Positions 1 to 64,000 of a stretch of DNA of 64,000 nucleotides are shown here, piece after piece. The notes under the pieces were generated by a model. The model was given only the letters and a program-made list of their open reading frames with translations. It was not told where the DNA came from and ran no database searches. The stretch comes from Geodermatophilus obscurus. Its GTDB lineage: Bacteria; Actinomycetota; Actinomycetes; Mycobacteriales; Geodermatophilaceae. A program made the translations under genes and the position numbers. The stretch spans positions 186,001 to 250,000 of the forward strand of contig NZ_FRDM01000005.1 of assembly GCF_900143215.1 (NCBI RefSeq), read 5' to 3'. Within the stretch, counting starts at the first letter, position 1. Every line of letters begins with the position of its first letter.

Positions 1-36
1 GTTCGCCCGCTCGCGGCGAGCCTCTGGACGGGGCCA
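1..36. repeat. Family A hairpin element, right end
   Basis: This is the tail of a dispersed hairpin element whose left arm lies outside the window. The stretch CGCGGCGAGCCTCTGGACGG recurs in the elements near 27.6 kb and 47.0 kb. It probably marks the 3' end of a gene to the left. Confidence 0.55.
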
Positions 37-91
37 CACGCCCTCGCACGCTCGGGGCGGTGCCCTGGACGGGACCGGGCCGGCCCGCTCG

Positions 92-97
92 TACCGT
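92..97 (+). promoter_or_regulatory. Putative -10 hexamer TACCGT (leaderless start)
   Basis: TACCGT fits the actinobacterial TANNNT -10 pattern and ends 7 nt before the ATG at 105. Transcription would then begin at or beside the start codon, which agrees with the lack of a Shine-Dalgarno sequence there. No clear -35 is visible. Confidence 0.4.
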
Positions 98-104
98 GGG
101 ACGC

Positions 105-1211
105 ATGGCGGCACGGGGGCGGGGCGCGCCCGCCCGATGGGCGGCGGTGGGCCTGCTCGTCGCGGTGCTGGTGGCGCTGCCCTCGGTCGTGGCGGCGCTG
201 CCGGCGGACGACGCGGACGTGCCCGCCGCCGAGCTGCGCGCCGCGGTGCTGGCCAGCGAGGACGTCGGCTTCTCGGGCTACGCGGTGTCGGCCGGGGGGC
301 TGGCCCTGCCGGTGTCCGACCGGCTCACCGCCGTCGCCGACCTGTTCAGCGACCGCACCCTGATGCGGGTGTGGTGGCGCGGCCCGGAGGAGCACCGGGT
401 CGACGTGGTCAGCGGAGCCGGGGAGATCGGCGCGCACCGTAATCCCGGCGGCACCTGGACCTGGGACTTCGAGGCCGGCACCGCCACCCGCGGCACCCCG
501 GCGTCCCTCGCGCTGCCCACCCCGCCGGACCTGCTGCCCGCCGCGCTGGGCCGCCGGCTGCTGTCCGAGGCCGCCGACGACGAGCTCTCCCGGGCCGGCG
601 CACGCCGGGTGGCCGGCCGCGACGCCCTCGGCCTGCGGGTGGTGCCGGCCGACGCCGCCTCGTCGGTCGGCCGGGTCGACGTGTGGGTCGACCCGGCCAG
701 CGGGTTGCCGCTGCAGGTCGAGGTGTTCGCCGAGGACGCCGACCTGCCGGCGCTGGACACCCGCTTCCTCGGCCTCGAGCTCGCCGTCCCCCCGGCCGAC
801 GTCGTCACCTTCACTCCGCCCCCGGAGGCCACCATGCTCACCGCGCCCGACACCGAGGAGCTGATCGCGCAGGCCGAGGAGCGCGCACCGGACGTGCGGC
901 TGCCCAGGGAGCTGGCCGGCCTGCCGCGGCGCAGCTTCCAGGGCGTCCCCGACGCGGTCGGCGTGTACGGTCGCGGCGTCACGCTGCTGGCGGCCGCGCC
1001 CGTGCCGGGCCGGCTGGCCGGGGGGCTGCGCGAGGCGCTGACCGCGAGCCCCGACGCCGTTCGCGACGAGCTGGGCACCCGGGTCGCCGCCGGCCCGCTG
1101 GGGTTGATGCTGGTCGAGCCGGCGGGCGGTCCGGCCTACGTGCTCACCGGCACGGTCACCCTCGACGCGCTCGCCGACGCCGCGCGCCGGCTGCCCGGAG
1201 CCGCGTCGTGA
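105..1211 (+). CDS. RseB/MucB-like (LolA-fold) exported protein
   Basis: A 368-residue protein with a hydrophobic segment at about residues 12-31, so it is exported or anchored in the membrane. No lipobox cysteine is seen. The rest resembles the periplasmic RseB/MucB or LolA-like fold that actinobacterial annotations call sigma-E regulatory RseB-domain proteins; I assign this from overall pattern, not from a catalytic motif. Family members bind lipids or lipoproteins at the envelope. The start is ATG 105, preceded by a possible leaderless promoter. An upstream in-frame ATG at 60 would lie inside repeat sequence. Its stop overlaps the GTG of the ABC ATPase (GTGA), so the three genes to 2937 form one operon, which suggests envelope sensing or export. 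Confidence 0.6.
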   Translation: MAARGRGAPARWAAVGLLVAVLVALPSVVAALPADDADVPAAELRAAVLASEDVGFSGYAVSAGGLALPVSDRLTAVADLFSDRTLMRVWWRGPEEHRVDVVSGAGEIGAHRNPGGTWTWDFEAGTATRGTPASLALPTPPDLLPAALGRRLLSEAADDELSRAGARRVAGRDALGLRVVPADAASSVGRVDVWVDPASGLPLQVEVFAEDADLPALDTRFLGLELAVPPADVVTFTPPPEATMLTAPDTEELIAQAEERAPDVRLPRELAGLPRRSFQGVPDAVGVYGRGVTLLAAAPVPGRLAGGLREALTASPDAVRDELGTRVAAGPLGLMLVEPAGGPAYVLTGTVTLDALADAARRLPGAAS

Positions 1212-2128
1212 CGGCGGTGATCCGCACCCGGGGCCTGGTCAAGCGCTACGGCCGGCTGCGCGCGGTCGACGGCATCGACCTCGACGTCCGCGTCGGCGAC
1301 GTCTACGGCTTCCTCGGCGCCAACGGCTCGGGCAAGACGACGACGGTGCGGATGCTGCTGGGCCTGGTGCTGCCCACCGCCGGCGAGGTCGAGCTGCTGG
1401 GCGAGCGGATGCCGCGCGCCGGCCGCCGGGTGCTGCCCCGCGTCGGCGCACTGGTCGAGGGGCCGGCGCACCACGGGCACCTGTCCGGCCGGGCCAACCT
1501 CGCACTGATCGACGCAGCCGGCCCGGGCGGCTCCCGGCGCACCCGCCGGGCGCGGATCGAGGAGGTGCTCGAGCAGGTGGGCCTCGGCGGCATCGACCGG
1601 CGGCCGGTGCGCGCCTACTCCCTCGGCATGCGGCAGCGGCTGGGGCTGGCCGCCGCGCTGCTGCGCCGTCCCGAGCTGCTGGTGCTCGACGAGCCGACCA
1701 ACGGCCTGGACCCGCAGGGCATCCGCGAGATCCGGGACCTGCTGCTCGAGCTGCACCGCGGCGGGACGACGGTGTTCCTCTCCAGCCACCTGCTGGCCGA
1801 GGTCGAGCAGCTGTGCACCCGGGTCGGCGTGCTCGACCGCGGCCGGCTGGTGTTGCAGGACGAGCTGGCCGGGCTGACCGCGCCCACCGGCGCGACGGTG
1901 GTGGACACCCCGGCCGCCGACCGGGTGCGGGCGGTGCTCGACGGGCGGGTGCTCGGGGTCCAGGGCTCGCGGGTGGTGGTGCGCGGCGCGGACCCGGCCG
2001 AGGTCAACGCCCTGCTCGTGGGCGCGGGGGTGCCGGTGACGGGACTGGCGCTGCAGCGGCCCACCCTGGAGGAGGTCGTGCTCGCCGCGGCCGGCACCAG
2101 CGCCGACCGGGTGGAGGCGGACCGGTGA
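1208..2128 (+). CDS. ABC transporter ATP-binding protein
   Basis: A 306-residue ATPase of the ABC-2 exporter type. Walker A (GANGSGKTT) is at residues 37-45, followed by the signature region YSLGMRQRLGLA, Walker B LLVLDEP, and the switch histidine in LSSHLL. The C-terminal 80 residues are the usual variable extension of the CcmA/YadG class. The GTG start overlaps the previous stop and its own stop overlaps the permease start, so it is translationally coupled on both sides. The substrate cannot be read from the sequence. Confidence 0.9.
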   Translation: MTAVIRTRGLVKRYGRLRAVDGIDLDVRVGDVYGFLGANGSGKTTTVRMLLGLVLPTAGEVELLGERMPRAGRRVLPRVGALVEGPAHHGHLSGRANLALIDAAGPGGSRRTRRARIEEVLEQVGLGGIDRRPVRAYSLGMRQRLGLAAALLRRPELLVLDEPTNGLDPQGIREIRDLLLELHRGGTTVFLSSHLLAEVEQLCTRVGVLDRGRLVLQDELAGLTAPTGATVVDTPAADRVRAVLDGRVLGVQGSRVVVRGADPAEVNALLVGAGVPVTGLALQRPTLEEVVLAAAGTSADRVEADR

Positions 2129-2937
2129 TCGGCGTCGAGCTGCGCACGCTGTTCCGCCGTCCGCGCACCTGGGCAACGATCGCCGTCCTCAACGCGCTGC
2201 CGGTGCTGGTCGCCGTCCTGGTGCAGCTGACCGACCTCGCACCCCGGCCGGGGGAGGGGCCGCCGTTCCTGTCCGCCGTCCTGACCAACGGCGCGCTGTT
2301 CCCGCTCGCGGCGCTGGCGATCGTGCTGCCGCTGTTCCTGCCCATCGCGGTCGCCGTCGTCGCCGGGGACGCCGTCGCCGGCGAGGCGCAGGCCGGCACG
2401 CTGCGCTACCTGCTGGTCCGGCCGGCCGGGCGAACCCGGCTGCTGGTCGCCAAGCTCGTCGCGCTCATGGCGTTCGTGCTGGTCACCGTGGTCGTCGTCG
2501 CGGCCGTGGGCTACGTCGTCGGGATGACGCTGTTCGACGCCCAGCCCGTCGGCGGCGGGACGTCGGTGTCGGGCACCTCGCTGTCGCAGCAGGAGCTGAC
2601 CGGCCGCAGCCTCATGGCCATCGGCTACGTGACGGTCTCCATGCTCGGCGTCGCCGCCTTCGGGCTGTTCTTCTCCACGCTGACCGACTCGCCGCTGGCC
2701 GCCGCGCTCGGCGCGCTGGCCGTGCTGGTCACCTCGTCGCTGCTGTTCACCCTGGACGCCGCCTCGCCGATCGCGCCCTACCTGCCCACCCGGTACTGGC
2801 TGGCGTTCGTCGACCTGTTCCGCGACCCGGTCCTGTGGCGGGACGTCGTCCGTGGGCTGGCGCTGCAGGGCGTCTACGTCGGCGTGCTGCTGGCCGCGGC
2901 CTGGGCGAACTTCACCACCAAGGACGTGACCAGCTAG
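2125..2937 (+). CDS. ABC-2 type permease
   Basis: A 270-residue integral membrane protein with about six hydrophobic segments and the ABC-2 feature GDAVAGEAQAGTLRYLLVRP between the first helices. It pairs with the ATPase encoded immediately upstream (4-nt overlap) to form a homodimeric exporter. Its TAG stop is interlocked with the stop of the convergent DHFR-family gene: both use the palindrome CTAG at 2934-2937. Confidence 0.88.
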   Translation: MIGVELRTLFRRPRTWATIAVLNALPVLVAVLVQLTDLAPRPGEGPPFLSAVLTNGALFPLAALAIVLPLFLPIAVAVVAGDAVAGEAQAGTLRYLLVRPAGRTRLLVAKLVALMAFVLVTVVVVAAVGYVVGMTLFDAQPVGGGTSVSGTSLSQQELTGRSLMAIGYVTVSMLGVAAFGLFFSTLTDSPLAAALGALAVLVTSSLLFTLDAASPIAPYLPTRYWLAFVDLFRDPVLWRDVVRGLALQGVYVGVLLAAAWANFTTKDVTS

Positions 2938-3575
2938 CGACGCACCATCCGGATGTGCGCCGCGACCGGCGAGGAGAGCACCTCGGCGCACTCCAGGGGC
3001 GGTGCCCCCTCGAGATGGGCGAACAGCCGCTCGCCCCCGCCGAGCAGCAGCGGCACGACCGCGACGTGCAGCTCGTCGACCAGGCCCGCGCGCAGGTACT
3101 GCTGCACGGTGGCCGCCCCGCCGCCCAGCCGGACGTCCCGGCCACCGGCCGCGGTGAACGCCTGCTCCAGCGCGGACTCGATGCCGTCGGTCACGAAGGT
3201 GAAGGTCGTCCCGCCGGCCATCCGCACCGGGTCGCGGGCGTGGTGGGTGAGCACGAGGACCGGGTGGTGGTACGGCGGCTCGGGACCCCACCAGCCGGTC
3301 CAGTCGCTGCCGTTCCACGGCCCGCGGACCGGGCCGAACATGTTCCGCCCCATGATCGTGGCGCCGATGCCCTCCTCGCCGCGGCGCACCAGCTCGTCGT
3401 CCACGCCCGTGCTGCCGCCGGGGCGTCCCTGCATCCGGTGGAAGGTGGCGGTGGCGACCGCCCAGGTGTGCAGGGCCTCACCGCCGACGCCCAGCGGGGC
3501 GTCGAGGCCCTGGTCGGGTCCGGCGGCGTAACCATCCAGGGACACCGACATCATGTGCACGCGCAGCTTCGGCAC
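2934..3575 (-). CDS. Dihydrofolate reductase-family protein (RibD C-terminal domain)
   Basis: A 213-residue single-domain RibD_C/DHFR-like protein. The N-terminus KLRVHMMSVSLDGYAAGP, central ATIMGRNMFG and LGGGAATVQQYLRAGLVDEL are typical of this family, which binds NADPH. Many members are of unknown function and are not true folate reductases. The GTG start at 3575 is chosen because a GAGGAGG ribosome-binding site lies 7 nt upstream. The gene is convergent with the ABC permease and shares CTAG with it. Confidence 0.8.
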   Translation of the reverse strand: MPKLRVHMMSVSLDGYAAGPDQGLDAPLGVGGEALHTWAVATATFHRMQGRPGGSTGVDDELVRRGEEGIGATIMGRNMFGPVRGPWNGSDWTGWWGPEPPYHHPVLVLTHHARDPVRMAGGTTFTFVTDGIESALEQAFTAAGGRDVRLGGGAATVQQYLRAGLVDELHVAVVPLLLGGGERLFAHLEGAPPLECAEVLSSPVAAHIRMVRR

Positions 3576-3624
3576 GGGTGGCCTCCTCGGGTCTCGAGGT
3601 GCAGACCGGCGCGAGTACGCGGAC

Positions 3625-4242
3625 TCATCGGCGCGGGGCTCGGCTCCCGCGGTGGGGCCGGGCCGCGGGCCGACGGCCGAGGAAGGCGACCAGGCGCTCC
3701 TCCGGGCCCGCGTCCGGTGGCGGGGCCACGGGCGCGGCGAACGCCCCCGGGCGGGCGCCGTCCGCCACCAGCGACGTCGCCGCCTGCAGGAGCGCGGTGG
3801 CGAGCCGGAGCGCCATGACGCGCCGGGAACCACAGGCCGTGGCGACGTCCCAGCCGTGGACGGCGAGTTCGATCGCGCCGCCGCGGGCGGCCGCCAGAGC
3901 GTGCGCGGCGCGGTCCGCGGCGCCCGGCGGGTCGTCCGCGGCGGCGGACGTGAGGACGCCGAGCAGGCGCAGCAGGCGGTCCCGGGCGACGGCCGCCGGA
4001 TCGGCGTCGTCCGTGCGCGGTGCGGACGGCAGGACCAGCTCGCCGGTGCGGGCCAGGCCGGTGAGGCCGTCGGCGGTGTCGGCGAGGTGCAGCAGCAGCG
4101 CCCGCAGGTCCCAGTCGCCGCACGGCGTCGGCCGCCCGAGGTCGGCGTCGGGAACCTCTGCCAGGCTCTCCAGCGCGAAGCCGGCGGCGCGCACGAAGAG
4201 GGCGACCTCCGCGGTCAGCGGGAGCGCGACCGTGCCGCTCAC
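3625..4242 (-). CDS. TIGR03086/maleylpyruvate isomerase-like metal-binding protein
   Basis: A 205-residue DinB/MDMPI-fold protein. PTPCGDWDLRALLLHLADT near the N-terminus and the later AVHGWDVATA carry the histidines expected to bind the metal. In actinobacteria such proteins are often mycothiol-dependent transferases or isomerases; the actual reaction here is unknown. GTG 4242 overlaps the TGA of the upstream ArsR-SRPBCC gene (GTGA), so the two are coupled. The C-terminus is Arg/Pro rich. Confidence 0.72.
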   Translation of the reverse strand: MSGTVALPLTAEVALFVRAAGFALESLAEVPDADLGRPTPCGDWDLRALLLHLADTADGLTGLARTGELVLPSAPRTDDADPAAVARDRLLRLLGVLTSAAADDPPGAADRAAHALAAARGGAIELAVHGWDVATACGSRRVMALRLATALLQAATSLVADGARPGAFAAPVAPPPDAGPEERLVAFLGRRPAARPHRGSRAPRR

Positions 4243-5075
4243 GACGACCGCCCGGCCGGCGCCATCTCCCACGGGGCCTCGGGCAGCACCTCGCCGGTCT
4301 CCAGCAGCGACTTGAGGTTGGCCAGCACCGCGGGCCAGCCGTGCGAGATCTCCCCGAGCGCCTGTGCATCAGCGAGGTTCTCGTGGGTCACCGTGAGCCG
4401 GACGATCCCGCCCTGCTCCTCGAGCACGAAGGTCACGACCGAGTCCCCGCCCGGTGGCTCCTCGCCGTCGGGTGCGCCGAAGGTGATGACCAGGCGCCGC
4501 GGTGCATCTGCCTCGAGCACGCGGCCGGCCACGTCGACCGCGCCGGAGCCGTCGGGTCGCCGGTGCTCCCAGCGCGAGCCGGGCTGCCAGTCGGAGACGT
4601 TCGCGTGCCCCCAGTAGCGGGCGGTGAGGTCTGCGTCGGTGAGCGCGTGCCACACCTGCGCGGCGCCGGCGCGGATGTAGGTGACGTACACGTAGGTCGG
4701 GACGGACTCGGTCAAGGCGTACTCCTCTGCTCGGGACCGGATGGCGGAGAGCGCCGCCAGGCGGGGTCGGTCGAACGACGAGATCCAGCGCTCCCCGATG
4801 TCGTGCAGAGGCGCCGGGTTGAGGAAGTGCAGCCGCTCCCGGCCGCGACGGACCACGGTGACCAGGCCCGCGCGGACGAGGACGTCGAGGTGCTGGGTGG
4901 CCGACTGGCGGGCCATGCCGAGCCGGGTGCAGAGCTCGCCCAGCGTCTGCCCGTCCTGCTCGCGCAGCCGGTCGAGGAACAGCCGCCGGGTGGGGTCGGC
5001 CAGGGCCTTGAAGACCTGATCCACGTCCCCGGTCTCCACGGCCACGACCAGCATCATGCAGGTGTTCACCTGCAT
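4239..5075 (-). CDS. ArsR-family regulator fused to SRPBCC/AHSA1 domain
   Basis: A 278-residue two-domain protein. Residues about 15-95 form a winged helix of the ArsR type (VFKALADPTRRLFLDRL, then GMARQSATQHLDVLVRAGLV). Residues about 125-270 form an SRPBCC ligand-binding domain (VWHALTDADLTARYWG, WPAVLANLKSLLE). It lacks the cysteine metal box of classical ArsR, so a small-molecule ligand is more likely than metal. ATG codons at 5075, 5057 and 5054 are all possible starts. A 22-bp palindrome covers the first two, suggesting autorepression. It is coupled to the downstream MDMPI-like gene. Confidence 0.82.
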   Translation of the reverse strand: MQVNTCMMLVVAVETGDVDQVFKALADPTRRLFLDRLREQDGQTLGELCTRLGMARQSATQHLDVLVRAGLVTVVRRGRERLHFLNPAPLHDIGERWISSFDRPRLAALSAIRSRAEEYALTESVPTYVYVTYIRAGAAQVWHALTDADLTARYWGHANVSDWQPGSRWEHRRPDGSGAVDVAGRVLEADAPRRLVITFGAPDGEEPPGGDSVVTFVLEEQGGIVRLTVTHENLADAQALGEISHGWPAVLANLKSLLETGEVLPEAPWEMAPAGRSS

Positions 5076-5076
5076 G
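5055..5076. promoter_or_regulatory. Perfect palindromic operator at the ArsR-SRPBCC start
   Basis: The arm CATGCAGGTG and its exact reverse complement are separated by TT. The palindrome overlaps the first two candidate start codons of the minus-strand regulator, the position expected for an autoregulatory ArsR-family operator. Confidence 0.6.
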
Positions 5077-5101
5077 TGTCAACGGGCTCGAGGGTCCTCT
5101 G

Positions 5102-5908
5102 TCAGCCGCTCAGGCGGGCGCAGTCGTCGGGGCCCAGTGCGGCCGGGACGGCGACCCCGAGCTGCTCGAGCACCATCGCCTGGACCAGCGGGTCGCGCGG
5201 CAGGTCGCCGTGGGCGACGCGGGCGTCGGCGCAGACCGACTGCACCGGCAGCTCCAGCGCCCCCTCCAGCCGGGCGGACTCCGGCGGGGTCACCGTCTGG
5301 TCCTGCGCCGTCCAGATCGAGATCCAGACCGGTCCCTCCGGCGTCTCGTCGCCGGCGTTGAGCTCCGCCAGCAGCGGGCTGCCGGGGGCGAGCTGGCGGC
5401 AGGCCTCCGGGCACTGGTCCGGCGCGAGCGAGCCGGCCAGGTCGGCCAGCGTGGTGCCGTGGTGCGGGGACCCGAGCGTGACGATGCGGCGGGTGACCTC
5501 CGCGCCGCCGTCGGCCGCCCACAGCCGGGCGACGACGCCACCGGCGGAGTAACCGACGACGTCCACGCTGCCCGCACCGGTGCGCTCCAGCGCCGCGTCG
5601 ACCGCCTCGTCCAGCACGTCGACGGCCCCGCCGAGGTCGCCGGTGCCGTTGCCGGGGACGGCGACGACCGTGGCGTCGCGCCCCTCGGCGGCCAGCCGGT
5701 CGGCCAGCGGCCGCAGCGACGCGGTGGAGCCGCCGTAGCCGGGCACGAGCAGCACCGGGCCGGGCTCGGCCTGCGACACCGGCTCCCGCCCGGCGGCGCC
5801 CGACGTCCGGTCGAGCAGCAGCGCCGCGCCGGTGACCAGGGCGGCGACGGCGAGGGCCAGCACGGTGACGACGAGGCGACGGCGAGCGGGGGAGAGACCG
5901 GCGAGCAC
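5102..5908 (-). CDS. Secreted or membrane-anchored alpha/beta-hydrolase (class 2 lipase-like)
   Basis: A 268-residue protein with an N-terminal hydrophobic helix (about residues 10-28, a signal or anchor). The nucleophile elbow is GYSAGG, the oxyanion region VPGYGG, and TLGSPHHGT follows the elbow, as in EstA/LipA class 2 lipases. The catalytic Ser is in GYSAGG; the late histidine is probably in DARVAHGDLP. The GTG start at 5908 has no well-spaced ribosome-binding site. It is divergent from the CDP-alcohol phosphotransferase gene, 57 bp away. Confidence 0.78.
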   Translation of the reverse strand: MLAGLSPARRRLVVTVLALAVAALVTGAALLLDRTSGAAGREPVSQAEPGPVLLVPGYGGSTASLRPLADRLAAEGRDATVVAVPGNGTGDLGGAVDVLDEAVDAALERTGAGSVDVVGYSAGGVVARLWAADGGAEVTRRIVTLGSPHHGTTLADLAGSLAPDQCPEACRQLAPGSPLLAELNAGDETPEGPVWISIWTAQDQTVTPPESARLEGALELPVQSVCADARVAHGDLPRDPLVQAMVLEQLGVAVPAALGPDDCARLSG

Positions 5909-5965
5909 CCTCCCACTGTCCCCGTCCCACCGGGCCTGGTGGACTGCGCTCGTGGAGCGGGCGCC

Positions 5966-6622
5966 GTGCTGAGCCGCGAGGAGTACCTCGCCGCCTGGTC
6001 GACGTGGCACGGCGGGGCCGACCCGACGGCCAGCCGGCTGGTGCACGGCTGGTTGTCCGGGGTGTATGCGCTGGCCCGCCGGTTCGCGGGGCTGCCGCCG
6101 GTCGCGGTGACCGCCGCGGGGCTGCTCGTCGCCGCGGCCGCCGTCGTCCCGGCCGCGGCCGGCGGCCCGTGGCTGGTGCTCGCCGGGGTGCTGGTCGGGT
6201 TCTCCGCCGTGCTCGACGGGTTGGACGGCGCGCTCGCGATCGCGACCGGGCGGGCGTCGCGCCGCGGGTTCGTCCTCGACTCCGCGGTCGACCGGCTCAG
6301 CGAGGGGGCGTTCGCCGCCGCGCTCTGGGTGGCCGGCGCCCCCGGCTGGCTGGCCGCGGCGTTCGGCGCGCTCTGCTGGCTGCCGGACTACCTGCGCGCC
6401 CGGGCCGGGCAGGCCGGCGTCACCGAGACCGGGGAGCTGTCGGTCTGGGAGCGCCCCACCCGGGTGGTGATGACCGGCTTCACCCTCGGCGGGGCCGGGG
6501 TGGTGGCCGGCCTCGGCTGGTCCGTTGCGGTGGTCACCTGCGGAACGGCGGTCGGCTGCCTGCTCGGCGTCGTCGGCGTGGCCCAGCTGGGGATGGCGCT
6601 GCGGCGGGCGCTGGCCGACTAG
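5966..6622 (+). CDS. CDP-alcohol phosphatidyltransferase family protein
   Basis: A 218-residue membrane enzyme of the class I CDP-alcohol phosphotransferase family, which transfers a phosphatidyl-type group from a CDP-alcohol to an alcohol acceptor. The family motif D-G-x2-A-R-x8-G-x3-D-x3-D is present as DGALAI-x8-GFVLDSAVD, so the usual Arg is Ile here while all acidic residues remain. About five hydrophobic helices are seen. GTG 5966 is used; an in-frame GTG at 5939 would add nine residues. The lipid product is unknown. Confidence 0.75.
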   Translation: MLSREEYLAAWSTWHGGADPTASRLVHGWLSGVYALARRFAGLPPVAVTAAGLLVAAAAVVPAAAGGPWLVLAGVLVGFSAVLDGLDGALAIATGRASRRGFVLDSAVDRLSEGAFAAALWVAGAPGWLAAAFGALCWLPDYLRARAGQAGVTETGELSVWERPTRVVMTGFTLGGAGVVAGLGWSVAVVTCGTAVGCLLGVVGVAQLGMALRRALAD

Positions 6623-6682
6623 CGGGCCCCGGCTCCGGCGCCGTCCGACCGGGACCACCCGGCAGGCCACCCGCGCGGCTCC

Positions 6683-6688
6683 TAAGGT
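6683..6688 (+). promoter_or_regulatory. Putative -10 (TAAGGT) for adoK
   Basis: TAAGGT matches TANNNT in the 130-bp gap before adoK. A GAGGGAG ribosome-binding site then lies just upstream of the GTG at 6753, so this transcript should have a leader of about 60 nt. Confidence 0.35.
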
Positions 6689-6752
6689 GTTGGGGTCGTC
6701 TTCCGACGTCCACCGGGCGTCCCGCCGCACGCCGTCCTGAGGGAGCGTCCCC

Positions 6753-7730
6753 GTGCCCGTCGTCGTCACCGGCTCCATCGCCACCGACCACCTGATGACC
6801 TTCCCGGGGAAGTTCACCGAGCAGTTCGTCGAGGGCCAGATGGAGAACGTCTCCCTGTCGTTCCTGGTCGACGACCTGGTGCAGCACCGCGGCGGTGCCG
6901 GCGCCAACATGGCCTACGGGTTGGGCCTGCTGGGCCTCGCGCCGGTTCTGGTGGGCGCCGTGGGCAGCGACTTCGCCGACTACGACGCCTGGCTCACCCG
7001 GCACGGCGTGGACACCGCGAGCGTGCACTGGTCGGAGTTCAAGCACACCGCCCGCTTCGTCTGCACCACCGACGCGGTGAACAACCAGATCGCGTCGTTC
7101 TACTCGGGCGCGATGTCGGAGGCGTCCTGCATCGAGCTGGCCCCGGTCGCCGGCCGCGTGGGCGGGCCCGACCTGGTCGTCGTCGGCCCCAACGACCCGA
7201 CGGCGATGGTGCGGCACACCCAGGAGTGCCGGTATCGGGGCTATCCCTTCGCCGCCGACCCCAGCCAGCAGCTGGCCTGGGCCGACGGCGAGATGATCCG
7301 CGACCTCGTCGACGGCGCCGACCTGCTGTTCACCAACGAGTACGAGGCCGCGCTGCTGCTGCAGAAGACCGGGTGGAGCGACACCGAGGTCCTCGACCGG
7401 GTCGGCACGTGGGTCACCACCCGCGCGTCCGACGGCGTCCTCGTACGGCAGTCCGGCGCCGAGCCGATCGAGGTCATCGCCGTCCCGGAGACCAAGCCGG
7501 TCGAGCCCACGGGCGGTGGCGACGCGCTGCGCGCCGGGTTCATCGCCGGCCGGGTGTGGGGGCTGAGCCTGGAGCGGGCCACCCAGCTGGGTTCGGCGGT
7601 CGCCACCGAGGCGGTCGAGGTCATCGGCACCCAGGAGTACGAGCTGCGGCGCGAGCCCTTCCTCGAGCGCTTCGCCACCGCCTTCGGCACCGACGCCGCC
7701 GACGAGATCGCCGCGCACCTGCCGGGCTGA
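6753..7730 (+). CDS. adoK: Adenosine kinase (PfkB family)
   Basis: A 325-residue sugar/nucleoside kinase that closely matches the mycobacterial adenosine kinase pattern: VTGSIATDHLMTFPGKF at the N-terminus, SLSFLVDDLVQHRGG, FAADPSQQLAW, LFTNEYE, and the ATP/anion-hole motif PTGGGDALRAGF. D257 in that motif is the expected catalytic base. It phosphorylates adenosine to AMP in purine salvage. The middle residues of the usual GxGDAF motif are altered to GGGDAL. The gene is monocistronic and ends in a long hairpin shared with the convergent flavin reductase. Confidence 0.88.
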   Translation: MPVVVTGSIATDHLMTFPGKFTEQFVEGQMENVSLSFLVDDLVQHRGGAGANMAYGLGLLGLAPVLVGAVGSDFADYDAWLTRHGVDTASVHWSEFKHTARFVCTTDAVNNQIASFYSGAMSEASCIELAPVAGRVGGPDLVVVGPNDPTAMVRHTQECRYRGYPFAADPSQQLAWADGEMIRDLVDGADLLFTNEYEAALLLQKTGWSDTEVLDRVGTWVTTRASDGVLVRQSGAEPIEVIAVPETKPVEPTGGGDALRAGFIAGRVWGLSLERATQLGSAVATEAVEVIGTQEYELRREPFLERFATAFGTDAADEIAAHLPG

Positions 7731-7741
7731 GCCCGGGTTGG

Positions 7742-7821
7742 GATCAGGTGACCTGATCGTGAAGCGTCCTCCCTCGTGTTCTGCGGTGGGGGAGGACGCT
7801 CCACGATCAGGTTCGCTGATC
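7742..7821. terminator. Long inverted repeat between convergent genes
   Basis: Arms 7742-7773 and 7790-7821 (32 nt each, four mismatches) flank a 16-nt loop. The inner arm GAAGCGTCCTCCC pairs with GGGAGGACGCTCC. It sits between the stops of adoK (+) and the flavin reductase (-), so a bidirectional terminator is the natural reading, although there is no U-tract. Confidence 0.65.
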
Positions 7822-7831
7822 GTCGCGGGTG

Positions 7832-8482
7832 CTACCGCCCGCGCAGCTGCTCGCCGATGGCCGGGTCCTCGGACCACCGGCGGTAGGGGATCCGCTTGAT
7901 CTCCTTGACCTCGCCCAGTGCCGTCCACTCGTTGCCGCCCAGCCGGGCCAGCGGCCGCAGCCGCTCGATGCGCGGCCGGCCCTCCTCGACCGCGCTCTCC
8001 CACACGCTGATGAGCTGCACGCGGCCGAACACCACCGTGCTGTCCCCCAGCCGCACCGTCGAGTGCAGCGTGCACTCCACCGCGACCGGCGACTCCGCGA
8101 CCCGGGGGACGCCGACCCGATCGCTCGGCTCCAGCGCGACGCCGACCTCCTCGGCCTCGCTGACCCCGTGCGGGAAGTCGGTGCCCGTCGCGTTGACCTG
8201 CTCGAACAGCCACTCCGGGGTGAGGCTGACGGTGAACTCGCCGGTTGCCTCGACGTTGTCCAGGGTGTCCTTGCGGCCGACCGAGGTGAACTGCACGACC
8301 GGCGGGGACACGCACGCCACCGTGTAGAAGGAGTGCGGCGCCAGGTTGACCACCCCCTCGGCCGAGCGGGTGCCCACCCAGGCGATCGGGCGGGGCACGA
8401 CGATCGAGTTGAGCACCCGGTAGAAGGCGCCGCCGTCCATGGCCGTCGGGTCGAAGTGCACACGCGCGTTCGGGCTGGTCAC
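7832..8482 (-). CDS. Flavin reductase-like FMN-binding protein
   Basis: A 216-residue protein of the flavin reductase/DIM6-NTAB family. VLNSIVVPRPIAWVGT, NLAPHSFYTVACVSPP and KDTLDNVEATGEFTVSL are family hallmarks around the FMN site. It probably reduces or stores FMN in the cytoplasm; the partner oxygenase is unknown. The GTG start at 8482 overlaps the TGA of the upstream glycosyltransferase (GTGA), placing it at the 3' end of the minus-strand operon that begins at 13243. Confidence 0.85.
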   Translation of the reverse strand: MTSPNARVHFDPTAMDGGAFYRVLNSIVVPRPIAWVGTRSAEGVVNLAPHSFYTVACVSPPVVQFTSVGRKDTLDNVEATGEFTVSLTPEWLFEQVNATGTDFPHGVSEAEEVGVALEPSDRVGVPRVAESPVAVECTLHSTVRLGDSTVVFGRVQLISVWESAVEEGRPRIERLRPLARLGGNEWTALGEVKEIKRIPYRRWSEDPAIGEQLRGR

Positions 8483-9618
8483 CCGGCCATCGTCTCCCGC
8501 GCGACCGGGATGGCGCCGAGCGGGCGGCCGCGCCAGGACAGCGTGCCCCGCCGCCGCCCGGCGACCGACCCGGCCAGCAGGACGTCGAACAGCAGCATCG
8601 ACAGCGGGTGGGCCAGCGAGTCCGGCCAGATCCGGCTGCCGGTTGCCGCGGCCGACACCGCTCGCCCCGCCACGCCCGCCGCGTAGCCGACGAGCCCCGC
8701 CCGTGACCCGCGCAGCGCGGCGAGGGCGGGCAGCACCCAGACCGCCGTCAGCCCGGCCGCGACCGCCACGCTCGCTCCCGGCGACCCGCCGACCGACGCC
8801 CACAGCGACTTGGCGTAGCCCGCTCGCAGCGCCGGCCAGCCGTCGTACATCCGGCAGGCGGCCAGCCGCGATCCGTCGACCGGCACCGCCCGCCCCCCGG
8901 CCCGCTTCACCGCCCGCGCCAGCGCGACGTCCTCGATCACCTCGCCGCGCACCGCGCCGTGCCCGCCGGCCCGCGCGTACGCCGACCGCCGGACGACCAG
9001 GAACTGGCCGTTGGCCGCGGTCAGCGACGGCCGCCGGGACCGCTCGGCCAGCCGCACCGGCAGGGTGGTGATCCACAACCAGGGGCCGAGCGGCTGCACG
9101 AGGCGCTCGGCCGCCGTCGCGGTCACCGGCCGCGGCCAGGGGGAGACCAGGTCCAGGCCGTGCGCATCGAGGACGGCGACCGCGCCGGCCACCGCGTCGG
9201 GGAACAGCCGGACGTCGGCGTCGAGGAAGACCAGCACGCCGTCGTCCGTCTCCTCGCCGGTGGCCGCCCCGGTGGCGCAGGCGTGCGGCTTGCCCAGCCA
9301 GCCCCGCGGCGGGTCGGCGATGGCGACCAGGCACACCCGCGGATCGGCCACCGAGCGCACCACGTCGGCGGTGCCGTCGGTCGAGCCGTCGTCCACGACG
9401 ACCACGCGCAGGTCGGGCACCCCCTGCTGGGCCAGCACCGCGGTCAGGCAGCCGCCGATCTGCGCCTCCTCGTCGCGCACCGGGAGGACGACGGTGACCG
9501 GCCGGCGCACCGGCGGCGGCCCGGCCGGGGGACGGCGTACCAGCGCCACGTTGACCGCCGCGTGCAGCGCGCCGGCGACGGCCGCGCCAGAGAGGACCCA
9601 CAACGGCCGGCCGGTCAC
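8479..9618 (-). CDS. Family 2 glycosyltransferase, CruG-like
   Basis: A 379-residue GT2 enzyme: a short N-terminal membrane helix, then VTVVLPVRDEEAQIGGCLTA, VVDDGSTDGT, the metal-binding FLDADVRLFP, and GEVIEDVALARAVK as the acceptor/QxxRW-like region. C-terminal hydrophobic helices follow. Immediately upstream is a CruF-like carotenoid hydratase, and CruF-CruG pairs make glycosylated acyclic or monocyclic carotenoids, so a carotenoid 2'-glycosyltransferase is the best guess. The GTG start at 9618 receives its ribosome-binding site and stop/start coupling from a family B minicistron. Confidence 0.72.
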   Translation of the reverse strand: MTGRPLWVLSGAAVAGALHAAVNVALVRRPPAGPPPVRRPVTVVLPVRDEEAQIGGCLTAVLAQQGVPDLRVVVVDDGSTDGTADVVRSVADPRVCLVAIADPPRGWLGKPHACATGAATGEETDDGVLVFLDADVRLFPDAVAGAVAVLDAHGLDLVSPWPRPVTATAAERLVQPLGPWLWITTLPVRLAERSRRPSLTAANGQFLVVRRSAYARAGGHGAVRGEVIEDVALARAVKRAGGRAVPVDGSRLAACRMYDGWPALRAGYAKSLWASVGGSPGASVAVAAGLTAVWVLPALAALRGSRAGLVGYAAGVAGRAVSAAATGSRIWPDSLAHPLSMLLFDVLLAGSVAGRRRGTLSWRGRPLGAIPVARETMAG

Positions 9619-9695
9619 GAGCCCTCCTCGCTGGCGCTCGTCGGCGTCGTGACCGGGGGTGCTGTGTCCATGCGTGACCTCGCGAGCTCGGTCAC
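9615..9695 (-). repeat. Family B minicistron repeat (26 codons) before the CruG-like gene
   Basis: The GTG overlaps the TGA of the CruF-like gene, and its TGA overlaps the GTG of the glycosyltransferase. The 26-codon frame starts VTELARSRMD and ends TSASEEGS. The 5' end is an imperfect palindrome around TCGCGAGCTC, and GCGAGGAGG near the 3' end serves as the ribosome-binding site of the next gene. The same unit recurs at 23.1-23.35 kb and, diverged, elsewhere. Whether the peptide is made or only the coupling matters is unknown. Confidence 0.7.
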
Positions 9696-10498
9696 GGCCG
9701 GCGGGCCTGCACCGCCAGGGCGATCAGCACCGGGACGGCCAGCAGCACGCCCCACACCGCCGACCCGGGCAGCCCCAGCCAGCCGGCGTGCGCCACCGCG
9801 CCGCCGAGGGTCATCCAGCCCAGCACCAGCAGCGGGGCGCCGTCGCCGGTGCGGGGCGGCTCCAGGGCGGTGCGCGCGACCAGCAGGTCGAGCAGCGTCA
9901 TGAGGACGAGGCCGGCGAGCAGCCAGCCGGCCAGGTTGGTCAGCGGCACCGTGTCGATGCCCGGCAGCGACGGCTGCGGGTGCGCCCAGGTCCAGTAGCC
10001 GGCCTGCACCATCTGCGGGTCCAGGACGACGTCCCACCCGGCGAACACGGCCGCGGCCACCGCCACGCGGGCCGGCCGCCGCCGGGCGGGCCGCACGTCG
10101 CGGGTGAGCCGGCGGGCCAGCAGCCAGCTCGGCCAGGCCATCAACAGCCAGGCCAGTGGCACGAGGAACGGAACGCCGAGCAGCGTGGGACCGAGGTCGT
10201 CGCTGTAGCCGTACTCGCCGTAGGGGACGCCGGTGGACAGGCCGACCGACTCGAACACCACGGCGGTGGCGGCGGTGACCAGCAGGACGCCGGCCCCGGT
10301 GCGTGTGCCCCGGCTGACCGCGGCGTGCACCACCGACACCGTCGAGCCCAGCAGCACGATGGTCCAGCTGACCGCGTCGCGGACGGCGCCGCCCTCGGTC
10401 AGCGGATAGGCGATCGCGGTGAGCACCAGCAGCGCGGCCGGCACCCACGGGACCGCGGCCGGCCGGTTGCCCGCCCGCGCGGCGAGCAGGCCGCTCAC
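9692..10498 (-). CDS. Carotenoid biosynthesis protein, CruF-like (DUF422)
   Basis: A 268-residue integral membrane protein with about seven helices. GVPYGEYGYSDDLGPTLLGV, PWSWL-like AWPSWLLAR and VFAGWDVVLDPQMV are characteristic of the CruF/CrtC-like DUF422 family, which hydrates the 1' position of acyclic carotenoid ends. It lies between a CrtI/CrtO-type oxidoreductase and a GT2 enzyme, supporting a carotenoid role. The GTG start overlaps the stop of the oxidoreductase (GTGA). Which carotenoid is made cannot be read here because crtB, crtI and crtE are not in the window. Confidence 0.8.
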   Translation of the reverse strand: MSGLLAARAGNRPAAVPWVPAALLVLTAIAYPLTEGGAVRDAVSWTIVLLGSTVSVVHAAVSRGTRTGAGVLLVTAATAVVFESVGLSTGVPYGEYGYSDDLGPTLLGVPFLVPLAWLLMAWPSWLLARRLTRDVRPARRRPARVAVAAAVFAGWDVVLDPQMVQAGYWTWAHPQPSLPGIDTVPLTNLAGWLLAGLVLMTLLDLLVARTALEPPRTGDGAPLLVLGWMTLGGAVAHAGWLGLPGSAVWGVLLAVPVLIALAVQARRP

Positions 10499-12132
10499 CG
10501 GCGCACCCGGGCCAGCCCGCGCCGGAGAATCTCCCGCGCCCGGGCGGGCGCGCCGCGGTCGCCGAGGACGACGCGGGCCGCCGTCCGGCCGGAGTTGCCC
10601 GACACCCCGCCGCCGGGGTGGGTGGAGGCGCCGGCGAGGTACAGCCCGGCCAGGCCGGGCACCCGGTAGCCCGCCAGGGCCGGCGTCGGCCGGAGGGCGA
10701 ACATGCTGGCCAGCCCCATCTCCACGTGCATCACGTTGCCACGCAGCAGCGACAGTTCCCGCTCCAGCAGCAGCGGGGTCTGCACGTACCTGCGCTGCAC
10801 CGAGGCGGCGAAGCCGGGCGCGAAGCGGTCGACGGCGGCGATCAGCCGGTCGGCCTCGGCGTCGGCGAGCGCGTCCCAGTCCGCACCGTCGGCCAGCGCG
10901 TAGGGGTACCACTGGCCCCACACGGTGACCACGTGCTGCCCGGGCGGGGCGAGGGTGTCGTCGGTGGCGGAGAAGCACATCGCCAGCGGCACCGGCTCCC
11001 GCGGCAGCCGGCCGGCCAGCCAGTCGCCGTGGGCGGCGGCCAGTTGCGCGCGGTCGGTGCACAGCAGCTGCAGCCCGCCCAGCGCCGCCGCCGGGTCGAC
11101 CCCGGGGTAGGCCGGCGGTCCGTCGGTGAGCGCCCGGACCACCAGGCCGAAGCCGTTGCCCACCGGCGGCGCGGCGTCGGCCAGCGCCGGCGGGGCGTGC
11201 TCCCCGGCCAGGTCGCGGGTGGCCAGCACGTGGCACGCGGCGACGACGACCGGGGCCGCGACCCGCCGTCCCGACGTCGTCTGCACGCCGGTGACCCGGC
11301 CGTCCTCGACCAGCAGCCGGGCCGCGCCGTCGCCCAGGGTGACGTGCCCGCCGTCGGACTCCAGCCTCCGGCGCAGTGCCTGGGTGAGCCCGCCCGAACC
11401 GCCCACGGGGTGGCCGGGTGGGACGTCGTGCAGCAGCGTCGCCCACGCGACCATCGCCGCGGTGCCGGGTTCGGACATCGGCGGGCCGGACTGCGCGCCG
11501 AACCAGGCCAGCGCCGCCTTGAGCCGCTCGCTGCTGAACCACCGGTCCAGCAGCGCGTCGCCGGAGCCGAGGAAGTCGACGGCGATGTCGCCGCCGGGGG
11601 TCCGCGGCCGGCCGTCGGCGGGCGCGCCGATCGGCCAGAAGGAGCGGGCCAGCCCGCCCGCCGTCGGCCGCCGTGCGAAGGAGCCGACGACGGCGCGGCT
11701 GCGCGGGGTCCACACCTCGACGAAGCGGCGGTAGGCGGCGGCGTCCTCCGGCCCGCAGGCGGCGGCGATCGAGGTGCAGGTGGCGTCGAGGTCGACGGAG
11801 AACACCAGCGGTTGCCCGTCGGGGCCGGGGTCGCCGGGGGAGGGGGCCGGCGCGAAGCCCCACGGGTCGCAGTCGACGTAGCGCAGGCCGTGCGCGGCGA
11901 GGTCGAGCTCCTCGACGATGCCGCTCTGCCGGACGATCACGTGCGCGCTCGAGCCGCGGTCGACCCGCACGCCCGGCCACCGCTCCACCGTGGAGACCGC
12001 ACCGCCGAGCACCTCGTCGCGCTCGAGGACCTCGACCCGCAGCCCGGCGCGGGCCAGGTAGCAGGCGGCGACCAGCCCGTTGTGCCCGGCGCCGACGACG
12101 ACGGCGTCGACGGTGGTGTCGCCGTCCCTCAC
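10495..12132 (-). CDS. CrtI/CrtO-type FAD-dependent oxidoreductase (carotenoid)
   Basis: A 545-residue flavoprotein. The dinucleotide-binding motif VVVGAGHNGLVAACYLARAG is at residues 11-30, and the C-terminal FAD motif is LYLAGASTHPGGGVSGNSG. This architecture is shared by phytoene desaturases and CrtO-type ketolases, and I cannot separate the two from sequence alone. Context with CruF- and CruG-like genes favours carotenoid modification. The GTG start at 12132 overlaps the TGA of the GNAT gene, continuing the tightly coupled operon. Confidence 0.75.
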   Translation of the reverse strand: MRDGDTTVDAVVVGAGHNGLVAACYLARAGLRVEVLERDEVLGGAVSTVERWPGVRVDRGSSAHVIVRQSGIVEELDLAAHGLRYVDCDPWGFAPAPSPGDPGPDGQPLVFSVDLDATCTSIAAACGPEDAAAYRRFVEVWTPRSRAVVGSFARRPTAGGLARSFWPIGAPADGRPRTPGGDIAVDFLGSGDALLDRWFSSERLKAALAWFGAQSGPPMSEPGTAAMVAWATLLHDVPPGHPVGGSGGLTQALRRRLESDGGHVTLGDGAARLLVEDGRVTGVQTTSGRRVAAPVVVAACHVLATRDLAGEHAPPALADAAPPVGNGFGLVVRALTDGPPAYPGVDPAAALGGLQLLCTDRAQLAAAHGDWLAGRLPREPVPLAMCFSATDDTLAPPGQHVVTVWGQWYPYALADGADWDALADAEADRLIAAVDRFAPGFAASVQRRYVQTPLLLERELSLLRGNVMHVEMGLASMFALRPTPALAGYRVPGLAGLYLAGASTHPGGGVSGNSGRTAARVVLGDRGAPARAREILRRGLARVRR

Positions 12133-12716
12133 GCGCGGTCGGACCGGGGCGCCGGGGGCGCGAGCGGCAGGCGGGCGCCGAGGATGGCGAAGGGGCGGGA
12201 GTCGCCGGGGAAGCGGTGGTTGCGGACCAGGTCGACGAAACCGTCGGCGTGGTACAGCCGGAAGGCCTTGGTGTCGTTGTCCGGGGTCGACAGCAGCGCC
12301 GCCGGGTGGGGCAGGCCGGCCACCAGGGCGTGCAGCAGCTGGCGGCCCAGCCCGCGGCTCTGGTGGTCGGGGTGCACGTGCAGCTCGCAGACCTCGAAGG
12401 CGCCGGGCAGCCAGCGCTTCGCCGTCCGCCGGTCGAGCGCGGTGCGCACCTGGTCGTGCCACCACTGGCCGGGGGCGATCAGGTAGCCGTAGCCGAACCC
12501 GACGAGGACCTCGCCGTCGCGGGCCGGCACGAAGGCGCCGACCGCGCGGAAGCCGGGGCGCTCGGTGTGCTGGATGGCGTAGCCGTACCGGCCGGCGACC
12601 ACCGAGGGGCTGTAGCCCATCGCCTCGCCGTAGATGGCCAGGGCCTCGTGCATGTGGTCGCGCAGCCACCCGGTGGGCAGCTCGGTGACCCGCGCCGCGG
12701 GTGTCGTCCCCGTCAT
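12129..12716 (-). CDS. GNAT family N-acetyltransferase
   Basis: A 195-residue GNAT-fold protein. The acetyl-CoA-binding segment is ELHVHPDHQSRGLGRQLLHAL (V-x-P-x2-[QR]-x-x-G-x-[GA]), followed by ALLSTPDNDTKAFRLYHADGFV. The substrate is unknown. The ATG start overlaps the YbaK stop (ATGA), and its stop overlaps the FAD oxidoreductase start. Its place in a carotenoid operon may be only positional. Confidence 0.85.
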   Translation of the reverse strand: MTGTTPAARVTELPTGWLRDHMHEALAIYGEAMGYSPSVVAGRYGYAIQHTERPGFRAVGAFVPARDGEVLVGFGYGYLIAPGQWWHDQVRTALDRRTAKRWLPGAFEVCELHVHPDHQSRGLGRQLLHALVAGLPHPAALLSTPDNDTKAFRLYHADGFVDLVRNHRFPGDSRPFAILGARLPLAPPAPRSDRA

Positions 12717-13243
12717 CGGGCCTCCACCGTCTCGGGCAGCACCACGGGGTGGGTGGGTCCAGGGCCGTCGCCGACCTCGGCGGCGGTCCCGCCGGTCAGC
12801 CGCAGCAGCTCCTCGTAGCTGGTCGGGAAGACCGCGTGCGGGTGGCCCGCGGCGGCCCAGACCCGGTCGTGCCGGGCCAGTTCGACGTCGACCAGCGTGC
12901 CGATCGGCTCCGGGTGGCCGATCGGCGCGACGCCGCCGATCGGCTGGCCGGTGTGCCGGCGCACGAAGTCGGCCGACGCCGGGCGCACGTCGCGGACGCC
13001 GAGCAGCGCGGCCACCCTGGGGACGTCGACCCGGTGGGCGCCGCTGGTGAGGACCAGCAGGGGCGCGCCGTCGACGTCGAACAGCAGGCTGTTGGCGATG
13101 GCCCCGATCGGGACGCCGAGCTCTCCGGCCGCCTCGGCGGCGGTGCGGGCGCTGCCGGGGAGCTCGAGCACCTGCCCGGCAGCGCCGGCCTCGGCCAGGA
13201 GCGAGGAGATGGCGGCCACCCGCGGGTGCTCGGGTCGGCTCAT
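12713..13243 (-). CDS. YbaK/EbsC-type aminoacyl-tRNA deacylase
   Basis: A 176-residue YbaK/ProX-like editing domain. Members hydrolyse mischarged aminoacyl-tRNA in trans. ANSLLFDVDGAPLLVLTSGAHRVD and IGGVAPIGHPEPIGTLVD are the conserved core, the latter with the GGVxP[VI]G loop. The start is ATG 13243. It heads the minus-strand operon that runs to 7832 and is divergent from the SOS-regulated dnaE2 operon. Confidence 0.85.
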   Translation of the reverse strand: MSRPEHPRVAAISSLLAEAGAAGQVLELPGSARTAAEAAGELGVPIGAIANSLLFDVDGAPLLVLTSGAHRVDVPRVAALLGVRDVRPASADFVRRHTGQPIGGVAPIGHPEPIGTLVDVELARHDRVWAAAGHPHAVFPTSYEELLRLTGGTAAEVGDGPGPTHPVVLPETVEAR

Positions 13244-13337
13244 GCGTCGATCCTGCCACCGGCCCGGGCGGTCCGCTCCCGGCCCCGGGCTGCTCGGAGG
13301 CTCGCAGGCCACCCCGCACACCGATCACGCGTCCCGC

Positions 13338-13366
13338 TTGACGCCGTCGGTGCCGTCGGGTGTACT
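13338..13366 (+). promoter_or_regulatory. Promoter of the DUF6504-dnaE2 operon
   Basis: TTGACG (13338-13343) and TGTACT (13361-13366) are separated by 17 bp, a good vegetative promoter spacing. The LexA box follows 8 bp after the -10, an ideal place for repression. Confidence 0.5.
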
Positions 13367-13374
13367 CGACGTGT

Positions 13375-13390
13375 TCGAACACGCGTTCGA
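13375..13390. promoter_or_regulatory. LexA (SOS) box upstream of the dnaE2 operon
   Basis: TCGAACACGCGTTCGA is a perfect inverted repeat matching the actinobacterial LexA consensus TCGAAC-N4-GTTCGA. It is identical over all 16 bp to the box before dinB at 25129. Confidence 0.88.
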
Positions 13391-13482
13391 ACGCGTCGGC
13401 CTCCCGCCGCACCTGGGTCCTTCCCCACCCGGTGCGGCGGGCCGGGGCCGGTGGGGCGGCGCGGAGCAGTGGGGAGTCTGTC

Positions 13483-13809
13483 ATGAGCCGGGTGCTGAGC
13501 GGGGTCGGCGAACGGGTCGGCGAGGAGGTGCAGGTCGAGCGCGGGCCGCTCGGGCCGGCGCAGTTCTGGCGCGGGCAGTCGCGCTACGTCGTCGGTGAGC
13601 TGCTCGACTCCTGGGTGGAGACCGCCCCGTGGTGGCAGTGCGGTGCCGGGGTGACCGGTGGCGCCTCCGCCGAGCTGGTCGCCAGCCGCGAGGTGTGGCG
13701 GGTCGAGGCGGTCCGGGCCGGCCGGTCGCGGATGAGCTTCGCCGGCGTCTTCGACCTCAGCTGGGAGTCGGTGGACAACCGCTGGTCGCTCGTGCGGGTG
13801 CACGACTGA
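13483..13809 (+). CDS. DUF6504 family protein (SOS operon)
   Basis: A 108-residue protein with no recognisable catalytic motif. It contains conserved-looking aromatic stretches: PAQFWRGQSRYVVGELLDSW, PWWQCGAG and FDLSWESVDNRWSLVRVHD. Proteins of this family are typically encoded beside SAV_6107-like and DnaE2 or ImuB-like genes in actinobacteria, suggesting an accessory role in damage-induced DNA synthesis. The start is ATG 13483. The gene is first in an operon preceded by a LexA box, and its TGA overlaps the next ATG (TGATG). Confidence 0.7.
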   Translation: MSRVLSGVGERVGEEVQVERGPLGPAQFWRGQSRYVVGELLDSWVETAPWWQCGAGVTGGASAELVASREVWRVEAVRAGRSRMSFAGVFDLSWESVDNRWSLVRVHD

Positions 13810-14294
13810 TGGGGGCCGTCCGCGTCGTGGCCGACCAGCTGCCCCTGCCCCCGCCGCTGCCGCAGGCCGCTCGCCAGCTGCTCGACCAGGCATCCCGAGC
13901 GCTGACCGAGGCGGCGGCGAGCACCGACGCCCGGCAGCGCTACGCCACCGCCCACCTCGGCGCGCTGCGCGCCGCTGCCGCGGTGCTGGCCGCGCGCACC
14001 CGGCCGGAGTCCGGGCGGCGCCGCCCGCGCAGCGCCTGGGTCCTGCTCGGCCAGGTCGCGCCCGAGCTGGGGGAGTGGGCCACCTTCTTCGCCGCCGGCG
14101 CCGCCAAGCGGGCCGCCGCCGAGGCCGGGCTGTCCCACGCGGTCACCGACCGCGAGGCCGACGACCTGGTCCGCGACGTGCGCTCCTTCCTCGCCGTCGT
14201 GGAGAGCACCCTGGGCAGCACGCCTTCGCCGGAGTCGCCCCGGCGCGCGCGTCCCCGAGTGGTCGGCGGGTCCGAGCACCGGAACGGGAAGTGA
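13809..14294 (+). CDS. SAV_6107-family HEPN-like protein (SOS operon)
   Basis: A 161-residue mostly helical protein: SRALTEAAASTDARQRYATA, HLGALRAAAAVLAARTRPE, then WVLLGQVAPELGEWATFFAAGA. This matches the SAV_6107 family found next to dnaE2 in actinobacteria. Its function is unknown; an accessory role to the error-prone polymerase is inferred from the conserved linkage. It is coupled by overlap to DUF6504 upstream and to dnaE2 downstream (GTGA). Confidence 0.72.
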   Translation: MGAVRVVADQLPLPPPLPQAARQLLDQASRALTEAAASTDARQRYATAHLGALRAAAAVLAARTRPESGRRRPRSAWVLLGQVAPELGEWATFFAAGAAKRAAAEAGLSHAVTDREADDLVRDVRSFLAVVESTLGSTPSPESPRRARPRVVGGSEHRNGK

Positions 14295-17200
14295 GGGCCG
14301 ATCCCTTCGTCCACCTCCACGTCGCCTCCGGCTACTCCATGCAGTACGGGGCCAACCACCCGGCCGACCTGGTCGAGCGGGCGGCCGAGCACGGCATGCG
14401 GGCCCTGGCGCTCACCGACCGCGACGGGCTCTACGGCGCGGTGAAGTTCGCGCTGGCCTGCCGCGCGGCCGACGTGCGCCCGCTGTTCGGGGTGGACCTG
14501 GCGGTGACGCCCTCGGTGGACACGACCGTGCCGCCGGCCCTCGCCCCCGTGGTCGGCGGTGCGCACTCGGTGCAGCGGACACGGTCCCGCCGGCCTGCCG
14601 CGCCGGACGGCGAACCCGGCCGGGCCGGACGCCGGTCGCCGGCCCGTGGCGGGGCCGGCGTCGACCCGCGGCTGCCGAGGGTCACCTTCCTCGCCCGGGA
14701 CGGTGCCGGCTGGCGGTCGCTGTGCCGGCTGACCAGCGCAACCCACCTGCGCGGCACGCGCGGGGATCCGGTGAGCTCGCTGGCGCTGGCCGCCGAGCAC
14801 GCGCCCGGGCTGGTGGCCCTGCTCGGTCCCGACTCCCCGGTGGGCCGGGCGCTGGCCGCCGGCCGGGCCGACGTGGCCTCCGACCGGCTGGCCGCCTGGC
14901 GCGCGGTGTTCGGTCCTGGCTCGCTGGTGCTCGAGGTCGTGCACCACCGCGGCCGGGGCGATCGCTCCCGGGCGCAGGCGCTGCTGCGCTTCGCCGCCGC
15001 GGAGGGGGTGCCGGCGGTGCTGACCAACGCCGTGCGCTACGTCGACGCCCTGGACGCACCCACCGCCGACGTCCTGGACGCGGCCCGCCGGCTGGTCCCG
15101 CTGGACACCCGGCACGTCGACCGGCGCACCGCCGAGGGCTACCTGAAGTCGGGCAAGGAGATGGCCGAGGTCGCCGAGGACCTCGCCGGCCCCGACCGGG
15201 ACGCGGCGCTGCAGCTGCTGGAGCGCACCGCCCGGCTGGCCGAGCAGTGCGCGGTCGACGTCCGGGCGGACCTGGGCGTCGGCACCGTGCGCTACCCCGA
15301 GCTGGACGTGGTGACCACCCCGGCCGAGCAGGGGATGGGCCCGTCGGCAGTGCTGCGTGCCCGCTGCGAGGCGGGGCTGGGCCGGCGCGGGATGGCCCGC
15401 ACGGCGGAGGTGGCCCGGCGACTCGACGACGAGCTGGCGGTCATCGACGTCCTCGGCTACCCGTCCTACTTCCTCACCGTCGCCGACGTGGTCGACCTCA
15501 TCAAGAGCCTGAGGGTCCGGGCCGCGGCGCGGGGGTCGGGCGCCGGCAGCCTCGTCACCTACCTCCTGGGCATCTCCGACGTCGACCCCATCCGGTACGG
15601 GCTGCTGATGGAGCGCTTCCTCTCCCCGCTGCGCCACCAGCTGCCCGACGTCGACATCGACGTGGAGTCCGCCCGCCGGATGGAGGTGTACGACGCGGTG
15701 ATCGACCGCTTCGGCGCCCACCGGGTCAGCTGCATCTCGATGATGGACACCTACCGGGTGCGGCACGCCATCCGCGACGTCGGGGCCGCGCTCGGCCTGC
15801 CGCCCGCCGAGGTCGACGCGGTCGCCAAGGCCTTTCCGCACATCCGGGCCAACCAGGTGCACGCCGCGCTCAAGGACCTCCCGGAGCTGCGGGCCAGCCG
15901 GCTGGGTTCGAAACGAACCGGTGGTAGTGGTGATCTGGACCTGCTCTTCGACCTGGTCGCACGACTCGACGGGCTGCCCCGGCACATCGCGCTGCACCCG
16001 TGCGGCGTGCTGCTCTCCGACGCCACGCTGCTCGACCGCACCCCGGTGGAGAACAGCTACCTGGGCTATCCGATGAGCCAGTTCGACAAGGACGACGTCG
16101 AGGAGCTCGGGCTGCTCAAGCTCGACCTGCTCGGCATCCGGATGCAGTCGGCGATCGCGCACGCCCTCGACGAGGTGGCCCGGGTCGACGGCGAGACCGT
16201 CGACATCGACGTCGTTCCGCGCGACGACCCGACGACGTTCGAGCTGATCCGCTCGACCCGCACGCTCGGCATGTTCCAGATCGAGTCGCCGGGGCAGCGG
16301 GAGCTGGTCGGCAAGTTCGGGCCCGAGACGTTCGAGGACATCGTCATCGACATCTCGCTGTTCCGGCCCGGCCCGGTGAAGAGCGACATGGTCACCCCGT
16401 TCCTGCTGGCCCGGAACGGCTGGCGGGAGCCGGTCTACCCGCACCCCGACCTCGCCCCGTACCTGGAGCAGACCGCCGGGGTGGTCGTCTTCCACGAGCA
16501 GGTGCTGCAGATCGTCGCCCGGATGACCGGCTGCGACCTGGCCCAGGCCGACGAGGCACGCCGAGCGCTGGGCGACCGGGAGCTGCACCCGGAGGTGCGG
16601 GCCTGGTTCGTGCCCGAGGCGGTGCAGCGCTATCCGGTGGAGGTGGTCGAGCAGGTGTGGGAGGTGCTGGTCGCCTTCGGCTCCTTCGGCTTCTGCAAGG
16701 CCCACGCCGCGGCGTTCGCGCTGCCCACCTACCAGTCGGCGTGGCTGAAGACCCACCACCCGGCGGCCTTCCTCGCCGGGGTGCTCACCCACGACCCGGG
16801 CATGTACCCGAAGCGGCTGATCCTCGACGACGCCCGCAACTTCGGCGTCCGGGTGCTGGGCCTGGACGTCAACGCCTCGGCCGGCACCTACCGGGTCGAG
16901 CGCCTCGGTGCCGACCCTGACGCTGGACCTGAGGTCGAGACCGGGTGGATGCGGCCGAGCTGGATGCCGGCGGCCATGCCCGACCCGTCCCGCTACGGCA
17001 TCCGGCTGTCCCTGGCCGACGTGAAGGGCATCTCCGCCGAGGAGGTGGAGCGGGTCGTCGCCGGGCAGCCCTACCGCTCGCTCACCGACTTCTGGCACCG
17101 GGCATCGGTCTCCCGGCCGGTGGTGGAGCGGCTGGTGCTGGCCGGCGGCTTCGACTCCCTCTACGGCTTCGGGGTCCGCGACCGCGAGGCCGGCCGGCCC

Positions 17201-18076
17201 ACCCGCGGCCGCCGGCAGGTCACCCGCCGCGACCTGCTGCTGCAGATCGGTGAGCTGGACCGGTGGAGCCGCAGCGGCGGGAAGGCCGCCACGACCGGGC
17301 AGCTCAGCCTCGACCTCATGGGTCTGGAGCTGCCCGGCGAGGAGGCGGAGGAGCCGGGGCTCGGCTGGGCCGAGGGCAGCGGGCTGCCGGAGTTCACCGA
17401 CGCCGAGCTGGTGCGCGCCGAGCTGGAGGTGCTGGGCCTGGACGCCAGCCGGCACGTCGTCGACTTCTACCGGCCGTTCCTCGCCGCGATCGGCGCGGTG
17501 CCGGCCGGCGAGCTGCTCGGCAGCCGCAGCGGAGCCGAGGTGCTGGTCGCCGGGGTCAAGGTGGCCACCCAGACGCCGCCGATCCGCTCCGGCCGCCGGG
17601 TGGTCTTCGTGACCCTCGACGACGGCACCGGCTGCACCGACTCGACCTTCTTCGAGGACGCCCAGGGTCCCTACGCCTCGACGGTCTTCCACTCGTGGCT
17701 GCTGGTGGTCCGCGGGGTGCTGCGGCGCACCGGCCCCCGCGGGGTCTCCCTGCGGGCCACCGGCGCGTGGGAGCTGCCGGCGCTGTACGAGGCCTGGGAG
17801 ACCGACGGGCTGGAGGCGGTGGCCGAGCAGATGGCCGCTCCCGGCGGCTACACCGAGGAGGCGATCGCCGGTGCAGCGGCCTCGCGTGGCTCGCGGCCGG
17901 TGGTGGTCAAGCCGGTGCTGGTGCACCCCACGGGCTTCCGGATGTCGCCCTACGCCGACATCAAGCCGGCGGGGGAGGACGCCATGGCCGTGGCGCGTCG
18001 CGACGCCACCCGCCGGGGGACGTCGTCGGCGCCGCGCAAGCTCTGGCACTCCAGCCCGGGCAGTTCCGGCCCCTGA
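14291..18076 (+). CDS. dnaE2: Error-prone DNA polymerase III alpha subunit (DnaE2/ImuC type)
   Basis: A 1261-residue C-family polymerase. The N-terminal PHP domain starts FVHLHVASGYSM, where the usual third metal histidine of HLHxHT is replaced, so PHP activity is probably lost. The catalytic aspartates are in LPDVDID at residues 451-457; MSQFDKDDVEELGLLKLDLLG and RPGPVKSDMVTPF follow. An OB domain is near residues 1065-1140. A Pro/Arg-rich insertion occupies about residues 85-125. Residues 539-548 are encoded by unusually AT-rich codons. With the LexA box and DUF6504/SAV_6107 partners it should perform damage-induced translesion synthesis. The main replicase dnaE1 begins at 63483. Confidence 0.85.
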   Translation: MRADPFVHLHVASGYSMQYGANHPADLVERAAEHGMRALALTDRDGLYGAVKFALACRAADVRPLFGVDLAVTPSVDTTVPPALAPVVGGAHSVQRTRSRRPAAPDGEPGRAGRRSPARGGAGVDPRLPRVTFLARDGAGWRSLCRLTSATHLRGTRGDPVSSLALAAEHAPGLVALLGPDSPVGRALAAGRADVASDRLAAWRAVFGPGSLVLEVVHHRGRGDRSRAQALLRFAAAEGVPAVLTNAVRYVDALDAPTADVLDAARRLVPLDTRHVDRRTAEGYLKSGKEMAEVAEDLAGPDRDAALQLLERTARLAEQCAVDVRADLGVGTVRYPELDVVTTPAEQGMGPSAVLRARCEAGLGRRGMARTAEVARRLDDELAVIDVLGYPSYFLTVADVVDLIKSLRVRAAARGSGAGSLVTYLLGISDVDPIRYGLLMERFLSPLRHQLPDVDIDVESARRMEVYDAVIDRFGAHRVSCISMMDTYRVRHAIRDVGAALGLPPAEVDAVAKAFPHIRANQVHAALKDLPELRASRLGSKRTGGSGDLDLLFDLVARLDGLPRHIALHPCGVLLSDATLLDRTPVENSYLGYPMSQFDKDDVEELGLLKLDLLGIRMQSAIAHALDEVARVDGETVDIDVVPRDDPTTFELIRSTRTLGMFQIESPGQRELVGKFGPETFEDIVIDISLFRPGPVKSDMVTPFLLARNGWREPVYPHPDLAPYLEQTAGVVVFHEQVLQIVARMTGCDLAQADEARRALGDRELHPEVRAWFVPEAVQRYPVEVVEQVWEVLVAFGSFGFCKAHAAAFALPTYQSAWLKTHHPAAFLAGVLTHDPGMYPKRLILDDARNFGVRVLGLDVNASAGTYRVERLGADPDAGPEVETGWMRPSWMPAAMPDPSRYGIRLSLADVKGISAEEVERVVAGQPYRSLTDFWHRASVSRPVVERLVLAGGFDSLYGFGVRDREAGRPTRGRRQVTRRDLLLQIGELDRWSRSGGKAATTGQLSLDLMGLELPGEEAEEPGLGWAEGSGLPEFTDAELVRAELEVLGLDASRHVVDFYRPFLAAIGAVPAGELLGSRSGAEVLVAGVKVATQTPPIRSGRRVVFVTLDDGTGCTDSTFFEDAQGPYASTVFHSWLLVVRGVLRRTGPRGVSLRATGAWELPALYEAWETDGLEAVAEQMAAPGGYTEEAIAGAAASRGSRPVVVKPVLVHPTGFRMSPYADIKPAGEDAMAVARRDATRRGTSSAPRKLWHSSPGSSGP

Positions 18077-18081
18077 GAAAG

Positions 18082-18128
18082 GGCCCCGCTGCCCCCCCAC
18101 GCTCGGCGCGGGCCCCTGCAGCGGGGCC
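18082..18128 (+). terminator. Family A hairpin after dnaE2
   Basis: GGCCCCGCTGC (18082-18092) pairs perfectly with GCAGCGGGGCC (18118-18128). The loop is a shortened version of the family A core. It begins 5 nt after the dnaE2 stop, so it is the likely terminator of the SOS operon. Confidence 0.7.
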
Positions 18129-18242
18129 AACACCGCGGTCGCAGCCCGACCCGCGCGGCGGCGACCGATGACCTGCGGGCCGGACGGCGGTCTACTCCTC
18201 GACATCCGCACCGGCGGCCCCGCCCCTGAGAGGACACCCCCG

Positions 18243-18722
18243 ATGCCCAAGCAGATCCCGTGCCTGTGGTTCGACGGCGCGGCCGAGGAGGCCGCCGCCC
18301 ACTACACCTCCATCTTCCCGAACTCCGCGATCGGCGGGGTCACCCGCTACGGGCCCGACATGCCGATGCCCGAGGGCACCGCGATGACCGTCTCGTTCAC
18401 CCTCGACGGCCAGGAGTACGTCGGCCTCAACGGCGGACCGCAGTTCCCGTTCACCGAGGCCGTCTCCTTCCAGATCATGTGCGTCGACCAGGAGGAGGTC
18501 GACCACTACTGGAACCGGCTGACCGACGGTGGCGAGGAGAGCATGTGCGGCTGGCTCAAGGACCGCTTCGGCGTCTCCTGGCAGGTCGTGCCCACCGAGC
18601 TGACGACCCTGCTCAGCGACCCCGACCCCGGCCGCGCCCGCCGCGCGACCGAGGCGATGCTGCAGATGCGCCGCATCGACATCGAGGAGATCAAGCGGGC
18701 GGCCGACGGGGTCTCGGCCTGA
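18243..18722 (+). CDS. VOC-family (PhnB-like) protein
   Basis: A 159-residue single VOC domain protein of the PhnB/3-demethylubiquinone methyltransferase-like group: IPCLWFDGAAEEAAAHYTSI, FTLDGQEYVGLNGGPQFPFT and SWQVVPTELTTLL are typical. The name is historical and methyltransferase activity is not implied. The start is ATG 18243 with GAGAGG upstream. It is a single-gene unit, ended by a short perfect hairpin at 18724-18739. Confidence 0.85.
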   Translation: MPKQIPCLWFDGAAEEAAAHYTSIFPNSAIGGVTRYGPDMPMPEGTAMTVSFTLDGQEYVGLNGGPQFPFTEAVSFQIMCVDQEEVDHYWNRLTDGGEESMCGWLKDRFGVSWQVVPTELTTLLSDPDPGRARRATEAMLQMRRIDIEEIKRAADGVSA

Positions 18723-18723
18723 G

Positions 18724-18739
18724 GGAGGACCCGTCCTCC
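18724..18739 (+). terminator. Short perfect hairpin (family A-like)
   Basis: GGAGGAC and GTCCTCC flank a two-base gap immediately after the VOC gene stop. Family A-like sequence (a GGCTCGGGGCGGGGCC stretch) follows for about 30 bp. It is probably a terminator remnant. Confidence 0.45.
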
Positions 18740-18838
18740 CCATCCTTCGCCGGCTCGGGGCGGGGCCGCGCGGCGCCTGGGCACCACCGCTGCCCGATGC
18801 ACTCCGTGAGCGGACCGGTGCGCGGCACCGGCCGCCAC

Positions 18839-18844
18839 TAGGCT
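18839..18844 (+). promoter_or_regulatory. Putative -10 TAGGCT (leaderless methyltransferase)
   Basis: TAGGCT ends 7 nt before the GTG at 18852, and no ribosome-binding site is visible, consistent with a leaderless transcript. Confidence 0.45.
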
Positions 18845-18851
18845 CCGACAG

Positions 18852-19610
18852 GTGCCGCCGTCTGCCCCCACCTCGTCCGCCGCGGACCAGCTGCCCACCC
18901 GCGCGGTCGCCGTCTGGGCCGCGCTCGACCCGCTGGTCGCGGCCGGCCGGCCGCTGCAGATCCTCGACGTCGGCGGTGGTAGCGGCAACTTCGCCGTCCC
19001 GCTGGCCCGGCTCGGCCACGACGTCACCGTGGTCGACCCCAGCGCCGACGCGCTCGCCACGCTGAACCGGCGGGCCGAGAACGCCGGCGTCGCGGCGCGC
19101 GTGCACGGCGTGCAGGGCGACGGCGACCAGCTGCACCAGGTCGTGCCCGCGGGCAGGCCCGGCGGGGGCAGCTACGACCTCGCCCTCTGCCACTCGGTGC
19201 TCGAGGTCGTCGACGACCCCGCCACCACGCTGCGCGAGCTCGGCCGGGCCCTGCGCCCCGGCGGCACCGCCAGCGTGGCCTCGGCGAACCGGGCCGGCGC
19301 GGTGCTGGCGCGGGCGGTCGCGGGCCACCCGGTCGAGGCCCTCGCCCTGCTGGAGGACCGTGATCCCGCGCCGCGCCGTGCCCGCCGTCCGGCCCGCCGC
19401 CGGTTCGGCCCCGACGAGCTGATCGCCCTGGTCGAGGTCGCCGGGCTGCGACCGGGTACCTGGCGCGGCGTCTCCGTCGTCAGCGACCTGCTCGACGTCA
19501 CCTCCGGCGCCGACCCCGAGGCGGTCCGCCGCCTGGAGCTGGCGCTGGCCGGCAGTTCGCCCTACCGCGACGTCGCCGCCGGCCTGCACCTGCTCGCCAC
19601 CCGCCCGTGA
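18852..19610 (+). CDS. SAM-dependent methyltransferase
   Basis: A 252-residue class I methyltransferase. Motif I is ILDVGGGSGNFAVPLA, then VTVVDPSADALATL (SAM ribose contact), GVQGDGDQL and ALCHSVLEVVDDP (motif post-II). The substrate is unknown. It is apparently leaderless. Its TGA overlaps the GTG of the alkaline phosphatase-family gene, so both are one transcription unit. Confidence 0.85.
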   Translation: MPPSAPTSSAADQLPTRAVAVWAALDPLVAAGRPLQILDVGGGSGNFAVPLARLGHDVTVVDPSADALATLNRRAENAGVAARVHGVQGDGDQLHQVVPAGRPGGGSYDLALCHSVLEVVDDPATTLRELGRALRPGGTASVASANRAGAVLARAVAGHPVEALALLEDRDPAPRRARRPARRRFGPDELIALVEVAGLRPGTWRGVSVVSDLLDVTSGADPEAVRRLELALAGSSPYRDVAAGLHLLATRP

Positions 19611-20812
19611 CGGCCCTGCCCGCTCGGCCCCGGGACGGGGTCCTCCCACTCCCCGGGGACCTGGGCCGCCCCCGCTACGGCACGGCCAGCCTCGCCGACG
19701 TCCTCCCCGGCGTCGCCACCGCGCTCGGCGTCCCCGTGGAGCGCGGGGACCTGCCGCCCGACCCGCTCGGCCTCACCGCCGCGCTGGCCGGCGCCCGCCG
19801 GGTCGCCGTCCTGCTCGTCGACGGGCTCGGCGCCGACCTGGTCCGCGCGCACGCGGACGTCGCCCCGACCCTCGCCGGGCTCGCCACCCCCGCCGGGGAC
19901 CTCTCCGCCCCCTGCCCGAGCACCACCCCGGTCAGCCTCACCACCCTGGGCACCGGCCTGCCACCGGGCAGCCACGGTGTGCTCGGCTTCGTCACCGCAG
20001 TCCCGGGGGAAGACCGCACGCTCAACCACGTCCAGTGGGGCGACGACCCCGACCCGGCCGTGTGGATGTCGCGGCGCAGCGTCTTCGAACAGGCCGCCGA
20101 CGCCGGGGTCGAGGTCAGCGCCGTGGCGCCCTACGCGTTCCGCGGGTCGGGGCTGTCCAACGTCGCCTACCGCGGCGCGCGCTACACGGGCACCGTCGGC
20201 GCCGGTGACCTGGCCGCCGTCCTGCTGGAGTCGCTGGCCGCCGCACCGCGCACCCTCGTCTACGGCTACACCGCCGAGCTCGACCTCACCGGCCACGTGC
20301 GCGGGGTCGACTCGGCCAGCTGGCGCGCCCAGCTGGCCCTGGTCGACCGGCTCGTCGAGCAGATCGTCGACGGCCTGCCGGACGACGCCGCGCTGCTCGT
20401 CACCGCCGACCACGGCATGCTCGACGTCCCGGCCGGCACCAGGCTCGACCTGGACGCCACCCCGGAGCTCACCGAGGACGTCCGGTTGCTGGCGGGGGAG
20501 CCGCGGGCCCGCTACCTGCACGCCGTGCCCGGAGCCGAGGCCGACCTGCTGGCGCGGTGGCGCGAGGTCCTCGGCGAGCGGGCCTGGGTCGCCGGCCGCG
20601 ACGAGGCGATCGCCAGCGGCGTCTTCGGTCCGGTGGACGACGACCTCGCGGGGCGCATCGGCGACGTCGTGGCGCTGGCCCGCGGCACCTGGGCGCTGAT
20701 CGCGACCGAGCAGGAGCCCGGCCCGAGCCGGTTGGTCGGCTACCACGGCTCACTCACCGCGACCGAGCTGGCCATCCCGCTGCTCGCCGCGCGGGGCCGC
20801 GCCCTGGCCTGA
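19607..20812 (+). CDS. Alkaline phosphatase superfamily phosphodiesterase
   Basis: A 401-residue nucleotide pyrophosphatase/phosphodiesterase-type protein. VAVLLVDGLGADL holds the first metal Asp, CPSTTPVSLTTLGTGL the catalytic Thr/Ser, TAELDLTGHVRGVDS and VTADHGMLDVP the remaining Asp/His ligands. There is no clear signal peptide, so it is probably cytoplasmic. The natural substrate is unknown. It is translationally coupled to the upstream methyltransferase (GTGA). Confidence 0.82.
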   Translation: MTALPARPRDGVLPLPGDLGRPRYGTASLADVLPGVATALGVPVERGDLPPDPLGLTAALAGARRVAVLLVDGLGADLVRAHADVAPTLAGLATPAGDLSAPCPSTTPVSLTTLGTGLPPGSHGVLGFVTAVPGEDRTLNHVQWGDDPDPAVWMSRRSVFEQAADAGVEVSAVAPYAFRGSGLSNVAYRGARYTGTVGAGDLAAVLLESLAAAPRTLVYGYTAELDLTGHVRGVDSASWRAQLALVDRLVEQIVDGLPDDAALLVTADHGMLDVPAGTRLDLDATPELTEDVRLLAGEPRARYLHAVPGAEADLLARWREVLGERAWVAGRDEAIASGVFGPVDDDLAGRIGDVVALARGTWALIATEQEPGPSRLVGYHGSLTATELAIPLLAARGRALA

Positions 20813-20911
20813 CCGCAGGGACGCCGCCGGTCGTTGACCTCTCGGGCGGCGGGGACGACAGTGCCCCGCGATCGGCGCCCGACGTGCCGATCCCGGCAGG
20901 GCGGAGCCCCC

Positions 20912-22171
20912 ATGACGCTCGGACGAGCACGATCCGTCCCCACGGCCCTCGCGGCGGCGGTCCTGACGACCGTCCTGCTCGCCCCCGGTACCGCAGCAGC
21001 GGCTCCGGCCGCTCCGCCGCTGACCGCACCGGCGGGAGCGGAGATCGGCGCCGATCCGGCCCTGGTGGCGGACCTGCGGGGGGACCTCGAGGAGTACCTC
21101 CGGGCGCGCGGGGAGGCCGAGCACGTCTCGGCCGCCGGTTTGAGCGTCAGCCTCCCGGACCAGCTGGAGACGATCGACGTCAGCGCCGGGACCACCGAGT
21201 TCGGCGGGTCGGTGGCGGTGCAGCCGGACGCCCTCTGGCAGGTCGGCAGCAACACCAAGGCGTTCACCTCGGTGCTCCTGCTGCAGCTGGAGGCGGAGCG
21301 CCGCCTCTCGATCGACGACCCCGTCAGCCGGTGGCTGCCGCAGTACCCGCAGTGGCACGACGTCCCCATCCGGCGGCTGCTGGACATGACCAGCGGCATC
21401 CCCACCTACGACGACCAGCCGGCCTTCCTCACCGACCAGGCCGCCGACCCGCTCCGTGAGTTCACCGCGGAGGAGCTGGTCGACTACGCGGTCGAGGCCC
21501 CGGCCACCTCCGGGTACAGCTACTCGAACACGAACTACGTCCTGGCCGAGATGATCGTCGAGCGGGTGACCGGGACCGGTTACGCCAACCAGCTCTCCGC
21601 CCGGCTCCTCGTACCGCTGGGACTCCGGGACACGTACTACCGCTCGCACCTCTACCCCCCGGGGATCGCCGACCGCATGCCGGCCGGCTACTACACCCGG
21701 ACCGACGAGCCCGAGCTGTCCCCGCTGGAGGGACAGGACGTCAGCCGCACCTCGCTGTCCTGGGCGCGCGGCGCAGGCGCCATCCTGAGCACGACGGCCG
21801 ACCTGACCCGGTGGGAGCGCGCCCTGTACGACGGGTGGCTGCTGCCGCCGCAGCAGCAGGCCGAGCTGCTGAGCCTGGTCTCGACGGCGACGGGGGAGCC
21901 CATCGAGGCGACCGCTCCCGACGACCCCAGGGGCTTCGGCCTGGGGGTCGCCCAGATGACCGACGCCCTGGGCACCTTCTGGTTCTACGAGGGCGAGACC
22001 CTCGGCTTCCGCCTCCTGCACGCGTACTTCCCGGAGTCCGGGCTGATCATCGCCATGGCCCTGAACAGCAGACCCGACGAGGACCAGCTCGGGGCCCTGG
22101 CGACGCGGGTGTACGAGACGCTGGTCGCGCGTGGGGCCCTCGGGCCCGCCCCGGGCGGCGCCGGGGCCTGA
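20912..22171 (+). CDS. Secreted serine hydrolase of the beta-lactamase/DD-peptidase family
   Basis: A 419-residue exported protein with a signal peptide over residues 1-30 (ALAAAVLTTVLLAPGTAAAA). The class C/AmpH motifs are present: SxxK as SNTK in QVGSNTKAFTS, and YxN as YSN in SGYSYSNTNYV. The third motif (usually HxG) is not obvious; EGETLGF occupies its place. It may be a D-Ala-D-Ala peptidase, esterase or beta-lactamase; resistance should not be assumed. The ATG at 20912 is chosen because it gives a clean signal peptide and has GGCGGAG upstream. Confidence 0.82.
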   Translation: MTLGRARSVPTALAAAVLTTVLLAPGTAAAAPAAPPLTAPAGAEIGADPALVADLRGDLEEYLRARGEAEHVSAAGLSVSLPDQLETIDVSAGTTEFGGSVAVQPDALWQVGSNTKAFTSVLLLQLEAERRLSIDDPVSRWLPQYPQWHDVPIRRLLDMTSGIPTYDDQPAFLTDQAADPLREFTAEELVDYAVEAPATSGYSYSNTNYVLAEMIVERVTGTGYANQLSARLLVPLGLRDTYYRSHLYPPGIADRMPAGYYTRTDEPELSPLEGQDVSRTSLSWARGAGAILSTTADLTRWERALYDGWLLPPQQQAELLSLVSTATGEPIEATAPDDPRGFGLGVAQMTDALGTFWFYEGETLGFRLLHAYFPESGLIIAMALNSRPDEDQLGALATRVYETLVARGALGPAPGGAGA

Positions 22172-22180
22172 CTCCCGGGG

Positions 22181-23122
22181 TCAGACGCCGGAGAGCAGCC
22201 GTACGTGCCAGGTGCGGCCGTGCGCGGGGTGCACCGCCCGGCAGGTCAGCGGCGCCGACTCCTGCGACGGGCGGCTCTCGACCTCGGTGACCACGTCACC
22301 GTCCGGCCCGGCCAGGGTGACCACCCACCGCTCGATCTCGGCTCCGGCCGGGGTCAGCCGGCGCACGTCGCGCGGCAGCAGGTCGTCGACACCGAGCAGC
22401 GAGAGCTCCGCGCGGGCGGTGTGCTGGGCCGCCTGCGCCGGCGCGGGCACCCCCGACCGGCCGCGCAGCCAGGGCAGCGCGACCCGGCCGGCGGCGTGCG
22501 CGGCGACCAGTTCGGCGCCGTCGTCGGGCACCTGCCCGTAGTAGAAGCCGTGCGGCAGCACGAGCACGTTGCTGGCGAACCGGCAGCCGCCCAGGTGGCT
22601 GCACTCCCAGGCGTCGTCGGTGGGCATCGTCCGGGCCAGCGGCCGGCCGCGCAGCGCGCAGCACGCGTCGTGCCCGCCGTGCGCGCACACCAGGTAGAGC
22701 GGGTCGTCGGTGCGCGTCCCCACCGACCCGTCCCACGGGACGTCGACCAGTTCGGCGTCGGTGTCGCGCACCGACCACCACACGCCCAGCGCGCCGGGCC
22801 GGCCGTCGACGTAGGCCCAGCGCCGCTGCGAGTCGGCCAGCCGGTCGCCGGGGCGGCGGACCAGCAGCACCCGCACGCCCTCGACCCGTGCCCGGTGGGT
22901 GAGTCGTGGTGCGACGGCCTGGTCGAAGCGGGACTGCGTCAGGGCGTCCTTGCCCCACGGACCGGGCTGCTCCACCAGCAGCCAGCGCTGCGCCGGCGAC
23001 GCGGTGGCCACGCAGGAGTCGCCACGGACCAGCGCCTGCACCGAGCAGCGGTCCGGATCGAGCCGTCCTGCAGGCAGTCCCGGCGCTGCCGCGACCTGGC
23101 AGAAGTCGGCCGGAGCGCTCAC
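22181..23122 (-). CDS. Sucrase/ferredoxin-like (thioredoxin-fold) protein
   Basis: A 313-residue sucrase/ferredoxin-like family protein. Its C-terminal thioredoxin-like ferredoxin part shows CAHGGHDACCALRGRPL and ECSHLGGCRFASNVLVLP, giving the cysteines for a [2Fe-2S] cluster. The biological role is unknown. The GTG start at 23122 overlaps the stop of the last of three tandem family B minicistrons, which also supply the GAGGAGG ribosome-binding site. The next gene upstream on this strand is the JmjC-cupin oxygenase, another iron protein. Confidence 0.78.
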   Translation of the reverse strand: MSAPADFCQVAAAPGLPAGRLDPDRCSVQALVRGDSCVATASPAQRWLLVEQPGPWGKDALTQSRFDQAVAPRLTHRARVEGVRVLLVRRPGDRLADSQRRWAYVDGRPGALGVWWSVRDTDAELVDVPWDGSVGTRTDDPLYLVCAHGGHDACCALRGRPLARTMPTDDAWECSHLGGCRFASNVLVLPHGFYYGQVPDDGAELVAAHAAGRVALPWLRGRSGVPAPAQAAQHTARAELSLLGVDDLLPRDVRRLTPAGAEIERWVVTLAGPDGDVVTEVESRPSQESAPLTCRAVHPAHGRTWHVRLLSGV

Positions 23123-23199
23123 GTCCCCTCCTCGCCGGCGCTCGGACGGCCCGGAACCGGCCGTGCTGTACCCACGGGTGACCTCGCGAGCTCGGTCAC
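23119..23199 (-). repeat. Family B minicistron, tandem copy 3 (nearest the gene)
   Basis: A 26-codon frame, GTG to TGA, starting VTELARSPVG and ending PSAGEEGT. The TGA overlaps the GTG of the sucrase/ferredoxin gene. The tandem period is 77 bp, which is exactly 27 codons minus the 4-nt overlap. Confidence 0.75.
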
Positions 23200-23276
23200 G
23201 TCCCCTCCTCGCCGGCGCTCGGACGGGCCGGAACCGGCCGTGCTGTGCCCATGGAGAACCTCGCGAGCGCGGTCAC
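23196..23276 (-). repeat. Family B minicistron, tandem copy 2
   Basis: A 26-codon frame starting VTALARFSMG and ending PSAGEEGT. It overlaps copies 1 and 3 by GTGA. Its palindromic 5' end has two substitutions relative to the other copies. Confidence 0.75.
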
Positions 23277-23353
23277 GTCCCCTCCTCGCTGGCGCTCGGA
23301 CGGGCCGTGACCGGCGGTGCTGTGCCCATGGGTGACCTCGCGAGCTCGGTCAC
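23273..23353 (-). repeat. Family B minicistron, tandem copy 1
   Basis: A 26-codon frame starting VTELARSPMG and ending PSASEEGT. The GTG lies 19 nt after the oxygenase stop. This copy is the closest of the three to the single unit at 9615-9695. Confidence 0.75.
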
Positions 23354-23372
23354 CTGACGGGGTCCGGCCGGC

Positions 23373-24683
23373 TCACGTTCCGTTCCCGGGCGCGCGCTCA
23401 CGCCCCCCATGGTCCTCCGCGGTCGCACCGGGCACGGTGGCGATCGACTCGGTCACCAGCCGCCGGGCCAGGGTGAGCTGGTCGGGGGCGTCGAGCCCGG
23501 GCAGGTCGGCGACCTTGAGCTCGCCGGCGGCCAGCAACCCGGCCACCGCCGGCCGGGTCTCCGCGGGCAGCTCCAGGGACCGCCGTCCCGCGACCAGGGT
23601 GACCCGCCCGTCGGCGGCCTCGCGCAGCCGGCAGCGCAGCCGGCGGCGCAACCGGAGCACGGTGTCGGGGGAGAGGGCGGCCGCCGCGGTCGCCTGGGCC
23701 AGCGGGGCCACCGGTTCCGGGCGGACCTGCGACCAGGTGCGGGCTCGCAGCCGGTCGGCGACCTCGGCGGGGTCGACGCGGTCCAGCCAGCCCTTGAGCG
23801 CGGTCACGACCGTCGCGACGTCGTCGGCGACCGCGGCCGGGTCGGCGAGGTCGACGCCCAGCGGCAGCGAGCGGCGCAGCTCCGGGTCCTCGGTGGCGAG
23901 CACGCGGACCAGGTCCAGGGCGGACTCCGCGGCCGCCCACCGGGTGACCGGGTGGATGCCGACGGTCAGGTGTGCGCTGATCGCGCCGAGCGCGGTCGCC
24001 GAGTGCAGGTAGCCGCGTGGCAGGTAGAGAGCGTCGCCGGGGCGCAGCACCGCGTCGATCACCGGCTCGCGCTCGGCGGCGGCGGCCACCGCGGCGGCCC
24101 GGTCGTTCCACGGCTGGGTGCGCAGCGGGTCGGTCAGCACCGGCTCGTGGATGCGCCAGTGCTTCTCGCCGGCCACCTGCAGGACGAAGACGTCGTGGAC
24201 GTCGTAGTGCGGGGAGAAGCCGCGCGAGGACGGCGGGGTGATGTAGGCGTTGACCTGCGTCGGGTGGCCGAGGTCGGCGGCCAGCTGGTCGGCGAACTCG
24301 ATCAGCGGCGGCCACAGCCGGTGCAGCCCCTGCAGGACGACGGTGCTGCCGTCGGCGAACAGCCGCAGCACCGCGTCGGAGGAGACCTGGTCGGCGACCT
24401 CCGCGCCGGCGCCGCCGGACGTGGTGAAGCGCTTGGGGTCGACGACCGCGCCGTCCTTGGCGATCCGCAGGAACGGGGTGCGCAGTCCGCGGCGGGACAG
24501 CAGTTCGTCGACCGCGGCGAGGTCGAGCAGGTCGGCGAAGGAGCTGCCCGTCTCCTCGGCGCGCGTCAGCAGCGGCCGGCGGGCCCAGTACTCCTCGGCG
24601 AAGACCCGCGGGTCCAGAGCGGTGCACCGACCCAGGGCCGGCCGGGGATCCGGCCGGCCCTGGGCGGCGTGGTCCTCGGTCAG
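23373..24683 (-). CDS. JmjC-type cupin oxygenase (RoxA/NO66-like, cupin_4)
   Basis: A 436-residue Fe(II)/2-oxoglutarate oxygenase of the cupin_4/JmjC class; relatives hydroxylate ribosomal proteins. With the start used here the iron triad is H159-x-D161 (FSPHYDVHD) and H227 (LPRGYLHSATAL); EEYWARRPLL and VNAYITPPSSRGF are family marks. No ATG or GTG is found near the N-terminus. The frame begins best at CTG 24683, which overlaps the TGA of the (DGGA)n peptide gene in the same xTGA arrangement used across the window. A frameshifted fusion to the peptide is possible but less likely. The neighbouring peptide is a candidate substrate. Confidence 0.78.
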   Translation of the reverse strand: MTEDHAAQGRPDPRPALGRCTALDPRVFAEEYWARRPLLTRAEETGSSFADLLDLAAVDELLSRRGLRTPFLRIAKDGAVVDPKRFTTSGGAGAEVADQVSSDAVLRLFADGSTVVLQGLHRLWPPLIEFADQLAADLGHPTQVNAYITPPSSRGFSPHYDVHDVFVLQVAGEKHWRIHEPVLTDPLRTQPWNDRAAAVAAAAEREPVIDAVLRPGDALYLPRGYLHSATALGAISAHLTVGIHPVTRWAAAESALDLVRVLATEDPELRRSLPLGVDLADPAAVADDVATVVTALKGWLDRVDPAEVADRLRARTWSQVRPEPVAPLAQATAAAALSPDTVLRLRRRLRCRLREAADGRVTLVAGRRSLELPAETRPAVAGLLAAGELKVADLPGLDAPDQLTLARRLVTESIATVPGATAEDHGGRERAPGNGT

Positions 24684-24943
24684 GCGGAACCGTCCGCGCC
24701 ACCGTCGGCACCGCCGTCCGCGCCACCATCGGCACCGCCGTCCGCGCCGCCGTCCGCGCCGCCGTCGGCACCGCCGTCGGCACCGCCGTCCGCGCCGCCG
24801 TCGGCACCACCATCGGCCGAGCCGTGGCCGGCGCCGCTGTCGGCGCCGCCGTCGGCGCCGCCGTCCGAACCGCCGCCCGCCGCGCCGCCGTCGGCCGGGC
24901 CGTGGCCTTCGGTGCTGGTCATGTCGTCGTCGTCGAGAGCCAT
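24680..24943 (-). CDS. Small (DGGA)n tandem-repeat peptide
   Basis: An 87-residue peptide. Residues 1-43 begin MALDDDDMTSTEG and are Gly/Asp/Ala rich. Residues 44-87 are ten DGGA units plus a final DGSA. Codons vary synonymously between units (GAC/GAT, GGC/GGT, GCC/GCG) while the amino acids do not change, so the protein sequence appears selected. The ATG at 24943 has a GGGGAGA upstream. The stop overlaps the oxygenase start. No family is recognised: it could be a modified peptide precursor, a calcium-binding acidic peptide or a structural tail. No signal peptide or cysteine is seen. Confidence 0.68.
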   Translation of the reverse strand: MALDDDDMTSTEGHGPADGGAAGGGSDGGADGGADSGAGHGSADGGADGGADGGADGGADGGADGGADGGADGGADGGADGGADGSA

Positions 24944-25159
24944 GGGGTCTCCCCATCACGTCGGGTCCGGGCCGCCGGCCGGCGGCCCTCCAGGGATGCT
25001 GTACCTCGGCCATCCTGCTCTCACACGCCTGCTCCGACCAGCGGCGACGGCAGCCGGGCAACAGCTCGGTCACGGTGCCGCGTCGAGGTGCCGCGGTGGT
25101 GCGACGGGCGTTAGCGTCCTCCCTCGGGTCGAACACGCGTTCGAGGTCGGGAGGGTCGG
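24944..25159. other. Divergent regulatory region, (DGGA)n peptide and dinB
   Basis: This 216-bp gap serves the peptide-oxygenase unit on the minus strand and dinB on the plus strand. It holds a TANNNT hexamer (TAGCGT, 25112-25117) and a LexA box on the dinB side. Nothing distinctive was found on the peptide side. Confidence 0.5.
25129..25144. promoter_or_regulatory. LexA (SOS) box upstream of dinB
   Basis: TCGAACACGCGTTCGA, a perfect inverted repeat, lies 16 bp before the GTG of dinB and 12 bp after the putative -10 TAGCGT. It is identical to the dnaE2 box. Confidence 0.88.
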
Positions 25160-26368
25160 GTGTCGTCGGGGTCGTCGTCGCGTGCCGCGGGCTGCACCGT
25201 GCTGCACGTCGACATGGACGCGTTCTTCGCCAGCGTCGAGGTGCGCCGCCGGCCGGAGCTGGCCGGGACGCCGGTGATCGTGGGCGGGGCCGGCAACCGC
25301 GGGGTGGTCACCTCGGCCACGTACGAGGCACGCCGCTACGGGGTGCACGCGGCGATGCCCACCTCCCGCGCGCTGCGGTTGTGCCCCACGGCGACGGTGC
25401 TGCCGGGGGACGTGGCGCTCTACGCCGAGGTGTCCCGCTCGGTCATGGCGCTGTTCCGCTCGATCACGCCGCTGGTCGAGCCGCTGAGCCTGGACGAGGC
25501 GTTCCTCGACGTCTCGGGCGCCGGGCGGCGGCTGGGCGACGCGGTCGCGATCGGCGAGTACCTGCGCGCCCGCGTCTTCGACGAGCAGGGCATCACCTGC
25601 TCGGTCGGCGTGGCCGGTACCAAGTTCGTGGCCAAGCTCGCCTCCACCGCCGCCAAGCCCGACGGGCTGCTGGTCGTCCGGCCGGCCGAGGTCATGGGGT
25701 TCCTGCACCCGCTGCCGGTCGGCGCGCTGTGGGGGGTGGGCGCCAGGACCGAGGAGGTGCTGCTGCGGCTGGGGCTGCGCACCGTCGGCGACCTGGCCCA
25801 CGTGCCGGTGCGCACGCTGCAGCGGGCGGTGGGCCCGGCGGCCGGCGCGCACCTGCACGAGCTGTCCTGGGGGCGCGATCCGCGCCGGGTGGTGCCCGAC
25901 GAGCCGGAGCGGTCCACCGGGCACGAGGAGACCTTCGGCACCGACGTCGACGACCCCGCCGTCATCCACCGGGAGCTGCTGCGGCTGGCCGAGCGGACGG
26001 CGGGCCGGCTGCGCTCGGGCGGCTGGCTGGCCCGCACGGTGACGATCAAGGTCCGCTTCGCCGACTTCGCCACGATCACCCGCAGCCGCACCCTCGACGT
26101 CCCGACCGACGTCGGGCAGGAGCTCTACGACACCGCCCGCGTCCTCTTCGACGCCCTCGGCCTGGACCGGGCCCGCATCCGGCTGGTCGGCGTGCGCGCC
26201 GAGCGCCTGGTGCGGGCCGGGTCGACCCCGCGGCAGCTGGAGCTGGGCGCCCGGGAGCACGGCCGCCGGGAGGCCGAGCTGGCCGCCGACCGGGCCGCCC
26301 GCCGGTTCGGCGCCGGTGCGGTCCGCCCGGCGACGCTGCTGCACCGGGACGGGCAGCGCGCCCCCTGA
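25160..26368 (+). CDS. dinB: DNA polymerase IV (Y family)
   Basis: A 402-residue Y-family polymerase for translesion synthesis. The catalytic acids are in LHVDMDAFFASVE (D18, D20) and SLDEAFLDVSG (D112, E113); SVGVAGTKFVAKLAS and LWGVGARTEEVLLRLG follow, then the little-finger domain. A weak clamp-binding motif QLELG lies near the C-terminus. GTG 25160 has GGGAGGG upstream. A LexA box places it in the SOS regulon with dnaE2. The last codons are embedded in a 14-bp tandem repeat that continues past the stop. Confidence 0.9.
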   Translation: MSSGSSSRAAGCTVLHVDMDAFFASVEVRRRPELAGTPVIVGGAGNRGVVTSATYEARRYGVHAAMPTSRALRLCPTATVLPGDVALYAEVSRSVMALFRSITPLVEPLSLDEAFLDVSGAGRRLGDAVAIGEYLRARVFDEQGITCSVGVAGTKFVAKLASTAAKPDGLLVVRPAEVMGFLHPLPVGALWGVGARTEEVLLRLGLRTVGDLAHVPVRTLQRAVGPAAGAHLHELSWGRDPRRVVPDEPERSTGHEETFGTDVDDPAVIHRELLRLAERTAGRLRSGGWLARTVTIKVRFADFATITRSRTLDVPTDVGQELYDTARVLFDALGLDRARIRLVGVRAERLVRAGSTPRQLELGAREHGRREAELAADRAARRFGAGAVRPATLLHRDGQRAP

Positions 26369-26412
26369 CCCGCGCCCCCTGACCCGCGCCCCCTGACCCG
26401 CGGCACCCGACC
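26357..26412. repeat. 14-bp tandem repeat at the dinB 3' end
   Basis: CGCGCCCCCTGACC is repeated three times perfectly (26357-26398), followed by a degenerate fourth copy. The first copy contains the dinB stop codon, so the 3' end was duplicated without altering the protein. Confidence 0.8.
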
Positions 26413-26642
26413 CGCGGCACCGCCGCGACCGGCACCCGACGGGGCGGCCTCCGACCGGGTGGCGGGAACTCCGGCCGCACCCCGTTCGTCTCCCCGCCGA
26501 GGCCGTGGGCCACCCGCCGGGGTGATCACGGCGAGCCCGGCGCGGCTCGCCTTTCGCACCCGTCGGAGGGCTCGTATCCTCGGTGTCACCGACGGCGGGC
26601 ACCGCCGTCGGGTTCTTGGCTTTGGCCCACGTGGAGGTCGAC
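26413..26642. other. 5' region of the DUF3040 gene with hairpin
   Basis: A TATCCT at 26575-26580 is a plausible -10. Just after it, CCGACGGCGG (26589-26598) and CCGCCGTCGG (26602-26611) form a perfect 10-bp stem with a 3-nt loop, which would lie at the very 5' end of the mRNA, about 30 nt before the start codon. It may stabilise the transcript or attenuate it. Confidence 0.4.
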
Positions 26643-27059
26643 GTGCCGCTCTCCGAGCACGAGCAGCGACTGCTGGAGCAGATCGAGCGCGCCCTCGTCG
26701 ATGACGATCCCAAGTTCGCCTCGTCGGTCCGCAGCGGTGACCGCCGCGGCAAGGCGCGTCGCAAGCTGCAGCTGGGCTTCCTGCTGTTCGTCGTCGGCAT
26801 GGCCGCTCTCATCGGCGGTGCGGTGATCCCGTCGGTACCGCTGGGCGCCCTCGGTTTCCTGATCGCGTTCGGCGGGCTGGCGCTCGCCGTCCTGAACTAC
26901 CGCTCGGCCACCGGCGTGGTCGAGGCAGGCCCCGGCGGACCGGCGGGCAGCTCGGCTTCCGGCCGCGGCGGCCGGGCCGGGCGCGGCGGTGGCAAGGCCC
27001 GCCGCCAGCCGCTGAAGAACCGGCTCGAGGAGCGCTTCCGCCGCCGCTACGACCAGTAG
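26643..27059 (+). CDS. DUF3040 membrane protein
   Basis: A 138-residue protein with the typical N-terminus PLSEHEQRLLEQIERAL and two transmembrane helices (about residues 44-61 and 65-84), followed by a basic Gly/Arg-rich tail. The family is actinobacterial and frequently sits near mraZ; its function is unknown, although the location suggests envelope or division. The GTG at 26643 is preceded by GGAGG with good spacing; an in-frame start further upstream would run through the 5' hairpin and is less likely. Confidence 0.82.
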   Translation: MPLSEHEQRLLEQIERALVDDDPKFASSVRSGDRRGKARRKLQLGFLLFVVGMAALIGGAVIPSVPLGALGFLIAFGGLALAVLNYRSATGVVEAGPGGPAGSSASGRGGRAGRGGGKARRQPLKNRLEERFRRRYDQ

Positions 27060-27149
27060 CCCGGCAGTCCCCGGCTCCGCATGACAGCCGCCGTCCCGCC
27101 CGGACGGCGGCTGTCGGCGTTCGGGGCCCCGATCGACGCAGGAGGCACC

Positions 27150-27500
27150 GTGACCGACTCCGACCCGTCCGCCGTCTGGGACGAGCTCGCCGCCTCCGGT
27201 GGTTTGTGGGCCTGGGGTGACGAGGACGGCGTGGCCCCGTGGACCGACGGCGGGCACGACGTCCTCCCGCTGTGGACCGGCGCGGACCGGGCCGAGGCCG
27301 AGTCGCTCGCCGACGCCGAGCCCGGCGAGGGGCCGGTGTTCCTCGACCTCGACGCCCTGCTCGAGGCGATCCCGGAGTGGGTCGCCGCCGGGGTCGGGGC
27401 GGCGGGACTGCAGTCCGAGGGCGGGCGGTTCCTGCTCACCGTGCCGCTGACCGAGCTCACCGAGCGGCTGCTGCGCCTCCAGGTCGACCGGTCGGCCTGA
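27150..27500 (+). CDS. DUF2750-like hypothetical protein
   Basis: A 116-residue soluble acidic protein. GLWAWGDEDGVAPWTDGGHD, VLPLWTGADRAEAESLAD and LDALLEAIPEWV resemble the DUF2750 pattern, whose role is unknown. GTG 27150 is chosen for the AGGAGG just upstream; an ATG at 27081 would extend it by 23 residues without a good ribosome-binding site. It is convergent with the transglutaminase operon, with a family A element between the two stops. Confidence 0.6.
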   Translation: MTDSDPSAVWDELAASGGLWAWGDEDGVAPWTDGGHDVLPLWTGADRAEAESLADAEPGEGPVFLDLDALLEAIPEWVAAGVGAAGLQSEGGRFLLTVPLTELTERLLRLQVDRSA

Positions 27501-27627
27501 AGAAGGACCCCGTCCTCCTCGTGGAGGACCCCTTGCCCCGCCACTCGCAGGCTCGCGGCGCGGGACCCTGCACAGGGGCCGTCAGAGCTCGCGGCGAGCC
27601 TCTGGACGGGGCCAGGACGGGGTCCTC
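27501..27627. terminator. Family A element between convergent genes
   Basis: CCCCGTCC at 27508-27515 can pair with GGACGGGG at 27604-27611 or 27615-27622. An inner copy has the arm CCCCTTGC and a matching CAGGGG, and the core GCTCGCGGCG loop appears twice. It starts one base after one stop (AGAAGGACCCC) and reaches the other gene's stop, so it probably terminates both strands. Confidence 0.62.
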
Positions 27628-30009
27628 CTACCAGCCGCGCAGCGCCGTCCGGCGGCCCCACCGCGGGCGGGGCGGTGCGTCGCGCAGCCCGGCCAGCAGC
27701 GACGGCGGCCACAGCAGCGCGCGCAGCCGGGCCCTCCGGGGCGCCGCGGCCAGCAGCCCGCGGCGGGCGGTGGCCAGGTCGGCCCGCAGCTGCGGGCCGA
27801 CGGCGGGGACGCTGCCCGGACGGGCGTAGCTGGCCGCCTCCTCGGCCCGCGCCAGCCGGGTGACCGCCTCGGCCACCCCGGACGCCGGGACCTGCCGGCG
27901 GTGCTGCCGGTGCGCGCCGCCGCCGGGCTCGGCCGCCTCGGTCAGCTGCTCGGCCACCTGCCGTGGTGTCCGTGCCGGGTCGGCGGTCCGGCCCAGGTCG
28001 AGGGCGGTGGCGGCGAGCTCGTCCCACAGCGCCGCCGGGCTGCTGGTCGCCAGCCGGCGCCGGCGCTGCAGCACCCGCAGCCCGGCCGGCGCCCCGGCCA
28101 GCGCCAGCACGGCGAGGACGACGCCGGCGCCGCGCAGCACCGGCGCCCACGAGCCGGCCTGCTGGGGCGCGGTCTGGGGCAACGGGACGTCCTGCGGCGC
28201 CGGCTGCTGCTGCGGCGCCTGGGGCATCGGTGCGGGGAGCGGCGCGGGGATCGGGTCGGTGCGCGGGTCGACCTCCAGGTCCTGCGGCCGGGGCGCCCAG
28301 GGCAGCTGCACCGCGCGGTCGGCGTCGATCGGCGTCGGGTCGTAGGGGACCCAGCCCAGGTCGTCGAAGTAGACCTCCACCCAGGCGTGCGCGTCGTCGC
28401 TGGTGACCAGCCGGCTGCCGTCGGGCTGCGCCGTCCCGGGGGTGTAGCCGAGCACCACCCGCGCCGGGACGCCGGCCGCCCGGACCAGCGCCGCCATCGC
28501 GCCGGCGTACTGCTCGCAGTAGCCCTGCCGCAGCCGGAGGAAGTCGGCGAGGTCGTCGCCGTCGGTCCCCGGTGCGGTCGACAGCGAGTACTCGTAGTCG
28601 TTGGCCGGGTCGGTGAAGTGCCCGTAGACCGCCTGCACCCGCTCGTAGGGCGTCCGTGCGCCGGCGGTCAGCGTGGCGACCAGCTGGTCGACGCTCGGGT
28701 CGAGGGCGGGCAGCGCGGTGTAGCGCTGCACCACCGGCAGCTCCGGGGGCAGCGGGCCGGCCGCGGCCAGCTCCTCCGGCGCGGGCCGCGGTTCCACGGC
28801 CGCCACGGTCCAGGTCTGCCCGGCCGTGGACACGTCGCGGCCGAACACCGTGCCGGTGCCCGGGTCGAAGCGCCACTGCTCCGGCTCGGCCACGTCCACC
28901 GTCTGGGGCGCGTAGAACAGCGGGAGGAAGCGGTCCTCGTGGCCGAGGGCGGTGACCAGCGCGTCGACCGGCCGGCCGCCGCGCCGCCCGGGGAGGCTGG
29001 CCAGCTCGGTCTGGTCGGCGACCGCGGTCTCGCCGTCGAGGTTGCCCATCGTCCACCCCTCCACGGCGTCGTAGACGTCCAGCGCCACGACCCGCAGGTA
29101 CCCGGGGTCGGGCACCGAGGCGTCGACCCGCAGCAGGTCGACCGGCTCGTCGAGGGTCAGCTGCCCCTGCAGCGCAGCGGCCGGGTCGAGGGCGGTCCCG
29201 GTGGAGCCGCCGCCACCGCCGCGGCCGAAGCCGCCGGGGAAGGTGCCCTCGGTCAGCGTGGGGACGACGGCGCCGACCACCAGCCCCAGCACCACGGCTC
29301 CCGCCCCGGTGCGGAGAGCGGTGAGCGTGCCGGCCCCCAGCAGCGGACGCGGTCCCTCCGGTGAGCGCCGGCCCAGCCGCCGGTGCTGGTCGGCGAAGAG
29401 CAGCAGCGCGAGCCCCGCGGCCGGGGCGGCCACCGGCAGCGCGCCGATCGAGCCGGTCACCGTGCTCACCGGCACGCAGAACAGGACCAGCAGCCCGAGC
29501 CCGGCCAGCGCCGGCTGCCGCGCGCCGACCGCCACCAGGTCCACCACGACCGCGATCAGGCCGGCCAGCAGCGTGGTCAGCGTGACCAGCCCGGTCAACG
29601 GCAGCGCGGGCGTGGACTGCTCGGCCAGCTCCACCGTCCCCTCGGCCATCACCGTGCCGAGGTCGGCCAGGCTGCCGCTGGTGGGCAGCCAGCCGCCCCA
29701 GGCCTGCTCCGGGGCGAACAGCGCGGTGAGCACGCAGGCCAGCACGACGAGCTGGCCGAACGGGACGGCGACGGCGGCGAGCGCGGTCCACCAGCCGGGC
29801 GCCGTGCGGTCCCCGGCGAGTGCGGCGCCGCCGACCCGCAGCAGCAGGCCGCCCGCGGCGACGGCGACGACTGCGGCGAGCACCGGGGGCAGCCAGTCGC
29901 CGTCGGTGAAGACCGGCACCAGCGCGAGGGTGCCCAGGGCGGTCGCGACAGCAGCGGCCACCGTCGTCCCGGTGTCGCGCAGCAGGCCCCGCGCGGTCTC
30001 CCCGGTCAC
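27628..30009 (-). CDS. TgpA-type transmembrane transglutaminase-like protein (DUF3488/DUF4129)
   Basis: A 793-residue protein: five to six N-terminal helices (DUF3488) to about residue 230, an extracytoplasmic transglutaminase-like domain, one more helix, and a cytoplasmic DUF4129-like tail. The catalytic triad is visible as C498 (QGYCEQYAGAM), H541 (DDAHAWVEV) and D557 (WVPYDPTP). The family's substrate is unknown; a role in envelope protein or peptidoglycan processing is proposed for relatives. It is third in the MoxR-DUF58-TgpA operon, with the GTG overlapping the DUF58 stop (GTGA). Confidence 0.85.
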   Translation of the reverse strand: MTGETARGLLRDTGTTVAAAVATALGTLALVPVFTDGDWLPPVLAAVVAVAAGGLLLRVGGAALAGDRTAPGWWTALAAVAVPFGQLVVLACVLTALFAPEQAWGGWLPTSGSLADLGTVMAEGTVELAEQSTPALPLTGLVTLTTLLAGLIAVVVDLVAVGARQPALAGLGLLVLFCVPVSTVTGSIGALPVAAPAAGLALLLFADQHRRLGRRSPEGPRPLLGAGTLTALRTGAGAVVLGLVVGAVVPTLTEGTFPGGFGRGGGGGSTGTALDPAAALQGQLTLDEPVDLLRVDASVPDPGYLRVVALDVYDAVEGWTMGNLDGETAVADQTELASLPGRRGGRPVDALVTALGHEDRFLPLFYAPQTVDVAEPEQWRFDPGTGTVFGRDVSTAGQTWTVAAVEPRPAPEELAAAGPLPPELPVVQRYTALPALDPSVDQLVATLTAGARTPYERVQAVYGHFTDPANDYEYSLSTAPGTDGDDLADFLRLRQGYCEQYAGAMAALVRAAGVPARVVLGYTPGTAQPDGSRLVTSDDAHAWVEVYFDDLGWVPYDPTPIDADRAVQLPWAPRPQDLEVDPRTDPIPAPLPAPMPQAPQQQPAPQDVPLPQTAPQQAGSWAPVLRGAGVVLAVLALAGAPAGLRVLQRRRRLATSSPAALWDELAATALDLGRTADPARTPRQVAEQLTEAAEPGGGAHRQHRRQVPASGVAEAVTRLARAEEAASYARPGSVPAVGPQLRADLATARRGLLAAAPRRARLRALLWPPSLLAGLRDAPPRPRWGRRTALRGW

Positions 30010-31367
30010 CGGGCACCGGCCTGCAGGACGCGGGTCCGGGCGACCTGCGCCCACACGTCGGCCACCGAGTCCCCGGCGCCCGCCAGGGCCACCTGCCAGC
30101 CGCCGGCGCGCAGCAGGTCCGCCGCCGCCTCCTGCTGCCGGGTCAGCTCGGCGCGCGCGGCGGCGCTGACCGGCCGGCGGCGGCGGGCGGCGTCGGCCTC
30201 GGCCCAGCTGCCGATGTCGGCGAGGACGGCGATGTCGGCGGCCGGGCCGGAGCGCACCCGCACCAGCTCGGCGGCGTCGTCGGGACCCACGGCTCCCAGC
30301 AGCGCCACGACCGGCCCCTCGCCGGCCGCGCGGGTCAGCAGCCCGAGGCCCGGGGTCAGCCCCGCCAGCCGCGAGGGCGCCACCCCGGCCAGCCGGTCCA
30401 GCAGCTCCTCGGGACCGAGCCCGGCGGGGCGCTCGGCGGCGGCCAGCTCGGCGCCCTCGGTCACCACCCGGAGCGTGGCCCCGCGTGCGATCAGCTCGGT
30501 GCCGATGCTCGCCGCCGCCTCCACCAGCCACTCGAGGCTGTCCGCCGGAGGCGCGTCCGGGCCGGTGGCGGCGACGGCGCGGCGGTCGGCGGGGGTGGGG
30601 CGGGCGACGAGGTGGGCGCGGGACCGGGTGTCCAGCAGCAGGGTCGCCTGTGCGCGCCAGGGCCGCTCCTCCAGCCGCACCATCAGCTCGCCGGTGCGGG
30701 CGGTGGCCCGCCAGTGCACCTTGCGCAGGTCGTCACCGTGCCGGTACGGCCGGGTGCTCACGTCGTCCTCGCCGTGGACGGCGATCGAGCGGTGCGCGCC
30801 CGAGCCGCCGCCGCCCTGCCCGCCGCCCGGCCCCCCGGGACCCAGCGGCACGACGCGGGGGACGACGACCAGCGCGGCGGTGTCGGCGCCGACGACGCTG
30901 CGCAGCACCAGTCCGAAGGGGTCGACCAGCCGCAGCCGCAGCGGGCCGAGCCGGTAGCGGCCCCGCCGTCCGCCGTGCACCCGGTAGTGCAGCTGCGTCG
31001 ACCGGCCGCCGAGCAGCCGGTCGACGACGAACTGCGGGGCCGGCCCGAGTTCCGCCGGCAGGGTCTCGGTCAGCAGCCACAGCCCGCCGGCGCCGCGGCC
31101 GGCGTTGGCGAGCTCCAGCCGCACGTCGGCATCCCGCCCGCGCGGCACACGGGCGGGGGTGACCGTGCGGCGGGTGGCGACCCGGAAGCGGTGCCGGGCC
31201 ACGGCTGCGGCCGACAGCAGGGGCAGCGCCAGCACGAAGACCGCCACCTGCACCAGGGGCGTCTCGCCCAGGAGCACGCCGAGCAGGAGCAAGGTGAGGC
31301 CGGCGGCGACCAGGCAGCGGCCGCGCAGCGTCAGGCTCGCCAGCGCGGTGGCGACCGGACCGGCCAC
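30006..31367 (-). CDS. DUF58 domain-containing membrane protein
   Basis: A 453-residue protein with two N-terminal helices (about 15-55), a beta-rich segment, and the DUF58 core RPYRHGDDLRKVHWRATARTGELMVR. DUF58 proteins are partners of MoxR AAA+ ATPases and have a vWA-like fold. A Gly-rich linker (PGGPGGGQGGGGSGAH) is just before the core. The GTG start lies one base after the moxR stop. Confidence 0.85.
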   Translation of the reverse strand: MAGPVATALASLTLRGRCLVAAGLTLLLLGVLLGETPLVQVAVFVLALPLLSAAAVARHRFRVATRRTVTPARVPRGRDADVRLELANAGRGAGGLWLLTETLPAELGPAPQFVVDRLLGGRSTQLHYRVHGGRRGRYRLGPLRLRLVDPFGLVLRSVVGADTAALVVVPRVVPLGPGGPGGGQGGGGSGAHRSIAVHGEDDVSTRPYRHGDDLRKVHWRATARTGELMVRLEERPWRAQATLLLDTRSRAHLVARPTPADRRAVAATGPDAPPADSLEWLVEAAASIGTELIARGATLRVVTEGAELAAAERPAGLGPEELLDRLAGVAPSRLAGLTPGLGLLTRAAGEGPVVALLGAVGPDDAAELVRVRSGPAADIAVLADIGSWAEADAARRRRPVSAAARAELTRQQEAAADLLRAGGWQVALAGAGDSVADVWAQVARTRVLQAGAR

Positions 31368-31368
31368 C

Positions 31369-32349
31369 TCAGCGTCCGCGGAGGACGGGGACGGTCCTGA
31401 GCAGGTCGGTGACGACCTGCTCGGCGGTGCGGCGGGAGGCCGCGGCGTCCGGGGTCAGCAGCAGGCGGTGGGCGAGGACCGGCACGGCCATCGTCTGCAC
31501 GTCGTCGGGCAGCACGTGGTCGCGCCCGGCCAGCGCCGCGGTGGCGCGGGCGGTGCGCAGCAGCTGCAGCCCCGCGCGCGGTGAGGCGCCCAGCCGCAGG
31601 TCGGGGGAGCGGCGGGTGGCCTCGACCAGCGCCACGACGTAGCGGCGCACCGGCTCGGAGACGTGCAGCCGGCCGACGGCGGCGACCAGCGCGCGCACCC
31701 CGGCCGCGTCGGTGGCCGGCGTCAGCGCGGCCAGCGGGTCGGTGGTCACCAGGTCGTCGAGCATGGCCAGCTCGGCCTCGCGGTCGGGGTAGCCCATGGA
31801 GACCCGCGCGGTGAACCGGTCGCGCTGGGCCTCGGGGAGGGGGTAGGTCCCCTCCATCTCGATCGGGTTCTGGGTGGCCATCACGAGGAAGGGCCGGGCC
31901 AGCTCGTAGCTGACGCCGTCGACGGTGACCTGCCGCTCGGCCATGCACTCCAGCAGCGCCGACTGCGTCTTGGGGGAGGCGCGGTTGATCTCGTCGGCCA
32001 CGACGATGTTGGCGAAGACCGCGCCCGGCTTGAACTCGAACTCGCGGGTCTCCTGGTCGTAGACCGACACCCCGGTGACGTCGCTGGGCAGCAGGTCGGG
32101 GGTGAACTGGATGCGGCGCACGCTCGCGTCGACCGACGCCGCCAGCGCCTTGGCCAGGGTGGTCTTCCCGACGCCCGGCACGTCCTCGACCAGCAGGTGG
32201 CCCTCGGCCAGCAGCACGACCAGCGCCAGGTGGACGACCTCGGGCTTGCCGTGGACGACGCGGGCCATGTTCGCCGCGATGCGAGCGCCCTCCGCCGCGA
32301 CGTCGACCGGGGCCTCGGTCCCCGCGGCGGTCGGCGTCACCTCGGTCAC
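31369..32349 (-). CDS. MoxR-family AAA+ ATPase
   Basis: A 326-residue AAA+ ATPase. Walker A is EDVPGVGKTTLAK, Walker B IVVADEINRASPK, sensor 1 MATQNPIEMEGTYPLPEAQRDRF. MoxR ATPases act as chaperones that mature or activate partner complexes, here most likely the DUF58 and transglutaminase proteins of the same operon. The GTG at 32349 has GAGGGAGGAC upstream, contributed by a decayed family B unit. It is divergent from mraZ. Confidence 0.9.
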   Translation of the reverse strand: MTEVTPTAAGTEAPVDVAAEGARIAANMARVVHGKPEVVHLALVVLLAEGHLLVEDVPGVGKTTLAKALAASVDASVRRIQFTPDLLPSDVTGVSVYDQETREFEFKPGAVFANIVVADEINRASPKTQSALLECMAERQVTVDGVSYELARPFLVMATQNPIEMEGTYPLPEAQRDRFTARVSMGYPDREAELAMLDDLVTTDPLAALTPATDAAGVRALVAAVGRLHVSEPVRRYVVALVEATRRSPDLRLGASPRAGLQLLRTARATAALAGRDHVLPDDVQTMAVPVLAHRLLLTPDAAASRRTAEQVVTDLLRTVPVLRGR

Positions 32350-32449
32350 GCGTCCTCCCTCGCTGTCCCCGCGAGCGGGAGGTGCTCCCCGCCCGTCGGC
32401 CGCCGGTCCGACGGTGCTCTGCCGTGCGTGACCTCGCGAGCTCGGTCAC
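32348..32449 (-). repeat. Decayed family B unit before moxR
   Basis: The frame opens VTELARSRT with the same palindromic 5' end as the intact units, and it ends in a ribosome-binding site-like AGGGAGGAC next to the moxR GTG. Indels have removed the in-frame TGA overlap, so translation from it would run into moxR out of frame. Confidence 0.6.
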
Positions 32450-32807
32450 GTCTCAACCGTACGTGGCCGACCGCGTCCCGGGAGTGTCGTCGGCCACGGG
32501 ACGAGCCCTCCACCACGCCCTCCCCGCAGCCCCCACCGGCGCCCCCCGGGAGCCCGCGCCGGGCCCCGCCGGACGACGTCCGCGGTGGGGCGGGGTGGGA
32601 CGGCACCCCACCGCGCCCCACCGCCCCGCGAGGACCCGCCGCCGGGCCGCTGACCTGCGGGAGCGGGGGTGGGGAGGACCGATCACGACATGGTGTCGAG
32701 TGGTGTCCGGTGGGGCGTAGTGGGTTACTGTGTGGCCCGGTGGGGAGGTACGGCCCGTCCCGGGGGCGCCCCGGAGCACGAGGAGGACCGATGGGGGAGG
32801 TGATCCG
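32450..32807. other. mraZ upstream regulatory region
   Basis: This G/C-rich region carries the MraZ boxes near its 3' end. Further upstream is an inverted pair of 10-bp-spaced TGGGN motifs: plus strand at 32586 and 32596, minus strand as CCCCA at 32606-32610 and 32616-32620. The rest shows no gene. Confidence 0.5.
32711..32745 (+). promoter_or_regulatory. MraZ-box array
   Basis: TGGGG, TGGGT, TGTGG and TGGGG occur at 32711, 32721, 32731 and 32741, exactly 10 bp apart. MraZ is known to bind TGGGN repeats with 5-nt spacers upstream of its own gene, so this is the likely autoregulatory operator of the dcw cluster. Confidence 0.85.
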
Positions 32808-33242
32808 GTGTTCGTCGGCAGCTATCCGTTGCGCCTCGACGAGAAGGGCCGGCTCGCACTCCCCGTCCGCTTCCGCGAGCAGGTGGCCGGCGGCATGGTG
32901 ATCAAGAAGGGCCAGGAGCGCTGCGTCTACGGCCTCACCATGGCCCGGGTCGCCGAGCAGAGCGCCGCGGCCGCCGCGATGGCGCCCTCCGACACCGCCG
33001 CGGCCCGCATGCGGGCCCGCATGAGCTTCGGGTCGATGGTCGAGGTCGAGCCGGACAAGACCGGCCGCATCACCATCCCCGCCAACCTGCGCGAGTACGC
33101 CGGCCTCGACCGCGACGTGGTCGTCGTCGGCGTCGACACCCGCTTCGAGATCTGGGACGCCGCCACCTGGGACGCCTACGTGGCCGAGCAGGAGGCCGGC
33201 TTCGCCGACATGGAGAGCGAGGGGATGCCCACCCTCTCCTGA
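32808..33242 (+). CDS. mraZ: Transcriptional regulator MraZ
   Basis: A 144-residue protein with two SpoVT/AbrB-like halves ([21 protein letters not shown] and [23 protein letters not shown]). It forms a ring-shaped oligomer that binds TGGGN repeats and controls the division cluster. The GTG at 32808 is chosen because GGGGGAGG lies 7 nt before it; the ATG at 32791 is out of frame. A spacer of 520 bp separates it from rsmH, which is longer than usual. Confidence 0.95.
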
Positions 33243-33762
33243 TCCCGACGTCCCGTTCCCCCGACCCCTCCAGGCCCTCCCCGCCGACCGAGCCGACTTC
33301 CCCGCGGCTCGACCGGACCGGACCGAGCCACCTTCCCCGTGGCTCGGTCCCCAGCGGCACCGGAGGAGACGCACCGCCCACCGGGCGCGCCGCCGGCCCC
33401 CACCGGCTGCCGCGCCCGCCCGTCCCCGCGGGGCTCCACCTGACGTACTTCCCCGACGCCAGGCGGGCCCCGCGGGGGGCGGCCGGGCGTCTGTCGTGGG
33501 TCGGGACCCCACCTCGCCCCACGTCCCCCACCCCGCCCCACCCACCCCGTCCCACCGACCACCCCGTCCCACCGACCACCCCGTCCCACCGACCACCCCG
33601 CCACACCCACCCCGTCCCGCCCTCCCACCCCGGGCGCCCCAGCAGCGTCCCCGAGGACCGGCGAAACGCCGCTGCGCTCCGCTCCCCGACCGCCGTCCAG
33701 CCCCACCATGGACGGGCCTCCGCGCCCCGAGGGCGCCCCGACCCGTTCAGGAGCCGCCGACG
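33243..33762. other. Long C-rich spacer between mraZ and rsmH
   Basis: No supported gene is present. At 33507-33554 there are several CCCCA/TCCCA motifs mostly 10 bp apart, which read on the minus strand as TGGGN, like MraZ boxes. At 33549-33599 a 17-bp unit (GTCCCACCGACCACCCC) is repeated three times. A reading frame upstream of rsmH is proline-rich noise. The last 100 bp hold the rsmH start with AGGAG at 33749-33753. Confidence 0.6.
33549..33599. repeat. 17-bp tandem repeat, three copies
   Basis: GTCCCACCGACCACCCC occurs at 33549, 33566 and 33583 without change. It lies in the mraZ-rsmH spacer. Confidence 0.85.
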
Positions 33763-34755
33763 ATGAGCAGCACCGAGCCGGCGCCGCGAGGGCGGGCGTC
33801 GTCCACGGTGCACGTGCCCGTGCTGCTCGACCGGGTCACCGACCTGCTCGCCCCGGCCTGCGCCGCCGACGGCGCCGTCCTCGTCGACGCCACCCTCGGC
33901 CTGGCCGGGCACTCGCTGGCCCTGCTGCGCGCCCACCCGGGGCTGCGGCTGGTCGGCCTCGACCGCGACCCCGACGCCCGCGCCGAGGCCACCCGCCGGC
34001 TCACCGACGCCGGCGTCGCCGACCGGGCCACCGTCGTCCCCGCCGTCTTCGACGAGCTGCCCGAGGTGCTCGACCGGCTCGGCCTGACCGAGGTCCAGGC
34101 GGTCCTGTTCGACCTCGGCGTCTCCTCGCTGCAGCTCGACCGGCCCGACCGCGGCTTCAGCTACGCCACCGACGCCCCGCTGGACATGCGCATGGACCCG
34201 TCGGCCCCGCACACCGCCGCCGACGTCGTCAACACCTACCCCGCCGACCGGCTCGCCCGGGTGCTGCGCGTCTACGGCGAGGAGCGCTTCGCCACCCGCA
34301 TCGCCCAGGCCATCACCCGGGAACGGGAGCGTGCGCCGTTCACGCACACCGAGCGGCTGGCGCACCTGGTGCGCGACTCGATCCCCGCCGCCACCCGCCG
34401 GACCGGGGGGCACCCGGCCAAGCGCGCCTTCCAGGCGCTGCGCATCGAGGTCAACGACGAGCTCGGCGTGCTCGAGCGGGCCCTGCCGGCCGCGCTCGAC
34501 GCGCTGGCCGTCGGCGGCCGGATCGCCGTGCTCACCTTCCACTCCCTCGAGGACCGCATCGTCAAGCAGACCCTCGCGGCCGGTGCGGTGGACCGCACGC
34601 CGCCCGGGCTGCCGGTGCCGCTGCCCGAGATGGGCCCGACGCTGCGGCTGCTGACCCGCGGCGGCGAGGCGCCGTCGGAGGCGGAGGTCGCGGCCAATCC
34701 CCGGTCGGCCTCGGCGCGCGTGCGGGCCGCGGAGCGCATCCGGCGGGCGGCGTGA
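33763..34755 (+). CDS. rsmH: 16S rRNA (cytosine1402-N4)-methyltransferase
   Basis: A 330-residue RsmH/MraW methyltransferase for C1402 of 16S r[32 protein letters not shown] (SAM site), [24 protein letters not shown], and [10 protein letters not shown] are family motifs. Length is normal. The ATG at 33763 follows an AGGAG; the upstream in-frame extension is proline-rich repeat sequence. The TGA overlaps the GTG of a family B minicistron that leads into ftsL. Confidence 0.95.
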
Positions 34756-34847
34756 GCGCCGCGGGGACGACGGCGGTCCGGACGACGCCGCACACGACGC
34801 CCCGGCCGCGGACGCGGCCGACCAGTGACCGTGAGGAGGCCGCATGA
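34752..34847 (+). repeat. Family B-type minicistron between rsmH and ftsL (31 codons)
   Basis: The GTG overlaps the rsmH stop and the TGA overlaps the ftsL ATG (ATGA). The C-terminal end RTRPTSDREEAA resembles the RTRPTSAGEEDE of the murG-murC unit and the TSASEEGS ending of the canonical repeat. It carries the GAGGAGG ribosome-binding site of ftsL. Confidence 0.6.
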
Positions 34848-35575
34848 GTGCCACCGCACGCGCGGCGGGGAGCCCGGCCGAGGGCCCGCCCGGCCGCCGG
34901 ACCCTGCCTCCGCTGGAGAACGACCCCGTTCCCCTTCCGGGAACTCGTCGCGGCTCCGTCCCGGGTCCCACCCCGAGCTCGAGGAGGGTGGGCAGGACGG
35001 GGTCCACGCCGGGGGCGCCGGCGCACGCTCCGAGCAGCACCGCGCGGGCCGCCGGCCCGGCTCCGGCGCGGTCGGGCCGCGCGCACACCGCGCCGGTGCG
35101 CGTGGGCACGCCGCGGACCCGCCCGGCGGCCCGGCCGGCGGCGTCGACCGGCCCGGTGCCCCGCACGGCGGCCGGCTCGCCGGCGTCCCGCCTGCGCGCC
35201 ACCGTCGGCGCCCACCGCGCGCCCGTCGTGCTGCTCGTCGTGACCCTGCTGGTGGCCACCGCGCTGGGGCTGCTGTTCCTCAACACCGCCATCGCGGTCA
35301 ACTCGCTCAAGGCGACGCAGCTGAGGGCCGCGAACGAGGACCGCGCCCAGGAGGTGCAGCGCCTGGAGCAGCAGGTCGTGTCCGGCGGCACGCCCGCCGA
35401 GCTCGCACGCGAGGCGCGCGCCGCCGGCATGGTCCCCGCGGGTGCGGCCGCCTACCTGGTCGTCGGGGAGGACGGCACCGTCACCCTGCGCGGCGAGCCC
35501 GTCCCGGCCGAGGAGCCGGAGCCGGCCGAGCTCCCGGCGATCCCGCCGCCGCCCGTGGCCGGGGGTGGGGACTGA
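34844..35575 (+). CDS. ftsL: Cell division protein FtsL
   Basis: A 243-residue bitopic protein with one transmembrane helix (about residues 125-147, PVVLLVVTLLVATALGLLFL) and a following leucine-zipper-like coiled coil (LKATQLRAANEDRAQEVQRLEQQV). FtsL forms the FtsQLB complex that activates FtsWI. It is longer than typical because of an Arg/Pro-rich cytoplasmic tail; residues about 24-56 are encoded by a family A hairpin element. ATG 34844 has a strong GAGGAGG 5 nt upstream, so the element is inside the reading frame. Confidence 0.85.
   Translation: MSATARAAGSPAEGPPGRRTLPPLENDPVPLPGTRRGSVPGPTPSSRRVGRTGSTPGAPAHAPSSTARAAGPAPARSGRAHTAPVRVGTPRTRPAARPAASTGPVPRTAAGSPASRLRATVGAHRAPVVLLVVTLLVATALGLLFLNTAIAVNSLKATQLRAANEDRAQEVQRLEQQVVSGGTPAELAREARAAGMVPAGAAAYLVVGEDGTVTLRGEPVPAEEPEPAELPAIPPPPVAGGGD
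34910..35012 (+). repeat. Family A element inside ftsL
   Basis: GACCCCGT (34922-34929) and ACGGGGTC (34997-35004) form a perfect 8-bp stem. The preceding GGAGAACGACCCC mirrors the GAAGAACGACC seen after mraY. It is in frame and free of stop codons in the ftsL frame. Confidence 0.65.
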
Positions 35576-35577
35576 CC

Positions 35578-37401
35578 GTGGCCCGTCCACCTCGTCCCCC
35601 CGCGCCCCGCCGGCGTTCCGCGCCGCCGCTGCGCGACGGGAGCAGCGGCGCCTTCACGTCCCGCCGCGCGCCCGGCAGCCGCCGGCTGGCCGGCGCGCTC
35701 CAGGTCAGCCGCCGGCGCTACAGCATCGGCTTCGTCCTCGTCGTCGTCCCGCTGCTGGTGATCACCGGCAAGCTGTGGCTGCTGCAGGGCGTCGACAGCG
35801 GGCAGTACGCCCTCGCCGCCACCCAGGACCGCATCCGGGTCCAGGACGTCGCCCCGCTGCGCGGCTCGGTGGTCGACCGCGACGGCGACCCGCTGGCCTA
35901 CACCGTCGAGGCCTCCCGGGTCACCGCCGACCCGACGCTCGTCGACGACCCCGCGCGCACGGCGCTGGCGCTCACCACGCTGCTCGACGTCCCGACCTCC
36001 GAGCTGACCGACCGGCTCTCCCGGGACGGCCGGTACGTCGTGCTGGCCTCGCAGGTGCCGCCGGAGACGGTCGACGAGATCGAGGAGCTGGGGCTGCCCG
36101 GTGTCTTCTCCGAGGACGACCCGGTGCGGCTCTACCCGGCCGGGTCGGTCGCCGGACAGGTCGTCGGCTTCACCGGCCGGGAGGGGCACGGGCTGGCCGG
36201 CATCGAGCAGAGCCTCGACGAGCAGCTGGCCGGCACGCGGGGGGAGCGGCGGGTCGAGGTCGGCAGCGGCGGGCACCCGATCCCCTCCGGCATCGACGAG
36301 TCCACCCCCGCCGTCGACGGCAGCACCGTCGAGCTCACCCTCGACTCCGACCTGCAGTTCGTCACCGAGCAGCGGCTGCAGGAGGCCTGCCAGGACGGCG
36401 CCACGACACGCGCCTCGGCCGTCGTCCTCGACGTGCACACCGGGCAGGTCGCCGCCATGGGCTCCTGCCCGGGCTACGACCCCGGCAACTACGCGCGGAC
36501 CGACCCCGAGCTGCTGGGCAACCCGCTCGTCTCCAGCGTCTTCGAGCCCGGTTCGGTGCTCAAGGCGGTCACCCTGGCCGCGGCGATCGAGGAGGGCAGG
36601 GCCACGCCGGAGACGGTCCTCAGCGTGGACGGGCACATCGACGCCGGGGACAGGGTCGTGCGCGACGCCCACGACCACCAGCCGATCGACTGGACGGTCA
36701 CCGGCATCCTCGCCAAGTCGAGCAACGTCGGCACGATCATGCTGGCCCGGGAGGTCGGCGACGCGAAGCTGGAGGAGTACCTGCGGGCCTTCGGCCTCGG
36801 TCGCACCACCGGGATCGAGCTGCCCGGCGAGAGCGCCGGCATCCTCCAGGACTCCACGGAGTGGACCGAGAGCCGGTCGGCCAACGTGCCGATCGGGCAG
36901 GGCGTCTCGGTGACCACCCTGCAGATGGCGTCGGTCTACCAGGCGATCGCCAACGACGGGGTGCGCATCGAGCCGCGCATCGTCTCCTCGATCGGCGGCC
37001 GGCCGGCGCCCGCGCCGGGGAGCACCCGGGTGCTCAGCGAGTCCACCGCCGACGACGTCGCCTACATGCTCGAGGCCGTCGTCGGCCCGGGCGGCACCGC
37101 CCCGCTGGCGCAGGTCGACGGGTTCCGCGTGGCCGGCAAGACCGGCACCGCGCAGCGGGCGAACCCCGAGTGCGGCTGCTACGCCGGCGGCGGCTACGTG
37201 ACGACGTTCGTCGGGTTCGCCCCCGCCGACGACCCGCAGTACGTCGTCGCGGTCGACCTCGAGCGGCCCACCAGCAACGAGGAGGGCGGCCAGGTCGCCG
37301 CGCCCGTGTTCGCCGACATCCTGCGTCAGGCACTGACCGCCGACGGCATCGTGCCGTCGGGGACGCCGCGGCCCGACTTCGTGCTGACCGGCCCGGAGTA
37401 G
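35578..37401 (+). CDS. ftsI: Peptidoglycan transpeptidase FtsI (PBP3/PBPB)
   Basis: A 607-residue class B penicillin-binding protein for septal cross-linking. A basic N-terminus is followed by a membrane helix at about residues 49-68 and a dimerisation domain. The transpeptidase motifs are S326-V-L-K329 (EPGSVLK), S381-S-N (AKSSNVG) and K521-T-G. No PASTA domain is present. Two residues separate its GTG from the ftsL stop, so they are cotranscribed. It works with FtsW, encoded further down. Confidence 0.95.
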   Translation: MARPPRPPAPRRRSAPPLRDGSSGAFTSRRAPGSRRLAGALQVSRRRYSIGFVLVVVPLLVITGKLWLLQGVDSGQYALAATQDRIRVQDVAPLRGSVVDRDGDPLAYTVEASRVTADPTLVDDPARTALALTTLLDVPTSELTDRLSRDGRYVVLASQVPPETVDEIEELGLPGVFSEDDPVRLYPAGSVAGQVVGFTGREGHGLAGIEQSLDEQLAGTRGERRVEVGSGGHPIPSGIDESTPAVDGSTVELTLDSDLQFVTEQRLQEACQDGATTRASAVVLDVHTGQVAAMGSCPGYDPGNYARTDPELLGNPLVSSVFEPGSVLKAVTLAAAIEEGRATPETVLSVDGHIDAGDRVVRDAHDHQPIDWTVTGILAKSSNVGTIMLAREVGDAKLEEYLRAFGLGRTTGIELPGESAGILQDSTEWTESRSANVPIGQGVSVTTLQMASVYQAIANDGVRIEPRIVSSIGGRPAPAPGSTRVLSESTADDVAYMLEAVVGPGGTAPLAQVDGFRVAGKTGTAQRANPECGCYAGGGYVTTFVGFAPADDPQYVVAVDLERPTSNEEGGQVAAPVFADILRQALTADGIVPSGTPRPDFVLTGPE

Positions 37402-37639
37402 GCGGACCACGGCTCGCGGTCCGGTCCGGTCCTGTCCGGTCCGGTGGTGATCACGGAGCTCCGGTGCCGACACGTCGGGGAGCTCGGGTGTCGCCACCGC
37501 AGCTCCATGGTCGTCGGCGGGGGGAGGGGTCGGCGGCCGCCGTCGAGACGGGCGGCGGGACGGGGCCGTCGGCGGGCGGTGGCGCCCGCCCGCGTGTGGG
37601 CGGCGGCCGGCGGTAGGCCCGCCGGTAGATTGGAGTCCC
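37402..37639. other. ftsI-murE intergenic region with promoter
   Basis: This 238-bp gap contains short CCGGT tandem repeats (37416-37447) and two imperfect copies of a GGAGCTCnGGTGnCG motif near 37456 and 37480. It ends with the leaderless murE promoter. No gene is seen. Confidence 0.45.
37626..37631 (+). promoter_or_regulatory. Putative -10 TAGATT for leaderless murE
   Basis: TAGATT ends 8 nt before the GTG of murE, and no ribosome-binding site is seen. This is an internal promoter of the dcw cluster. Confidence 0.5.
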
Positions 37640-39211
37640 GTGAGCCAGAGCGGGAGGGGGACGGCGTCCCGGCCGACGGGGACCGGCCCCCTGACCCTCG
37701 CCGACCTCGCCGACCTGCTCGGCGCGCCCGTCCAGGGCGACGCCGGCACCGCGGTCGCCGGCGTGACGCTGGCCTCCGGGGAGGTCGGCCCCGGCGACCT
37801 CTACGCCGCCCTGCCCGGCGCCCGCACGCACGGCGCCCGGTACGCGGCCGACGCGGCGGCGCGCGGTGCGGCCGCCGTCCTGACCGACCCGACCGGCCGA
37901 GAGGAGGCCGCCGCCACCGGTCTGCCGGTGTGCGTCGTCGACGACCCGCGCGGCCTGCTCGGCGCGGTGGCGGCGCGGGTCTACGGCGAGCCGGCCCGGC
38001 GGCTGCAGGTCATCGGGATCACCGGCACCAACGGCAAGACGACGACGAGCTACCTGGTCGAGGCGGGCCTGGCCGCCGCCGGCCGCGGCACCGGCCTGGT
38101 CGGCACCGTCGAGACCCGCACCCGCGGCCGCGCCGCCGACGGCACGCCGACGGTCACCACCCTGCCCAGCGTCCGGACGACACCGGAGGCCCCCGCCCTG
38201 CACGCGCTGCTGGCCCGGATGGCCGACTCCGGCGTGCAGACGGTCGTCATGGAGGTCTCCAGCCACGCGCTGGTGCTCGGCCGGGTGGGCGGCATCCCGT
38301 TCGCCGCGGCCGGCTTCACCAACCTCGGCCGCGACCACCTGGACTTCCACACCGACCTCGAGGACTACTTCCAGGCCAAGGCGCGGCTGTTCGACGGCCG
38401 CGCCGCCGTCGAGGTGGTCGACGTCGACGACCCGTACGGGCGGCGGCTGGCCGGCATGCTCGGCGGCCGCCGCGCGGTCACCGTCTCCAGCCAGGGCGCC
38501 GACGCCGACTGGACGGCGACCGGCCTGGCCCCGGCCCCCGGCGGTGGAACGGCGTTCACCCTGGCCGGCCCGGGCGGGCACAGCTGGCCGGCGCGGGTGC
38601 GGCTGCCCGGGGCGTTCAACGTCGCCAACGCCGTCCTGGCCGTGGCGCTGCTCGACGCGGTCGGGGTGCCGGTGGAGACGGCGCTGACCGGGCTGGCCGA
38701 GACGGTCGTGCCCGGCCGGATGGAGCCGGTGGACGCCGGCCAGCCGTTCGTCGCCGTCGTCGACTACGCGCACACCCCCGACGCCGTCGCCACCGCCCTC
38801 GCCGCGCTGCGCGCCGCCACCTCCGGCCGGGTCCTCACCGTGCTCGGCTGCGGCGGCGACCGCGACCCCGGCAAGCGGGCGGCGATGGGGGAGGCCGCGG
38901 CGCGCGGCAGCGACCTGCTCGTCGTCACCGACGACAACCCGCGCTCGGAGGACCCCGCCGCCATCCGCGCGGCGATGCTGGCCGGCGTTCCCGCCGATCG
39001 GCGCGGCGACGTGGTCGAGGTGGGTGACCGGCGCGTGGCGATCGCCGAGGCCGTCGCCCGCGCCCGGCCCGGCGACGCCGTCCTGGTGGCCGGCAAGGGC
39101 CACGAGACCGGCCAGGACGTGGCCGGCACCCTGCACCCCTTCGACGACCGCGCCGTGCTGCGCGAGGCCCTGGCGCAGCGTGCGCCGGCCGGAGTGGAGC
39201 CCAGAGCGTGA
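37640..39211 (+). CDS. murE: UDP-MurNAc-tripeptide synthetase
   Basis: A 523-residue Mur ligase that adds the third amino acid to UDP-MurNAc-L-Ala-D-Glu. The ATP loop GTNGKTT is at residues 129-135. The motif DNPRSEDP is the signature of meso-diaminopimelate-specific MurE, so DAP-type peptidoglycan is predicted. The GTG start is apparently leaderless. Its TGA overlaps the murF GTG. Confidence 0.95.
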   Translation: MSQSGRGTASRPTGTGPLTLADLADLLGAPVQGDAGTAVAGVTLASGEVGPGDLYAALPGARTHGARYAADAAARGAAAVLTDPTGREEAAATGLPVCVVDDPRGLLGAVAARVYGEPARRLQVIGITGTNGKTTTSYLVEAGLAAAGRGTGLVGTVETRTRGRAADGTPTVTTLPSVRTTPEAPALHALLARMADSGVQTVVMEVSSHALVLGRVGGIPFAAAGFTNLGRDHLDFHTDLEDYFQAKARLFDGRAAVEVVDVDDPYGRRLAGMLGGRRAVTVSSQGADADWTATGLAPAPGGGTAFTLAGPGGHSWPARVRLPGAFNVANAVLAVALLDAVGVPVETALTGLAETVVPGRMEPVDAGQPFVAVVDYAHTPDAVATALAALRAATSGRVLTVLGCGGDRDPGKRAAMGEAAARGSDLLVVTDDNPRSEDPAAIRAAMLAGVPADRRGDVVEVGDRRVAIAEAVARARPGDAVLVAGKGHETGQDVAGTLHPFDDRAVLREALAQRAPAGVEPRA

Positions 39212-40644
39212 TCCAGATGAGCCTGGCCGAGGTGGCCGAGGCGGTGGGTGGCCGGCTGACGCCGGACGCCGTCGGCACCGTCGCCGGGAAGGTCACCGTC
39301 GACTCCCGCGCCGTGGCACCCGGCGACCTGTTCGTCGCCGTGCCGGGGGAGCGGGTGGACGGGCACGACTTCCTGGCCGCCGCCGCGGACGCCGGCGCGG
39401 TCGCCGCCCTGGCCACCCGCCCCGACGGCGCGCTGCCCTGCGTGGTCGTCGACGAGCCGGTCGCCGCGCTGGGCCGGCTGGCCGCGGCGGTGCACACCCG
39501 GCTGGCGGGCGCGGGCGGGGCGCGAGGACACCGCCTCGTCACGGTCGGCATCACCGGCTCCTCGGGCAAGACCAGCACCAAGGACCTGCTCGGCCAGGTG
39601 CTGGCCACCGCGGGCGCCACGGTCAGCCCGCCCGGCTCGTACAACAACGACATCGGCCTGCCGCTGACCGTGCTCGACGCCGACGAGGACACCCGCTTCC
39701 TCCTGCTGGAGATGGGCTCGCGGGGTCGGGGGCACATCGCCCGACTGTGCCGGGTGGCCCGGCCCGACGTCGGCGTCGTGCTCAACGTCGGCTCGGCGCA
39801 CCTGGGCGAGTTCGGTTCCGCCGACGAGATCGCCGTCGCCAAGGGTGAGCTGGTCGAGGCGCTGCCGGCCGGGGGGACCGCCGTCCTCAACGCCGACGAC
39901 CCCCGGGTGATCGGCATGGCGCCGCGCACCCGGGCCCGGGTCGTTCCCACCGGCCGGTCGGCAGCCGCCGACGTCCGGGCCGAGGACGTCGCCCTGGACG
40001 AGGCCGGCCGGGCCGGGTTCACGCTGGTCGCCGGCGGAGCGCGTGCCGCGGTGCGGCTGCAGGTGGTCGGCGAGCACCAGGTCGCCAACGCGCTCTCGGC
40101 CGCCGCGGCCGCGCTCGCCGCCGGGATGGCGCCCGACGCGGTCGCCGCCGCGCTGTCGGCCGCCGTCCCGCGCAGCCGCTGGCGGATGGAGGTGACCCGC
40201 CGGGACGACGGCGTCACCGTCGTCAACGACGCCTACAACGCCAACCCCGAGTCCATGCGCGCCGCGCTGGCCGCGCTGGCGGGGCTGCCGGCGCGGCGGC
40301 GGGTCGCCGTCCTCGGCGCGATGGCCGAGCTCGGCCCCGGCGCCGCCGACGAGCACGAGCGGCTGGGCCGGGACGCCGTCGCCGCCGGGGTGGACCTGGT
40401 CGTGGCCGTCGGGCCGGATGCGGTAGGGATAGCCGACGGGGCGCTCGCCGCGGGTGCTCGCGAGGACGGCGACGCGGACGGGGGCGCGGACAGGCGCGCG
40501 GTGCGCGTGCCCGACCGGGCGGCTGCCCGGGAACTGCTGACGGAGGTGCTGGTGCCCGGTGACGTCGTGCTGGTGAAGGCCAGCCGGTCCTACGGGCTCG
40601 AGGTGCTCGCGGCCGACCTCCTCGCCGCCGGGGCAGGCGCGTGA
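39208..40644 (+). CDS. murF: UDP-MurNAc-tripeptide--D-Ala-D-Ala ligase
   Basis: A 478-residue Mur ligase that attaches D-Ala-D-Ala. The P-loop GSSGKTS is at residues 117-123; SYNNDIGLPLTVL, NVGSAHLGEFGS and NDAYNANPESM are MurF marks. It is coupled by GTGA to murE and to mraY. Confidence 0.95.
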   Translation: MIQMSLAEVAEAVGGRLTPDAVGTVAGKVTVDSRAVAPGDLFVAVPGERVDGHDFLAAAADAGAVAALATRPDGALPCVVVDEPVAALGRLAAAVHTRLAGAGGARGHRLVTVGITGSSGKTSTKDLLGQVLATAGATVSPPGSYNNDIGLPLTVLDADEDTRFLLLEMGSRGRGHIARLCRVARPDVGVVLNVGSAHLGEFGSADEIAVAKGELVEALPAGGTAVLNADDPRVIGMAPRTRARVVPTGRSAAADVRAEDVALDEAGRAGFTLVAGGARAAVRLQVVGEHQVANALSAAAAALAAGMAPDAVAAALSAAVPRSRWRMEVTRRDDGVTVVNDAYNANPESMRAALAALAGLPARRRVAVLGAMAELGPGAADEHERLGRDAVAAGVDLVVAVGPDAVGIADGALAAGAREDGDADGGADRRAVRVPDRAAARELLTEVLVPGDVVLVKASRSYGLEVLAADLLAAGAGA

Positions 40645-41720
40645 GGTCGATCCTGATCGCGGCCGCGTTCGGCCTGGTGATCTCCATCCTGGCCACGCCG
40701 GTCGCCGTGCACCTGTTCCGCCGCAAGGGCTTCGGGCAGGAGATCCGGGACGACGGCCCCGAGAGCCACCTGGCGAAGAAGGGCACGCCCACGATGGGCG
40801 GCACCGTCATCGTCGGGGCGACGGTCGGCGGCTACCTGATCGCCCACCTGTTCCTGATCGACCAGCCCGGCCGCGGGGTGACCGCCAGCGGCCTGCTGGT
40901 GCTGTTCCTCATGGTGGGCCTGGGCACCGTCGGCTTCCTCGACGACTACCTGAAGATCCGCTTCCGCCGCAGCCTGGGGCTGAACAAGACCGCCAAGCTG
41001 GTCGGCCAGCTGGTGGTCGGGGTGGCCTTCGCCGTCCTGGCGCTGAACTTCCCCGACGAGGCCGGCATCACCCCGGCCTCGGAGTTCGTCTCCTACGTGC
41101 GCGACATCGGCCCGCTGTTCCTCGGGTCGGTGGGCTTCGTGGTCCTGGCCTATCTGTTCATCGCCGGGTTCTCCAACGCGGTGAACCTGACCGACGGCCT
41201 CGACGGGCTGGCCGCCGGCTGCTCGGCGATGGTCTGCGGCGCCTACACGATCATCTCGTTCTGGCAGTTCACCCACGACTGCACCAGCGAGCTGATCGAC
41301 GGCTGCTACACCGTCCGCGACCCGCTCGACGTCACCCTGGTCGCCGCCGCCGGGCTCGGTGCCTGTCTGGGCTTCCTGTGGTGGAACACCAGCCCGGCCC
41401 GGATCTTCATGGGCGACACCGGCTCGCTCGCCCTGGGCGGGCTGCTGGCGGGGCTGGCGGTCGTCACCCGCACCGAGCTGCTGCTGGTCGTGCTCGGCGG
41501 GCTGTTCGTCGCGGTGACGCTCTCGGTGGTCATCCAGGTGGCCTTCTTCCGGGCCACCCGCCGCCGGGTGTTCCGGATGGCGCCGCTGCACCACCACTTC
41601 GAGCTGGCCGGCTGGACCGAGAACACGGTGATCGTCCGCTTCTGGCTGGTGACCGGGATGTCGGTCGCCTTCGGGCTGGGCCTCTTCTACGCGGATTGGC
41701 TGGCGTTCGCCGGGCTGTGA
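40641..41720 (+). CDS. mraY: Phospho-MurNAc-pentapeptide transferase
   Basis: A 359-residue membrane enzyme with about ten helices that makes lipid I from UDP-MurNAc-pentapeptide and undecaprenyl phosphate. FLDDYLK, the catalytic AVNLTDGLDGLAAG and PLHHHFELAGW are all present. The start overlaps the murF stop. Downstream, where murD is expected, there is only a family A element. Confidence 0.96.
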   Translation: MRSILIAAAFGLVISILATPVAVHLFRRKGFGQEIRDDGPESHLAKKGTPTMGGTVIVGATVGGYLIAHLFLIDQPGRGVTASGLLVLFLMVGLGTVGFLDDYLKIRFRRSLGLNKTAKLVGQLVVGVAFAVLALNFPDEAGITPASEFVSYVRDIGPLFLGSVGFVVLAYLFIAGFSNAVNLTDGLDGLAAGCSAMVCGAYTIISFWQFTHDCTSELIDGCYTVRDPLDVTLVAAAGLGACLGFLWWNTSPARIFMGDTGSLALGGLLAGLAVVTRTELLLVVLGGLFVAVTLSVVIQVAFFRATRRRVFRMAPLHHHFELAGWTENTVIVRFWLVTGMSVAFGLGLFYADWLAFAGL

Positions 41721-41911
41721 AGAACGACCACCCTTCCCCCCGTGAAGCACCCCCCTGCCCCCCACCGCTCGCAGGCTCGCGGCGGGCCCCTGCAGGGCGG
41801 CCGACCCAGGCTCGACGCGGACCCCTGAAGGGTGGCCGTTCCAGCACCTCACCACCGCGACACGCCCCAGCGGTGCGCCGGGAGACCCGCACCACCGGCC
41901 ACGATGGCCGG
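41721..41911 (+). terminator. Double family A element at the position of murD
   Basis: An outer stem pairs CCACCCTTC (41728-41736) with GAAGGGTGG (41827-41835); a nested stem pairs CCCTGC (41753-41758) with GCAGGG (41792-41797). The conserved core GCTCGCAGGCTCGCGGCG lies between. The remaining 75 bp lead into ftsW. No remnant of murD is visible. Confidence 0.65.
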
Positions 41912-43447
41912 ATGGAGTCCACCGGCGTCCCGACCGCTCCCGAGCGGCGCCGGACCGTGCCGACCGGGCGCGGGACGCCGGTCCACCGGTTGACGCCCCC
42001 GGCCTGGCTCGACGGCCCCATGACCAGCTGCCAGCTGGTCGTCGGCGCGGCCGGCATGCTCCTGGCCATCGGCCTGGTCATGGTCTTCTCCGCCTCGGCG
42101 ATCGAGGCCGCGCTCAACGACCAGCCGGCCTGGCGGCCCGGTGTCGACCAGGTCGTCTTCGCCGTCATCGGCCTGGTCGCGCTGCTGGTGGCGGTGCGGC
42201 TGCCGGTCGGCCTGGTGCGCCGCTGGGCGCCGATCGGCCTGCTCGTCGCCGCGGCGCTGCTGGTCGCGGTGCTCGTCCCGGGCATCGGCATGGAGCTCAA
42301 CGGGTCCCGGGCCTGGATCGACCTGGGCTTCACCAACTTCCAACCCTCCGAGCTGGCCAAGCTCGTCTTCGCGCTGTGGGGTGCGCACATCCTGGCGGCG
42401 CGCGACCGCTTCCTCACCGTTCGGACGCTGCTGGTCCCGCTGCTGCCGGTGTTCGGCGTCCTGTCGTTCCTGCTCTACCTGGAGCCGGACTTCGGCGGGG
42501 TCGTCAGCCTCGGCCTGGTGCTGGTCGGACTGCTGTGGGCCGGGGGGCTGCCGCTGCGGTACTGGGCCGGGCTCGCCGTCGTCGGCGCCGGCGCCCTGTT
42601 CCTCATGGCCTGGACCGCCCCGTACCGCTGGGAGCGGGTCACCTCGTTCCTGGACCCCTTCGCCGACCCGTCGAACGCCGGCTTCCAGGCCATCCGCGGC
42701 TTCTACGCGCTGGCGGCCGGCGGGCTGTGGGGCGTCGGTCTGGGCAACAGCGCGATGAAGTGGAACCTGCTGCCCGAGGCGGAGTCGGACTACATCTTCG
42801 CGATCGTCGGCGAGGAGCTCGGCTTCCTCGGCTGCCTGGTCGTGGTCACCCTCTACGGCCTGCTCGCCCACGCCGGTTTCCGGATCGCCCGCCGCACGGC
42901 CGACCGCTTCGTGCAGCTGGCCTGCGTGGCGATCACGGTGTGGCTGGTCGGGCAGGCAGCCCTGAACATGGGCTACGTGGTGGGTCTGCTGCCGGTCACC
43001 GGCCTCACGCTGCCGCTGGTCTCCGCCGGTGGCACCTCGCTGGTGCTCACCCTGTTCATCGTGGGGCTGCTCATCCGCTTCGCCCGCTCCGAGCCCGAGG
43101 CCGTGGAGCACCTGCGCCGGGCCGACCGCAACCGGCTGTCCCGCTGGCTGCTGCCGGTGCCCGAGCAGACCGTCGACCCGGTGCGCCCGCGCCGCGGCCG
43201 CCGTTCCGAGCGGCCGGCCGAGGGCTCCGGCCGCGCGCCCGAGCGACCCGCGCGTCGCTCCGCCGTCCCCGGTGCCCGCACCGTCGCCCGCGTCGTCCCG
43301 GTCCCGCCGGGGGAGCGCGCCGCGCGCGAGCGGGTGCCGGCCCGCGAGCGGCGGACGACGGACGGCCGCGGCCGGATCCCCGAGGCCCGCCGGCAGCCGC
43401 CACCCCGGGCCAGAGCCACCCCCGAGCAGCCGCGGCGGCCACGGTGA
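41912..43447 (+). CDS. ftsW: Peptidoglycan glycosyltransferase FtsW
   Basis: A 511-residue SEDS-family polymerase with about ten helices. The catalytic Asp lies in [19 protein letters not shown] regions typical of the family, and [16 protein letters not shown] and [12 protein letters not shown] are conserved. A long basic Arg/Pro-rich cytoplasmic tail of about 120 residues follows, as in actinobacterial FtsW. ATG 41912 is the best start. Its TGA overlaps murG (GTGA). Confidence 0.93.
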
Positions 43448-44541
43448 GCGTCAGCGTCGTCCTGGCCGGCGGCGGCACCGGCGGCCACATCGAGCCGATG
43501 CTCGCCCTCGCCGACGCCCTGCTGCGCCGCGGCGCGATCGAGGGCGGGTTGCGGATCACCTGCCTGGGCACCGCTCGGGGCATGGAGACCCGGCTGGTCC
43601 CCGCCCGCGGTTACGACCTGCGACTGATCCCGCCCGTGCCGCTGCCGCGCAGGCCCACCCTCGACCTGCTGCGGGTGCCCGGCCAGGTGGTCCGCTCGGT
43701 GTCCGAGACCCGGGTGCTGCTGCGCGAGCTGTCCGCCGGCGTCGTCGTCGGCTTCGGCGGCTACGTGGCGCTGCCGGCCTACCTGGCCGCCCGCCGCGAG
43801 CGGGTGCCGGTCGTCGTGCACGAGCAGAACGCGCTGCCCGGCCTCGCCAACCGCATCGGCGCGCGGGTCGCCGAGCGGGTCGCCGTCACCGTGCCCGGCA
43901 CGCCGCTGCGCGGCGCCGAGCACGTTGGCATGCCGCTGCGGACGGCGATCAGCACGCTGGACCGTCCCGCCCGCCGCGCCGAGGCCCGCGCGACCTTCGG
44001 CCTGGACCCCGGCCGGCCCACGCTGCTGGTCGTCGGCGGGTCGCAGGGCGCGGCCTCGCTCAACCGGGCCGCCGTGGGCGCCGCCGACGCGCTCACCGCC
44101 GCCGGGGTCCAGGTGCTGCACGCCCGCGGGCCCAAGAACACCGACGTGACCGTGTCGCCGCGCGCGCCCGGGCAGGCCCCCTACGTCGTCGTCGACTACC
44201 TCGAGCGCATGGACCTCGCCTACGCCGCGGCCGACCTGGCCCTGTGCCGGGCGGGCGCGGTCACCGTGGCCGAGCTGTCCGCGGTCGGGATGCCGGCGGT
44301 GTTCGTGCCGCTGCCCATCGGCAACGGCGAGCAGCGGCGCAACGCCCGGCCCGTCGTCGACGCCGGGGGAGGACTGCTGGTGGACGACGCGGACCTGTCG
44401 CCGTCCTGGATCGAGGAGCACGTCATCCCGATGGTCACCGACCCGGCCACGCTGGCCCGGTACGCCGAGCACGCCGCGGCCGCCGGCGCCCGGGACGCCG
44501 ACGAGCGCCTGGCCGACATCGTGCTGGAGGTGGCCCGGTGA
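43444..44541 (+). CDS. murG: UDP-GlcNAc:lipid I GlcNAc transferase
   Basis: A 365-residue GT28 glycosyltransferase that makes lipid [55 protein letters not shown] and [23 protein letters not shown] are all present. The start overlaps the ftsW stop. Its stop overlaps the start of a 19-codon minicistron that separates it from murC. Confidence 0.95.
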
Positions 44542-44597
44542 GCGAGCCCGTGCCGGCGCGGACGCGGCCGACGAGCGCCGGCGAGGAGGACGAGTGA
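44538..44597 (+). repeat. Family B-type minicistron between murG and murC (19 codons)
   Basis: GTG overlaps the murG stop; TGA overlaps the murC GTG. The frame starts [10 protein letters not shown] and ends PTSAGEEDE. GGCGAGGAGG gives murC its ribosome-binding site. It is the shortest family member seen. Confidence 0.62.
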
Positions 44598-46063
44598 GCG
44601 CGGCTGCGGTGGCGGCGTGGGCCGACCCGGTGCCGAGCCTCGAGGAGCTCGGCGCGGTGCACTTCGTCGGCATCGGCGGCGCCGGGATGAGCGGCATCGC
44701 CCGCATCCTGCTGGCCCGCGGCGTACGCGTCTCCGGCAGCGACCGCCGCGACACCCCGACGCTGCTGGCGCTGCGCGCGCTCGGTGCCCGGGTGGAGCTC
44801 GGTCACGACCCGGGCCACCTGGGGGACGCCGACACCGTCGTCGTCTCCACCGCCATCCGCGACGACAACCCCGAGCTGGCCGCGGCCCGCGAGCGGAACC
44901 TGCGGGTGCTGCCCCGCGCGGTGGCGCTGGCCGCGGTGATGGCCGGCAAGCGCAGCGTCGCGGTGGCCGGCACGCACGGGAAGACCTCGACGACCTCGAT
45001 GCTCACCGTCGCGGTGCAGGCCTGCGGCGTGGACCCCTCCTTCGCCATCGGCGGCGACCTCAACGAGTCGGGCAGCAACGCGCACGCCGGCAAGGGCGAC
45101 GTCTTCGTCGCCGAGGCCGACGAGAGCGACCGCTCCTTCCTGCTGCTGGCCCCGCACGGCGCGATCGTCACCAACGTGGAGGCCGACCACCTGGACAACT
45201 ACGGCGACCTGGCCGCGGTCGAGGCCGCCTTCGACCGCTTCCTGCAGACGCTGGACCCGGCCGGCTTCCTCGTCCTGTGCGCCGACGACCCGGGCTCGGC
45301 GCGGCTGCGCACCGTGCCCACCCCGGCCCGGGTGCGCACCTACGGCACCGCCGAGGACAGCGACCTGCGGCTGGTCGACGTCGAGGTGGGCCCGGAGACC
45401 ACCGCCTGGACCGCCGTGCTCGACGGCGAGGTGCTCGGCCGGGTGTCGATCCGGGTGCCCGGCGAGCACATGGCCCGCAACAGCGCCGCCGCGCTGCTGG
45501 CCGGGCTGGAGCTCGGCCTGCCCGCCGAGGAGCTGGTCACCGGTCTGGGCCGCTTCGGTGGGGTGCACCGCCGCTTCGAGCTCAAGGGCACGGTCGGCGG
45601 GGTGCGGGTGTACGACGACTACGCACACCACCCGACCGAGGTCGAGGCGCAGCTGCGCGCCGCGCGGGCGGTCGCCGGCGCCGGCCGGGTGGTCGTGGCC
45701 TTCCAGCCGCACCTGTACAGCCGCACGCGAGAGTTCGCCGCCGCGTTCGGTGCAGCCCTCGGCCTCGCCGACGAGGTCGTGGTCATGGACGTCTACGGCG
45801 CCCGTGAGGACCCGGTTCCCGGCGTCACCGGCGCGATGGTCGCCGACGCGGTCGCCCTCCCGGCCGAGCGGGTGCACTTCGAGCCGTCCTGGTCGGCCGC
45901 GGCCCCGGCGCTGGCCGAGCGGGCGCGCCCCGGCGACCTGGTGATCACCATGGGCGCCGGCAACGTCTCCATGGTCGGCCCGGAGGTCCTCGAGGCACTG
46001 CGGGCCCGACTGGCGCCGCCCGGCTCGCCGGACGGTGGCGACCCGGGGGGTCCCGCGCGGTGA
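44594..46063 (+). CDS. murC: UDP-N-acetylmuramate--L-alanine ligase
   Basis: A 489-residue Mur ligase for the first amino acid of the stem peptide. HFVGIGGAGMSGIARILL at the N-terminus, the ATP loop GTHGKTST at residues 126-133, EADESDRSFL and DDYAHHPTEV are MurC-specific. It receives coupled translation from the family B minicistron upstream and overlaps ftsQ by GTGA. Confidence 0.96.
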   Translation: MSAAAVAAWADPVPSLEELGAVHFVGIGGAGMSGIARILLARGVRVSGSDRRDTPTLLALRALGARVELGHDPGHLGDADTVVVSTAIRDDNPELAAARERNLRVLPRAVALAAVMAGKRSVAVAGTHGKTSTTSMLTVAVQACGVDPSFAIGGDLNESGSNAHAGKGDVFVAEADESDRSFLLLAPHGAIVTNVEADHLDNYGDLAAVEAAFDRFLQTLDPAGFLVLCADDPGSARLRTVPTPARVRTYGTAEDSDLRLVDVEVGPETTAWTAVLDGEVLGRVSIRVPGEHMARNSAAALLAGLELGLPAEELVTGLGRFGGVHRRFELKGTVGGVRVYDDYAHHPTEVEAQLRAARAVAGAGRVVVAFQPHLYSRTREFAAAFGAALGLADEVVVMDVYGAREDPVPGVTGAMVADAVALPAERVHFEPSWSAAAPALAERARPGDLVITMGAGNVSMVGPEVLEALRARLAPPGSPDGGDPGGPAR

Positions 46064-46863
46064 GCCGTTCGGGGACCACCACCAGCGACCGCGCAGGCGG
46101 GGGGTCCTCGCGGGCCGGCGGCGAGCGCCGCCCTCGGGCCGCCCGGCGGAGGCCACGCGGGAGCACCCCGGCCGACCGGCGGCGACGGCTCCTGCTCCGC
46201 GGCGGCGTCGCCGCCGCGGTGCTCGGCCTGCTGGCCTGGCTGCTGTGGGGGAGTCCCGTGCTCGCCGTGGCCGACGTGCGGGTCGACGGCGCGGGCACGC
46301 TGACCGCCGCCGAGGTCGTCGACGTGGCGGGCATCGCCGAGGGGACGCCGCTGCTGCGAGTCGACGTCGACTCGGCCGAGACCCGCGTCGCCCGGCTGCC
46401 GCAGGTGGCCGGCGTCGAGGTGACGCGTGGCTGGCCGCGCAGCGTCGTGGTCACCGTGGTCGAGCGCGTGCCGGTCGCGGTGGTCGAGGAGTCCGGCACC
46501 CGTTCGCTGGTCGACGCCGACGGCGTGCTGTTCGACACGGTCACCGGCAACCCGCCGGCCGGGGTCGTGCCCCTCGACGTCGCGGACCCCGGCCCCGGGG
46601 ACCGGGCGACCCGCGCGGCGCTGGCCGCCCTGGTCGCGCTGCCCGAGGACGTCCGCGGCGACGTGGCCGGAGCCCGGGCCCGCAGCGCGGAAGACGTCAC
46701 GCTCACCCTCGAGGACGGCACCACCGTGCTGTGGGGGAGCGCGGAGGAGGCCGGCGCGAAGGCCGACACGCTCGTCGCGCTGCTCGGCCAGCTGCAGGCC
46801 GGGAACCTCGGGCCGGCCGGCACCATCGACGTCAGCACCCCCTCGGCGGTCGTCCTCCGGTGA
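46060..46863 (+). CDS. ftsQ: Cell division protein FtsQ
   Basis: A 267-residue bitopic protein: a basic cytoplasmic N-terminus, one helix at about residues 47-66, then a POTRA domain (VADVRVDGAGTLTAAEVV) and the FtsQ/DivIB domain (LPQVAGVEVTRGWPRSVVVTVVERVPVAVV). It links FtsL to the early divisome. It is coupled to murC by GTGA. A cluster of family A elements follows. Confidence 0.92.
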   Translation: MSRSGTTTSDRAGGGSSRAGGERRPRAARRRPRGSTPADRRRRLLLRGGVAAAVLGLLAWLLWGSPVLAVADVRVDGAGTLTAAEVVDVAGIAEGTPLLRVDVDSAETRVARLPQVAGVEVTRGWPRSVVVTVVERVPVAVVEESGTRSLVDADGVLFDTVTGNPPAGVVPLDVADPGPGDRATRAALAALVALPEDVRGDVAGARARSAEDVTLTLEDGTTVLWGSAEEAGAKADTLVALLGQLQAGNLGPAGTIDVSTPSAVVLR

Positions 46864-47096
46864 CAGGAGGACCCCGTCCTCTCCACTCCTCGTAGCAGGA
46901 CCCGCCCTCCTCACCGCGAAGGACCCCGCCCTCCCCGCCCTGCGTCGAAGGACCCCGTCCTCCTCACCGCTCGCAGGCTCGCGGCGAGCCCCTGGACGGG
47001 GCCGACCCGGGACGGGGCCGCGGCGAGCCTCTGGACGGGGCCGGCGGACCCGCCGTGGGGGTGGCCGGGCCAGGTCCGGTGGGAGAGGGTGGCCCG
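46864..47096 (+). terminator. Family A element cluster after ftsQ
   Basis: At least three left arms (GGACCCCGTCC or GGACCCCGCCC) and three right arms (GGACGGGGCC) lie in 233 bp. The best stem pairs CCCCGTCC (46953-46960) with GGACGGGG (46994-47001) around the conserved core. This is the densest accumulation in the window and separates ftsQ from the CMD gene. Confidence 0.65.
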
Positions 47097-47681
47097 GTGA
47101 GCACCGGGCCGGTCAGCCGCTTCCCCGTCCCCCTGCGCGACGAGCTGCCCGAGCAGCTGCGCGAGCGCTACGCCGAGGTGGAGGAGCGTTCGGGCTTCCT
47201 GCCCAACGTCTTCGCCGCGCTGGCCTGGCGCCCGGCCGAGGCGGCGGCCTTCTTCGCGCTGCACGACGCCCTCATGGACAAGGACACGCCCGGCCTGTCC
47301 ACGGCCGACCGGGAGCTGGTCGTGGTCGCCACCAGTGCGGCCAACGACTGCCTGTACTGCGTCGTCGCCCACGGGGCCATCGCCCGGATCCGCGCCCGCG
47401 ACCCGTACCTCGCCGACCAGGTCGCCGTCGACTGGCGCAAGGCGCCGGTGTCCGACCGGCTGCGCGCCGTCCTCGAGGTCGCCGTCCGGCTGGCGGTGGA
47501 CCCCGTGGCGGTCACCGCCGCCGACCTCGACCGGCTGCGCAGCCATGGCCTGACCGAGGACGACGTGTGGGACGTCGGCGCGATCGTGTCGTTGTTCGCG
47601 CTGTCCAACCGGCTGGCGCACTGGGCGGCGATCCCGCCCAACGAGGAGTTCTTCCTGTTGGGCCGCGTCCCCCGCCGGTAG
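47097..47681 (+). CDS. Carboxymuconolactone decarboxylase-family (AhpD-like) protein
   Basis: A 194-residue all-helical peroxidase-related protein. The redox motif CLYCVVAHGA matches the AhpD CxxC-x3-H pattern; PLRDELPEQLRERYAEVEERSGFLPNVF is typical of the uncharacterised peroxidase-related group. It may reduce peroxides with a thiol partner. GTG 47097 has GGGAGAGGG upstream. Its insertion between ftsQ and ftsZ is not part of the usual dcw order. Confidence 0.8.
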   Translation: MSTGPVSRFPVPLRDELPEQLRERYAEVEERSGFLPNVFAALAWRPAEAAAFFALHDALMDKDTPGLSTADRELVVVATSAANDCLYCVVAHGAIARIRARDPYLADQVAVDWRKAPVSDRLRAVLEVAVRLAVDPVAVTAADLDRLRSHGLTEDDVWDVGAIVSLFALSNRLAHWAAIPPNEEFFLLGRVPRR

Positions 47682-48040
47682 CCGGGACTGCGCTGGGTCG
47701 CCGGCCGGTGTCGCACCGTGTCCGCCGCCCACCTGCGGCGACACGCGCGGATCTGCGACACGCCCGGCGCCGCAGAACACTTCGGCGAGTTCCCGATGCC
47801 GGGCATGTCACCGCCCTCGACCTCGGCATGAGACGGCTCCGGCGCGGGTCGTCACCCACTGTGGTGCGGATGTGACCACCGCGTCGCCCGAGATCGGTGG
47901 GGACCCGCGTGTCCGACACGCCGGGCCCAGGAGGGTGCTTGTAGCGCCCGCGAGCGCCCACCTAACTTCGTGCGCGTCGACCCAGTTGACATAACTATAA
48001 GGCTTTACTTGAGGATGAGGGTCGAGGTCGGGAGCCCCAC
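47682..48040. other. ftsZ upstream region
   Basis: A 359-bp gene-free stretch. The last 60 bp are strikingly AT-rich for this genome and hold the ftsZ promoter. Upstream, GTCGCACCGTG and several CGACAC motifs recur but no clear operator was resolved. Confidence 0.5.
47986..48001 (+). promoter_or_regulatory. Putative ftsZ promoter elements
   Basis: TTGACA (47986-47991) and TATAAG (47996-48001) lie in an AT-rich pocket 40-55 bp before the ATG. The two are too close to act as one -35/-10 pair, so TATAAG is probably a -10 and TTGACA may belong to a second start. Confidence 0.45.
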
Positions 48041-49318
48041 ATGACACCTCCGCACAACTACCTCGCGGTCATCAAGGTCGTCGGCATCGGCGGCGGCGGG
48101 GTGAACGCGGTCAACCGCATGATCGAGGTCGGCCTCAAGGGGGTCGAGTTCATCGCCATCAACACCGACGCGCAGGCGCTGTTGATGAGCGATGCGGACG
48201 TCAAGCTCGACGTCGGCCGTGAGCTCACCCGCGGGCTCGGCGCAGGCGCGCAGCCCGACGTCGGCCGGCAGGCCGCCGAGGACCACCGCGAGGAGATCGA
48301 AGAGGTGCTCAAGGGCGCCGACATGGTCTTCGTGACCGCCGGCGAGGGCGGTGGCACCGGCACCGGCGGCGCGCCGGTCGTCGCCTCGATCGCCCGCAAG
48401 CTCGGTGCGCTGACCATCGGCGTGGTCACCCGCCCGTTCTCCTTCGAGGGCAAGCGGCGGGCCGTGCAGGCCGAGTCGGGCATCGAGGAACTGCGCAACG
48501 AGTGCGACACGCTCATCGTCATCCCCAACGACCGGCTGCTGCAGCTGGGTGACCGGAACGTCAGCGTCATGGACGCCTTCCGGACCGCCGACCAGGTGCT
48601 GCTGTCCGGTGTCCAGGGCATCACCGACCTGATCACCACGCCGGGTCTGATCAACCTGGACTTCGCCGACGTCAAGTCGGTCATGTCCGGCGCCGGGTCG
48701 GCCCTCATGGGCATCGGCAGCGCGCGCGGGGACAATCGGGCGCTGCTGGCCGCCGAGCAGGCGATCGCCAGCCCGCTGCTGGAGGCCTCGATGGAGGGTG
48801 CCCACGGCGTGCTGCTGTCGATCTCCGGTGGTTCGGACCTGGGCCTGTTCGAGATCAACGAGGCCGCTTCGCTGGTCTCCGACGCCGCACACGCCGACGC
48901 CAACATCATCTTCGGTGCGGTCATCGACGACGCCCTCGGCGACGAGGTGCGGGTCACCGTCATCGCCGCCGGCTTCGACGGTGGCAAGCCGGCGGGTCGC
49001 AAGGACACCGGCATCGCCTCGGTCCCGGCCGCCGCCCCGGTGGCCCCGCCGACCGCCCCGCGGATGCCGGTGCACCCGCAGCCGGTGGGCGGCGTCCCGA
49101 CGGGGGAGCGGCTGGTCCCCCAGGCGCCGCAGGCGCAGCCGAACCCGCCGTCGACCTCGCAGCTGCCGGGCCGCGCGGCCGCCGGTGGCGGGATCACCGT
49201 GCCGCCGCTGCCGCCGGTCCCCGGCAACAACGCGAACACCGCCGCCGCGGGCCGGCGTCCGCTGTCCAACGAGGACTTCGAGGAGGAGCTCGACATCCCG
49301 GAGTTCCTGCGTCAGTAG
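48041..49318 (+). CDS. ftsZ: Cell division protein FtsZ
   Basis: A 425-residue tubulin homologue that forms the Z-ring. The GTP signature GEGGGTGTG is at residues 101-109, with [15 protein letters not shown] at the N-terminus and the T7 loop [13 protein letters not shown] Pro/Ala-rich linker leads to the conserved C-terminal tail LDIPEFLR, which binds SepF and other partners. The ATG has GGGAG upstream. A double family A element follows. Confidence 0.97.
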
Positions 49319-49480
49319 AAGGACCCCCGTGCCCCCCACCACTCGCGAGCTCGTGGCGGGCCCCTGCACGGGGGCCGCACCCTTCCCCCCACGCCTCGCA
49401 TGCTCGTCGCGGGCCCCGGGAGGGTGGCCGTTCCAGCACGGCACCTGGCTCGCGACGGGCCCCTGCACGGGGGCCGCACC
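49319..49480 (+). terminator. Double family A element after ftsZ
   Basis: CCCCCGTGC (49324-49332) pairs perfectly with GCACGGGGG (49366-49374). A second hairpin has ACCCT/AGGGT arms (left about 49379-49383, right 49421-49425). The stem sequences differ from other family A copies but remain complementary. It reaches the start of pgeF. Confidence 0.68.
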
Positions 49481-50212
49481 GTGAGCTCCGCTTCGGCCGC
49501 CCCGCAGGCGGTGCGACCCCGACGGGTCGTCACCGACCGGCGGGGCGGCCGGTCCGTGTCTCCCTACGACTCGTTCAACCTCGGCGTCCACGTCGGGGAC
49601 GACCCGGTCGCCGTGGCCGCCAACCGGGAGCGGCTGGCCCGTGAGCTCGGCGTCGCCGCTGACCGGCTGGTGTGGATGGACCAGGTCCACGGCACGCGGG
49701 TCGCCGTCGTCGACCGGCCGGTCGACGGCCCGCTGACCGGGATCGACGCCGTGGTCACCCGCACGCCGGGACTGGTGCTGTGCGTGCTGGTCGCCGATTG
49801 CGTGCCGGTGCTGCTCGCCGACTCCGCCGCCGGCGTGGTCGCCGCGGTGCACGCCGGGCGGGAGGGGGCCCGGCAGGGCGTCGTCCCCGCGACGCTGGCC
49901 GCCATGGCGCGGCTGGGCAGCCGCCCCGCCGACGTCACCGCGCTGCTCGGCCCGGCCGTCTGCGGCGCCTGCTACGAGGTGCCCCGGGCGATGCAGGTCG
50001 AGGTGGCCCGCGTCGCGCCGGCCGCGGCGGTCCGCACCCGCCGGGGGACGCCGGGACTGGACCTGCGGGCCGGCCTCGCCGAGGTGCTGCGCGGCGCCGG
50101 CGTCGAGCAGGTCGTGCACGACCCCCGGTGCACCGTCGAGGACCGCTTCCTCTTCTCCCACCGCCGCGACGGCGTCACGGGCCGCCAGGCCGGTGTGGTC
50201 TGGATGGGGTGA
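49481..50212 (+). CDS. pgeF: Peptidoglycan editing factor / multicopper purine phosphorylase-like (YfiH, DUF152)
   Basis: A 243-residue laccase-domain protein. MDQVHGTRVAVVD, VADCVPVLLAD, AAVHAGREGARQG and GPAVCGACYEVP carry the His/Cys metal ligands. E. coli YfiH corrects L-Ser misincorporation into peptidoglycan precursors, and its place beside ftsZ is conserved. The usual GWRG near the active site is AGREG here. GTG 49481 follows the family A element directly with no clear ribosome-binding site. Confidence 0.85.
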   Translation: MSSASAAPQAVRPRRVVTDRRGGRSVSPYDSFNLGVHVGDDPVAVAANRERLARELGVAADRLVWMDQVHGTRVAVVDRPVDGPLTGIDAVVTRTPGLVLCVLVADCVPVLLADSAAGVVAAVHAGREGARQGVVPATLAAMARLGSRPADVTALLGPAVCGACYEVPRAMQVEVARVAPAAAVRTRRGTPGLDLRAGLAEVLRGAGVEQVVHDPRCTVEDRFLFSHRRDGVTGRQAGVVWMG

Positions 50213-50217
50213 TCCTG

Positions 50218-50291
50218 CACACCCGCGATCATGGCGCCGTGACCACCCGGGACCCCGTCGTGGTGGTCACGGCACCATGATCGCGGGTGTG
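50218..50291. repeat. 30-bp inverted repeat spanning the yggS start
   Basis: Arms 50218-50247 and 50262-50291 differ at a single position and flank a 14-nt loop. Each arm includes CGCGATCATGG and GCCGTGACCACC or its complement. The right arm contains the yggS ATG (50277) and the alternative GTG (50289), so an mRNA hairpin would hide the start. Confidence 0.85.
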
Positions 50292-51029
50292 ACCTCTCCG
50301 GCCGACCGCCTGCAGGCCGTCCGTGACCGCATCGCCGCCGCGGCCCGCGCCGCCGGCCGCGACCCCGCCGACGTGCGGCTGCTCGCGGTGAGCAAGACCT
50401 GGCCGGCGGACGCCGTCCGCGAGCTCGCCGCACTCGGGCAGGCCGATTTCGGGGAGAACCGCGCCCAGGAGCTCACCGGCAAGGCCGCGGAGCTGGCCGA
50501 CCTGCCGTTGCGCTGGCACTTCATCGGCCAGTTGCAGCGCAACAAGGCCGCCGCCGTCGCCCGGCTCGGGGCCGTCGTCCACTCGGTCGACCGGCTCTCG
50601 CTGGCCCGCGCCCTCGCCCGGGTCGGCGTCGAGACCGGACGGCCGGTCGAGGTCTTCCTGCAGGTCGACCTCGGTGGCCCCGAGGGGGAGCTGGCCGCCC
50701 GTGGCGGAGCCGACCCGGCCGAGGTCCCGGTGCTGGCCGACGCGGTCGCCGGAGAGGAGGGGCTCGTGCTCCGCGGGCTCATGGCGGTGGCCCCGCGCGG
50801 AGCGGCGCCCGGCCCCGCCTTCGCCCGCCTCGCGGCGCTCGCCGAGCGGATCCGGGCCGACCACCCCGGGGCGCGTGACCTCTCCGCCGGCATGAGCGCC
50901 GACCTCGAGGAGGCCGTCGCGGCCGGCAGCACCCTCCTGCGTGTCGGAACCGCGCTGTTCGGGACGCGGCCCCTACCCTCCCCGCAGGACGAGTCACACC
51001 AGTCACACGGGTCCCAGCAGCCCGGGTGA
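50277..51029 (+). CDS. yggS: YggS-family pyridoxal phosphate homeostasis protein
   Basis: A 250-residue PLP-binding protein. [15 protein letters not shown] contains the PLP-binding Lys, then [23 protein letters not shown] and [28 protein letters not shown]. It buffers PLP. The Ser/His-rich tail ([14 protein letters not shown]) is unusual. ATG 50277 is used; GTG 50289 is an alternative. Both lie within the inverted repeat, suggesting start-site occlusion. Confidence 0.9.
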
Positions 51030-51060
51030 CCACGCGCGCGGACGAAGAGGGGCAGGGCTG

Positions 51061-51876
51061 ATGGCCGGAGCCATGCGGAAGATGGGCATCTACCTCGGGC
51101 TGGTGGAGGACGACGACGCCCGGGCCTACGGCCGGTACGACGCCCGCCCGGGGGACGCCGACCGCTACGACCGCCTCGAGGAGCGCCGGTACTCCCGGTA
51201 CGCCGCGGAGGACGGCTACGCCCCCGACAACGGCTACGACGACCGCTACGACGTCGCGGACCGCTACGACTCCGACTACCCGGGCGACGGCTACCGCGAC
51301 GGCGACCACCGGGGCGAGGACCGCTTCGCCGACCTCCCGGCCGACCTGCCGCCGGCGCCGGACCCCGAGCCGCTGGCGCTGCCCCGCCGCCCCGCGGCCA
51401 ACCGCAACCTGGGTCTGGCGCCCAGCCCCGGTGGCTCCAGCGCCGCCCGTCTCGGCGGGCTGACCGGTGTCGGGTCGGTGCCCAGCCCGGCGACCGCCGT
51501 GTCCGGTCCCGTGGGGGCCGCCGGCCTCGCCGTCCGGGAGCCGGTCGCCGCCACGCCCGAGCCGGAGCCGGCGCCCGCACCGGCGCCCCAGTCGTACCGG
51601 ATCACCACGCTGCACCCGCGCACCTACAACGAGGCGCGCCAGATCGGCGAGAGCTTCCGCGACGGCAAGCCGGTGATCATGAACCTCACCGAGATGGACG
51701 ACGCCGACGCCAAGCGGCTCGTCGACTTCGCTGCGGGTCTGTCGTTCGGACTGCGCGGTAGCATCGAGCGCGTCACGAACAAGGTGTTCCTGCTCAGCCC
51801 GCAGGACGTCGACGTGACGGCCGAGGACAAGGCGCGGATCCGCGAAGGTGGGTTCGCGACCCGTCCCGAGGCCTGA
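51061..51876 (+). CDS. sepF: Cell division protein SepF
   Basis: A 271-residue FtsZ-membrane anchor. The N-terminal amphipathic helix is [15 protein letters not shown] long Asp/Tyr/Arg-rich and then Pro/Ala-rich linker (about residues 20-175) leads to the SepF domain ([48 protein letters not shown]). The linker is longer than in mycobacterial SepF. ATG 51061 follows GAGGGG. Confidence 0.93.
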
Positions 51877-51922
51877 CACAGGACCGACCGGCACCCCGGG
51901 TGCCCTGGGACGAGCGAGGACC

Positions 51923-52222
51923 GTGGCACTCTTCTGGAACATCCTCTCGTCGGTCCTGCTCGTCTTCCTCGTGCTGCTCTTCGCACGTTTCGTCGTCGAC
52001 TGGGTGATGGTGCTGGCGCGCAGCTGGCGCCCGTCGGGGCTGGTGGCGGCGGGTCTGGAGGTCGTGTACGCCACGACGGACCCGCCCCTCAAGGCGATCC
52101 GGAAGGTGATCCCGCCCCTGAACCTGGGGTCGATCCGCCTGGACCTCGCGTTTATGGTGCTTCTGATCGCCGTGTACATCCTGCGTGGCATCGTGAACAG
52201 CCTCGCGATCGGCGCCGCGTGA
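51923..52222 (+). CDS. YggT-family membrane protein
   Basis: A 99-residue protein with two hydrophobic helices (about 4-28 and 72-92) separated by [22 protein letters not shown], the YggT signature. Its position between sepF and wag31 is conserved across actinobacteria; its function is unknown but probably connected to envelope growth. The start is GTG 51923 with GCGAGGAC upstream. Confidence 0.9.
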
Positions 52223-52325
52223 CCGTTGTCCCCACCCGGGGCGGGGGTCCCGGTGGCCGGCCGGGGCCGGCCACCGCTCGTCCACCGTCGTCCCTGTCCC
52301 CGTTGTCCGACCCGAGGTGAAGTCG

Positions 52326-53060
52326 ATGCCACTCACGCCTGCCGACGTGCACAACGTCGTCTTCAAGAAGCCGCCGATCGGCAAGCGGGGCTACGACGAG
52401 GACGAGGTCGATGCGTTCCTCGACGTGGTGGAGGCCGAGCTGGCCCGGCTGATCGAGGAGAACAACGAGCTGCGTTCAGGCTCGGCGACCGGTCGCACTC
52501 CGCGGGCCGTCGAGGTGCCGGAGCCCCCGGCGCCCGCGCCCGTGCCCGTCGCCGCGCCGCCGCCCCCGCCGGCGCCCGTGCGCGAGGACGACAGCGCCCG
52601 CGCGTCGCGGATGCTGGCGCTGGCCACCGAGACCGCCGACAAGTACGTGAACGAGGCCAAGGCCCAGGCCGACCAGATGGTCGTCTCGGCCAAGACCAAC
52701 AGCGAGCGCATGGTCAGCGAGGCGCGGGCCAAGAGCGAGCAGATGGTCAGCGAGGCCAAGATGCGCGCCGACTCGATGATCGGGGACGCGCGCACCCGGG
52801 CCGACACCATGGAGCGCGAGGCCCGCACCAAGGCCGCCGCCCTCGACCAGGACGCCGAGCGCCGCCACGCCGAGGTCATGGGCTCGCTGGAGGAGAAGCG
52901 CAGCAGCCTGGAGCGCAAGATCGAGGAGCTGCGCACCTTCGAGCGCGAGTACCGCACCCGGCTGCGCTCCTACCTCGAGTCGCACCTGCGCGACCTCGAC
53001 AGCCGCGGCTCGGCGGAGCCGGCGTCGAACAGCCGGCAGAACCAGCACGCCAGCGCCTAG
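52326..53060 (+). CDS. wag31: DivIVA-family polar growth protein Wag31
   Basis: A 244-residue DivIVA homologue. The N-terminal membrane-binding domain [33 protein letters not shown] is followed by a Pro-rich insert (about residues 60-90) and a long coiled coil with repeated [AS]xxxMVSEAxxxSEQ segments. It marks cell poles and directs apical growth. ATG 52326 has GAGGTGA 5 nt upstream. Confidence 0.95.
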
Positions 53061-53144
53061 CGCTCGTCGCCCGGGCCCCGGACACCCGTCCGGGGCCCGG
53101 GCGCGTTCCCGGCCCGGGGAGGGGTCGACGGCTGTGGTCCCGGT

Positions 53145-53150
53145 TACAGT
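53145..53150 (+). promoter_or_regulatory. Putative -10 TACAGT (leaderless)
   Basis: TACAGT ends 6 nt before the GTG at 53157, which lacks a close ribosome-binding site. Confidence 0.45.
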
Positions 53151-53156
53151 CGGCAG

Positions 53157-53933
53157 GTGATCCTGGCTGCGGGTCTGCTGGTCCTGCTGGGCCTGGGACT
53201 GTTCGTCGGCGGCATCCTCACCGGCCTCGTCGCCCTCTACTGGGGGTGCGTGGCGGCGTGCGGGCTCGCTGCCGTCCTGCTCCTGGCAACCCGGCTGCGG
53301 ACGGCCCGGGAGGCCCGCGACTTCGACCGGCGCGCGTCGGAGTCCGCGTCGAGGCCGGGGACGACGGGCCCGGCGACCGGAACGCGGCCGCCCGAGGCAC
53401 CCCACTCCGCGCCGCGGCGGGTCGCGGACACCGCGCCCGCCGAGTCGACTGCCGCCGGCCCGGCCGGTGCGACGGCACTGCGGATGCCGGAGGCCGCACC
53501 CGAGCCGGCCGGTGCGACGGCACTGCGGACGCCGGAGCCCGAACCGGAGCCGTCGCTGCAGGAGCCGCCCGCCACCGTCCCGCCGACCACCGCGGTCGCG
53601 AACGGCCGAGCCGACGAGCAGGCCCTGGCCCGCCGCGGCGCCCACGAGCCCCCCGAGAGCTCCACGGACGCGACGACGGGGGAACCCGGCGAGGAGGACG
53701 TCGAGGTCACCGACCTGCTGCTCGTGGTCGACCTCGACGACGAGGTGCTGGTCGTCGACGAGCACCCGCGCTACCACCTGGCCGGCTGCCCGTTCCTCGA
53801 CGGCCGCGACGGGATCGGCCTGCCCATGGCCGAGGCGCGCACCGACGGGTTCACGCCGTGCGCCACCTGCCGCCCGGTGCGGTACATCGCCGACACCGAG
53901 CGGGCCCGTCGGCAGGCCGCGCGCCGCAACTGA
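53157..53933 (+). CDS. Membrane protein with C-terminal cysteine motif, function unknown
   Basis: A 258-residue protein not assigned to a known family. Two N-terminal helices (about 1-23 and 26-44) are followed by a disordered Pro/Glu-rich region that includes a direct duplication (AGATALRMPE and AGATALRTPE). A small C-terminal domain, VVDEHPRYHLAGCPFLDGR then EARTDGFTPCATCRPV, has three cysteines and a histidine in an arrangement suited to a metal. It follows wag31 and may be an envelope or polarity factor, but this is only positional inference. Confidence 0.7.
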   Translation: MILAAGLLVLLGLGLFVGGILTGLVALYWGCVAACGLAAVLLLATRLRTAREARDFDRRASESASRPGTTGPATGTRPPEAPHSAPRRVADTAPAESTAAGPAGATALRMPEAAPEPAGATALRTPEPEPEPSLQEPPATVPPTTAVANGRADEQALARRGAHEPPESSTDATTGEPGEEDVEVTDLLLVVDLDDEVLVVDEHPRYHLAGCPFLDGRDGIGLPMAEARTDGFTPCATCRPVRYIADTERARRQAARRN

Positions 53934-54062
53934 AGAAGGACCCCCTGCCCCCACCGGACAAGGACCCCGTCCTCCTCTCCCCTCGCAGGCTCGAGGCGAG
54001 CCTCGGGACGGGGCCGGCGGCGAGCCTCCGGACGAGGCCGATCCGGAGGCTCGCCACTCCGC
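53934..54062. terminator. Family A elements between convergent genes
   Basis: CCCCGTCC (53965-53972) pairs with GGACGGGG (54006-54013) around a CTCGCAGGCTCGAGGCGAGC core. A partial copy precedes it and another right-arm-like segment follows. Both neighbouring genes end here, so it should stop transcription on both strands. Confidence 0.62.
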
Positions 54063-57000
54063 TCAGGCGCCGGCGCGGGCCACCCAGAAGCGCGAGCCGG
54101 CCGGACCCTCGACGCCCTCGCCGTCCCCGGGCTGCTGCGCGTGCACCCGGACGGCGAGCACCTCGTCGGCGACCTGCGCACCGTGCTCGATCAGCGCCTG
54201 GGCCATCGTGTCGTCGGCGGTCCACCACAGCTGGATGCGGTCGCTGACGGCCAGCCCGCCGTTCTTGCGGGCCTCCTGGACCAGCCGCACGGCCTCGCGG
54301 ACCAGGCCCGCCCGCTCCAGCTCCGGGGTCAGCTCCAGGTCCAGCGCGACGGTCAACCCGCCCCCGCTTGCCACGGTCCAGCCCTCGCGCGGGGTCTCGG
54401 TGACGACCAGGTCGCCGTCCTGCAGCGGCACGGTCGCGCCGTCGACCTCCACCGACGCCGTCCCGGCGCGGTAGGCGGCCACCAGGGCCGGCGCGTCGGC
54501 GGCGGCGACCGCCCGGGCCACCGTCTGCACCTGCTTGCCCAGCCGGCGGCCGACCGCGCGGAAGTCGACCTTCACGCTCACGTCGACCAGGTCGCCGCCG
54601 ACCGCGGAGAGGTCCATCAGCTCGGCCACGTTGAGCTCGTCGGCGACCTCGGCCACCAGGTCGCGCGGCAGCTCCGCCCAGCCCGGGGCGGCCACGACCG
54701 CACGGGCCAGCGGCTGGCGGGTGCGCACCGAGGCCTTCGTGCGCGCCGAGCGGCCCAGCTCGACCAGCCTGCGCACCAGCGCCACCTGCTCGACCAGCGC
54801 GGCGTCGCGGGCGCCCTCGTCCACCTGCGGCCAGGCGGCCAGGTGCACGCTGTCGACCGCGTCCGTCAGCCCCGGAGCCACCGCCCGGGACCACACCTCC
54901 TCGGTGACGAAGGGCGTGAACGGCGCCATCAGGCGGGTCAGCACGTCGAGCACCTCGTGCAGCGTGGCCAGCGCCGCCGGGTCGCCGTCCCAGAAGCGCC
55001 GCCGCGAGCGGCGCACGTACCAGTTGGACAGGTCGTCGACGAACTGCGCGATCAGCCGGCCGGCGCCCTGGGTGTCGAAGTCCTCCAGCGCCGCGGTGAC
55101 GCCCGCGGTGACGTCGGCGAGGGTGGCCAGCGCCCAGCGGTCCAGCAGCGGCCGCTCGTCCGGCGCCGGGGCGGGGCTCGAGAGCGGGTCCCAGCCGTTG
55201 GTCTCGGCGTAGAGGGTGAAGAAGCTGGCGGTGTTCCAGTAGGTGAGCAGCACCTTGCGGACCACCTCGGACAGCGTCTCGTGCCCGACCCGGCGGGCCG
55301 ACCACGGCGAGCCGCCGGCCAGCATGAACCAGCGGACGGCGTCGGCGCCGTGCCGGTCCATCAGCGGGATGGGCTCGAGGATGTTGCCCAGGTGCTTGCT
55401 CATCTTCCGGCCGTCCTCGGCCAGGATGTGGCCCAGGCACAGCACGTTCTCGTACGAGTTCTCCTCGAACACCAGCGTGCCGACGGCCATCAGCGAGTAG
55501 AACCAGCCGCGGGTCTGGTCGATCGCCTCGCAGATGAACTGCGCCGGGTAGGCGGCCTCGAACTCCGCCTGGTTGCGGTACGGCGCGCCCCACTGGGCGA
55601 AGGGCATCGAGCCGGAGTCGTACCAGGCGTCGATGACCTGCGGCACCCGCCGGTAGGTGCCCTCCTCGCCGGGCCGCGTGAAGGTCACCTCGTCGATGAA
55701 CGGCCGGTGCGGGTCCAGGTCGGACAGGTCGCGCCCGGTCAGCTCGGACAGCTCCGCCAGCGAGCCGACCACGAGCATCCGTGACGGATCCGCGTCGTTG
55801 CGCCAGACCGGCAGCGGCGTCCCCCAGTACCGGTCGCGCGACAGCGCCCAGTCGACGTTGTTGCGCAGCCAGTCGCCGTAGCGGCCCCACTGGATGGTCT
55901 CCGGGTACCAGTGCGTCTTCTCGTTCTCGGCGAGCAACCGGTCCTTGATCTGGCTCGTCCGGATGTACCAGGACGGCTGCGCGTAGTACATGAGCGGCGT
56001 GTGGCAGCGCCAGCAGTGCGGGTAGCTGTGCTCGTAGCGCTGCTCGCGGAGCAGGACGCCGCGCCGCTGCAGGTCCTCGACCAGGGCCGCGTCGGCGACC
56101 TTGAAGAAGTGGCCCCCGACCAGCGGGATCTCGGCCAGGAAGTGCCCGGTCGCGTCGATCGGGTTCACCACCGGCAGCCCGTAGCCGCGGCAGACGGCGA
56201 GGTCGTCGGCGCCGAACGCGGGGGACTGGTGCACCAGCCCGGTGCCGTCGTCGGTGGTCACGTAGTCGGCCAGGACGACGAAGTGCGCGTCGGCCTGCTC
56301 ACCACCAGGGCCCTCGGGAAAGTCGACCAGCTCGAACGGCCGCTGGTAGTGCACCCGCTCCCAGTCCCGCCCGGTGGTGCGGGCCAGGACCTCGGCCTCC
56401 TCGCCCAGCACCGCCGCCAGCAGCGGCTCGGCGACGACGAAGGTGCCGGCGTCCGTGTGCGCCACGACGTAGGGAACGTCGGGGTGGACGGCGACCGCGG
56501 TGTTGCTCGGTAGCGTCCACGGCGTCGTCGTCCAGACCAGCAGATCGGCCCGGCCCGCCCACTCGCCGTCGGTGACCGGCAGCCGCACGTACACCGACGG
56601 GTCGGTGATCGACTCGTACCCCTGGGCGACCTCGTGGTCGGACAGCCCGGTGCCGCAGCGCGGGCAGTAGGGGGCGACCCGGTGGTCCTCGACGAGCAGG
56701 CCCTTGCCGTGCACCTGCTGGAGCGACCACCAGACGCTCTCGATGTAGGCCCGGTCCATCGTCCAGTAGGCGGTGGACATGTCGACCCAGTAACCCATCC
56801 GGCGGGTCAGGTCGCTGAAGGCGTCGACGTGCCGCATGACCGACTCGCGGCAGCGGGCGTTGAACTCCGCGATGCCGTAGCGCTCGATGTCGGGCTTGCC
56901 GGCGAAGCCGAGCTCCTGCTCGACGGCGATCTCCACCGGCAGGCCGTGGCAGTCCCAGCCGGCGCGGCGGGGCACGTGCCAGCCCTGCATGGTCTTGAAC

Positions 57001-57224
57001 CGCGGGAAGACGTCCTTGAACGCGCGCGCCTCGATGTGGTGCGTGCCGGGTCGGCCGTTGGCGGTCGGCGGGCCTTCGTAGAAGTTCCACTGCGGCCGGC
57101 CGGCGGAGGCCTCCAGCGTGCGGGCGAAGACCTTGTCGGCCTCCCAGCGGCCCAGGACCTCCCGCTCCAGGGCGGGCAGGTCGACCTGAGGGGGCAGCGC
57201 ACGGAAGGGGCCGGGTGAGCTCAC
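54063..57224 (-). CDS. ileS: Isoleucyl-tRNA synthetase
   Basis: A 1053-residue class Ia synthetase. The HIGH region is in the form PPTANGRPGTHHIEARAFKD, typical of the archaeal/eukaryal-like IleS of actinobacteria; the KMSKS loop is GRKMSKHLGN. The editing domain (about 200-400; LVWTTTPWTLPSNTAVAV) and anticodon-binding domain are complete. GTG 57224 is used, though the GGAGG is almost directly adjacent. It is divergent from the antiporter gene. Confidence 0.93.
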   Translation of the reverse strand: MSSPGPFRALPPQVDLPALEREVLGRWEADKVFARTLEASAGRPQWNFYEGPPTANGRPGTHHIEARAFKDVFPRFKTMQGWHVPRRAGWDCHGLPVEIAVEQELGFAGKPDIERYGIAEFNARCRESVMRHVDAFSDLTRRMGYWVDMSTAYWTMDRAYIESVWWSLQQVHGKGLLVEDHRVAPYCPRCGTGLSDHEVAQGYESITDPSVYVRLPVTDGEWAGRADLLVWTTTPWTLPSNTAVAVHPDVPYVVAHTDAGTFVVAEPLLAAVLGEEAEVLARTTGRDWERVHYQRPFELVDFPEGPGGEQADAHFVVLADYVTTDDGTGLVHQSPAFGADDLAVCRGYGLPVVNPIDATGHFLAEIPLVGGHFFKVADAALVEDLQRRGVLLREQRYEHSYPHCWRCHTPLMYYAQPSWYIRTSQIKDRLLAENEKTHWYPETIQWGRYGDWLRNNVDWALSRDRYWGTPLPVWRNDADPSRMLVVGSLAELSELTGRDLSDLDPHRPFIDEVTFTRPGEEGTYRRVPQVIDAWYDSGSMPFAQWGAPYRNQAEFEAAYPAQFICEAIDQTRGWFYSLMAVGTLVFEENSYENVLCLGHILAEDGRKMSKHLGNILEPIPLMDRHGADAVRWFMLAGGSPWSARRVGHETLSEVVRKVLLTYWNTASFFTLYAETNGWDPLSSPAPAPDERPLLDRWALATLADVTAGVTAALEDFDTQGAGRLIAQFVDDLSNWYVRRSRRRFWDGDPAALATLHEVLDVLTRLMAPFTPFVTEEVWSRAVAPGLTDAVDSVHLAAWPQVDEGARDAALVEQVALVRRLVELGRSARTKASVRTRQPLARAVVAAPGWAELPRDLVAEVADELNVAELMDLSAVGGDLVDVSVKVDFRAVGRRLGKQVQTVARAVAAADAPALVAAYRAGTASVEVDGATVPLQDGDLVVTETPREGWTVASGGGLTVALDLELTPELERAGLVREAVRLVQEARKNGGLAVSDRIQLWWTADDTMAQALIEHGAQVADEVLAVRVHAQQPGDGEGVEGPAGSRFWVARAGA

Positions 57225-57338
57225 CCCTCCATCATCCCCGAGCCCGCCACCCGGTCCGGACGCCGTCCCCGCGGCCGGGTCGCAGGACGGCGCTGGCCTC
57301 GGCGTACGGGAGACTGCGGAGGTGGACAGGGGCGCGCG

Positions 57339-58850
57339 GTGAACACGACGGTCACCGTCGCGCTCGCCGCGGGCGCGGTCGTCGTCCTCGTCGCGGCCGT
57401 GGCGCTCCGCCTGGCGGATCGGCTCGGACTGCCCAGCCTGCTGCTCTACCTCGCCCTCGGCGTGGTCATCGGCGAGAGCGGCCTCGGCGTCCAGTTCGAG
57501 GACTACCGCCTCACCCACACGCTGGCGTACGCCGCTCTCGTCGTCATCCTGGCGGAGGGCGGCCTCACGACCCGGTGGGGCGACGTGCGCCGGGCGATCG
57601 GGCCCGGGGTCGCGCTGTCCACCGTCGGCGTCGTGGTCAGCGTGGTGGTGACCGGGGCCGTCGGCGTCCTGGTCCTCGGCTACGACTGGGGCTTCGCCCT
57701 GCTGGTGGCCGCGGTCATCAGCTCGACCGACGCCGCCGCCGTCTTCGCGACCCTGCGGCGGCTGCCCCTCCCGCGGCGGTTGGCCGCGTCCCTGGAGGCC
57801 GAGAGCGGCCTCAACGACGCCCCGGTCATCCTGCTCGTGACCGTGCTGGCCGAGTCGCTCACCGGGGAGTCGACGCAGCCGTGGTGGCTGATCGGCCTGG
57901 TGGTGGCCGTCGAGCTCGCCGGGGGTGCCGTCATCGGGGTCGGGGTGGGCTTCGGGGGCGCGGCGCTGCTGCGCCGCGTCGCGCTCCCCGTGGCCGGCTT
58001 CTACCCCCTGGCGACGCTGGCGCTCTGCATCCTCGCGTACTCGTCGGCGTCGCTGGCGCACACGTCCGGCTTCGTCGCGGTGTACCTCTGCGGCCTGGTG
58101 CTGGGCAACGCCGCGCTGCCGCACCGGGCGGCGAGCATCGGGTTCGCCGAGGGCATGGCCTCACTGGCGCAGATCGGCCTGTTCGTCCTGCTCGGTCTCC
58201 TCGTGTCGCCGGGCCGGCTGGCCGACGCCGTGGGTCCGGCCCTCGTGATCGGTGGCGCGCTGCTGCTCATCGCCCGGCCGTTGTCGGTGGTGGCCAGCCT
58301 GGTGTGGTTCCGGTTCCCGTGGGCGCACCAGGTGTTCATCTCCTGGGCGGGCCTGCGCGGGGCGGTACCGATCGTCGCGGCCATCATCCCGCTGAACGCG
58401 CAGGTCCCCGGGGCGACGACCGTCTTCGACACGGTGTTCGTGCTGGTCGTCGTCTTCACGATCGTCCAGGGCTGGTCGCTGCCGTGGCTCGCGCAGCGGC
58501 TGCGGATCGCCACCCCCGTCACCCCCCGTGACGTGCAGGTCGAGGCTGCGCCCCTGGAGGAGCTGGATGCCGAGCTGATGCAGCTGACCGTGCCGGAGGG
58601 GTCGCGGCTGCACGGTGTCTACCTGCCGGAGCTGCGGCTGCCCGAGGACGCCGCGGTGGTGCTCATCGTCCGGGACGGCCGGTCGTTCGTGCCCGGCCCG
58701 ACGACCCGGCTCATGCGCGGCGACCAGGCCCTGCTGGTCTCCGCGCGCGGGTCGCGGGCGGAGGCCGAGCGGCGGCTGCGCGCGGTCAGCCGGGCCGGCC
58801 GGCTGGCCACCTGGCGCGGCGAGTCCGGCGCCGCCTCCGGCACCGACTGA
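57339..58850 (+). CDS. CPA1-family cation/proton antiporter with TrkA_C domain
   Basis: A 503-residue antiporter with about 12 helices and the key motifs SSTDAAAVFATLR and ESGLNDAPVILLV. A cytoplasmic TrkA_C/RCK-like domain (LMQLTVPEGSRLHGVYLPEL, DQALLVSARGSRAEAE) follows from about residue 410, as in the K+/H+ antiporters of the NhaP2/CvrA type. The ion cannot be told with certainty; K+ or Na+ export is expected. Confidence 0.88.
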   Translation: MNTTVTVALAAGAVVVLVAAVALRLADRLGLPSLLLYLALGVVIGESGLGVQFEDYRLTHTLAYAALVVILAEGGLTTRWGDVRRAIGPGVALSTVGVVVSVVVTGAVGVLVLGYDWGFALLVAAVISSTDAAAVFATLRRLPLPRRLAASLEAESGLNDAPVILLVTVLAESLTGESTQPWWLIGLVVAVELAGGAVIGVGVGFGGAALLRRVALPVAGFYPLATLALCILAYSSASLAHTSGFVAVYLCGLVLGNAALPHRAASIGFAEGMASLAQIGLFVLLGLLVSPGRLADAVGPALVIGGALLLIARPLSVVASLVWFRFPWAHQVFISWAGLRGAVPIVAAIIPLNAQVPGATTVFDTVFVLVVVFTIVQGWSLPWLAQRLRIATPVTPRDVQVEAAPLEELDAELMQLTVPEGSRLHGVYLPELRLPEDAAVVLIVRDGRSFVPGPTTRLMRGDQALLVSARGSRAEAERRLRAVSRAGRLATWRGESGAASGTD

Positions 58851-58910
58851 TGGAGGACCGCTCACCTCCCACCCCGAGCGTGCGGGGGGCGCGGGCAGGA
58901 GGGTCCTCCG
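58851..58910. terminator. Family A-like hairpin between convergent genes
   Basis: GGAGGACC near 58853 and GGTCCTCC near 58903 form an 8-bp stem around a GC-rich loop. It fills the whole gap between the antiporter and mqo stops and looks bidirectional. Confidence 0.6.
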
Positions 58911-60404
58911 TCAGCCGTTGAGCTCGAGGGTCTGCATCGTGTCCGCGCGGACCTCGGCCAGCAGCGCCGGGTCGTCGTTGAGCCGGCGGCCGTAGGAGGG
59001 GATCGCCTCCTGCAGCTTCGGGCGCCACGCGGCGATCCGGTCGGGGAAGCAGCGCTCGAGCACGGTGAGCATCGCCGAGACCGCCGTCGACGCGCCGGGT
59101 GAGGCGCCGAGCAGACCGGCGATGGTCCCCTCGCCGCCGACGACCAGCTCGGTGCCGAACTGCAGCACACCGCGCCCGGTCACCGGGTCGCGCTTGATCA
59201 CCTGGACCCGCTGGCCGGCGGTGACCATGTCCCAGTCCGCCTGCTCGGCCAGCGGTACGAAGGCGGTGAGCGTCTCGTGCCGGGCGCGGCGCGACTGGAG
59301 CAGCTCGCCGATCAGGTAGCGGGTCAGCGCCAGCTCGGTGCGGGCCACGCCCAGCATCGAGCCCAGGTTGTTCGGCTTGACGCTCAGCGGCAGGTCGAAG
59401 ATCGAGCCGGCCTTGAGGAACCTGGGCGAGAAGCCGGCGTACGGGCCGAACAGCAGCGAGTGGTCGCCGTCGATGAGGCGCAGGTCCAGGTGCGGCACCG
59501 ACATCGGGGGAGCACCCACGGCGGCCTGGCCGTAGACCTTCGCCTGGTGCGCCGAGACCAGCTCGGGGGAGTTGGTGTGCAGGAACATGCCACTCACCGG
59601 GAAGCCGCCGAAGCCGCGGATCTCGGGGATGGTGGCCTTCTGCAGCAGCGGCAGCGCGCCACCGCCGGCCCCGACGAACAGGAACCGGGTGCGGACGGTG
59701 CGCTCCTCACCGCTGACGGTGTCACGGACGGTCACCGACCAGCGGCCGTCCTCCCGGCGCTCGACGTCGGTGACCCGCTGGTCCACGTGCACGTGCACGC
59801 CGCGGTCCTCGGCGGCGCCGAACAGCAGCCGGGTCAGCGACCCGAAGTCGACGTCGGTGCCCGCGGCCGAGCGGGTCGCGGCGACCACCTGGTCGGCCGG
59901 GCGGCCGGCCATCACCAGCGGCACCCACCGGGCCAGCACGGCAGGGTCGTCGGTGTACTCCAGACCCTCGAACGCCGGCTGCGCGGACATCGCCGCGTGG
60001 CGGGTGCGCAGGTAGGAGCGGCCGGCCTCGCCGGTCACGAAGCTGACGTGCGGAACCGGGGTGATGAACTCCTTGGGCGACCCGGTCAGCCCCGAGCGGA
60101 CCAGGTGCGACCAGAACTGCCGGGACACGGCGAACTGCTCGTTGATCGTCACGGCCTTGGTGACGTCGACCGAGCCGTCCGGGCCGGCGGGCGTGTAATT
60201 GAGCTCGCAGAGGGCCGCGTGACCGGTCCCGGCGTTGTTCCACGGGCGGGAGCTCTCGCCGGCCACCGCGGGCCCGGACTCGAAGACGGTGACGCTCCAG
60301 TCGGGGGCGACGACGCCCAGCAGCGACGCGAGGGTCGCGCTCATGACGCCGCCACCCACGAGGACGACGTCGGGGTCGGTGGCTGGGGCGAGATCGGTGG
60401 ACAC
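58911..60404 (-). CDS. mqo: Malate:quinone oxidoreductase
   Basis: A 497-residue FAD enzyme of the TCA cycle that oxidises malate and passes electrons to quinone at the membrane. VVLVGGGVMSATLASLL is the FAD motif; GESSRPWNNAGTGHAALCELNYTP and GSPKEFITPVPHVSFV are Mqo signatures. The length is normal. The GTG start faces lspA across a 239-bp divergent region. Confidence 0.95.
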   Translation of the reverse strand: MSTDLAPATDPDVVLVGGGVMSATLASLLGVVAPDWSVTVFESGPAVAGESSRPWNNAGTGHAALCELNYTPAGPDGSVDVTKAVTINEQFAVSRQFWSHLVRSGLTGSPKEFITPVPHVSFVTGEAGRSYLRTRHAAMSAQPAFEGLEYTDDPAVLARWVPLVMAGRPADQVVAATRSAAGTDVDFGSLTRLLFGAAEDRGVHVHVDQRVTDVERREDGRWSVTVRDTVSGEERTVRTRFLFVGAGGGALPLLQKATIPEIRGFGGFPVSGMFLHTNSPELVSAHQAKVYGQAAVGAPPMSVPHLDLRLIDGDHSLLFGPYAGFSPRFLKAGSIFDLPLSVKPNNLGSMLGVARTELALTRYLIGELLQSRRARHETLTAFVPLAEQADWDMVTAGQRVQVIKRDPVTGRGVLQFGTELVVGGEGTIAGLLGASPGASTAVSAMLTVLERCFPDRIAAWRPKLQEAIPSYGRRLNDDPALLAEVRADTMQTLELNG

Positions 60405-60643
60405 GACGGCCTTCCGGCTCGGGGGGAGGGTGCTGCCTTCCCAACTTCGACCAGCGGGCCTCCGAACATGTCACCCTCCGTGGTGAGATACGTCGCACTC
60501 CGCCATGAGATGAGTCACACCGAGCCGGGTTGCGGGTCCCGGCGGACGGCGGCGGGAGCTCCCCCCGGCCGCCGCTATCGTCGGGAGGACGGCGCCCACC
60601 GGCCGCGCCGCCCACCGCCAGGCCTTCGACCGAGGAGCTCTCC
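60405..60643. other. mqo-lspA divergent region
   Basis: A relatively AT-rich segment at 60450-60530 contains the direct repeat TGAGAT at 60484 and 60506, exactly 22 bp (two helical turns) apart, a possible operator. TATCGT at 60575-60580 fits a -10 for lspA. No gene is seen. Confidence 0.4.
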
Positions 60644-61246
60644 CTGCCCAGCCCCAGCGACGCCCCGGACGGACCGGGCGACCCCCAGGACGGCGCCGTC
60701 GCGGCCTCCGGGGACACCGCGGCACGCCGTCCCCGCACCCGGCTGCTGCTCCTGCTGGCGCTCGTGGTGCTGGCCCTCGACCTGGGCACCAAGCTGCTCG
60801 TCGTCGCCACCGTCGAACGCGGCGCGGACATCCGGTTGCTGGGCGGGGCGCTCTACCTGACCCACACCCGCAACACCGGGGCGGCGTTCTCCTTCGCCGA
60901 GGGCTTCACCGTCGTCTTCACGCTCATCGCGGTCGCCGTCGCGGTGGTCATCGTGCGCACCGCCCGCCGGCTGCTCTCCGCCGGCTGGGCCGTCGCGCTC
61001 GGCCTGGTGCTCGGCGGCGCGGTCGGCAACCTCGTCGACCGCGTCTTCCGCGAGCCGGGCTTCCTGCGCGGCGGCGTCGTCGACTTCATCTCGGTGTTCG
61101 CGCCGGACGGCGAGTTCTACCCGGTCTTCAACGTCGCCGACTCGGCGATCGTGTGCGGCGGGGTCCTTGGCGTGGTCCTCGCGCTGCGTGGCGTCGAGTT
61201 CGACGGCACGCGCAGCACCGGGGAGGACGCCGCGGCGCGCGACTGA
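60644..61246 (+). CDS. lspA: Lipoprotein signal peptidase II
   Basis: A 200-residue polytopic aspartyl protease that cleaves prolipoproteins. The catalytic aspartates are D132 (GNLVDRVF) and D166 (FNVADSAIV); HTRNTGAAFSF is conserved. No ATG or GTG is available before the first helix. CTG 60644 is preferred because GAGGAG lies 6 nt upstream; the alternative is TTG 60530, which would add a Pro-rich extension. Four helices are seen. A family A hairpin follows. Confidence 0.88.
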   Translation: MPSPSDAPDGPGDPQDGAVAASGDTAARRPRTRLLLLLALVVLALDLGTKLLVVATVERGADIRLLGGALYLTHTRNTGAAFSFAEGFTVVFTLIAVAVAVVIVRTARRLLSAGWAVALGLVLGGAVGNLVDRVFREPGFLRGGVVDFISVFAPDGEFYPVFNVADSAIVCGGVLGVVLALRGVEFDGTRSTGEDAAARD

Positions 61247-61312
61247 AGAAGGACCCCCCTCCCACGCCTCGCGAGCTCGGCGCGGGCCCTGAGGGTGGCC
61301 GCTCCAGCACGT
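61247..61312 (+). terminator. Family A element after lspA
   Basis: CCCCCCTC (61254-61261) and GAGGGTGG (61291-61298) pair with one mismatch around a CTCGCGAGCTCGGCGCGGGCC core. It begins directly after the stop with the characteristic AGAAGGACCCC. Confidence 0.62.
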
Positions 61313-61356
61313 CACCACGCCCGGGCGGTGCTGCGTCGGGCCGTCGCCGCGACGGT

Positions 61357-61362
61357 CAGAAT
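61357..61362 (+). promoter_or_regulatory. Putative -10 CAGAAT (leaderless rluD)
   Basis: CAGAAT ends 7 nt before the GTG at 61370 and overlaps an alternative ATG at 61361. This spacing matches the other leaderless starts in the window. Confidence 0.35.
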
Positions 61363-61369
61363 GGAGCCC

Positions 61370-62308
61370 GTGACGAACGCCGCCGGCCAGCACCGCGCGC
61401 TCCCGGTGCCCGACGGGCTCGAGGGCCAGCGCGTCGACCAGGCCCTGTCCCGGCTCTTCGGCCTCACCCGCGGCGCGGCCGCCGACCTCGCCGACGCGGG
61501 CGCGGTGGTCGTCGACGGCCGGGTGCGCGGCAAGGGCGACCGGATCACCGGCGGCAGCTGGCTGGAGGTCGAGCTGCCCCCGCCGCCCGGGAAGCCGGCC
61601 GCACCCGAGCCGGTCCCCGGGCTGACCGTCGTCCACGACGACGACGACATCGTGGTGGTCGACAAGCCCGTCGGCGTCGCCGCACACCCCAGCCCCGGCT
61701 GGGAGGGGCCCACCGTCATCGGCGGGCTGGCCGCGGCCGGCTACCGCATCGCGACCTCGGGGGCCGCCGAGCGGCAGGGCGTCGTCCACCGGCTGGACGC
61801 CGGGACGACGGGGCTGATGGTGGTGGCCAAGAGCGAGCGGGCCTACACCGCGCTCAAGGCGGCCTTCAAGCAGCGGACGGTCGAGAAGGGCTACGCCGCC
61901 CTCGTCCAGGGCCACCCCGACCCCTCCCGGGGCACCATCGACGCCCCGATCGACCGGCACCCCAAGCACGACTGGAGGTTCGCCGTCGTCCAGGGCGGGC
62001 GCCCGTCGGTGACCCACTACGAGGTCGTCGAGGCCTTCCCGGCCGCCAGCCTGGTCGTCATCCGCCTGGAGACCGGCCGCACCCACCAGATCCGGGTGCA
62101 CTTCTCCGCGCTGCGCCACCCCTGCGTCGGCGACGCCACCTACGGCGCGGACCCGACCCTGGCCGCCCGGCTGGGCGTCTCGCGGCAGTGGCTGCACGCC
62201 GCGCGGCTGGGCATCCCGCACCCGGCCGACGGCCGCTGGACGGAGTTCACCAGCCCCTTCCCGCCCGACCTGGCCGGCGCGCTCGACATCCTGCGCGCCG
62301 AGTCCTGA
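61370..62308 (+). CDS. rluD: RluA/RluD-family 23S rRNA pseudouridine synthase
   Basis: A 312-residue enzyme: an S4-like domain at about residues 15-70, then the catalytic domain with D143 in [17 protein letters not shown] and the conserved [20 protein letters not shown]. It converts uridines of 23S rRNA to pseudouridine. GTG 61370 is chosen on the leaderless pattern; ATG 61361 would add three residues. The lspA-rluD linkage is conserved in actinobacteria. Confidence 0.9.
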
Positions 62309-62339
62309 CGCCCGTGCGAGCGAGCCTGCGAGCTCGACC

Positions 62340-63134
62340 GTGACTCCGGTCGGGCTGCCCGGCTCGCTCGCCGAGTGGGGCCCGGCCGCGCTGTCCGCCG
62401 TCGTCGTCGCCGGCTACCTGGTGGTCGGTGAGCCGTTCGTCGGCCACGTGCTGCACCGCCGCTTCGAGGGCCGGCTGCGCACCGACGACGGCGCGCGGCG
62501 GTCCTTCTACGCCCGGCTGCTGCTGCTGGAGTGGGGCCTGGCGGTGGTCGCCCTGGTGGTCTGGCTGTCGGCACCCGGGGTGGACGCCGGTGCCGTGGGG
62601 CTGCGCTGGCCGCAGTCCTGGCCCGGCCCGCTGGCCGTCGCGGCCACCGTCGCCGTCCTCGGCTTCGTCGTCGTCTCCACGCGGGCGCTGCGTTCGGGCG
62701 CGCTGGCGCAGGCGGGCGCCGAGCTGCGCCGGCCGGGGGAGGGGCGGCACGCCGAGCCGGCCGTGCACGCCACCCTGGCGCTGCTGCCGCGGACGACGGC
62801 GGAGCGGCGGCTGTTCACGCTGGTCGGGATCACCGCCGGCGTCTGCGAGGAGTGGCTCTACCGCGGGTTCTTCCTCGCCGTGGTGGCGGCGGCCGGCGGG
62901 GAGCTGCCGACACCGGTCCTGGTGGCGATCGGCGCGCTGGCGTTCGGGCTGGCGCACGCCTACCAGGGTGTCGCCGGCATCGTGACGACCGGCGTCCTGG
63001 GCGGCGTGATGGCCGTGCTCTACCTGGGCACCGGGTCGCTGCTGCTGCCCGTCGTGCTGCACGCGCTGATCGACCTGCGCTTCCTGCTGGTCCCCGCGTC
63101 CGCGCTGCCCGACGCCGTCCGGAGGCCCACGTGA
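62340..63134 (+). CDS. CPBP-family intramembrane metalloprotease
   Basis: A 264-residue membrane protein with about seven helices and the CPBP (Abi/CAAX) motifs: GVCEEWLYRG (EExxxR), AFGLAHAYQG (FxxxH) and LHALIDLRFL (HxxxD/N). It may process prenylated or other membrane peptides; relatives also act in bacteriocin self-immunity. The start is GTG 62340. Its TGA overlaps the GTG of a diverged family B unit. Confidence 0.85.
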   Translation: MTPVGLPGSLAEWGPAALSAVVVAGYLVVGEPFVGHVLHRRFEGRLRTDDGARRSFYARLLLLEWGLAVVALVVWLSAPGVDAGAVGLRWPQSWPGPLAVAATVAVLGFVVVSTRALRSGALAQAGAELRRPGEGRHAEPAVHATLALLPRTTAERRLFTLVGITAGVCEEWLYRGFFLAVVAAAGGELPTPVLVAIGALAFGLAHAYQGVAGIVTTGVLGGVMAVLYLGTGSLLLPVVLHALIDLRFLLVPASALPDAVRRPT

Positions 63135-63207
63135 GCGAGCGGGCCCACGCATGGACGCAGCAGGGTGGCGCGAACGCGCCGACGAGCGCAGCGAGGAGGT
63201 CGCGTGG
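63131..63207 (+). repeat. Diverged family B unit before dnaE1
   Basis: It begins with GTGA overlapping the CPBP stop, keeps the GCATGGAC, CGACGAGCGCAGCGAGGAGG and ribosome-binding site segments of the canonical unit, but has indels that break its frame. Confidence 0.55.
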
Positions 63208-63300
63208 GTGCCCGGTGCGCCACGGCGGCCCGACCTCGCCGGTGACGGCTACGAGGAGCCCGGCACCGCGCACGTCCCGATGCGCCGTCCGCCCGTGTGA
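63151..63300 (+). CDS. Possible small protein upstream of dnaE1
   Basis: From ATG 63151 a 49-residue frame runs to TGA 63300, starting MDAAGWRERAD. A more likely start is the in-frame GTG at 63208, 8 nt after GAGGAGG, giving 30 residues (VPGAPRRPDLAGDGYEEPG...). Third-position GC is high, but the frame is short and partly overlaps a repeat unit. No family is recognised. Confidence 0.4.
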   Translation: MDAAGWRERADERSEEVAWVPGAPRRPDLAGDGYEEPGTAHVPMRRPPV

Positions 63301-63482
63301 CGGAGCGGTCCGACCGTGGCGAGACACCTTCCTGTCGGTCCCCCGGAGTAGACCTCCGTGGTGCGAGGATCGGGTCGCCCCCGGCCCGCACCCGGACCAC
63401 AGCACCGCCGGTCTTCCCCGCCGGTCGCCCGCCGGATCCCCGACGGCCGGGCACGTACGACCTGTGAGGAGCACCAACGAAC

Positions 63483-64000
63483 GTGAGCACCCCGTCGTCC
63501 GACTCGTTCGTGCACCTGCACGTACACACCGAGTACTCGATGCTCGACGGCGCGGCCAAGCTGCCCGAGGTCACCAGGGCCGCCGCCGAGCAGGGGATGC
63601 CGGCGCTGGCGATGACCGACCACGGCAACGTGTTCGGCGCCTACGACTTCTACAAGCAGGCCAAGGCCGCCGGCGTGAAGCCGATCATCGGCATGGAGGG
63701 CTACTACACCCCGGGCTCGCGCTTCGACCGGGCGCCGTTCGACTTCGGCGAGAACCTCATCGACGAGGACGGCGAGGGCGGCTCCTCCCGCGGCAAGGCC
63801 GCCTACACGCACATGACGTTGCTGGCCCGCACGACGGAGGGGATGCACAACCTCTTCCGCATCTCCTCGATGGCGAGCCTCGAGGGGCAGTACCGCAAGC
63901 CCCGGTTCGACCGCGACCTGCTGGAGCGCTACGGCACGGGCCTGATCGCCACCACCGGCTGCCCCTCCGGTGAGGTCAACATGTGGCTGCGGGCCGGCAA
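63483..64000 (+). CDS. dnaE1: Replicative DNA polymerase III alpha subunit, 5' part
   Basis: The first 172 codons of the main replicase; the gene continues beyond the window. The PHP domain is intact here: FVHLHVHTEYSMLDGAAKL, MPALAMTDHGNVFGAYDFY and TGCPSGEVNMWL. In contrast, the SOS paralogue at 14291 has lost a PHP ligand. The GTG start at 63483 is preceded by GAGGAG. The rluD-to-dnaE1 arrangement is conserved in actinobacteria. Confidence 0.93.
   Translation, partial: MSTPSSDSFVHLHVHTEYSMLDGAAKLPEVTRAAAEQGMPALAMTDHGNVFGAYDFYKQAKAAGVKPIIGMEGYYTPGSRFDRAPFDFGENLIDEDGEGGSSRGKAAYTHMTLLARTTEGMHNLFRISSMASLEGQYRKPRFDRDLLERYGTGLIATTGCPSGEVNMWLRAG

Follow-up and report, generated by a model that had tools for sequence, protein, structure and literature searches.

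REP and BIME elements are accompanied by RAYT transposases of the IS200/IS605 type; REPs are extragenic and are not known to be tied to start codons. MITEs are short, non-autonomous and multicopy. MIRUs, the mycobacterial interspersed repetitive units that reportedly go back to Supply et al. in 1997, are used to type tuberculosis bacteria. In one paper MIRUs are given as 46-101 bp long, with 41 loci in H37Rv (PMC3914561), and in another the units at senX3-regX3 are 77 bp (PMC4213456). According to a 2025 review, MIRUs seem to be mobile, their insertion at a start codon couples an internal ORF at -4 nt, and their effect on expression is probably minimal (PMC12548453). The same review describes translational coupling by RNA unfolding, in which a hairpin over the downstream initiation region is opened by the upstream ribosome (PMC12548453).

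The genus Geodermatophilus comprises desert soil actinobacteria. Starting from a window of 64,000 nucleotides (the whole stretch of DNA that was analysed) of one Geodermatophilus obscurus genome, we describe a repeat family that is probably a relative of the MIRUs, a likeness set by published MIRU descriptions and not by sequence. The family matches the MIRUs in size (85 copies, mostly 77 nt, within the range of 46-101 bp), in place (operon junctions, in the same direction as the flanking genes, 71/76 downstream and 63/76 upstream), in its small ORF (open frame in 52/54) and NTGA overlaps at the ends (downstream 73/76, upstream 43/76), and in tandem copies at some loci, and therefore probably works like them. 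Presence or absence between species is a further likeness. Unlike MIRUs, the family has Geodermatophilus and its relatives as hosts, with 2-62 palindrome copies between congeners. It carries two co-varying start-codon hairpins, the second of which is fitted to each downstream gene; no description of such co-varying hairpins in MIRUs was found in the open-licence PMC literature. The unexpected part is this hairpin arm fitted to each host gene. Taken together, the likeness suggests that MIRU-like elements reach beyond Mycobacterium. With REP/BIME elements and their RAYT the family has in common that the repeats are small, palindromic, non-autonomous and multicopy, but the Geodermatophilus family is tied to start codons, which is not known of REPs. 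Like MITEs it is short, non-autonomous and multicopy; unlike them its unit has no unit-spanning terminal inverted repeats, is asymmetric and keeps a fixed orientation to genes. Compared with RNA-unfolding coupling, it is here a mobile repeat that brings the hairpin in, with an arm that varies to fit the gene.

A reading of the window from its sequence alone had proposed a single unit at 9615-9695 that links a CruF-like and a CruG-like gene. The unit is confirmed by the match of our model and by Pfam matches on both sides, the upstream neighbour being CruF-like (PF04240) and the downstream one a CruG-like glycosyltransferase (PF00535). Its 5' TGA is the stop of cruF, and the GTG at its 3' end (9618) is the start of cruG. 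The seed unit is built as follows:

9619..9695, minus strand: complete 77-nt unit at the cruF-like/cruG-like junction (model match 9613-9695, 82.5 bits, E 6.7e-25)
9692..9695, minus strand: GTGA overlap of the cruF stop TGA and the mini-ORF start GTG (the upstream coding frame, 500 codons open, ends at offset 1)
9674..9695, minus strand: hairpin 1, GTGACC-loop-GGTCAC, with the GTG start of the mini-ORF within the stem (covariation)
9644..9655, minus strand: internal arm of hairpin 2, which pairs with -5 to +6 around the cruG start (register 46, covariation of helix 2)
9623..9643, minus strand: conserved loop segment of hairpin 2, including the GAGGAGG ribosome-binding site, the last G of which is in the stem (slowest-changing part)
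9612..9623, minus strand: 3' arm of hairpin 2, with the last G of the Shine-Dalgarno (SD) motif, the spacer, the GTG start and the first cruG codons (complementarity and covariation)

Positions +4, +5 and +6 of the 3' arm fall within the downstream gene. No curated RNA family of Rfam matched at gathering threshold within the window, and the cruF-cruG unit had no match in plasmid or phage collections.

The first evidence for further copies, independent of any model, came from a 21-nt pattern of the 5' core, which matches the window four times; shuffled sequence would give 0.04 matches. Model R1 was then built from 25 copies of the own genome, including the seed, two units of a tandem array and the unit beside moxR. 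In the window R1 matches at 9613-9695, 23271-23353, 23194-23268, 23119-23193, 32344-32449, 63132-63206 and 44552-44598, and weakly at 34803-34847. The copies in the window besides the seed are:

23277..23353, minus strand: unit 1 of 3 of a tandem array (E 1.6e-22)
23200..23276, minus strand: unit 2 of 3 of the array (E 6.5e-14)
23123..23199, minus strand: unit 3 of 3 of the array, ending where a Suc_Fer-like gene starts (23122; E 8.7e-17)
32350..32449, minus strand: 100-nt unit before a MoxR-type AAA gene (start 32349), with an extra hairpin-like insert CACCTCCCGCTCGCGGGG (E 2e-14)
34803..34843, plus strand: probably the decayed 3' half of a unit, in front of the gene in the ftsL position (ATG 34844; 10.8 bits, E 0.015)
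44552..44593, plus strand: unit of which only the 3' half is present, followed by murC (GTG 44594; Mur_ligase match; R1 match 44552-44598, E 1.4e-6)
63131..63203, plus strand: decayed, orphaned unit after an ORF that we take to be CPBP-protease-like (R1 match 63132-63206, E 1.9e-8)

Dispersal of one minicistron-like unit to several operon junctions, as the sequence-only reading had it, is real: R1 matches at the loci it named, at some of them partially or weakly. That reading overlooked the array at 23119-23353 (a 77-bp repeat by Tandem Repeats Finder), which consists of three further, head-to-tail copies of the seed-unit family. Its statements that every unit ends at the next gene's start and that all units begin at the previous stop, where there is one, hold in part. 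The moxR-side unit (32344-32449) ends at the gene start, but no coding stop was found at its 5' end. The units before murC and at the ftsL position are in exact register with their starts (44594 and ATG 34844), but the former is a 3' half only and the latter a borderline 3' half (10.8 bits, E 0.015); the gene at the ftsL position is without a Pfam match. The unit assigned to dnaE1 is a real match but does not end at the start of dnaE: its final GTG opens 13 codons only, and dnaE starts at 63483, 277 nt further. It is the one exception to the rule of ending at a gene start among the four junctions named besides the seed.

The unit at 32344-32449 belongs to a sub-variant with an insert of about 24 nt, CACCTCC..GGGGG or similar, which is also found at C45:24247-24352 (L074) and in L170 and L196. 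Judged by its letters, this insert could pair with the SD in an anti-SD-like manner. A similar insert also occurs in a leader of congener G024 that has no recognisable unit (L378). The other tandem repeats of the window, 24690-24895 (12/36 nt), 26357-26416 (14) and 33528-33618 (17/34), are unlike the seed-unit family.

In the own genome (5.24 Mb, 112 contigs) R1 gives 85 matches at E<=0.0147, and the 21-nt core 40 matches against 1 for the reversed pattern. All 85 copies were checked with their flanks, using a codon model trained on 25 long ORFs of the window. Nine of the 85 are directly followed by another copy, in tandem, which leaves 76 non-internal copies. In seventy-one of these 76 the last position coincides with the start codon of a coding gene on the unit's strand, three fail and two lie too near a contig end; the same start test is passed by 24 of 2000 random 13-nt windows. 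The genome-wide profile search and tally against start codons that the sequence-only reading had called for thus places the copies at starts and on the unit's strand, and the outcome it had named as contrary, copies mostly off start codons and in random orientation, did not occur. GTGA or ATGA stands at the 3' end of 73/76 non-internal copies. At the 5' end, an upstream coding TGA lies within -8..+6 in 43/76, the remaining 33/76 failing this stop-overlap test, and a same-strand coding gene ends within -150..+80 of the unit in 63/76. The unit is 77 nt long in 56 of the 73 own units with a recognisable 5' end (12/85 were set aside), and in 52 of 54 units of 77 nt no stop interrupts the mini-ORF before its terminal TGA. 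Length variants stay in the phase of the mini-ORF in 6/17 own and 6/12 named units, without frame-keeping bias (manual count).

Because R1 itself contains the 3' start, a scan with the 5' palindrome only was added; it covered 80 of the 110 named stretches from a public-genome scan (L243-L272 were left out). Of 87 exact 5' palindromes at named loci, 70 are followed by the remainder of a unit with a start codon, 58 of these 70 at 77 nt. The genes downstream of units are unrelated to each other: 72 proteins long enough to scan contain 142 Pfam families, none of them in more than three. They include alanine racemase, a tRNA synthetase, MurJ and QcrA.

Four contigs of the own genome (C68, C35, C55, C45) begin or end in or beside units (L054, L056, L081, L091). 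The repeats therefore break the assembly, and the copy number of the own genome is a lower bound. At der (L300-L303), at the FGGY-kinase locus C17:38184 (L055) and at C52:60762 (L031) the empty relatives have ATG and the filled own copy has GTG; insertion may bias or replace the downstream start codon. For practical work, the units interrupt assemblies and can displace annotated start codons in Geodermatophilaceae.

The repeat family is real and genome-wide, with copy-number differences between species and empty sites. Counts of the 5' palindrome are 49 for the own genome and 2-62 for 25 congeners; the remaining family members that were searched have 0-8, and genomes from the rest of the order 0-1. 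The reversed control pattern is found in none of the 58 genomes. Empty sites in relatives, which were to be looked for according to the earlier reading, are present at the cruF-cruG, FAD-dehydrogenase, der and alr junctions. At cruF-cruG the unit is absent in 20/26 congeners, most of which have a bare GTGA; counted by eye, it is absent in 20/26 at the FAD-dehydrogenase junction, in 22/25 at der and in 21/25 at alr. Strict full units at the own-genome junctions (26 examined) are found at 13/25 compared in G024 and at 10/25 in G003, counts that are lower bounds because other unit lengths are missed, for example all those at the FAD-dehydrogenase junction. When flanks are set against the empty site, left and right copies share GTGA at C44:157611 and do not at C44:246826, where the empty site is GTGG; the two disagree, and no length is claimed for a terminal target duplication. 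Start-codon placement and empty sites support the earlier description of the unit as a cassette for ribosome binding and coupling that is mobile or copied. From its anatomy we infer that it couples the translation of the flanking genes, and it would be moved by an enzyme acting in trans.

Applied to 25 units, RNAalifold predicted pairs that include part of hairpin 2, a hint of pairing between an internal segment and the following start. Complementarity was scored between unit positions 38-51 and the unit's own downstream start region, against shuffled partners. The own set, taken from one genome only (49 units), scores 452.5 against 361.5 in shuffles (sd 8.3; z 11.0-11.1), and the named set (54 units) 521.0 against 410.5 (sd 8.8; z 12.5-12.7), the z of the named set being inflated to an unquantified degree because it includes some orthologous loci. 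In either set 0/5000 shuffles reach the observed score. When partners are shuffled only among copies of equal N5 and N3, z is 8.2 (own) and 8.7 (named). The columns +4, +5 and +6, inside the downstream gene, have z 5.3-8.1. Only register 46 stands out among 28 registers, the others lying between -4.2 and 3.0. The internal arm is specific to each copy and fits the start region of the gene that follows that copy.

Both hairpins were followed in a MAFFT alignment (A3) of 47 own units, L056 and L091 at contig ends being left out of the 49. Helix 1 has changes on both sides at 4/6 pairs, with 91.1% of cells paired, and helix 2 at 9/11 pairs. Over the stem pairs 84.2% of cells are paired against 24.9-45.7% when slid, and the covariation score is 0.403 against 0.034-0.097 for the slid versions. 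G-T cells are wobble pairs on the mRNA strand and A-C cells on the other strand; the former number 50 and the latter 20 (shuffles 63.0 and 38.6), an excess that favours pairing on the mRNA strand. Unit position 43 is mismatched with +3 in 34/47 copies, in 31/47 as G-A opposite the A of GTGA. ATG starts are accompanied by other arm letters, for example in the copies at der and C44:206605. Predicted start accessibility rises from 0.22 to 0.32 (own) and from 0.20 to 0.25 (named) when downstream genes are swapped; the predicted folding effect of the native downstream partner is modest.

Changes after insertion were examined at shared insertions of 77-nt units only, orthologue pairs with fewer than 54/77 identical positions being left out. 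Among 73 changed stem cells, 17 are compensatory double changes, 15 are one-sided and still paired, 34 are one-sided and broken, and 7 are double without both being paired. Compensatory double changes number 0-5 in 21 other registers, against 17 in the stem register. Gene-specific complementarity is accompanied by compensatory evolution. The 17 cells come from 8 loci and are not independent (alr with 3 and der with 2 probably represent one event each), and orthologue pairs of low identity (C30 56/77, C44:260573 61/77) may represent distinct insertion events. The best examples are der (ATGACC with arm CGGTC in G024, ATGAGC with arm CGCTC in G003) and C38:17733. Since at der the sister G015 as well as G025 and G016 are empty, loss or repeated insertion must be invoked there. 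At the FAD-dehydrogenase junction G024 and G025 have GTGACC against GTGATC in G000, G015 and G003, with the arm unchanged. Because 34 of the 73 cells are one-sided breaks, the stem is not strictly kept, and we read these patterns as real but moderate selection on it.

In 17 orthologue pairs the loop with the SD changes least (0.050 substitutions per site and pair), followed by the first 16 nt (0.059-0.076), and change is fastest in the middle, arm and spacer (0.176-0.212). The loop CGACGAGCGCC(A/G)GCGAGGAGG, at unit positions 52-72 (9623-9643), recurs in distant families. It is conserved far beyond what an SD needs and may be the recognition site of a mobilising enzyme or a ribosomal contact.

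We consider it likely that the family is a MIRU-like, non-autonomous mobile cassette, which a hairpin over the start codon, opened by the oncoming upstream ribosome, keeps nearly translation-neutral. A unit is about 77 bp long and lies directly upstream of a start codon, in most cases at an operon junction with a stop/start overlap (GTGA or ATGA). As the unit begins with GTGA, the upstream gene now stops within the unit's first codons. A mini-ORF of 26 codons starts at this GTGA, and its TGA overlaps the downstream GTG, which GAGGAGG or a variant closely precedes. A ribosome that has finished the upstream gene would reinitiate on the mini-ORF, cross it, terminate at the overlap and reinitiate on the downstream gene. 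Hairpin 1 would close the mini-ORF's own start. Hairpin 2 would pair the downstream start (-5 to +6) with the internal arm, leaving the SD mostly in the loop; it would keep the strong SD from firing alone and make the downstream gene depend on the arriving ribosome. Since the downstream gene would be ribosome-dependent in this way, insertion would be cheap for the host, which would put up with it in front of essential genes too. Start sequestration would be the selected function. A selfish repeat could colonise operons, even before essential genes, by mimicking the host's stop-start overlap. The matching of the arm to each gene provides natural replicates, with tens of copies per genome and empty sites in relatives, which suit the question of whether translational coupling is driven by sequestration of the start codon, as has long been discussed.

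The copy-specific arm could also be explained by the insertion process itself, which we think unlikely. The arm would pair with the target start in a mobile intermediate and pick the site, and complementarity would be a relic of insertion; guide/cleavage-site pairing in IS200/IS605 elements is a parallel. Nearly all insertions are at a start codon, and the arm matches +4 to +6 inside the downstream gene. At the FAD-dehydrogenase junction, moreover, GTGATCGAC is present in G016 although the site there is empty, and it fits the arm that the inserted copies carry, CGATCAC; in G024 and G025 the match was lost without compensation. These points are countered by the compensatory double changes after insertion (17 against 0-5; 8 loci, some maybe independent, in units 56-65/77 identical) and by positions -1 to -5, which belong to the unit and not to the old target, yet co-vary too. 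A wider form, to which we give the same low probability, has the arm as a reprogrammable guide to the start (about -5 to +6) that then becomes a gene-specific mRNA lock; the family would then be a guide-directed mobile element specialised for start codons, old in Actinomycetes, with MIRU as one branch. A little less probable again is quasipalindrome correction, in which replication template switching copies letters of the start region into the arm without selection. Such copying would yield concerted multi-base changes as at C44:260573 and C30:44460, but it should erase the mismatch at +3, which persists in 34/47 units. Many one-sided breaks persist as well, and G-T is kept better than A-C, which DNA copying would not favour.

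Two further explanations concern the peptide and the mobility. That the 26-residue peptide is a functional product is very improbable: the frame is open in 52/54 units of 77 nt, but at 76% GC a 26-codon open frame would easily arise by chance. In the 17 orthologue pairs, substitutions in the mini-ORF fall on codon positions 1/2/3 in 68/49/39 cases, which gives no sign of selection on the peptide, and codons with a single change alter the residue in 85 cases and keep it in 20. The peptide was dropped as a hypothesis after the codon-position count. Even smaller, in fact close to nil, is the chance that the units are not mobile at all and represent convergent, ordinary ribosome-binding sites sharing a motif. 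An SD and a GTGA overlap are common at bacterial operon junctions, but the 5' palindrome and the 20-nt loop are superfluous for an SD, yet the copies align over 77 nt, and the reversed pattern is absent from 58 genomes. Clean empty sites at orthologous junctions refute convergence. The MIRU-like cassette with a hairpin opened by the upstream ribosome is the reading we prefer.

Among open-licence PMC literature no paper on such repeats in Geodermatophilaceae was found, which is weak evidence of absence. Class-wide, R1 matches at E<=1e-5 in 10/394 genomes; two of these, one being the own genome, belong to the own family, and no genome of genus g19, which we guess to be Mycobacterium, is among the ten. 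Weak matches at the level of the order are mixed: several (L116, L121, L125, L130 and others) look like chance and were rejected, others (L113, L122, L114, L118) show the full architecture. Units of full architecture are present in loci of Blastococcus, Modestobacter, Kutzneria, Sciscionella and Pseudonocardia. They also occur sparsely in other families of the class, e.g. L351-L354, L360, L363, L113, L114, L118 and L122. On inspection of the letters, the arm in L114 and L118 is complementary to the unit's own start.

Follow-up and report, generated by a model that had tools for sequence, protein, structure and literature searches.

Three short reading frames of 26 codons follow one another directly ahead of a Suc_Fer-like gene of Geodermatophilus obscurus, which raises the question of what such a chain is and how it could bear on the gene behind it. 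In the window, i.e. the whole stretch of 64,000 nucleotides that was analysed, a preliminary description had noted three tandem minicistrons joined by GTGA, the last of them overlapping the Suc_Fer start, and this was confirmed with the sequence, the ORF list and TRF. The GTG codons at 23353, 23276, 23199 and 23122 of the minus strand are spaced by exactly 77 bp, and the array of three 77-bp units spans 23353-23123 (Table 1). The TGA of each mini-cistron overlaps the following GTG as GTGA, and the fourth GTG opens the Suc_Fer-like gene. Two mini-cistrons were listed as 26-aa GTG ORFs on the minus strand (23119-23199 and 23196-23276), while the third, with its GTG at 23353, lies in frame within a longer listed ORF (23273-23428). 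TRF gave a period of 77 with 3.1 copies, 90% match and no indels, and its score of 393 was the highest among the tandem repeats of the 64-kb window. Every unit contains a GAGGAGG Shine-Dalgarno-like stretch just ahead of each GTG. Other tandem repeats were observed as well: a 12/36-bp repeat at 24690-24895 near the 5' end of the JmjC-domain ORF, a 14-bp repeat CGCGCCCCCTGACC with 4.3 copies (26357-26416) at the 3' end of a DinB-like polymerase gene (25160-26368), and further GC-rich repeats at 46867-46970 and 33506-33618 (AGGACCCCGCCCTC-type; 17-bp CCACCCCGTCCCACCGA).

Table 1. Features of the array, its neighbouring genes and further copies of the unit in the window.
Feature	Position	Strand	Details	Basis
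Suc_Fer-like gene (PF06999, 1e-14)	22181..23122	-	313 aa; GTG overlaps TGA of mini-cistron 3	
Unit 3 (77 bp)	23123..23199	-	mini-cistron 23199-23119, peptide VTELARSPVGTARPVPGRPSAGEEGT*	sequence, ORF list
Unit 2 (77 bp)	23200..23276	-	mini-cistron 23276-23196, peptide VTALARFSMGTARPVPARPSAGEEGT*	sequence, ORF list
Unit 1 (77 bp)	23277..23353	-	mini-cistron 23353-23273, peptide VTELARSPMGTAPPVTARPSASEEGT*	sequence, ORF list, TRF
Shine-Dalgarno-like GAGGAGGGG of unit 3	23125..23133	-	2 nt before Suc_Fer GTG	conserved alignment columns
GAGGAGGGG-type Shine-Dalgarno in unit 2	23202..23210	-		
GAGGAGGGG-type Shine-Dalgarno in unit 1	23279..23287	-		
Hairpin A of unit 1	23332..23353	-	GTGACC (23353-23348) pairs with GGTCAC (23337-23332); holds mini-cistron start codon	covariation
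Hairpin B of unit 1	23271..23312	-	GGTCACG (23312-23306) pairs with CGTGACC (23277-23271)	covariation, centroid fold
Upstream gene, JmjC_2/cupin domain (PF08007)	23373..25136	-	TGA 23375-23373; 5' start putative	
Single copy	9619..9695	-	ends in xTGA on both sides, overlapping the stop of the preceding gene and the start of the following one	
Short copy, 56 bp	44538..44593	+	21 bp shorter than 77, still in frame; GTGA on either side	
Diverged copy, 100 bp	32350..32449	-	frame lost	
Diverged copy	63131..63209	+	GTGA at 5' end only	

The unit is not confined to this locus. When the array was searched with blast against its own genome (5.24 Mb, 112 contigs), about 40 further places were found, and a covariance model built on one unit (R1) detected about 80 copies at E < 0.001. 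The majority are single units, GTGASCGAGCTCGCGAGSTCAC ... GACGAGCGCCRGCGAGGAGGNNNCGTGASC, and several are tandem; most are 77 bp long with xTGA at both ends. Since the same unit of this length and with these ends stands at about 80 other places, the array is not a product of chance. The proposed geometry of coupled mini-cistrons, a 77-bp period with 4-nt overlaps, is supported. In one other array of this genome, three units have a period of 78, by which the frame chain is broken. A covariance search of 22000-24500 matched no Rfam family up to E = 1.

The element was present in all 25 congeners searched, with 4 to at least 75 copies per genome, in nine of eleven other genera of the family Geodermatophilaceae and in a single genome among 24 searched from the order's other families. 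Diverged copies were found in five further actinomycete families, and tandem arrays of diverged units in other actinomycete families have periods of 68, 77 and 80, all of which are 3n+2. Judged by the Suc_Fer protein, the genome under study is close to G. poikilotrophus.

The gene context was checked on both sides of 76 copies of this genome by reading frames and third-position GC (GC3). In 67/76 copies, the terminal xTG opens, in frame, a downstream gene that is supported by GC3, and in 50/76 the TGA within the initial xTGA closes the coding frame of the upstream gene. Among 30 copies from eight other genera, the corresponding values were 29/30 and 22/30, and the mini-ORF was in frame in 27/30. 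Thus, the element usually lies within the 4-base stop-start overlap of two co-directional genes, where it makes two overlaps. The genes downstream of the copies are mutually unrelated.

Related species showed what the sites look like without the element. At the Suc_Fer locus, no unit is present in G. poikilotrophus, Geodermatophilus sp. DSM 45219, sp. DF01-2, G. ruber and G. sabuli, and one unit is present in G. siccatus, G. africanus and G. chilensis (frameshifted in the latter), compared to three in the window; the flanks align across species up to the GTG. A chain of three units before the gene, on which the earlier interpretation had been built, is therefore not essential. The flanks of twelve other copies were then joined and searched in five low-copy congeners, and an uninterrupted junction was found at eight to nine of the twelve loci, most often as a native GTGA or ATGA overlap. 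The empty site at the start of hisS, for instance, reads GTGAGC in four of the five congeners and GTGACC in the fifth. Between filled and empty sites, the native overlap is identical and the second codon mostly retained; through the element, a site gains a mini-ORF along with a Shine-Dalgarno and one more overlap. These sequence comparisons show a dispersed element that is inserted exactly at starts.

The array is probably a tandem amplification of a MIRU-like mobile element that is dispersed at gene starts and relays ribosomes to the next gene. It would be transposed by some enzyme into an xTGA start or stop-start overlap, leaving xTGA on both sides. The left xTGA would start the short ORF (26 codons here) and usually hold the upstream stop, while the right one would close the mini-ORF and serve as start of the downstream gene, with which the 3' end of the element, carrying GAGGAGG, would form a hairpin. 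Ribosomes arriving from the upstream gene would re-initiate on the mini-ORF, melt this hairpin (B) during translation, terminate at the overlap near GAGGAGG and re-initiate on the downstream gene. Because of such a relay through the mini-ORF, an insertion would do little harm and would keep or even tighten coupling.

Two hairpins were recognised in the unit. In hairpin A, alignment columns 1-6 pair with 17-22 and the start codon of the mini-ORF lies inside; in hairpin B, columns 42-50 pair with 75-83 (76-84 in the 84-column alignment A1), the loop contains the Shine-Dalgarno, and the first two codons of the downstream gene lie in the stem. Both covary in the copies of this genome and in an independent set from other genera, and hairpin B, whose covariation is strong, also covaries across families in a third set; the covariation score was reached in 0/500 shuffles. 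In the cross-family set, the start-codon G/A faces the internal C/U as 15 CG and 8 UA pairs. Pairing between the codon-2 base and its internal counterpart holds in 36/39 and 22/22 copies; in units with two different ends, it follows each hairpin locally. The 5' arm of hairpin B fits its own terminus better than the termini of other copies (0/500 permutations). At orthologous filled sites of two species, nine pairs have changed on both sides and seven of them keep pairing; the two that do not are internal tandem units compared with a single copy. Minimum-free-energy folds of single units were slightly more stable than shuffles with a mean z of -0.5, which taken alone is weak evidence of structure, and the whole array folds with a z of -2.2.

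The hairpins could also serve DNA mobility, the internal arms pairing with the target CGTGASC in a guide-like manner as in single-strand transposition and the mini-ORF being merely tolerated. The pairing between the internal arm and the target's native codon 2, the xTGA at both ends and the existence of empty and filled sites would agree with this. We nevertheless consider it unlikely, as the double changes between orthologous copies keep pairing after insertion and the frame keeping at chained sites described below is not expected from it. In addition, mobilisation by a Y1 (IS200-like) transposase was rejected: 0/26 Geodermatophilus genomes contained one, while five control genomes were positive. 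REP and IS200-IS605-derived palindromic elements are likewise dispersed, form hairpins and lack a transposase of their own; the element differs from them by its sense orientation at starts, its internal in-frame ORF and this absence of Y1 transposase from the genus.

The relay of ribosomes, in turn, makes a prediction on unit length, since selection for translation across the unit would produce a bias towards 3n+2. Length variants (not 77 bp) were collected from three genomes and de-duplicated by downstream gene. Of those chained to the upstream gene, 18/27 kept 3n+2, compared to 3/18 of the unchained ones (Fisher p = 0.001) and to an expectation of 1/3 (binomial p = 0.0004); the 3n+2 lengths among them were 56, 59, 65, 68, 71, 74, 80 and 101. 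In the raw match spans, only about 40% were multiples of three, and the signal appeared once chained sites were separated from the rest. The preliminary description had asked whether length is constrained to 3n+2 in relatives and had regarded lengths that ignore the frame as evidence against coupling. The lengths do differ between families, yet 23/25 diverged copies from the five further families (68, 77 or 80 bp) fit 3n+2 and close their mini-ORF within the terminal xTGA. This check came out in favour of the coupled geometry. On the other side, 9/27 chained length variants are out of frame, from which it follows that the relay is not strictly required.

These out-of-frame variants would also suit a non-coding repeat with ORFs that arose by chance, all the more as stops are rare in GC-rich DNA and a second frame is open in all selected copies too. 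Such a repeat is nonetheless very unlikely, considering the 3n+2 lengths in separate lineages, the contrast between chained and unchained sites and the fixation of the xTGA ends to the neighbouring genes.

The three peptides had been described as closely related, but no conservation was detectable at the peptide level: the codon-position entropy of the mini-ORF was 0.79 bits at third positions, 0.90 at first and 0.79 at second ones, so that variability is not raised at third positions, and of the three frames it was the ORF frame that had the lowest peptide identity. A function of the mini-ORF peptide was rejected, as protein-type conservation was absent. Accordingly, the least probable explanation is an attenuator or regulatory leader whose peptide sequence matters, despite short ORFs with a recurring VTELARS...TSASEEGS directly before genes; the unrelated downstream genes argue against it as well.

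For the relaying mobile element, the window locus is an atypical site, with a loose link to the upstream gene and a copy number of zero, one or three among species. The TGA of the JmjC_2/cupin gene lies 19 nt before unit 1, so that the stop is not overlapped; no clear native Shine-Dalgarno was seen in the window sequence ahead of unit 1, and hairpin B of unit 3, the last one in the window, is weak (GGTTCCG vs CGTGAGC). Due to these three features, Suc_Fer may be affected mainly through the supply of a Shine-Dalgarno, which is absent from the empty sites. The threefold chain itself is one outcome of local amplification.

The MIRUs of mycobacteria, which are widely used in typing tuberculosis isolates, offer the closest comparison. 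Supply et al. reportedly described in 1997 that MIRUs overlap the stop codon of the upstream gene with their 5' end. According to a review, MIRUs are apparently mobile, insert at start codons and have an ORF that is coupled to the gene with a spacing of -4 nt (PMC12548453). Three identical 77-bp MIRUs lie between senX3 and regX3 of H37Rv; according to the authors, only M. leprae and the M. tuberculosis complex have MIRUs at this locus (PMC4213456). The idea that a chain of this kind is not a described element is thus not supported, as MIRUs share its geometry (PMC12548453; PMC4213456). Both are short dispersed or tandem units, many of 77 bp, at starts between co-directional genes; in both, the internal ORF shares 4 nt with the following gene, a Shine-Dalgarno lies near the 3' end and the units appear to be mobile. 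The dispersal of MIRUs at tens of intergenic sites, some in tandem, has its counterpart in the about 80 copies found here. Insertion at start codons with a 4-nt overlap was seen in this genome, in other genera and at empty sites, and the 5' end covers the upstream stop in the 50/76 and 22/30 copies given above, though not at the window locus. Since its architecture matches that of mycobacterial MIRUs, the element belongs to a kind that is already known.

Its sequence could not be linked to theirs. With the MIRU core as query, MIRU loci turned up in a single genus of the order, in 17 of its genomes, and these loci show the same gene placement as the element. Against the mycobacterial MIRU loci, model R1 reached 12.8 bits at best (E 0.43) and model R2 an E of 0.14 at best, neither of which is significant, and local alignments of element and MIRU did not exceed shuffles once the Shine-Dalgarno was masked. 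No R1 match occurred in the sampled genomes of the genus that bears the MIRU core. In this genus, a mycobacterial-type MIRU array with a period of 51 was observed; since 51 does not have the form 3n+2, the frame rule does not extend to all mycobacterial units. The element further differs in its hosts, Geodermatophilaceae and other actinomycete families instead of mycobacteria, and in the covarying start-codon hairpin and the frame bias described here. No earlier report of such a hairpin or bias, and no paper on a MIRU-like element outside mycobacteria, was found in the open-access literature. From sequence and analogy, the element would appear to work like a MIRU, while no significant sequence match ties it to MIRUs; it is a separate family that has apparently been undescribed so far.

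Repeats directly before many start codons are also known from Cluster K mycobacteriophages, namely the SAS/ESAS with their 13-bp GGGATAGGAGCCC. In the available part of that report, about half of the SAS copies have an inverted repeat upstream, which resembles the element, while no mini-cistron chain is described there, which sets them apart (PMC3203893). The 13-bp GGGATAGGAGCCC is absent from the unit consensus of the element.

The family is class-wide across actinomycetes, with its frame rule and its start-codon hairpin. More tentatively, and at odds we would put somewhat below even, the pairing of the hairpin with the first two codons of the landing gene might reflect pairing-guided target choice or later adaptation and impose strict translational coupling downstream, with MIRUs being the mycobacterial branch of a class-wide family or a parallel to it.

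The movement and role of MIRUs are poorly known. The many pairs of empty and filled sites, the length variants and the covarying start-codon hairpin provide useful material, and a related kind of element with about 80 copies per genome in soil actinomycetes that are harmless and safe to work with makes insertion, frame rules and translational coupling testable.

Follow-up and report, generated by a model that had tools for sequence, protein, structure and literature searches.

A conserved operon of up to three genes, carried by many soil actinobacteria, probably makes and modifies a ribosomal peptide, its genes encoding a precursor, a JmjC oxygenase that would hydroxylate it and, in most cases, an iron-sulfur partner protein. 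The operon lies within a 64,000-nucleotide stretch of a Geodermatophilus obscurus contig (hereafter the window) and appears to be a peptide-modification system not described before, which might handle iron. The substrates of JmjC oxygenases tend to be difficult to identify; for one widespread, unstudied branch of these enzymes the operon supplies a probable one, and the predicted signature is a series of +16 Da increments in the mass of a short peptide.

Table 1. Features of the operon, with positions counted from the first nucleotide of the window.
Feature	Position	Strand	Basis
Suc_Fer-like [2Fe-2S] thioredoxin-like ferredoxin gene, third gene of the operon	22181..23122	-	PF06999
JmjC Fe(II)/2OG oxygenase gene	23373..24683	-	start assigned to CTG 24683-24681, which overlaps the stop codon of the peptide gene
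GC-rich hairpin, 15-bp stem, 4-nt loop	24631..24664	-	just 3' of the peptide stop, in the JmjC N-terminal coding stretch
Asp-repeat precursor-like peptide gene, 87 aa	24680..24943	-	translation; homologues upstream of JmjC gene
Eleven in-phase Asp tetrads, (DGGA)10-DGSA	24683..24814	-	translation; codon test
GGGGAG ribosome-binding-like site of the peptide gene	24949..24954	-	sequence
Promoter-like pair GTGTG-N16-GGTA, conserved ahead of the peptide gene	25002..25026	-	alignment

The peptide gene opens with ATG, closes with TGA and has a translation that starts MALDDDDMTSTEGHGPADGG, the full product reading MALDDDDMTSTEGHGPADGGAAGGGSDGGADGGADSGAGHGSA-(DGGA)10-DGSA before the stop. Translation of the minus strand thereby confirmed the ten DGGA units plus DGSA that the original prediction had placed at the C-terminal end, and all other sequence statements of that prediction, which named no strand, hold as well. 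Searches of Pfam and NCBIfam with the window peptide gave no match. Upstream, a GGAG[GA] motif occurs in 48 of 49 regions from relatives (shuffled mean 25.9), and the pair GTGT-N14-18-GGTA in 43 of 49 (shuffled mean 0.2, where the shuffles preserve base content only and the 49 regions share descent). The GTGTG/GGTA pair resembles actinobacterial stress-sigma (SigB/SigF) promoters; Rfam, sigma-70 and terminator scans found nothing.

As predicted, the oxygenase frame begins at a CTG that overlaps the peptide TGA (24682-24680), and near this start the window has no in-frame ATG, GTG or TTG. The original assignment to the JmjC-type oxygenases, with an intact H159-x-D161/H227 motif, is borne out by a Pfam JmjC_2 match (98.4 bits against a curated cut-off of 22) and by the HxD...H metal triad of H159, D161 and H227 (numbered from the CTG), which is invariant in 56/56 aligned relatives. 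In an AlphaFold2 model of the enzyme (pLDDT 91.8, pTM 0.88), residues 1-11 fell below a pLDDT of 50 and were disordered. Foldseek gave NO66 as the best match (4e4h_C, E 1.5e-27), and VIA aligned 392 residues to NO66 4y4r_A (Z 29.2, rmsd 5.2, 26% identity), followed by MINA53 (4bxf_B, Z 27.9) and YcfD (4ccl_A, Z 20.0), with JMJD5/JMJD7 and FIH aligning over the JmjC core only (Z near 13-14). Because model residues 10-422 align to 4y4r_A, the predicted C-terminal dimerisation and winged-helix part is as in NO66, and the model places the window enzyme in the NO66/MINA53 fold, that is, the JmjC_2 or ribosomal-oxygenase fold family. One relative, in Kribbella pratensis (L182), carries upstream of position 6001 a long Gly/Pro/Asn/Leu-repeat N-terminal extension of the JmjC protein, between the peptide and the conserved domain.

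The enzyme was found in 49 of 61 related genomes and, at E<=1e-20, in 89 of 296 genomes drawn from the class; named genomes with it include Geodermatophilus, Blastococcus, Modestobacter, Klenkia, Kribbella, Actinokineospora, Paractinoplanes, Cellulomonas, Micromonospora and Amycolatopsis. Among the 93 sample loci that scored at least 230 bits, 92 had at least 400 nt of upstream DNA, and all 92, from many actinobacterial families, carried an Asp-rich or acidic ORF directly upstream: 88 passed an automatic peptide filter, two of the DxDxTD type were recognised by eye (L047, L048) and two were acidic without repeats (L089, L095). Sufficient upstream DNA was available for 72 of the 80 named loci, every one of which passed the filter, while the reverse strand of the same regions gave 0/92 and 0/72; the sample and named sets overlap in species and are not independent. 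The filter was also passed by 10 of 11 loci at 130-230 bits (L109 failed) and by none of the 13 below 130 bits. In seven of these 13 (L119, L121, L123 and L125-L128) there is instead a conserved ORF of 35-38 aa with a GGDxDGTDxSSDFI-like core at its end, and upstream of the other six (L051, L117, L118, L120, L122 and L124) none of the peptide types was found. Our first peptide filters overlooked eight loci (L034, L069, L070, L072, L094, L123, L125 and L182), in all of which the peptide was present on inspection, the cause being a longest upstream ORF that started far upstream or a long enzyme N-terminus. A DGGADGGA DNA pattern with at least three matches occurred in 31/296 genomes, 30 of which also have the JmjC gene (the exception being G299), a coincidence beyond chance. 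The pairing of peptide and enzyme is thus well supported by comparison of loci, as is one part of the original prediction of a dedicated substrate, namely that the peptide is a dedicated partner of the oxygenase: far from generally lacking the peptide, close homologues with sufficient flanking DNA had the upstream ORF at 92/92 and 72/72 loci. A short precursor gene beside a modifying-type enzyme, kept as a pair, is a RiPP-type trait. The two acidic ORFs without an Asp repeat, L089 and L095 (family f48), accompany close JmjC relatives with no adjacent Suc_Fer gene; they are natural loss cases and useful controls.

Two JmjC genes lie in other surroundings. L216 (G044 contig C409, 5562-14508) is a candidate RiPP cluster with an 88-aa Cys-containing precursor-like ORF, a JmjC domain fused to a second 2OG oxygenase domain, a radical SAM protein with a SPASM match and one frame with YcaO and TfuA domains. 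The distant JmjC gene of L120 (G200 contig C14) is downstream of a TfuA-looking ORF, which suggests another RiPP cluster.

Evolution of the repeat was followed in 71 distinct tracts from the window locus and its relatives, each with at least five in-phase Asp tetrads and together comprising 606 units. The number of units per tract ranges from 5 to 17 with the tetrad kept, a point that the original prediction had proposed to check: with Asp at position 1 by construction, positions 2-4 were Gly, Gly and Ala in 557, 569 and 597 of the 606 units. Between adjacent units, 1037 codon changes were synonymous and 125 non-synonymous against a mutational opportunity of 33% synonymous, a contrast to be weighed by effect size rather than by p-value since duplication makes the units non-independent. 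This agrees with the earlier remark that synonymous codons vary between units while residues are held, and mainly non-synonymous evolution of the repeat, named there as contrary evidence, was not what we found. Judged from its codons, the protein sequence of the peptide is kept by purifying selection. A low-complexity artefact or a spurious ORF was ruled out by the conservation and the codon pattern. In the Geodermatophilus ruber named locus L139 and in L015, the DGGA tract is broken by a short charged segment, LIDKVRDKVRDVIGGDKG.

Three types of peptide could be distinguished, namely DGGA, DxDxTD and the 35-aa form, and the type tracks the oxygenase tree (65 enzymes), with five label changes where the minimum is four and the shuffled mean 23.6. 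A conserved N-terminal segment, MALDDDDMTS, is followed by the variable repeat, and a possible division into leader and core is clearer in the 35-aa type.

Between peptide and enzyme, the hairpin occupies a stretch that also codes for roughly residues 7-18 of the oxygenase. A perfect stem of at least 10 pairs occurred in 73 of 142 distinct loci, compared with 3 of 710 control segments taken from these genes, and folding energy was lower than in all five own controls in 103 of the 142, a set from which loci below 40% identity, without a detected peptide or without five control segments, as well as repeated sequences, are omitted. RNAalifold recovered the stem from 16 Geodermatophilaceae sequences; one pair occurs as C-G, G-C, A-U, U-A and both G-U wobbles, and double changes are seen at three pairs, so the hairpin covaries. 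Among 51 distinct loci of at least 72% identity, 48 retain the overlapping CTG (GTG replaces it in one), and 33 of these 48 have no downstream canonical start ahead of the conserved domain; two of 53 Geodermatophilaceae-like entries had no peptide by the filter and were left outside the 51. Enzyme starts vary in more distant loci. The CTG overlap points to translational coupling with a weak start that, together with the hairpin, would hold the enzyme below the peptide. Since the start overlaps the stop in 48/51 loci and no slippery heptamer was seen by eye, we prefer termination-reinitiation to a programmed frameshift giving a peptide-JmjC fusion.

These features bear on how the peptide and the oxygenase are related. 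It seems unlikely that the peptide is a binding partner (an acidic disordered chaperone, an inhibitor or a regulator) and that the oxygenase has a different protein as its substrate, for instance a ribosomal one, as NO66, MINA53 and YcfD do. The fold is that of the ribosomal oxygenases, and acidic repeats can serve as mimics or competitors; nevertheless, a variable repeat number with strict residue spacing is what multiple equivalent modification sites would be expected to give, and a precursor made in excess would suit the hairpin and the weak start that separate the peptide from the enzyme. Several observations go against a dedicated precursor hydroxylated on Asp: among solved structures, the closest relatives modify His or Arg in ribosomal proteins rather than Asp; L089 and L095 retain the enzyme while their upstream acidic ORF has no repeats; L109 and six of the 13 loci below 130 bits have no such peptide; and the DGGA type has no conserved protease or exporter beside it. 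We also think it improbable that the enzyme oxidises some other residue of the peptide, be it a spacer His or Asn or Gly/Ala backbone positions. Spacers often read GxHDGGA or ANPGGH, and NO66 and MINA53 are described in a passage of PMC4543633 as hydroxylating His; however, some peptides have no His, Asn is present in few, and the DxDxTD and 35-aa types are without those spacer modules, Asp being, on our reading of the sequences, the sole potential target common to the three types. Very improbable is a role of the upstream ORF as a regulatory leader only, in which translation of Gly/Ala/Asp codons would control the hairpin and hence oxygenase expression: the GC-rich hairpin after the ORF and the enzyme start over the ORF stop would suit it, but with mostly 60-140 aa the ORF is long, conservation affects its protein sequence and N-terminal motif rather than its codons, and a gap of about 160-240 nt separates the ORF of the 35-aa type from the aligned start of the enzyme.

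The product of the third gene matches PF06999 with 55.4 bits (curated cut-off 34.9), and the motifs CxHGxxDxCC and SHxGG[C/D]R are kept in most Suc_Fer-like copies. When one locus from each of 20 genera was compared, a Suc_Fer-like gene just downstream was the only neighbour widely conserved outside Geodermatophilaceae, with matches at 15 of the other loci. Where 950 nt or more of downstream DNA was available, it was present in 78 of 90 sample loci (at least 230 bits) and 67 of 78 named loci and missing at the remaining 12 and 11, so it is not essential to the peptide-enzyme pair. The window genome has a single Suc_Fer-like copy, the operon's own, and the family is matched in 159 of the 296 sampled genomes; being this common, it is its adjacency, not its presence, that is evidence. 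Suc_Fer-like genes also adjoin DxDxTD peptides. In the 35-aa type, a FhuF-like protein takes the Suc_Fer place, adjacent in L119, L121 and L123, and in L213 a FhuF-like gene lies about 2 kb downstream; an S9 prolyl oligopeptidase gene was upstream in both 35-aa loci examined. By manual count the FhuF-like cysteines are spaced C-C-x11-C-x2-C, where the FhuF motif is quoted as C-C-x10-C-x2-C in an excerpt of PMC11965169. A search of the 11 named loci without Suc_Fer for an adjacent reductase gave no FhuF-like match. Comparison of neighbours across the 20 genera found no protease or exporter conserved beside the DGGA type; RiPP clusters can be without genes for either. In the window, three tandem 77-bp copies lie between the JmjC and Suc_Fer genes (23119-23353, minus strand), each containing a ribosome-binding-like site and an ORF of 26 codons; read by eye, the stop of each ORF shares the sequence GTGA with the start that follows, which gives the impression of a duplicated start region.

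We infer from these comparisons that the peptide is the substrate of the oxygenase. The first gene would then yield a precursor in which the MALDDDDMTS segment precedes a tract with Asp at each fourth residue, and the NO66/MINA53-fold oxygenase would hydroxylate it. Asp is the likely target because it is common to all three peptide types, and C-3 the likely position by comparison with MINA53/NO66, which hydroxylate at C-3, and with FIH, which hydroxylates Asp in ankyrin-R (PMC4543633). The hairpin and the weak CTG start, coupled to peptide termination, would keep peptide above enzyme, and the [2Fe-2S] protein might keep the oxygenase iron ferrous or reduce metal on the hydroxylated peptide. 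The original prediction had envisaged, as a possibility, an acidic beta-hydroxyaspartate polymer-like peptide. Its acidic repeat stands, and the Fe-S third gene, the hairpin, the CTG conservation and the other peptide types, none of which it had noted, suggest more than a polymer, namely an arrangement like that of RiPPs in which a redox or iron protein takes part.

An iron role for the Fe-S partner is a hypothesis, favoured by two different [2Fe-2S] families in the same place, one of them the ferric-siderophore reductase family, and by the photoreduction of bound iron that is reported for hydroxyaspartate siderophores (PMC10484230). Against it, the Fe-S gene is missing beside the pair in several lineages, and IdeR-type iron boxes were not enriched upstream (mean best match 9.7/19 upstream against 9.5 within the JmjC gene), which argues mildly against an IdeR-controlled iron system. 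Quite tentatively, the Asp repeat might become a beta-hydroxyaspartate chain that holds ferric iron in the cell, with the adjoining [2Fe-2S] protein reducing the iron for its release; if so, genes for a siderophore-like or iron-buffer peptide would be spread across actinobacteria.

In the open subset of PubMed Central that we searched, no account of a JmjC enzyme paired with an Asp-repeat peptide came up, though one could be in print elsewhere, and text searches with either the repeat or the 35-aa core returned no paper. CinX hydroxylates Asp in a lanthipeptide, and beta-hydroxyaspartate siderophores, which are non-ribosomal, offer a further parallel. Those with FhuF-type reductases would share the Fe(III)-binding group if Asp is hydroxylated here (PMC10484230 and PMC11965169), and a [2Fe-2S] protein gene adjoins our pair, FhuF-like in one type. 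No iron-regulator site was found at the operon. Hydroxylation of a RiPP precursor by a JmjC enzyme is already known from BipG of biphenomycin biosynthesis, which, according to an excerpt of PMC12707348, acts at Orn of a short core in a ribosomal precursor peptide and belongs to a larger cluster with a metallopeptidase and a radical SAM enzyme, whereas here one enzyme faces an Asp repeat with no conserved protease. NO66, MINA53 and YcfD (JmjC, cupin_4) share their whole-length fold and HxD...H triad with the window enzyme; a ribosomal substrate is a feature of the NO66 group, whereas the gene for the window enzyme keeps company with those for a repeat peptide and an Fe-S protein.

Follow-up and report, generated by a model that had tools for sequence, protein, structure and literature searches.

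The hairpins that follow ftsZ in Geodermatophilus obscurus probably belong to a family of dispersed, REP-like hairpins, rather than being independent terminators. We base this reading on the dispersal of the unit, the covariation of its stems, the nesting of copies, the occurrence of empty and occupied sites, the replacement of stems and an exact register with stop codons.

Hairpins behind ftsZ and elsewhere in the window

Read directly from the letters, the spacer between ftsZ and a laccase-domain gene (positions 49319-49480 of the window, by which we mean the whole 64,000-nucleotide stretch analyzed) contains two full hairpins and then an orphan 3' arm:

48041-49318, + strand: ftsZ
49316-49318, + strand: TAG stop codon of ftsZ, which together with G49315 is the GTAG tag of the element
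49319-49376, + strand: Element A, with an AA-GGA foot (covariance-model hit 49320-49376, 79.8 bits, E 1e-15)
49324-49332/49366-49374, + strand: Element A, outer stem CCCCCGTGC/GCACGGGGG
49333-49334 x 49361-49365, + strand: Element A, internal loop (CCCCT on the 3' side)
49335-49337/49358-49360, + strand: Element A, stem CCC/GGG
49338/49357, + strand: Element A, A.C mismatch
49339-49342/49353-49356, + strand: Element A, inner stem CCAC/GTGG
49343-49352, + strand: Element A, apical loop TCGCGAGCTC; the 3' end of the element is GGCC
49378-49426, + strand: Element B, the second hairpin, outer stem CACCCT/AGGGTG (48.9 bits)
49396-49405, + strand: Element B, loop TCGCATGCTC
49430-49439, + strand: recurrent tail motif GTTCCAGCAC, after GGCC
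49446-49475, + strand: orphan 3' arm (again GCACGGGGG), duplicating the 3' half of Element A

The FtsZ encoded at 48041-49318 finds its best matches in Blastococcus and Geodermatophilus, consistent with a member of Geodermatophilaceae. The foot of Element A lies 2 nt after the TAG of ftsZ, and the orphan arm (49446-49475) could pair alternatively with 49324-49332. The tail GTTCCAGCACSTCACC (49430-49439; many copies) recurs 3' of GGCC in a subset of elements, and tail plus 3' arm form a tandem duplication (L132, C44:73900). One contig labeled Candidatus Melainabacteria (L058) encodes an FtsZ 74% identical to the ftsZ product here, and is possibly mis-binned. The window holds the following further copies:

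1-73, + strand: a pair of partial copies at the edge of the window; with upstream sequence added (C21:185980), the first of them is complete
18080-18128, + strand: shortened-loop copy CCCCGCTGC/GCAGCGGGG, 39.7 bits
18725-18778, + strand: degenerate copy behind a stop codon, 30.7 bits
27525-27580, + strand: inner copy in a convergent spacer, within an outer element CCCCGTCC/GGACGGGG (about 27504-27614)
34951-35007, - strand: reverse-strand copy found with the covariance model
41746-41802, + strand: inner copy in the mraY-ftsW spacer, within an outer element CCACCCTTC/GAAGGGTGG (about 41724-41840)
46948-47004, + strand: copy after ftsQ, stem CCCCGTCC, 81.7 bits; it is the inner part of a composite of nested copies spanning about 46918-47043
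53960-54016, + strand: copy in a convergent spacer, stem CCCCGTCC, preceded by the 5' arm of another copy
61249-61301, + strand: copy immediately 3' of the signal peptidase II gene stop

The first-pass annotation described stems that differ between copies and stay complementary, and the stems it quoted are present at 18, 27.5, 41.7, 46.9 and 54.0 kb. The copies at 27.5, 41.7, 46.9 and 54.0 kb are nested or composite, and the stems quoted for 27.5 and 41.7 kb are outer stems around a second full element.

Covariation and genomic distribution

The unit spans about 60 bp and consists, in order, of GNNG-AA-GGA, an outer stem of 8-9 bp, a 2x5 internal loop (NCCYT on its 3' side), a 3-bp stem CYC/GRG, an A.C mismatch, a 4-bp inner stem, the 10-nt loop TCGCNNGCTC and the return to GGCC. 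The apical loop TCGCNNGCTC, the A.C mismatch, the asymmetric internal loop and the 5' tag are fixed, and the outer and inner stems covary freely. Of the conserved, foldable loop described earlier, only the 10-nt apical portion is invariant: the flanking CCGC/GCGG and the like are the covarying inner stem, and the loop as quoted, GCTCGCAGGCTCGCGGCG, is one variant. The pattern is more than chance, in that an 18-mer allowing at most two mismatches gave 149 matches genome-wide versus 2 for the reversed control, and the loop with 3 or more closing bp occurred 59 times in 943 kb of the genome versus 0 for the reversed pattern; loop centers of other lengths occurred in the genome at control level. 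A GNA-triloop interpretation of the 3-nt variants (TCC/TAC) was dropped, the loops being few and partly orthologous.

In an alignment of 34 seed copies, 93.0% of the cells were paired (compared with 74.2% after shuffling and 41-48% for slid controls), and changes on both sides were seen in 11 of 16 pairs. Because the seeds had been chosen as good hairpins, covariation was redone on the model's own matches. The 87 hits from the source genome were 90.1% paired, with a covariation score of 0.362 (control, 0.127), and 13 hits from two other genera were 93.8% paired, with a score of 0.501 (control, 0.141); both of these alignments are structure-fitted, so that pairing is favored in them, but the slid controls nonetheless collapse. 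The number of pairs with two-sided changes in the 87-hit alignment was matched or exceeded by 33 of 500 shuffles. On covariation score, all three alignments (two of them collected with the covariance model) exceeded their shuffled and slid controls, supporting the proposal that covariation reflects a selected structure.

The 87 matches come from 943 kb of the 5.24-Mb genome, corresponding to about 480 copies per genome. Model R1 found copies in 48 of 57 genomes of the soil actinobacterial family Geodermatophilaceae, with counts per genome that are lower bounds (most at or near the 98 candidates scored); three genera (g95, g98 and g100) yielded none. Across the class sample outside the family, R1 matched in one genome only; within that genome's own family a related core was present in 10 of 40 genomes, with up to 17 copies. 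This second family is probably Micrococcaceae, judging from sequence next to its copies, whose best matches among plasmids are Arthrobacter replicons. A plasmid search with one of its copies matched one Arthrobacter replicon. Those second-family copies that were read keep the mismatch, the CCC/GGG stem, the NCCCT internal loop and the apical loop, but their foot is another one, such as TAGCGCC...GGCGNTA. Several of them are found immediately 5' of an ATG, so that the core is not bound to gene ends. At loci L231-L253 of this family, units with the feet TAGCGCC...GGCGNTA are repeated in tandem, and a TANNNT-like box closes several of them just 5' of the ATG, possibly an overlap with a promoter.

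Other searches were negative within their scope. A plasmid search with a copy from the window gave no match, the loop closed by 4 bp was found in none of about 75 named FtsZ loci outside Geodermatophilaceae, counts outside the family were at background when the class was scanned with a 20-mer pattern, and the curated Rfam models did not match the hairpin. The papers searched for repeats in Geodermatophilaceae, REPs in actinobacteria, the loop itself and Arthrobacter palindromes contained nothing matching. None of about 12 tRNAs compared by coordinates had an element near its 3' end, a sample too small to judge.

Stop-codon register and turnover of sites

Positions were evaluated against our own uncurated gene calls, made from codon usage. 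By these calls, 78 of 83 elements are intergenic (35 in tandem spacers in the same sense as the genes, 24 convergent, 10 tandem in the opposite sense and 9 divergent). Convergent spacers are enriched (24/78, odds ratio 2.2, p=0.005), divergent spacers are depleted (odds ratio 0.34, p=0.0014), and orientation in tandem spacers is biased 35:10 toward sense (p=0.00025). The first-pass statement that elements often sit between convergent genes thus stands as an enrichment, although tandem spacers remain commoner (45/78).

Elements had also been placed within a few bases of stop codons, and they do lie there; the actual register is sharper. The foot GGACC starts exactly at TGA+4 in 25 of 28 cases in the source genome, in 21 of 27 in two relatives (G258 and G259) and in 8 of 9 in two other genera. 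The register for TAG rests on few cases, with TAG+2 in two of three copies here and both G258/G259 cases at +5 (0/2 at +2). A scan of all 876 gene ends for AGGRCC found 41 at TGA+4 and 6 at TAG+2, and no other offset had more than 5. Both registers put a G at -6, which places the stop codon within the GNNG tag: the tag occupies -6 to -3, two A's precede the stem, and the stop-derived forms are GAGG and GAAG. Copies with no preceding stop carry GTGG, GCAG, GTAG or GGAG at this position, with G at -6 in 73% and at -3 in 76%. A C precedes the TGA in 56 of 64 cases, compared with 63% of genes (p=1e-5, a value that is optimistic because some copies are orthologous), hinting at a target preference. 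At site 7 the TAA stop apparently arrives with the element.

Eighteen clusters were compared with genomes G258 and G259, which share about 94% identity with the source genome over the compared region. Both relatives lack an element at sites 7, 9 and 13, and most of the other clusters have a hairpin at the same place with a different stem; at site 3 the stems at orthologous positions are CCCCGTCC, CCCCGCCC and CCCCTTGC. Where the flanks of a site are 94-96% identical, the stem is usually replaced. Site 13 (mraY-ftsW) is occupied in approximately half of the readable members of the genus and is a short empty spacer in several others. The ftsZ site holds an element in nearly all members, its stems turning over; in G259 the 5' arm and the start of the loop are kept there and are followed by a second element. 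Gene conversion, slippage and deletion could be alternative sources of the empty sites and of stem replacement. Nested copies sit within the loop of another copy; nesting reaches three levels (C48:28345), with the inner copy sometimes reversed (C48:191773; L184, L189). Target-site duplications could not be demonstrated at the elements.

Candidate explanations and related repeat systems

If the hairpin were a sense-strand intrinsic terminator that lacks a U-tract and ends the transcript of the upstream gene, this would fit the strong hairpin found 0-6 nt after the stop in more than half of the sense copies, the spacer and orientation biases (convergent enriched, divergent depleted, 35:10 sense in tandem spacers) and the maintenance of the ftsZ-site copy in nearly all members of the genus despite stem turnover; terminators without a U-tract have been reported in actinobacteria (PMC8355165). 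The sense hairpin is indeed stable (mean -32.1 kcal/mol), but the 10 nt after the stem have a T fraction of 0.110, below the 0.127 of the genome, and contain four or more T in 0 of 105 copies. The dcw cluster would, moreover, need to accommodate such terminators at mraY-ftsW, after ftsQ and after ftsZ (FtsW, MraY and FtsQ identified by Pfam), and several sister species lack a copy at the first of these sites. Terminators of this kind also leave the fixed loop, the mismatch, the tag register and the nesting unexplained. The absent U-tract, the dcw copies with empty sister sites and the over-exact register speak against the lineage-specific terminator of the first-pass annotation on the sense strand, and we regard the U-tract-free version as unlikely. 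Transcripts might instead be halted from the other side, with the hairpin of the reverse RNA and its UCCUUCYUCA tail acting as a terminator or roadblock that stops convergent or antisense transcripts before the upstream gene. The reverse-strand fold is the more stable in 96 of 105 copies (mean -36.5 versus -32.1 kcal/mol), both conserved A.C mismatches become G.U in it (the inner mismatch column is AC in 68 copies, GC in 16 and AT in 11), tandem G.A pairs might arise within its loop GAGCNNGCGA, its tail has a T fraction of 0.369 with at least four T in 10 nt in 61 of 105 copies, and convergent spacers are the enriched ones. We nevertheless consider this quite improbable: the T-rich tail mostly reproduces, in complement, the GNNGAA tag and the stop codon, with TTT in only 6 of 105 copies, and the reverse strand of tandem spacers is mostly antisense, so that copies there would act on antisense RNA alone.

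An element acting at the level of mRNA, a hairpin that from its place at the stop codon would delay the termination of translation or shield the 3' end, is very improbable. It would account for a stem foot mostly at exactly TGA+4, and REPs of E. coli are reported to reduce translation when they lie within 15 nt of a stop (PMC12306157); however, 19 of the 78 intergenic copies have no sense gene upstream of them, and second-family copies often lie directly 5' of an ATG. A hairpin behind a stop codon in a GC-rich genome is, as a caution, not automatically a terminator.

Under the REP-like reading that we favor, the units would propagate at the DNA level and turn over there, through a trans-acting enzyme other than the Y1/RAYT transposase that would recognize the tag and the folded reverse strand. 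The stems would drift with compensation because the fold alone matters, and the loop, mismatch and tag would be kept because these are read; a copy settled behind a stop codon might then have an incidental effect on transcript ends. From sequence, we infer that the units may be mobile, may bind a factor and may function as RNA. The earlier suggestion that the conserved loop is recognized by something agrees, as an inference, with the constancy of the loop, of the A.C mismatch and of the internal loop on its 3' side while the stems change, a constancy that extends to the second actinobacterial family.

The closest known systems are the GTAG-REPs (PMC3733652, PMC2817692), hairpins that likewise number in the hundreds, occupy mostly tandem and convergent spacers behind ORFs and vary in their stems with compensation, some families having GC-flanked loops. 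The GNNG tag of the present elements resembles the 4-nt unpaired GTAG tag at the foot of these REPs. In anatomy and behavior the elements match REPs as reviewed in PMC3733652, whose tag often supplies the stop codon and degenerates to GTRG/GTGG, and which lie behind ORFs. The family described here differs in having only GNNG as its tag, AA between tag and stem, and a conserved 10-nt loop with A.C mismatches; among the arrays read, nested and direct-tandem arrangements prevail, where REPs are predominantly head-to-head. A search for PF01797 (the REP transposase, Y1/RAYT; IS200), the one type of mobilizing enzyme covered, found it in 0 of 57 family genomes and, as a control, in 5 of 14 known genomes, E. 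coli included. Because Y1/RAYT is absent from these 57 genomes, we do not file the elements as GTAG-REPs, although they work like them. CGTC-REPs (PMC3733652) are also dispersed hairpins with no dedicated transposase, but neither their CGTC tag nor their loops of 4-5 nt nor stems that start with AT were seen here, where the loop has 10 nt and the tag is GNNG. Intrinsic terminators and the U-less 'cluster of hairpins' terminators (PMC8355165) share a GC-rich hairpin right behind the stop; unlike them, the present elements have a conserved loop, mismatch and tag, have no sense U-tract, and lie inside the dcw cluster at sites whose orthologs are empty.

The elements look like mobile repeats whose known partner enzyme was lost or was never present. 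An exact register and a conserved loop in the absence of RAYT would imply either a new mobilizing enzyme or enzyme-free spread. We suggest, tentatively and as a possibility somewhat on the doubtful side, that they represent a distinct, RAYT-independent class of mobile hairpins in Actinobacteria that are read on one folded strand through their loop and mismatch, dock at stop codons in a fixed register and insert repeatedly into their own loops, by means of an enzyme new to hairpin repeats. Turnover is visible between species that are 94% identical regionally, making insertion, nesting and replacement directly studiable.

MITEs and nested miniature elements are short, non-coding, dispersed, mutually nesting and polymorphic for presence or absence. 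The hairpins share all of these properties, and differ in that no terminal repeats beyond the hairpin, target duplication or parent element was found. An integron attC site requires conserved core boxes in its stem and an integrase, and attC was set aside on these grounds. Repeats of other kinds also occur in the window, namely a 12-bp tandem array (CGCCGTCSGCRC-like) within a coding region at 24661-24918, three tandem 77-bp direct repeats at 23080-23353 with a more distant copy at 9576, and intergenic 17-bp tandem repeats (CCCCGTCCCACCGACCA) at 33528-33640.
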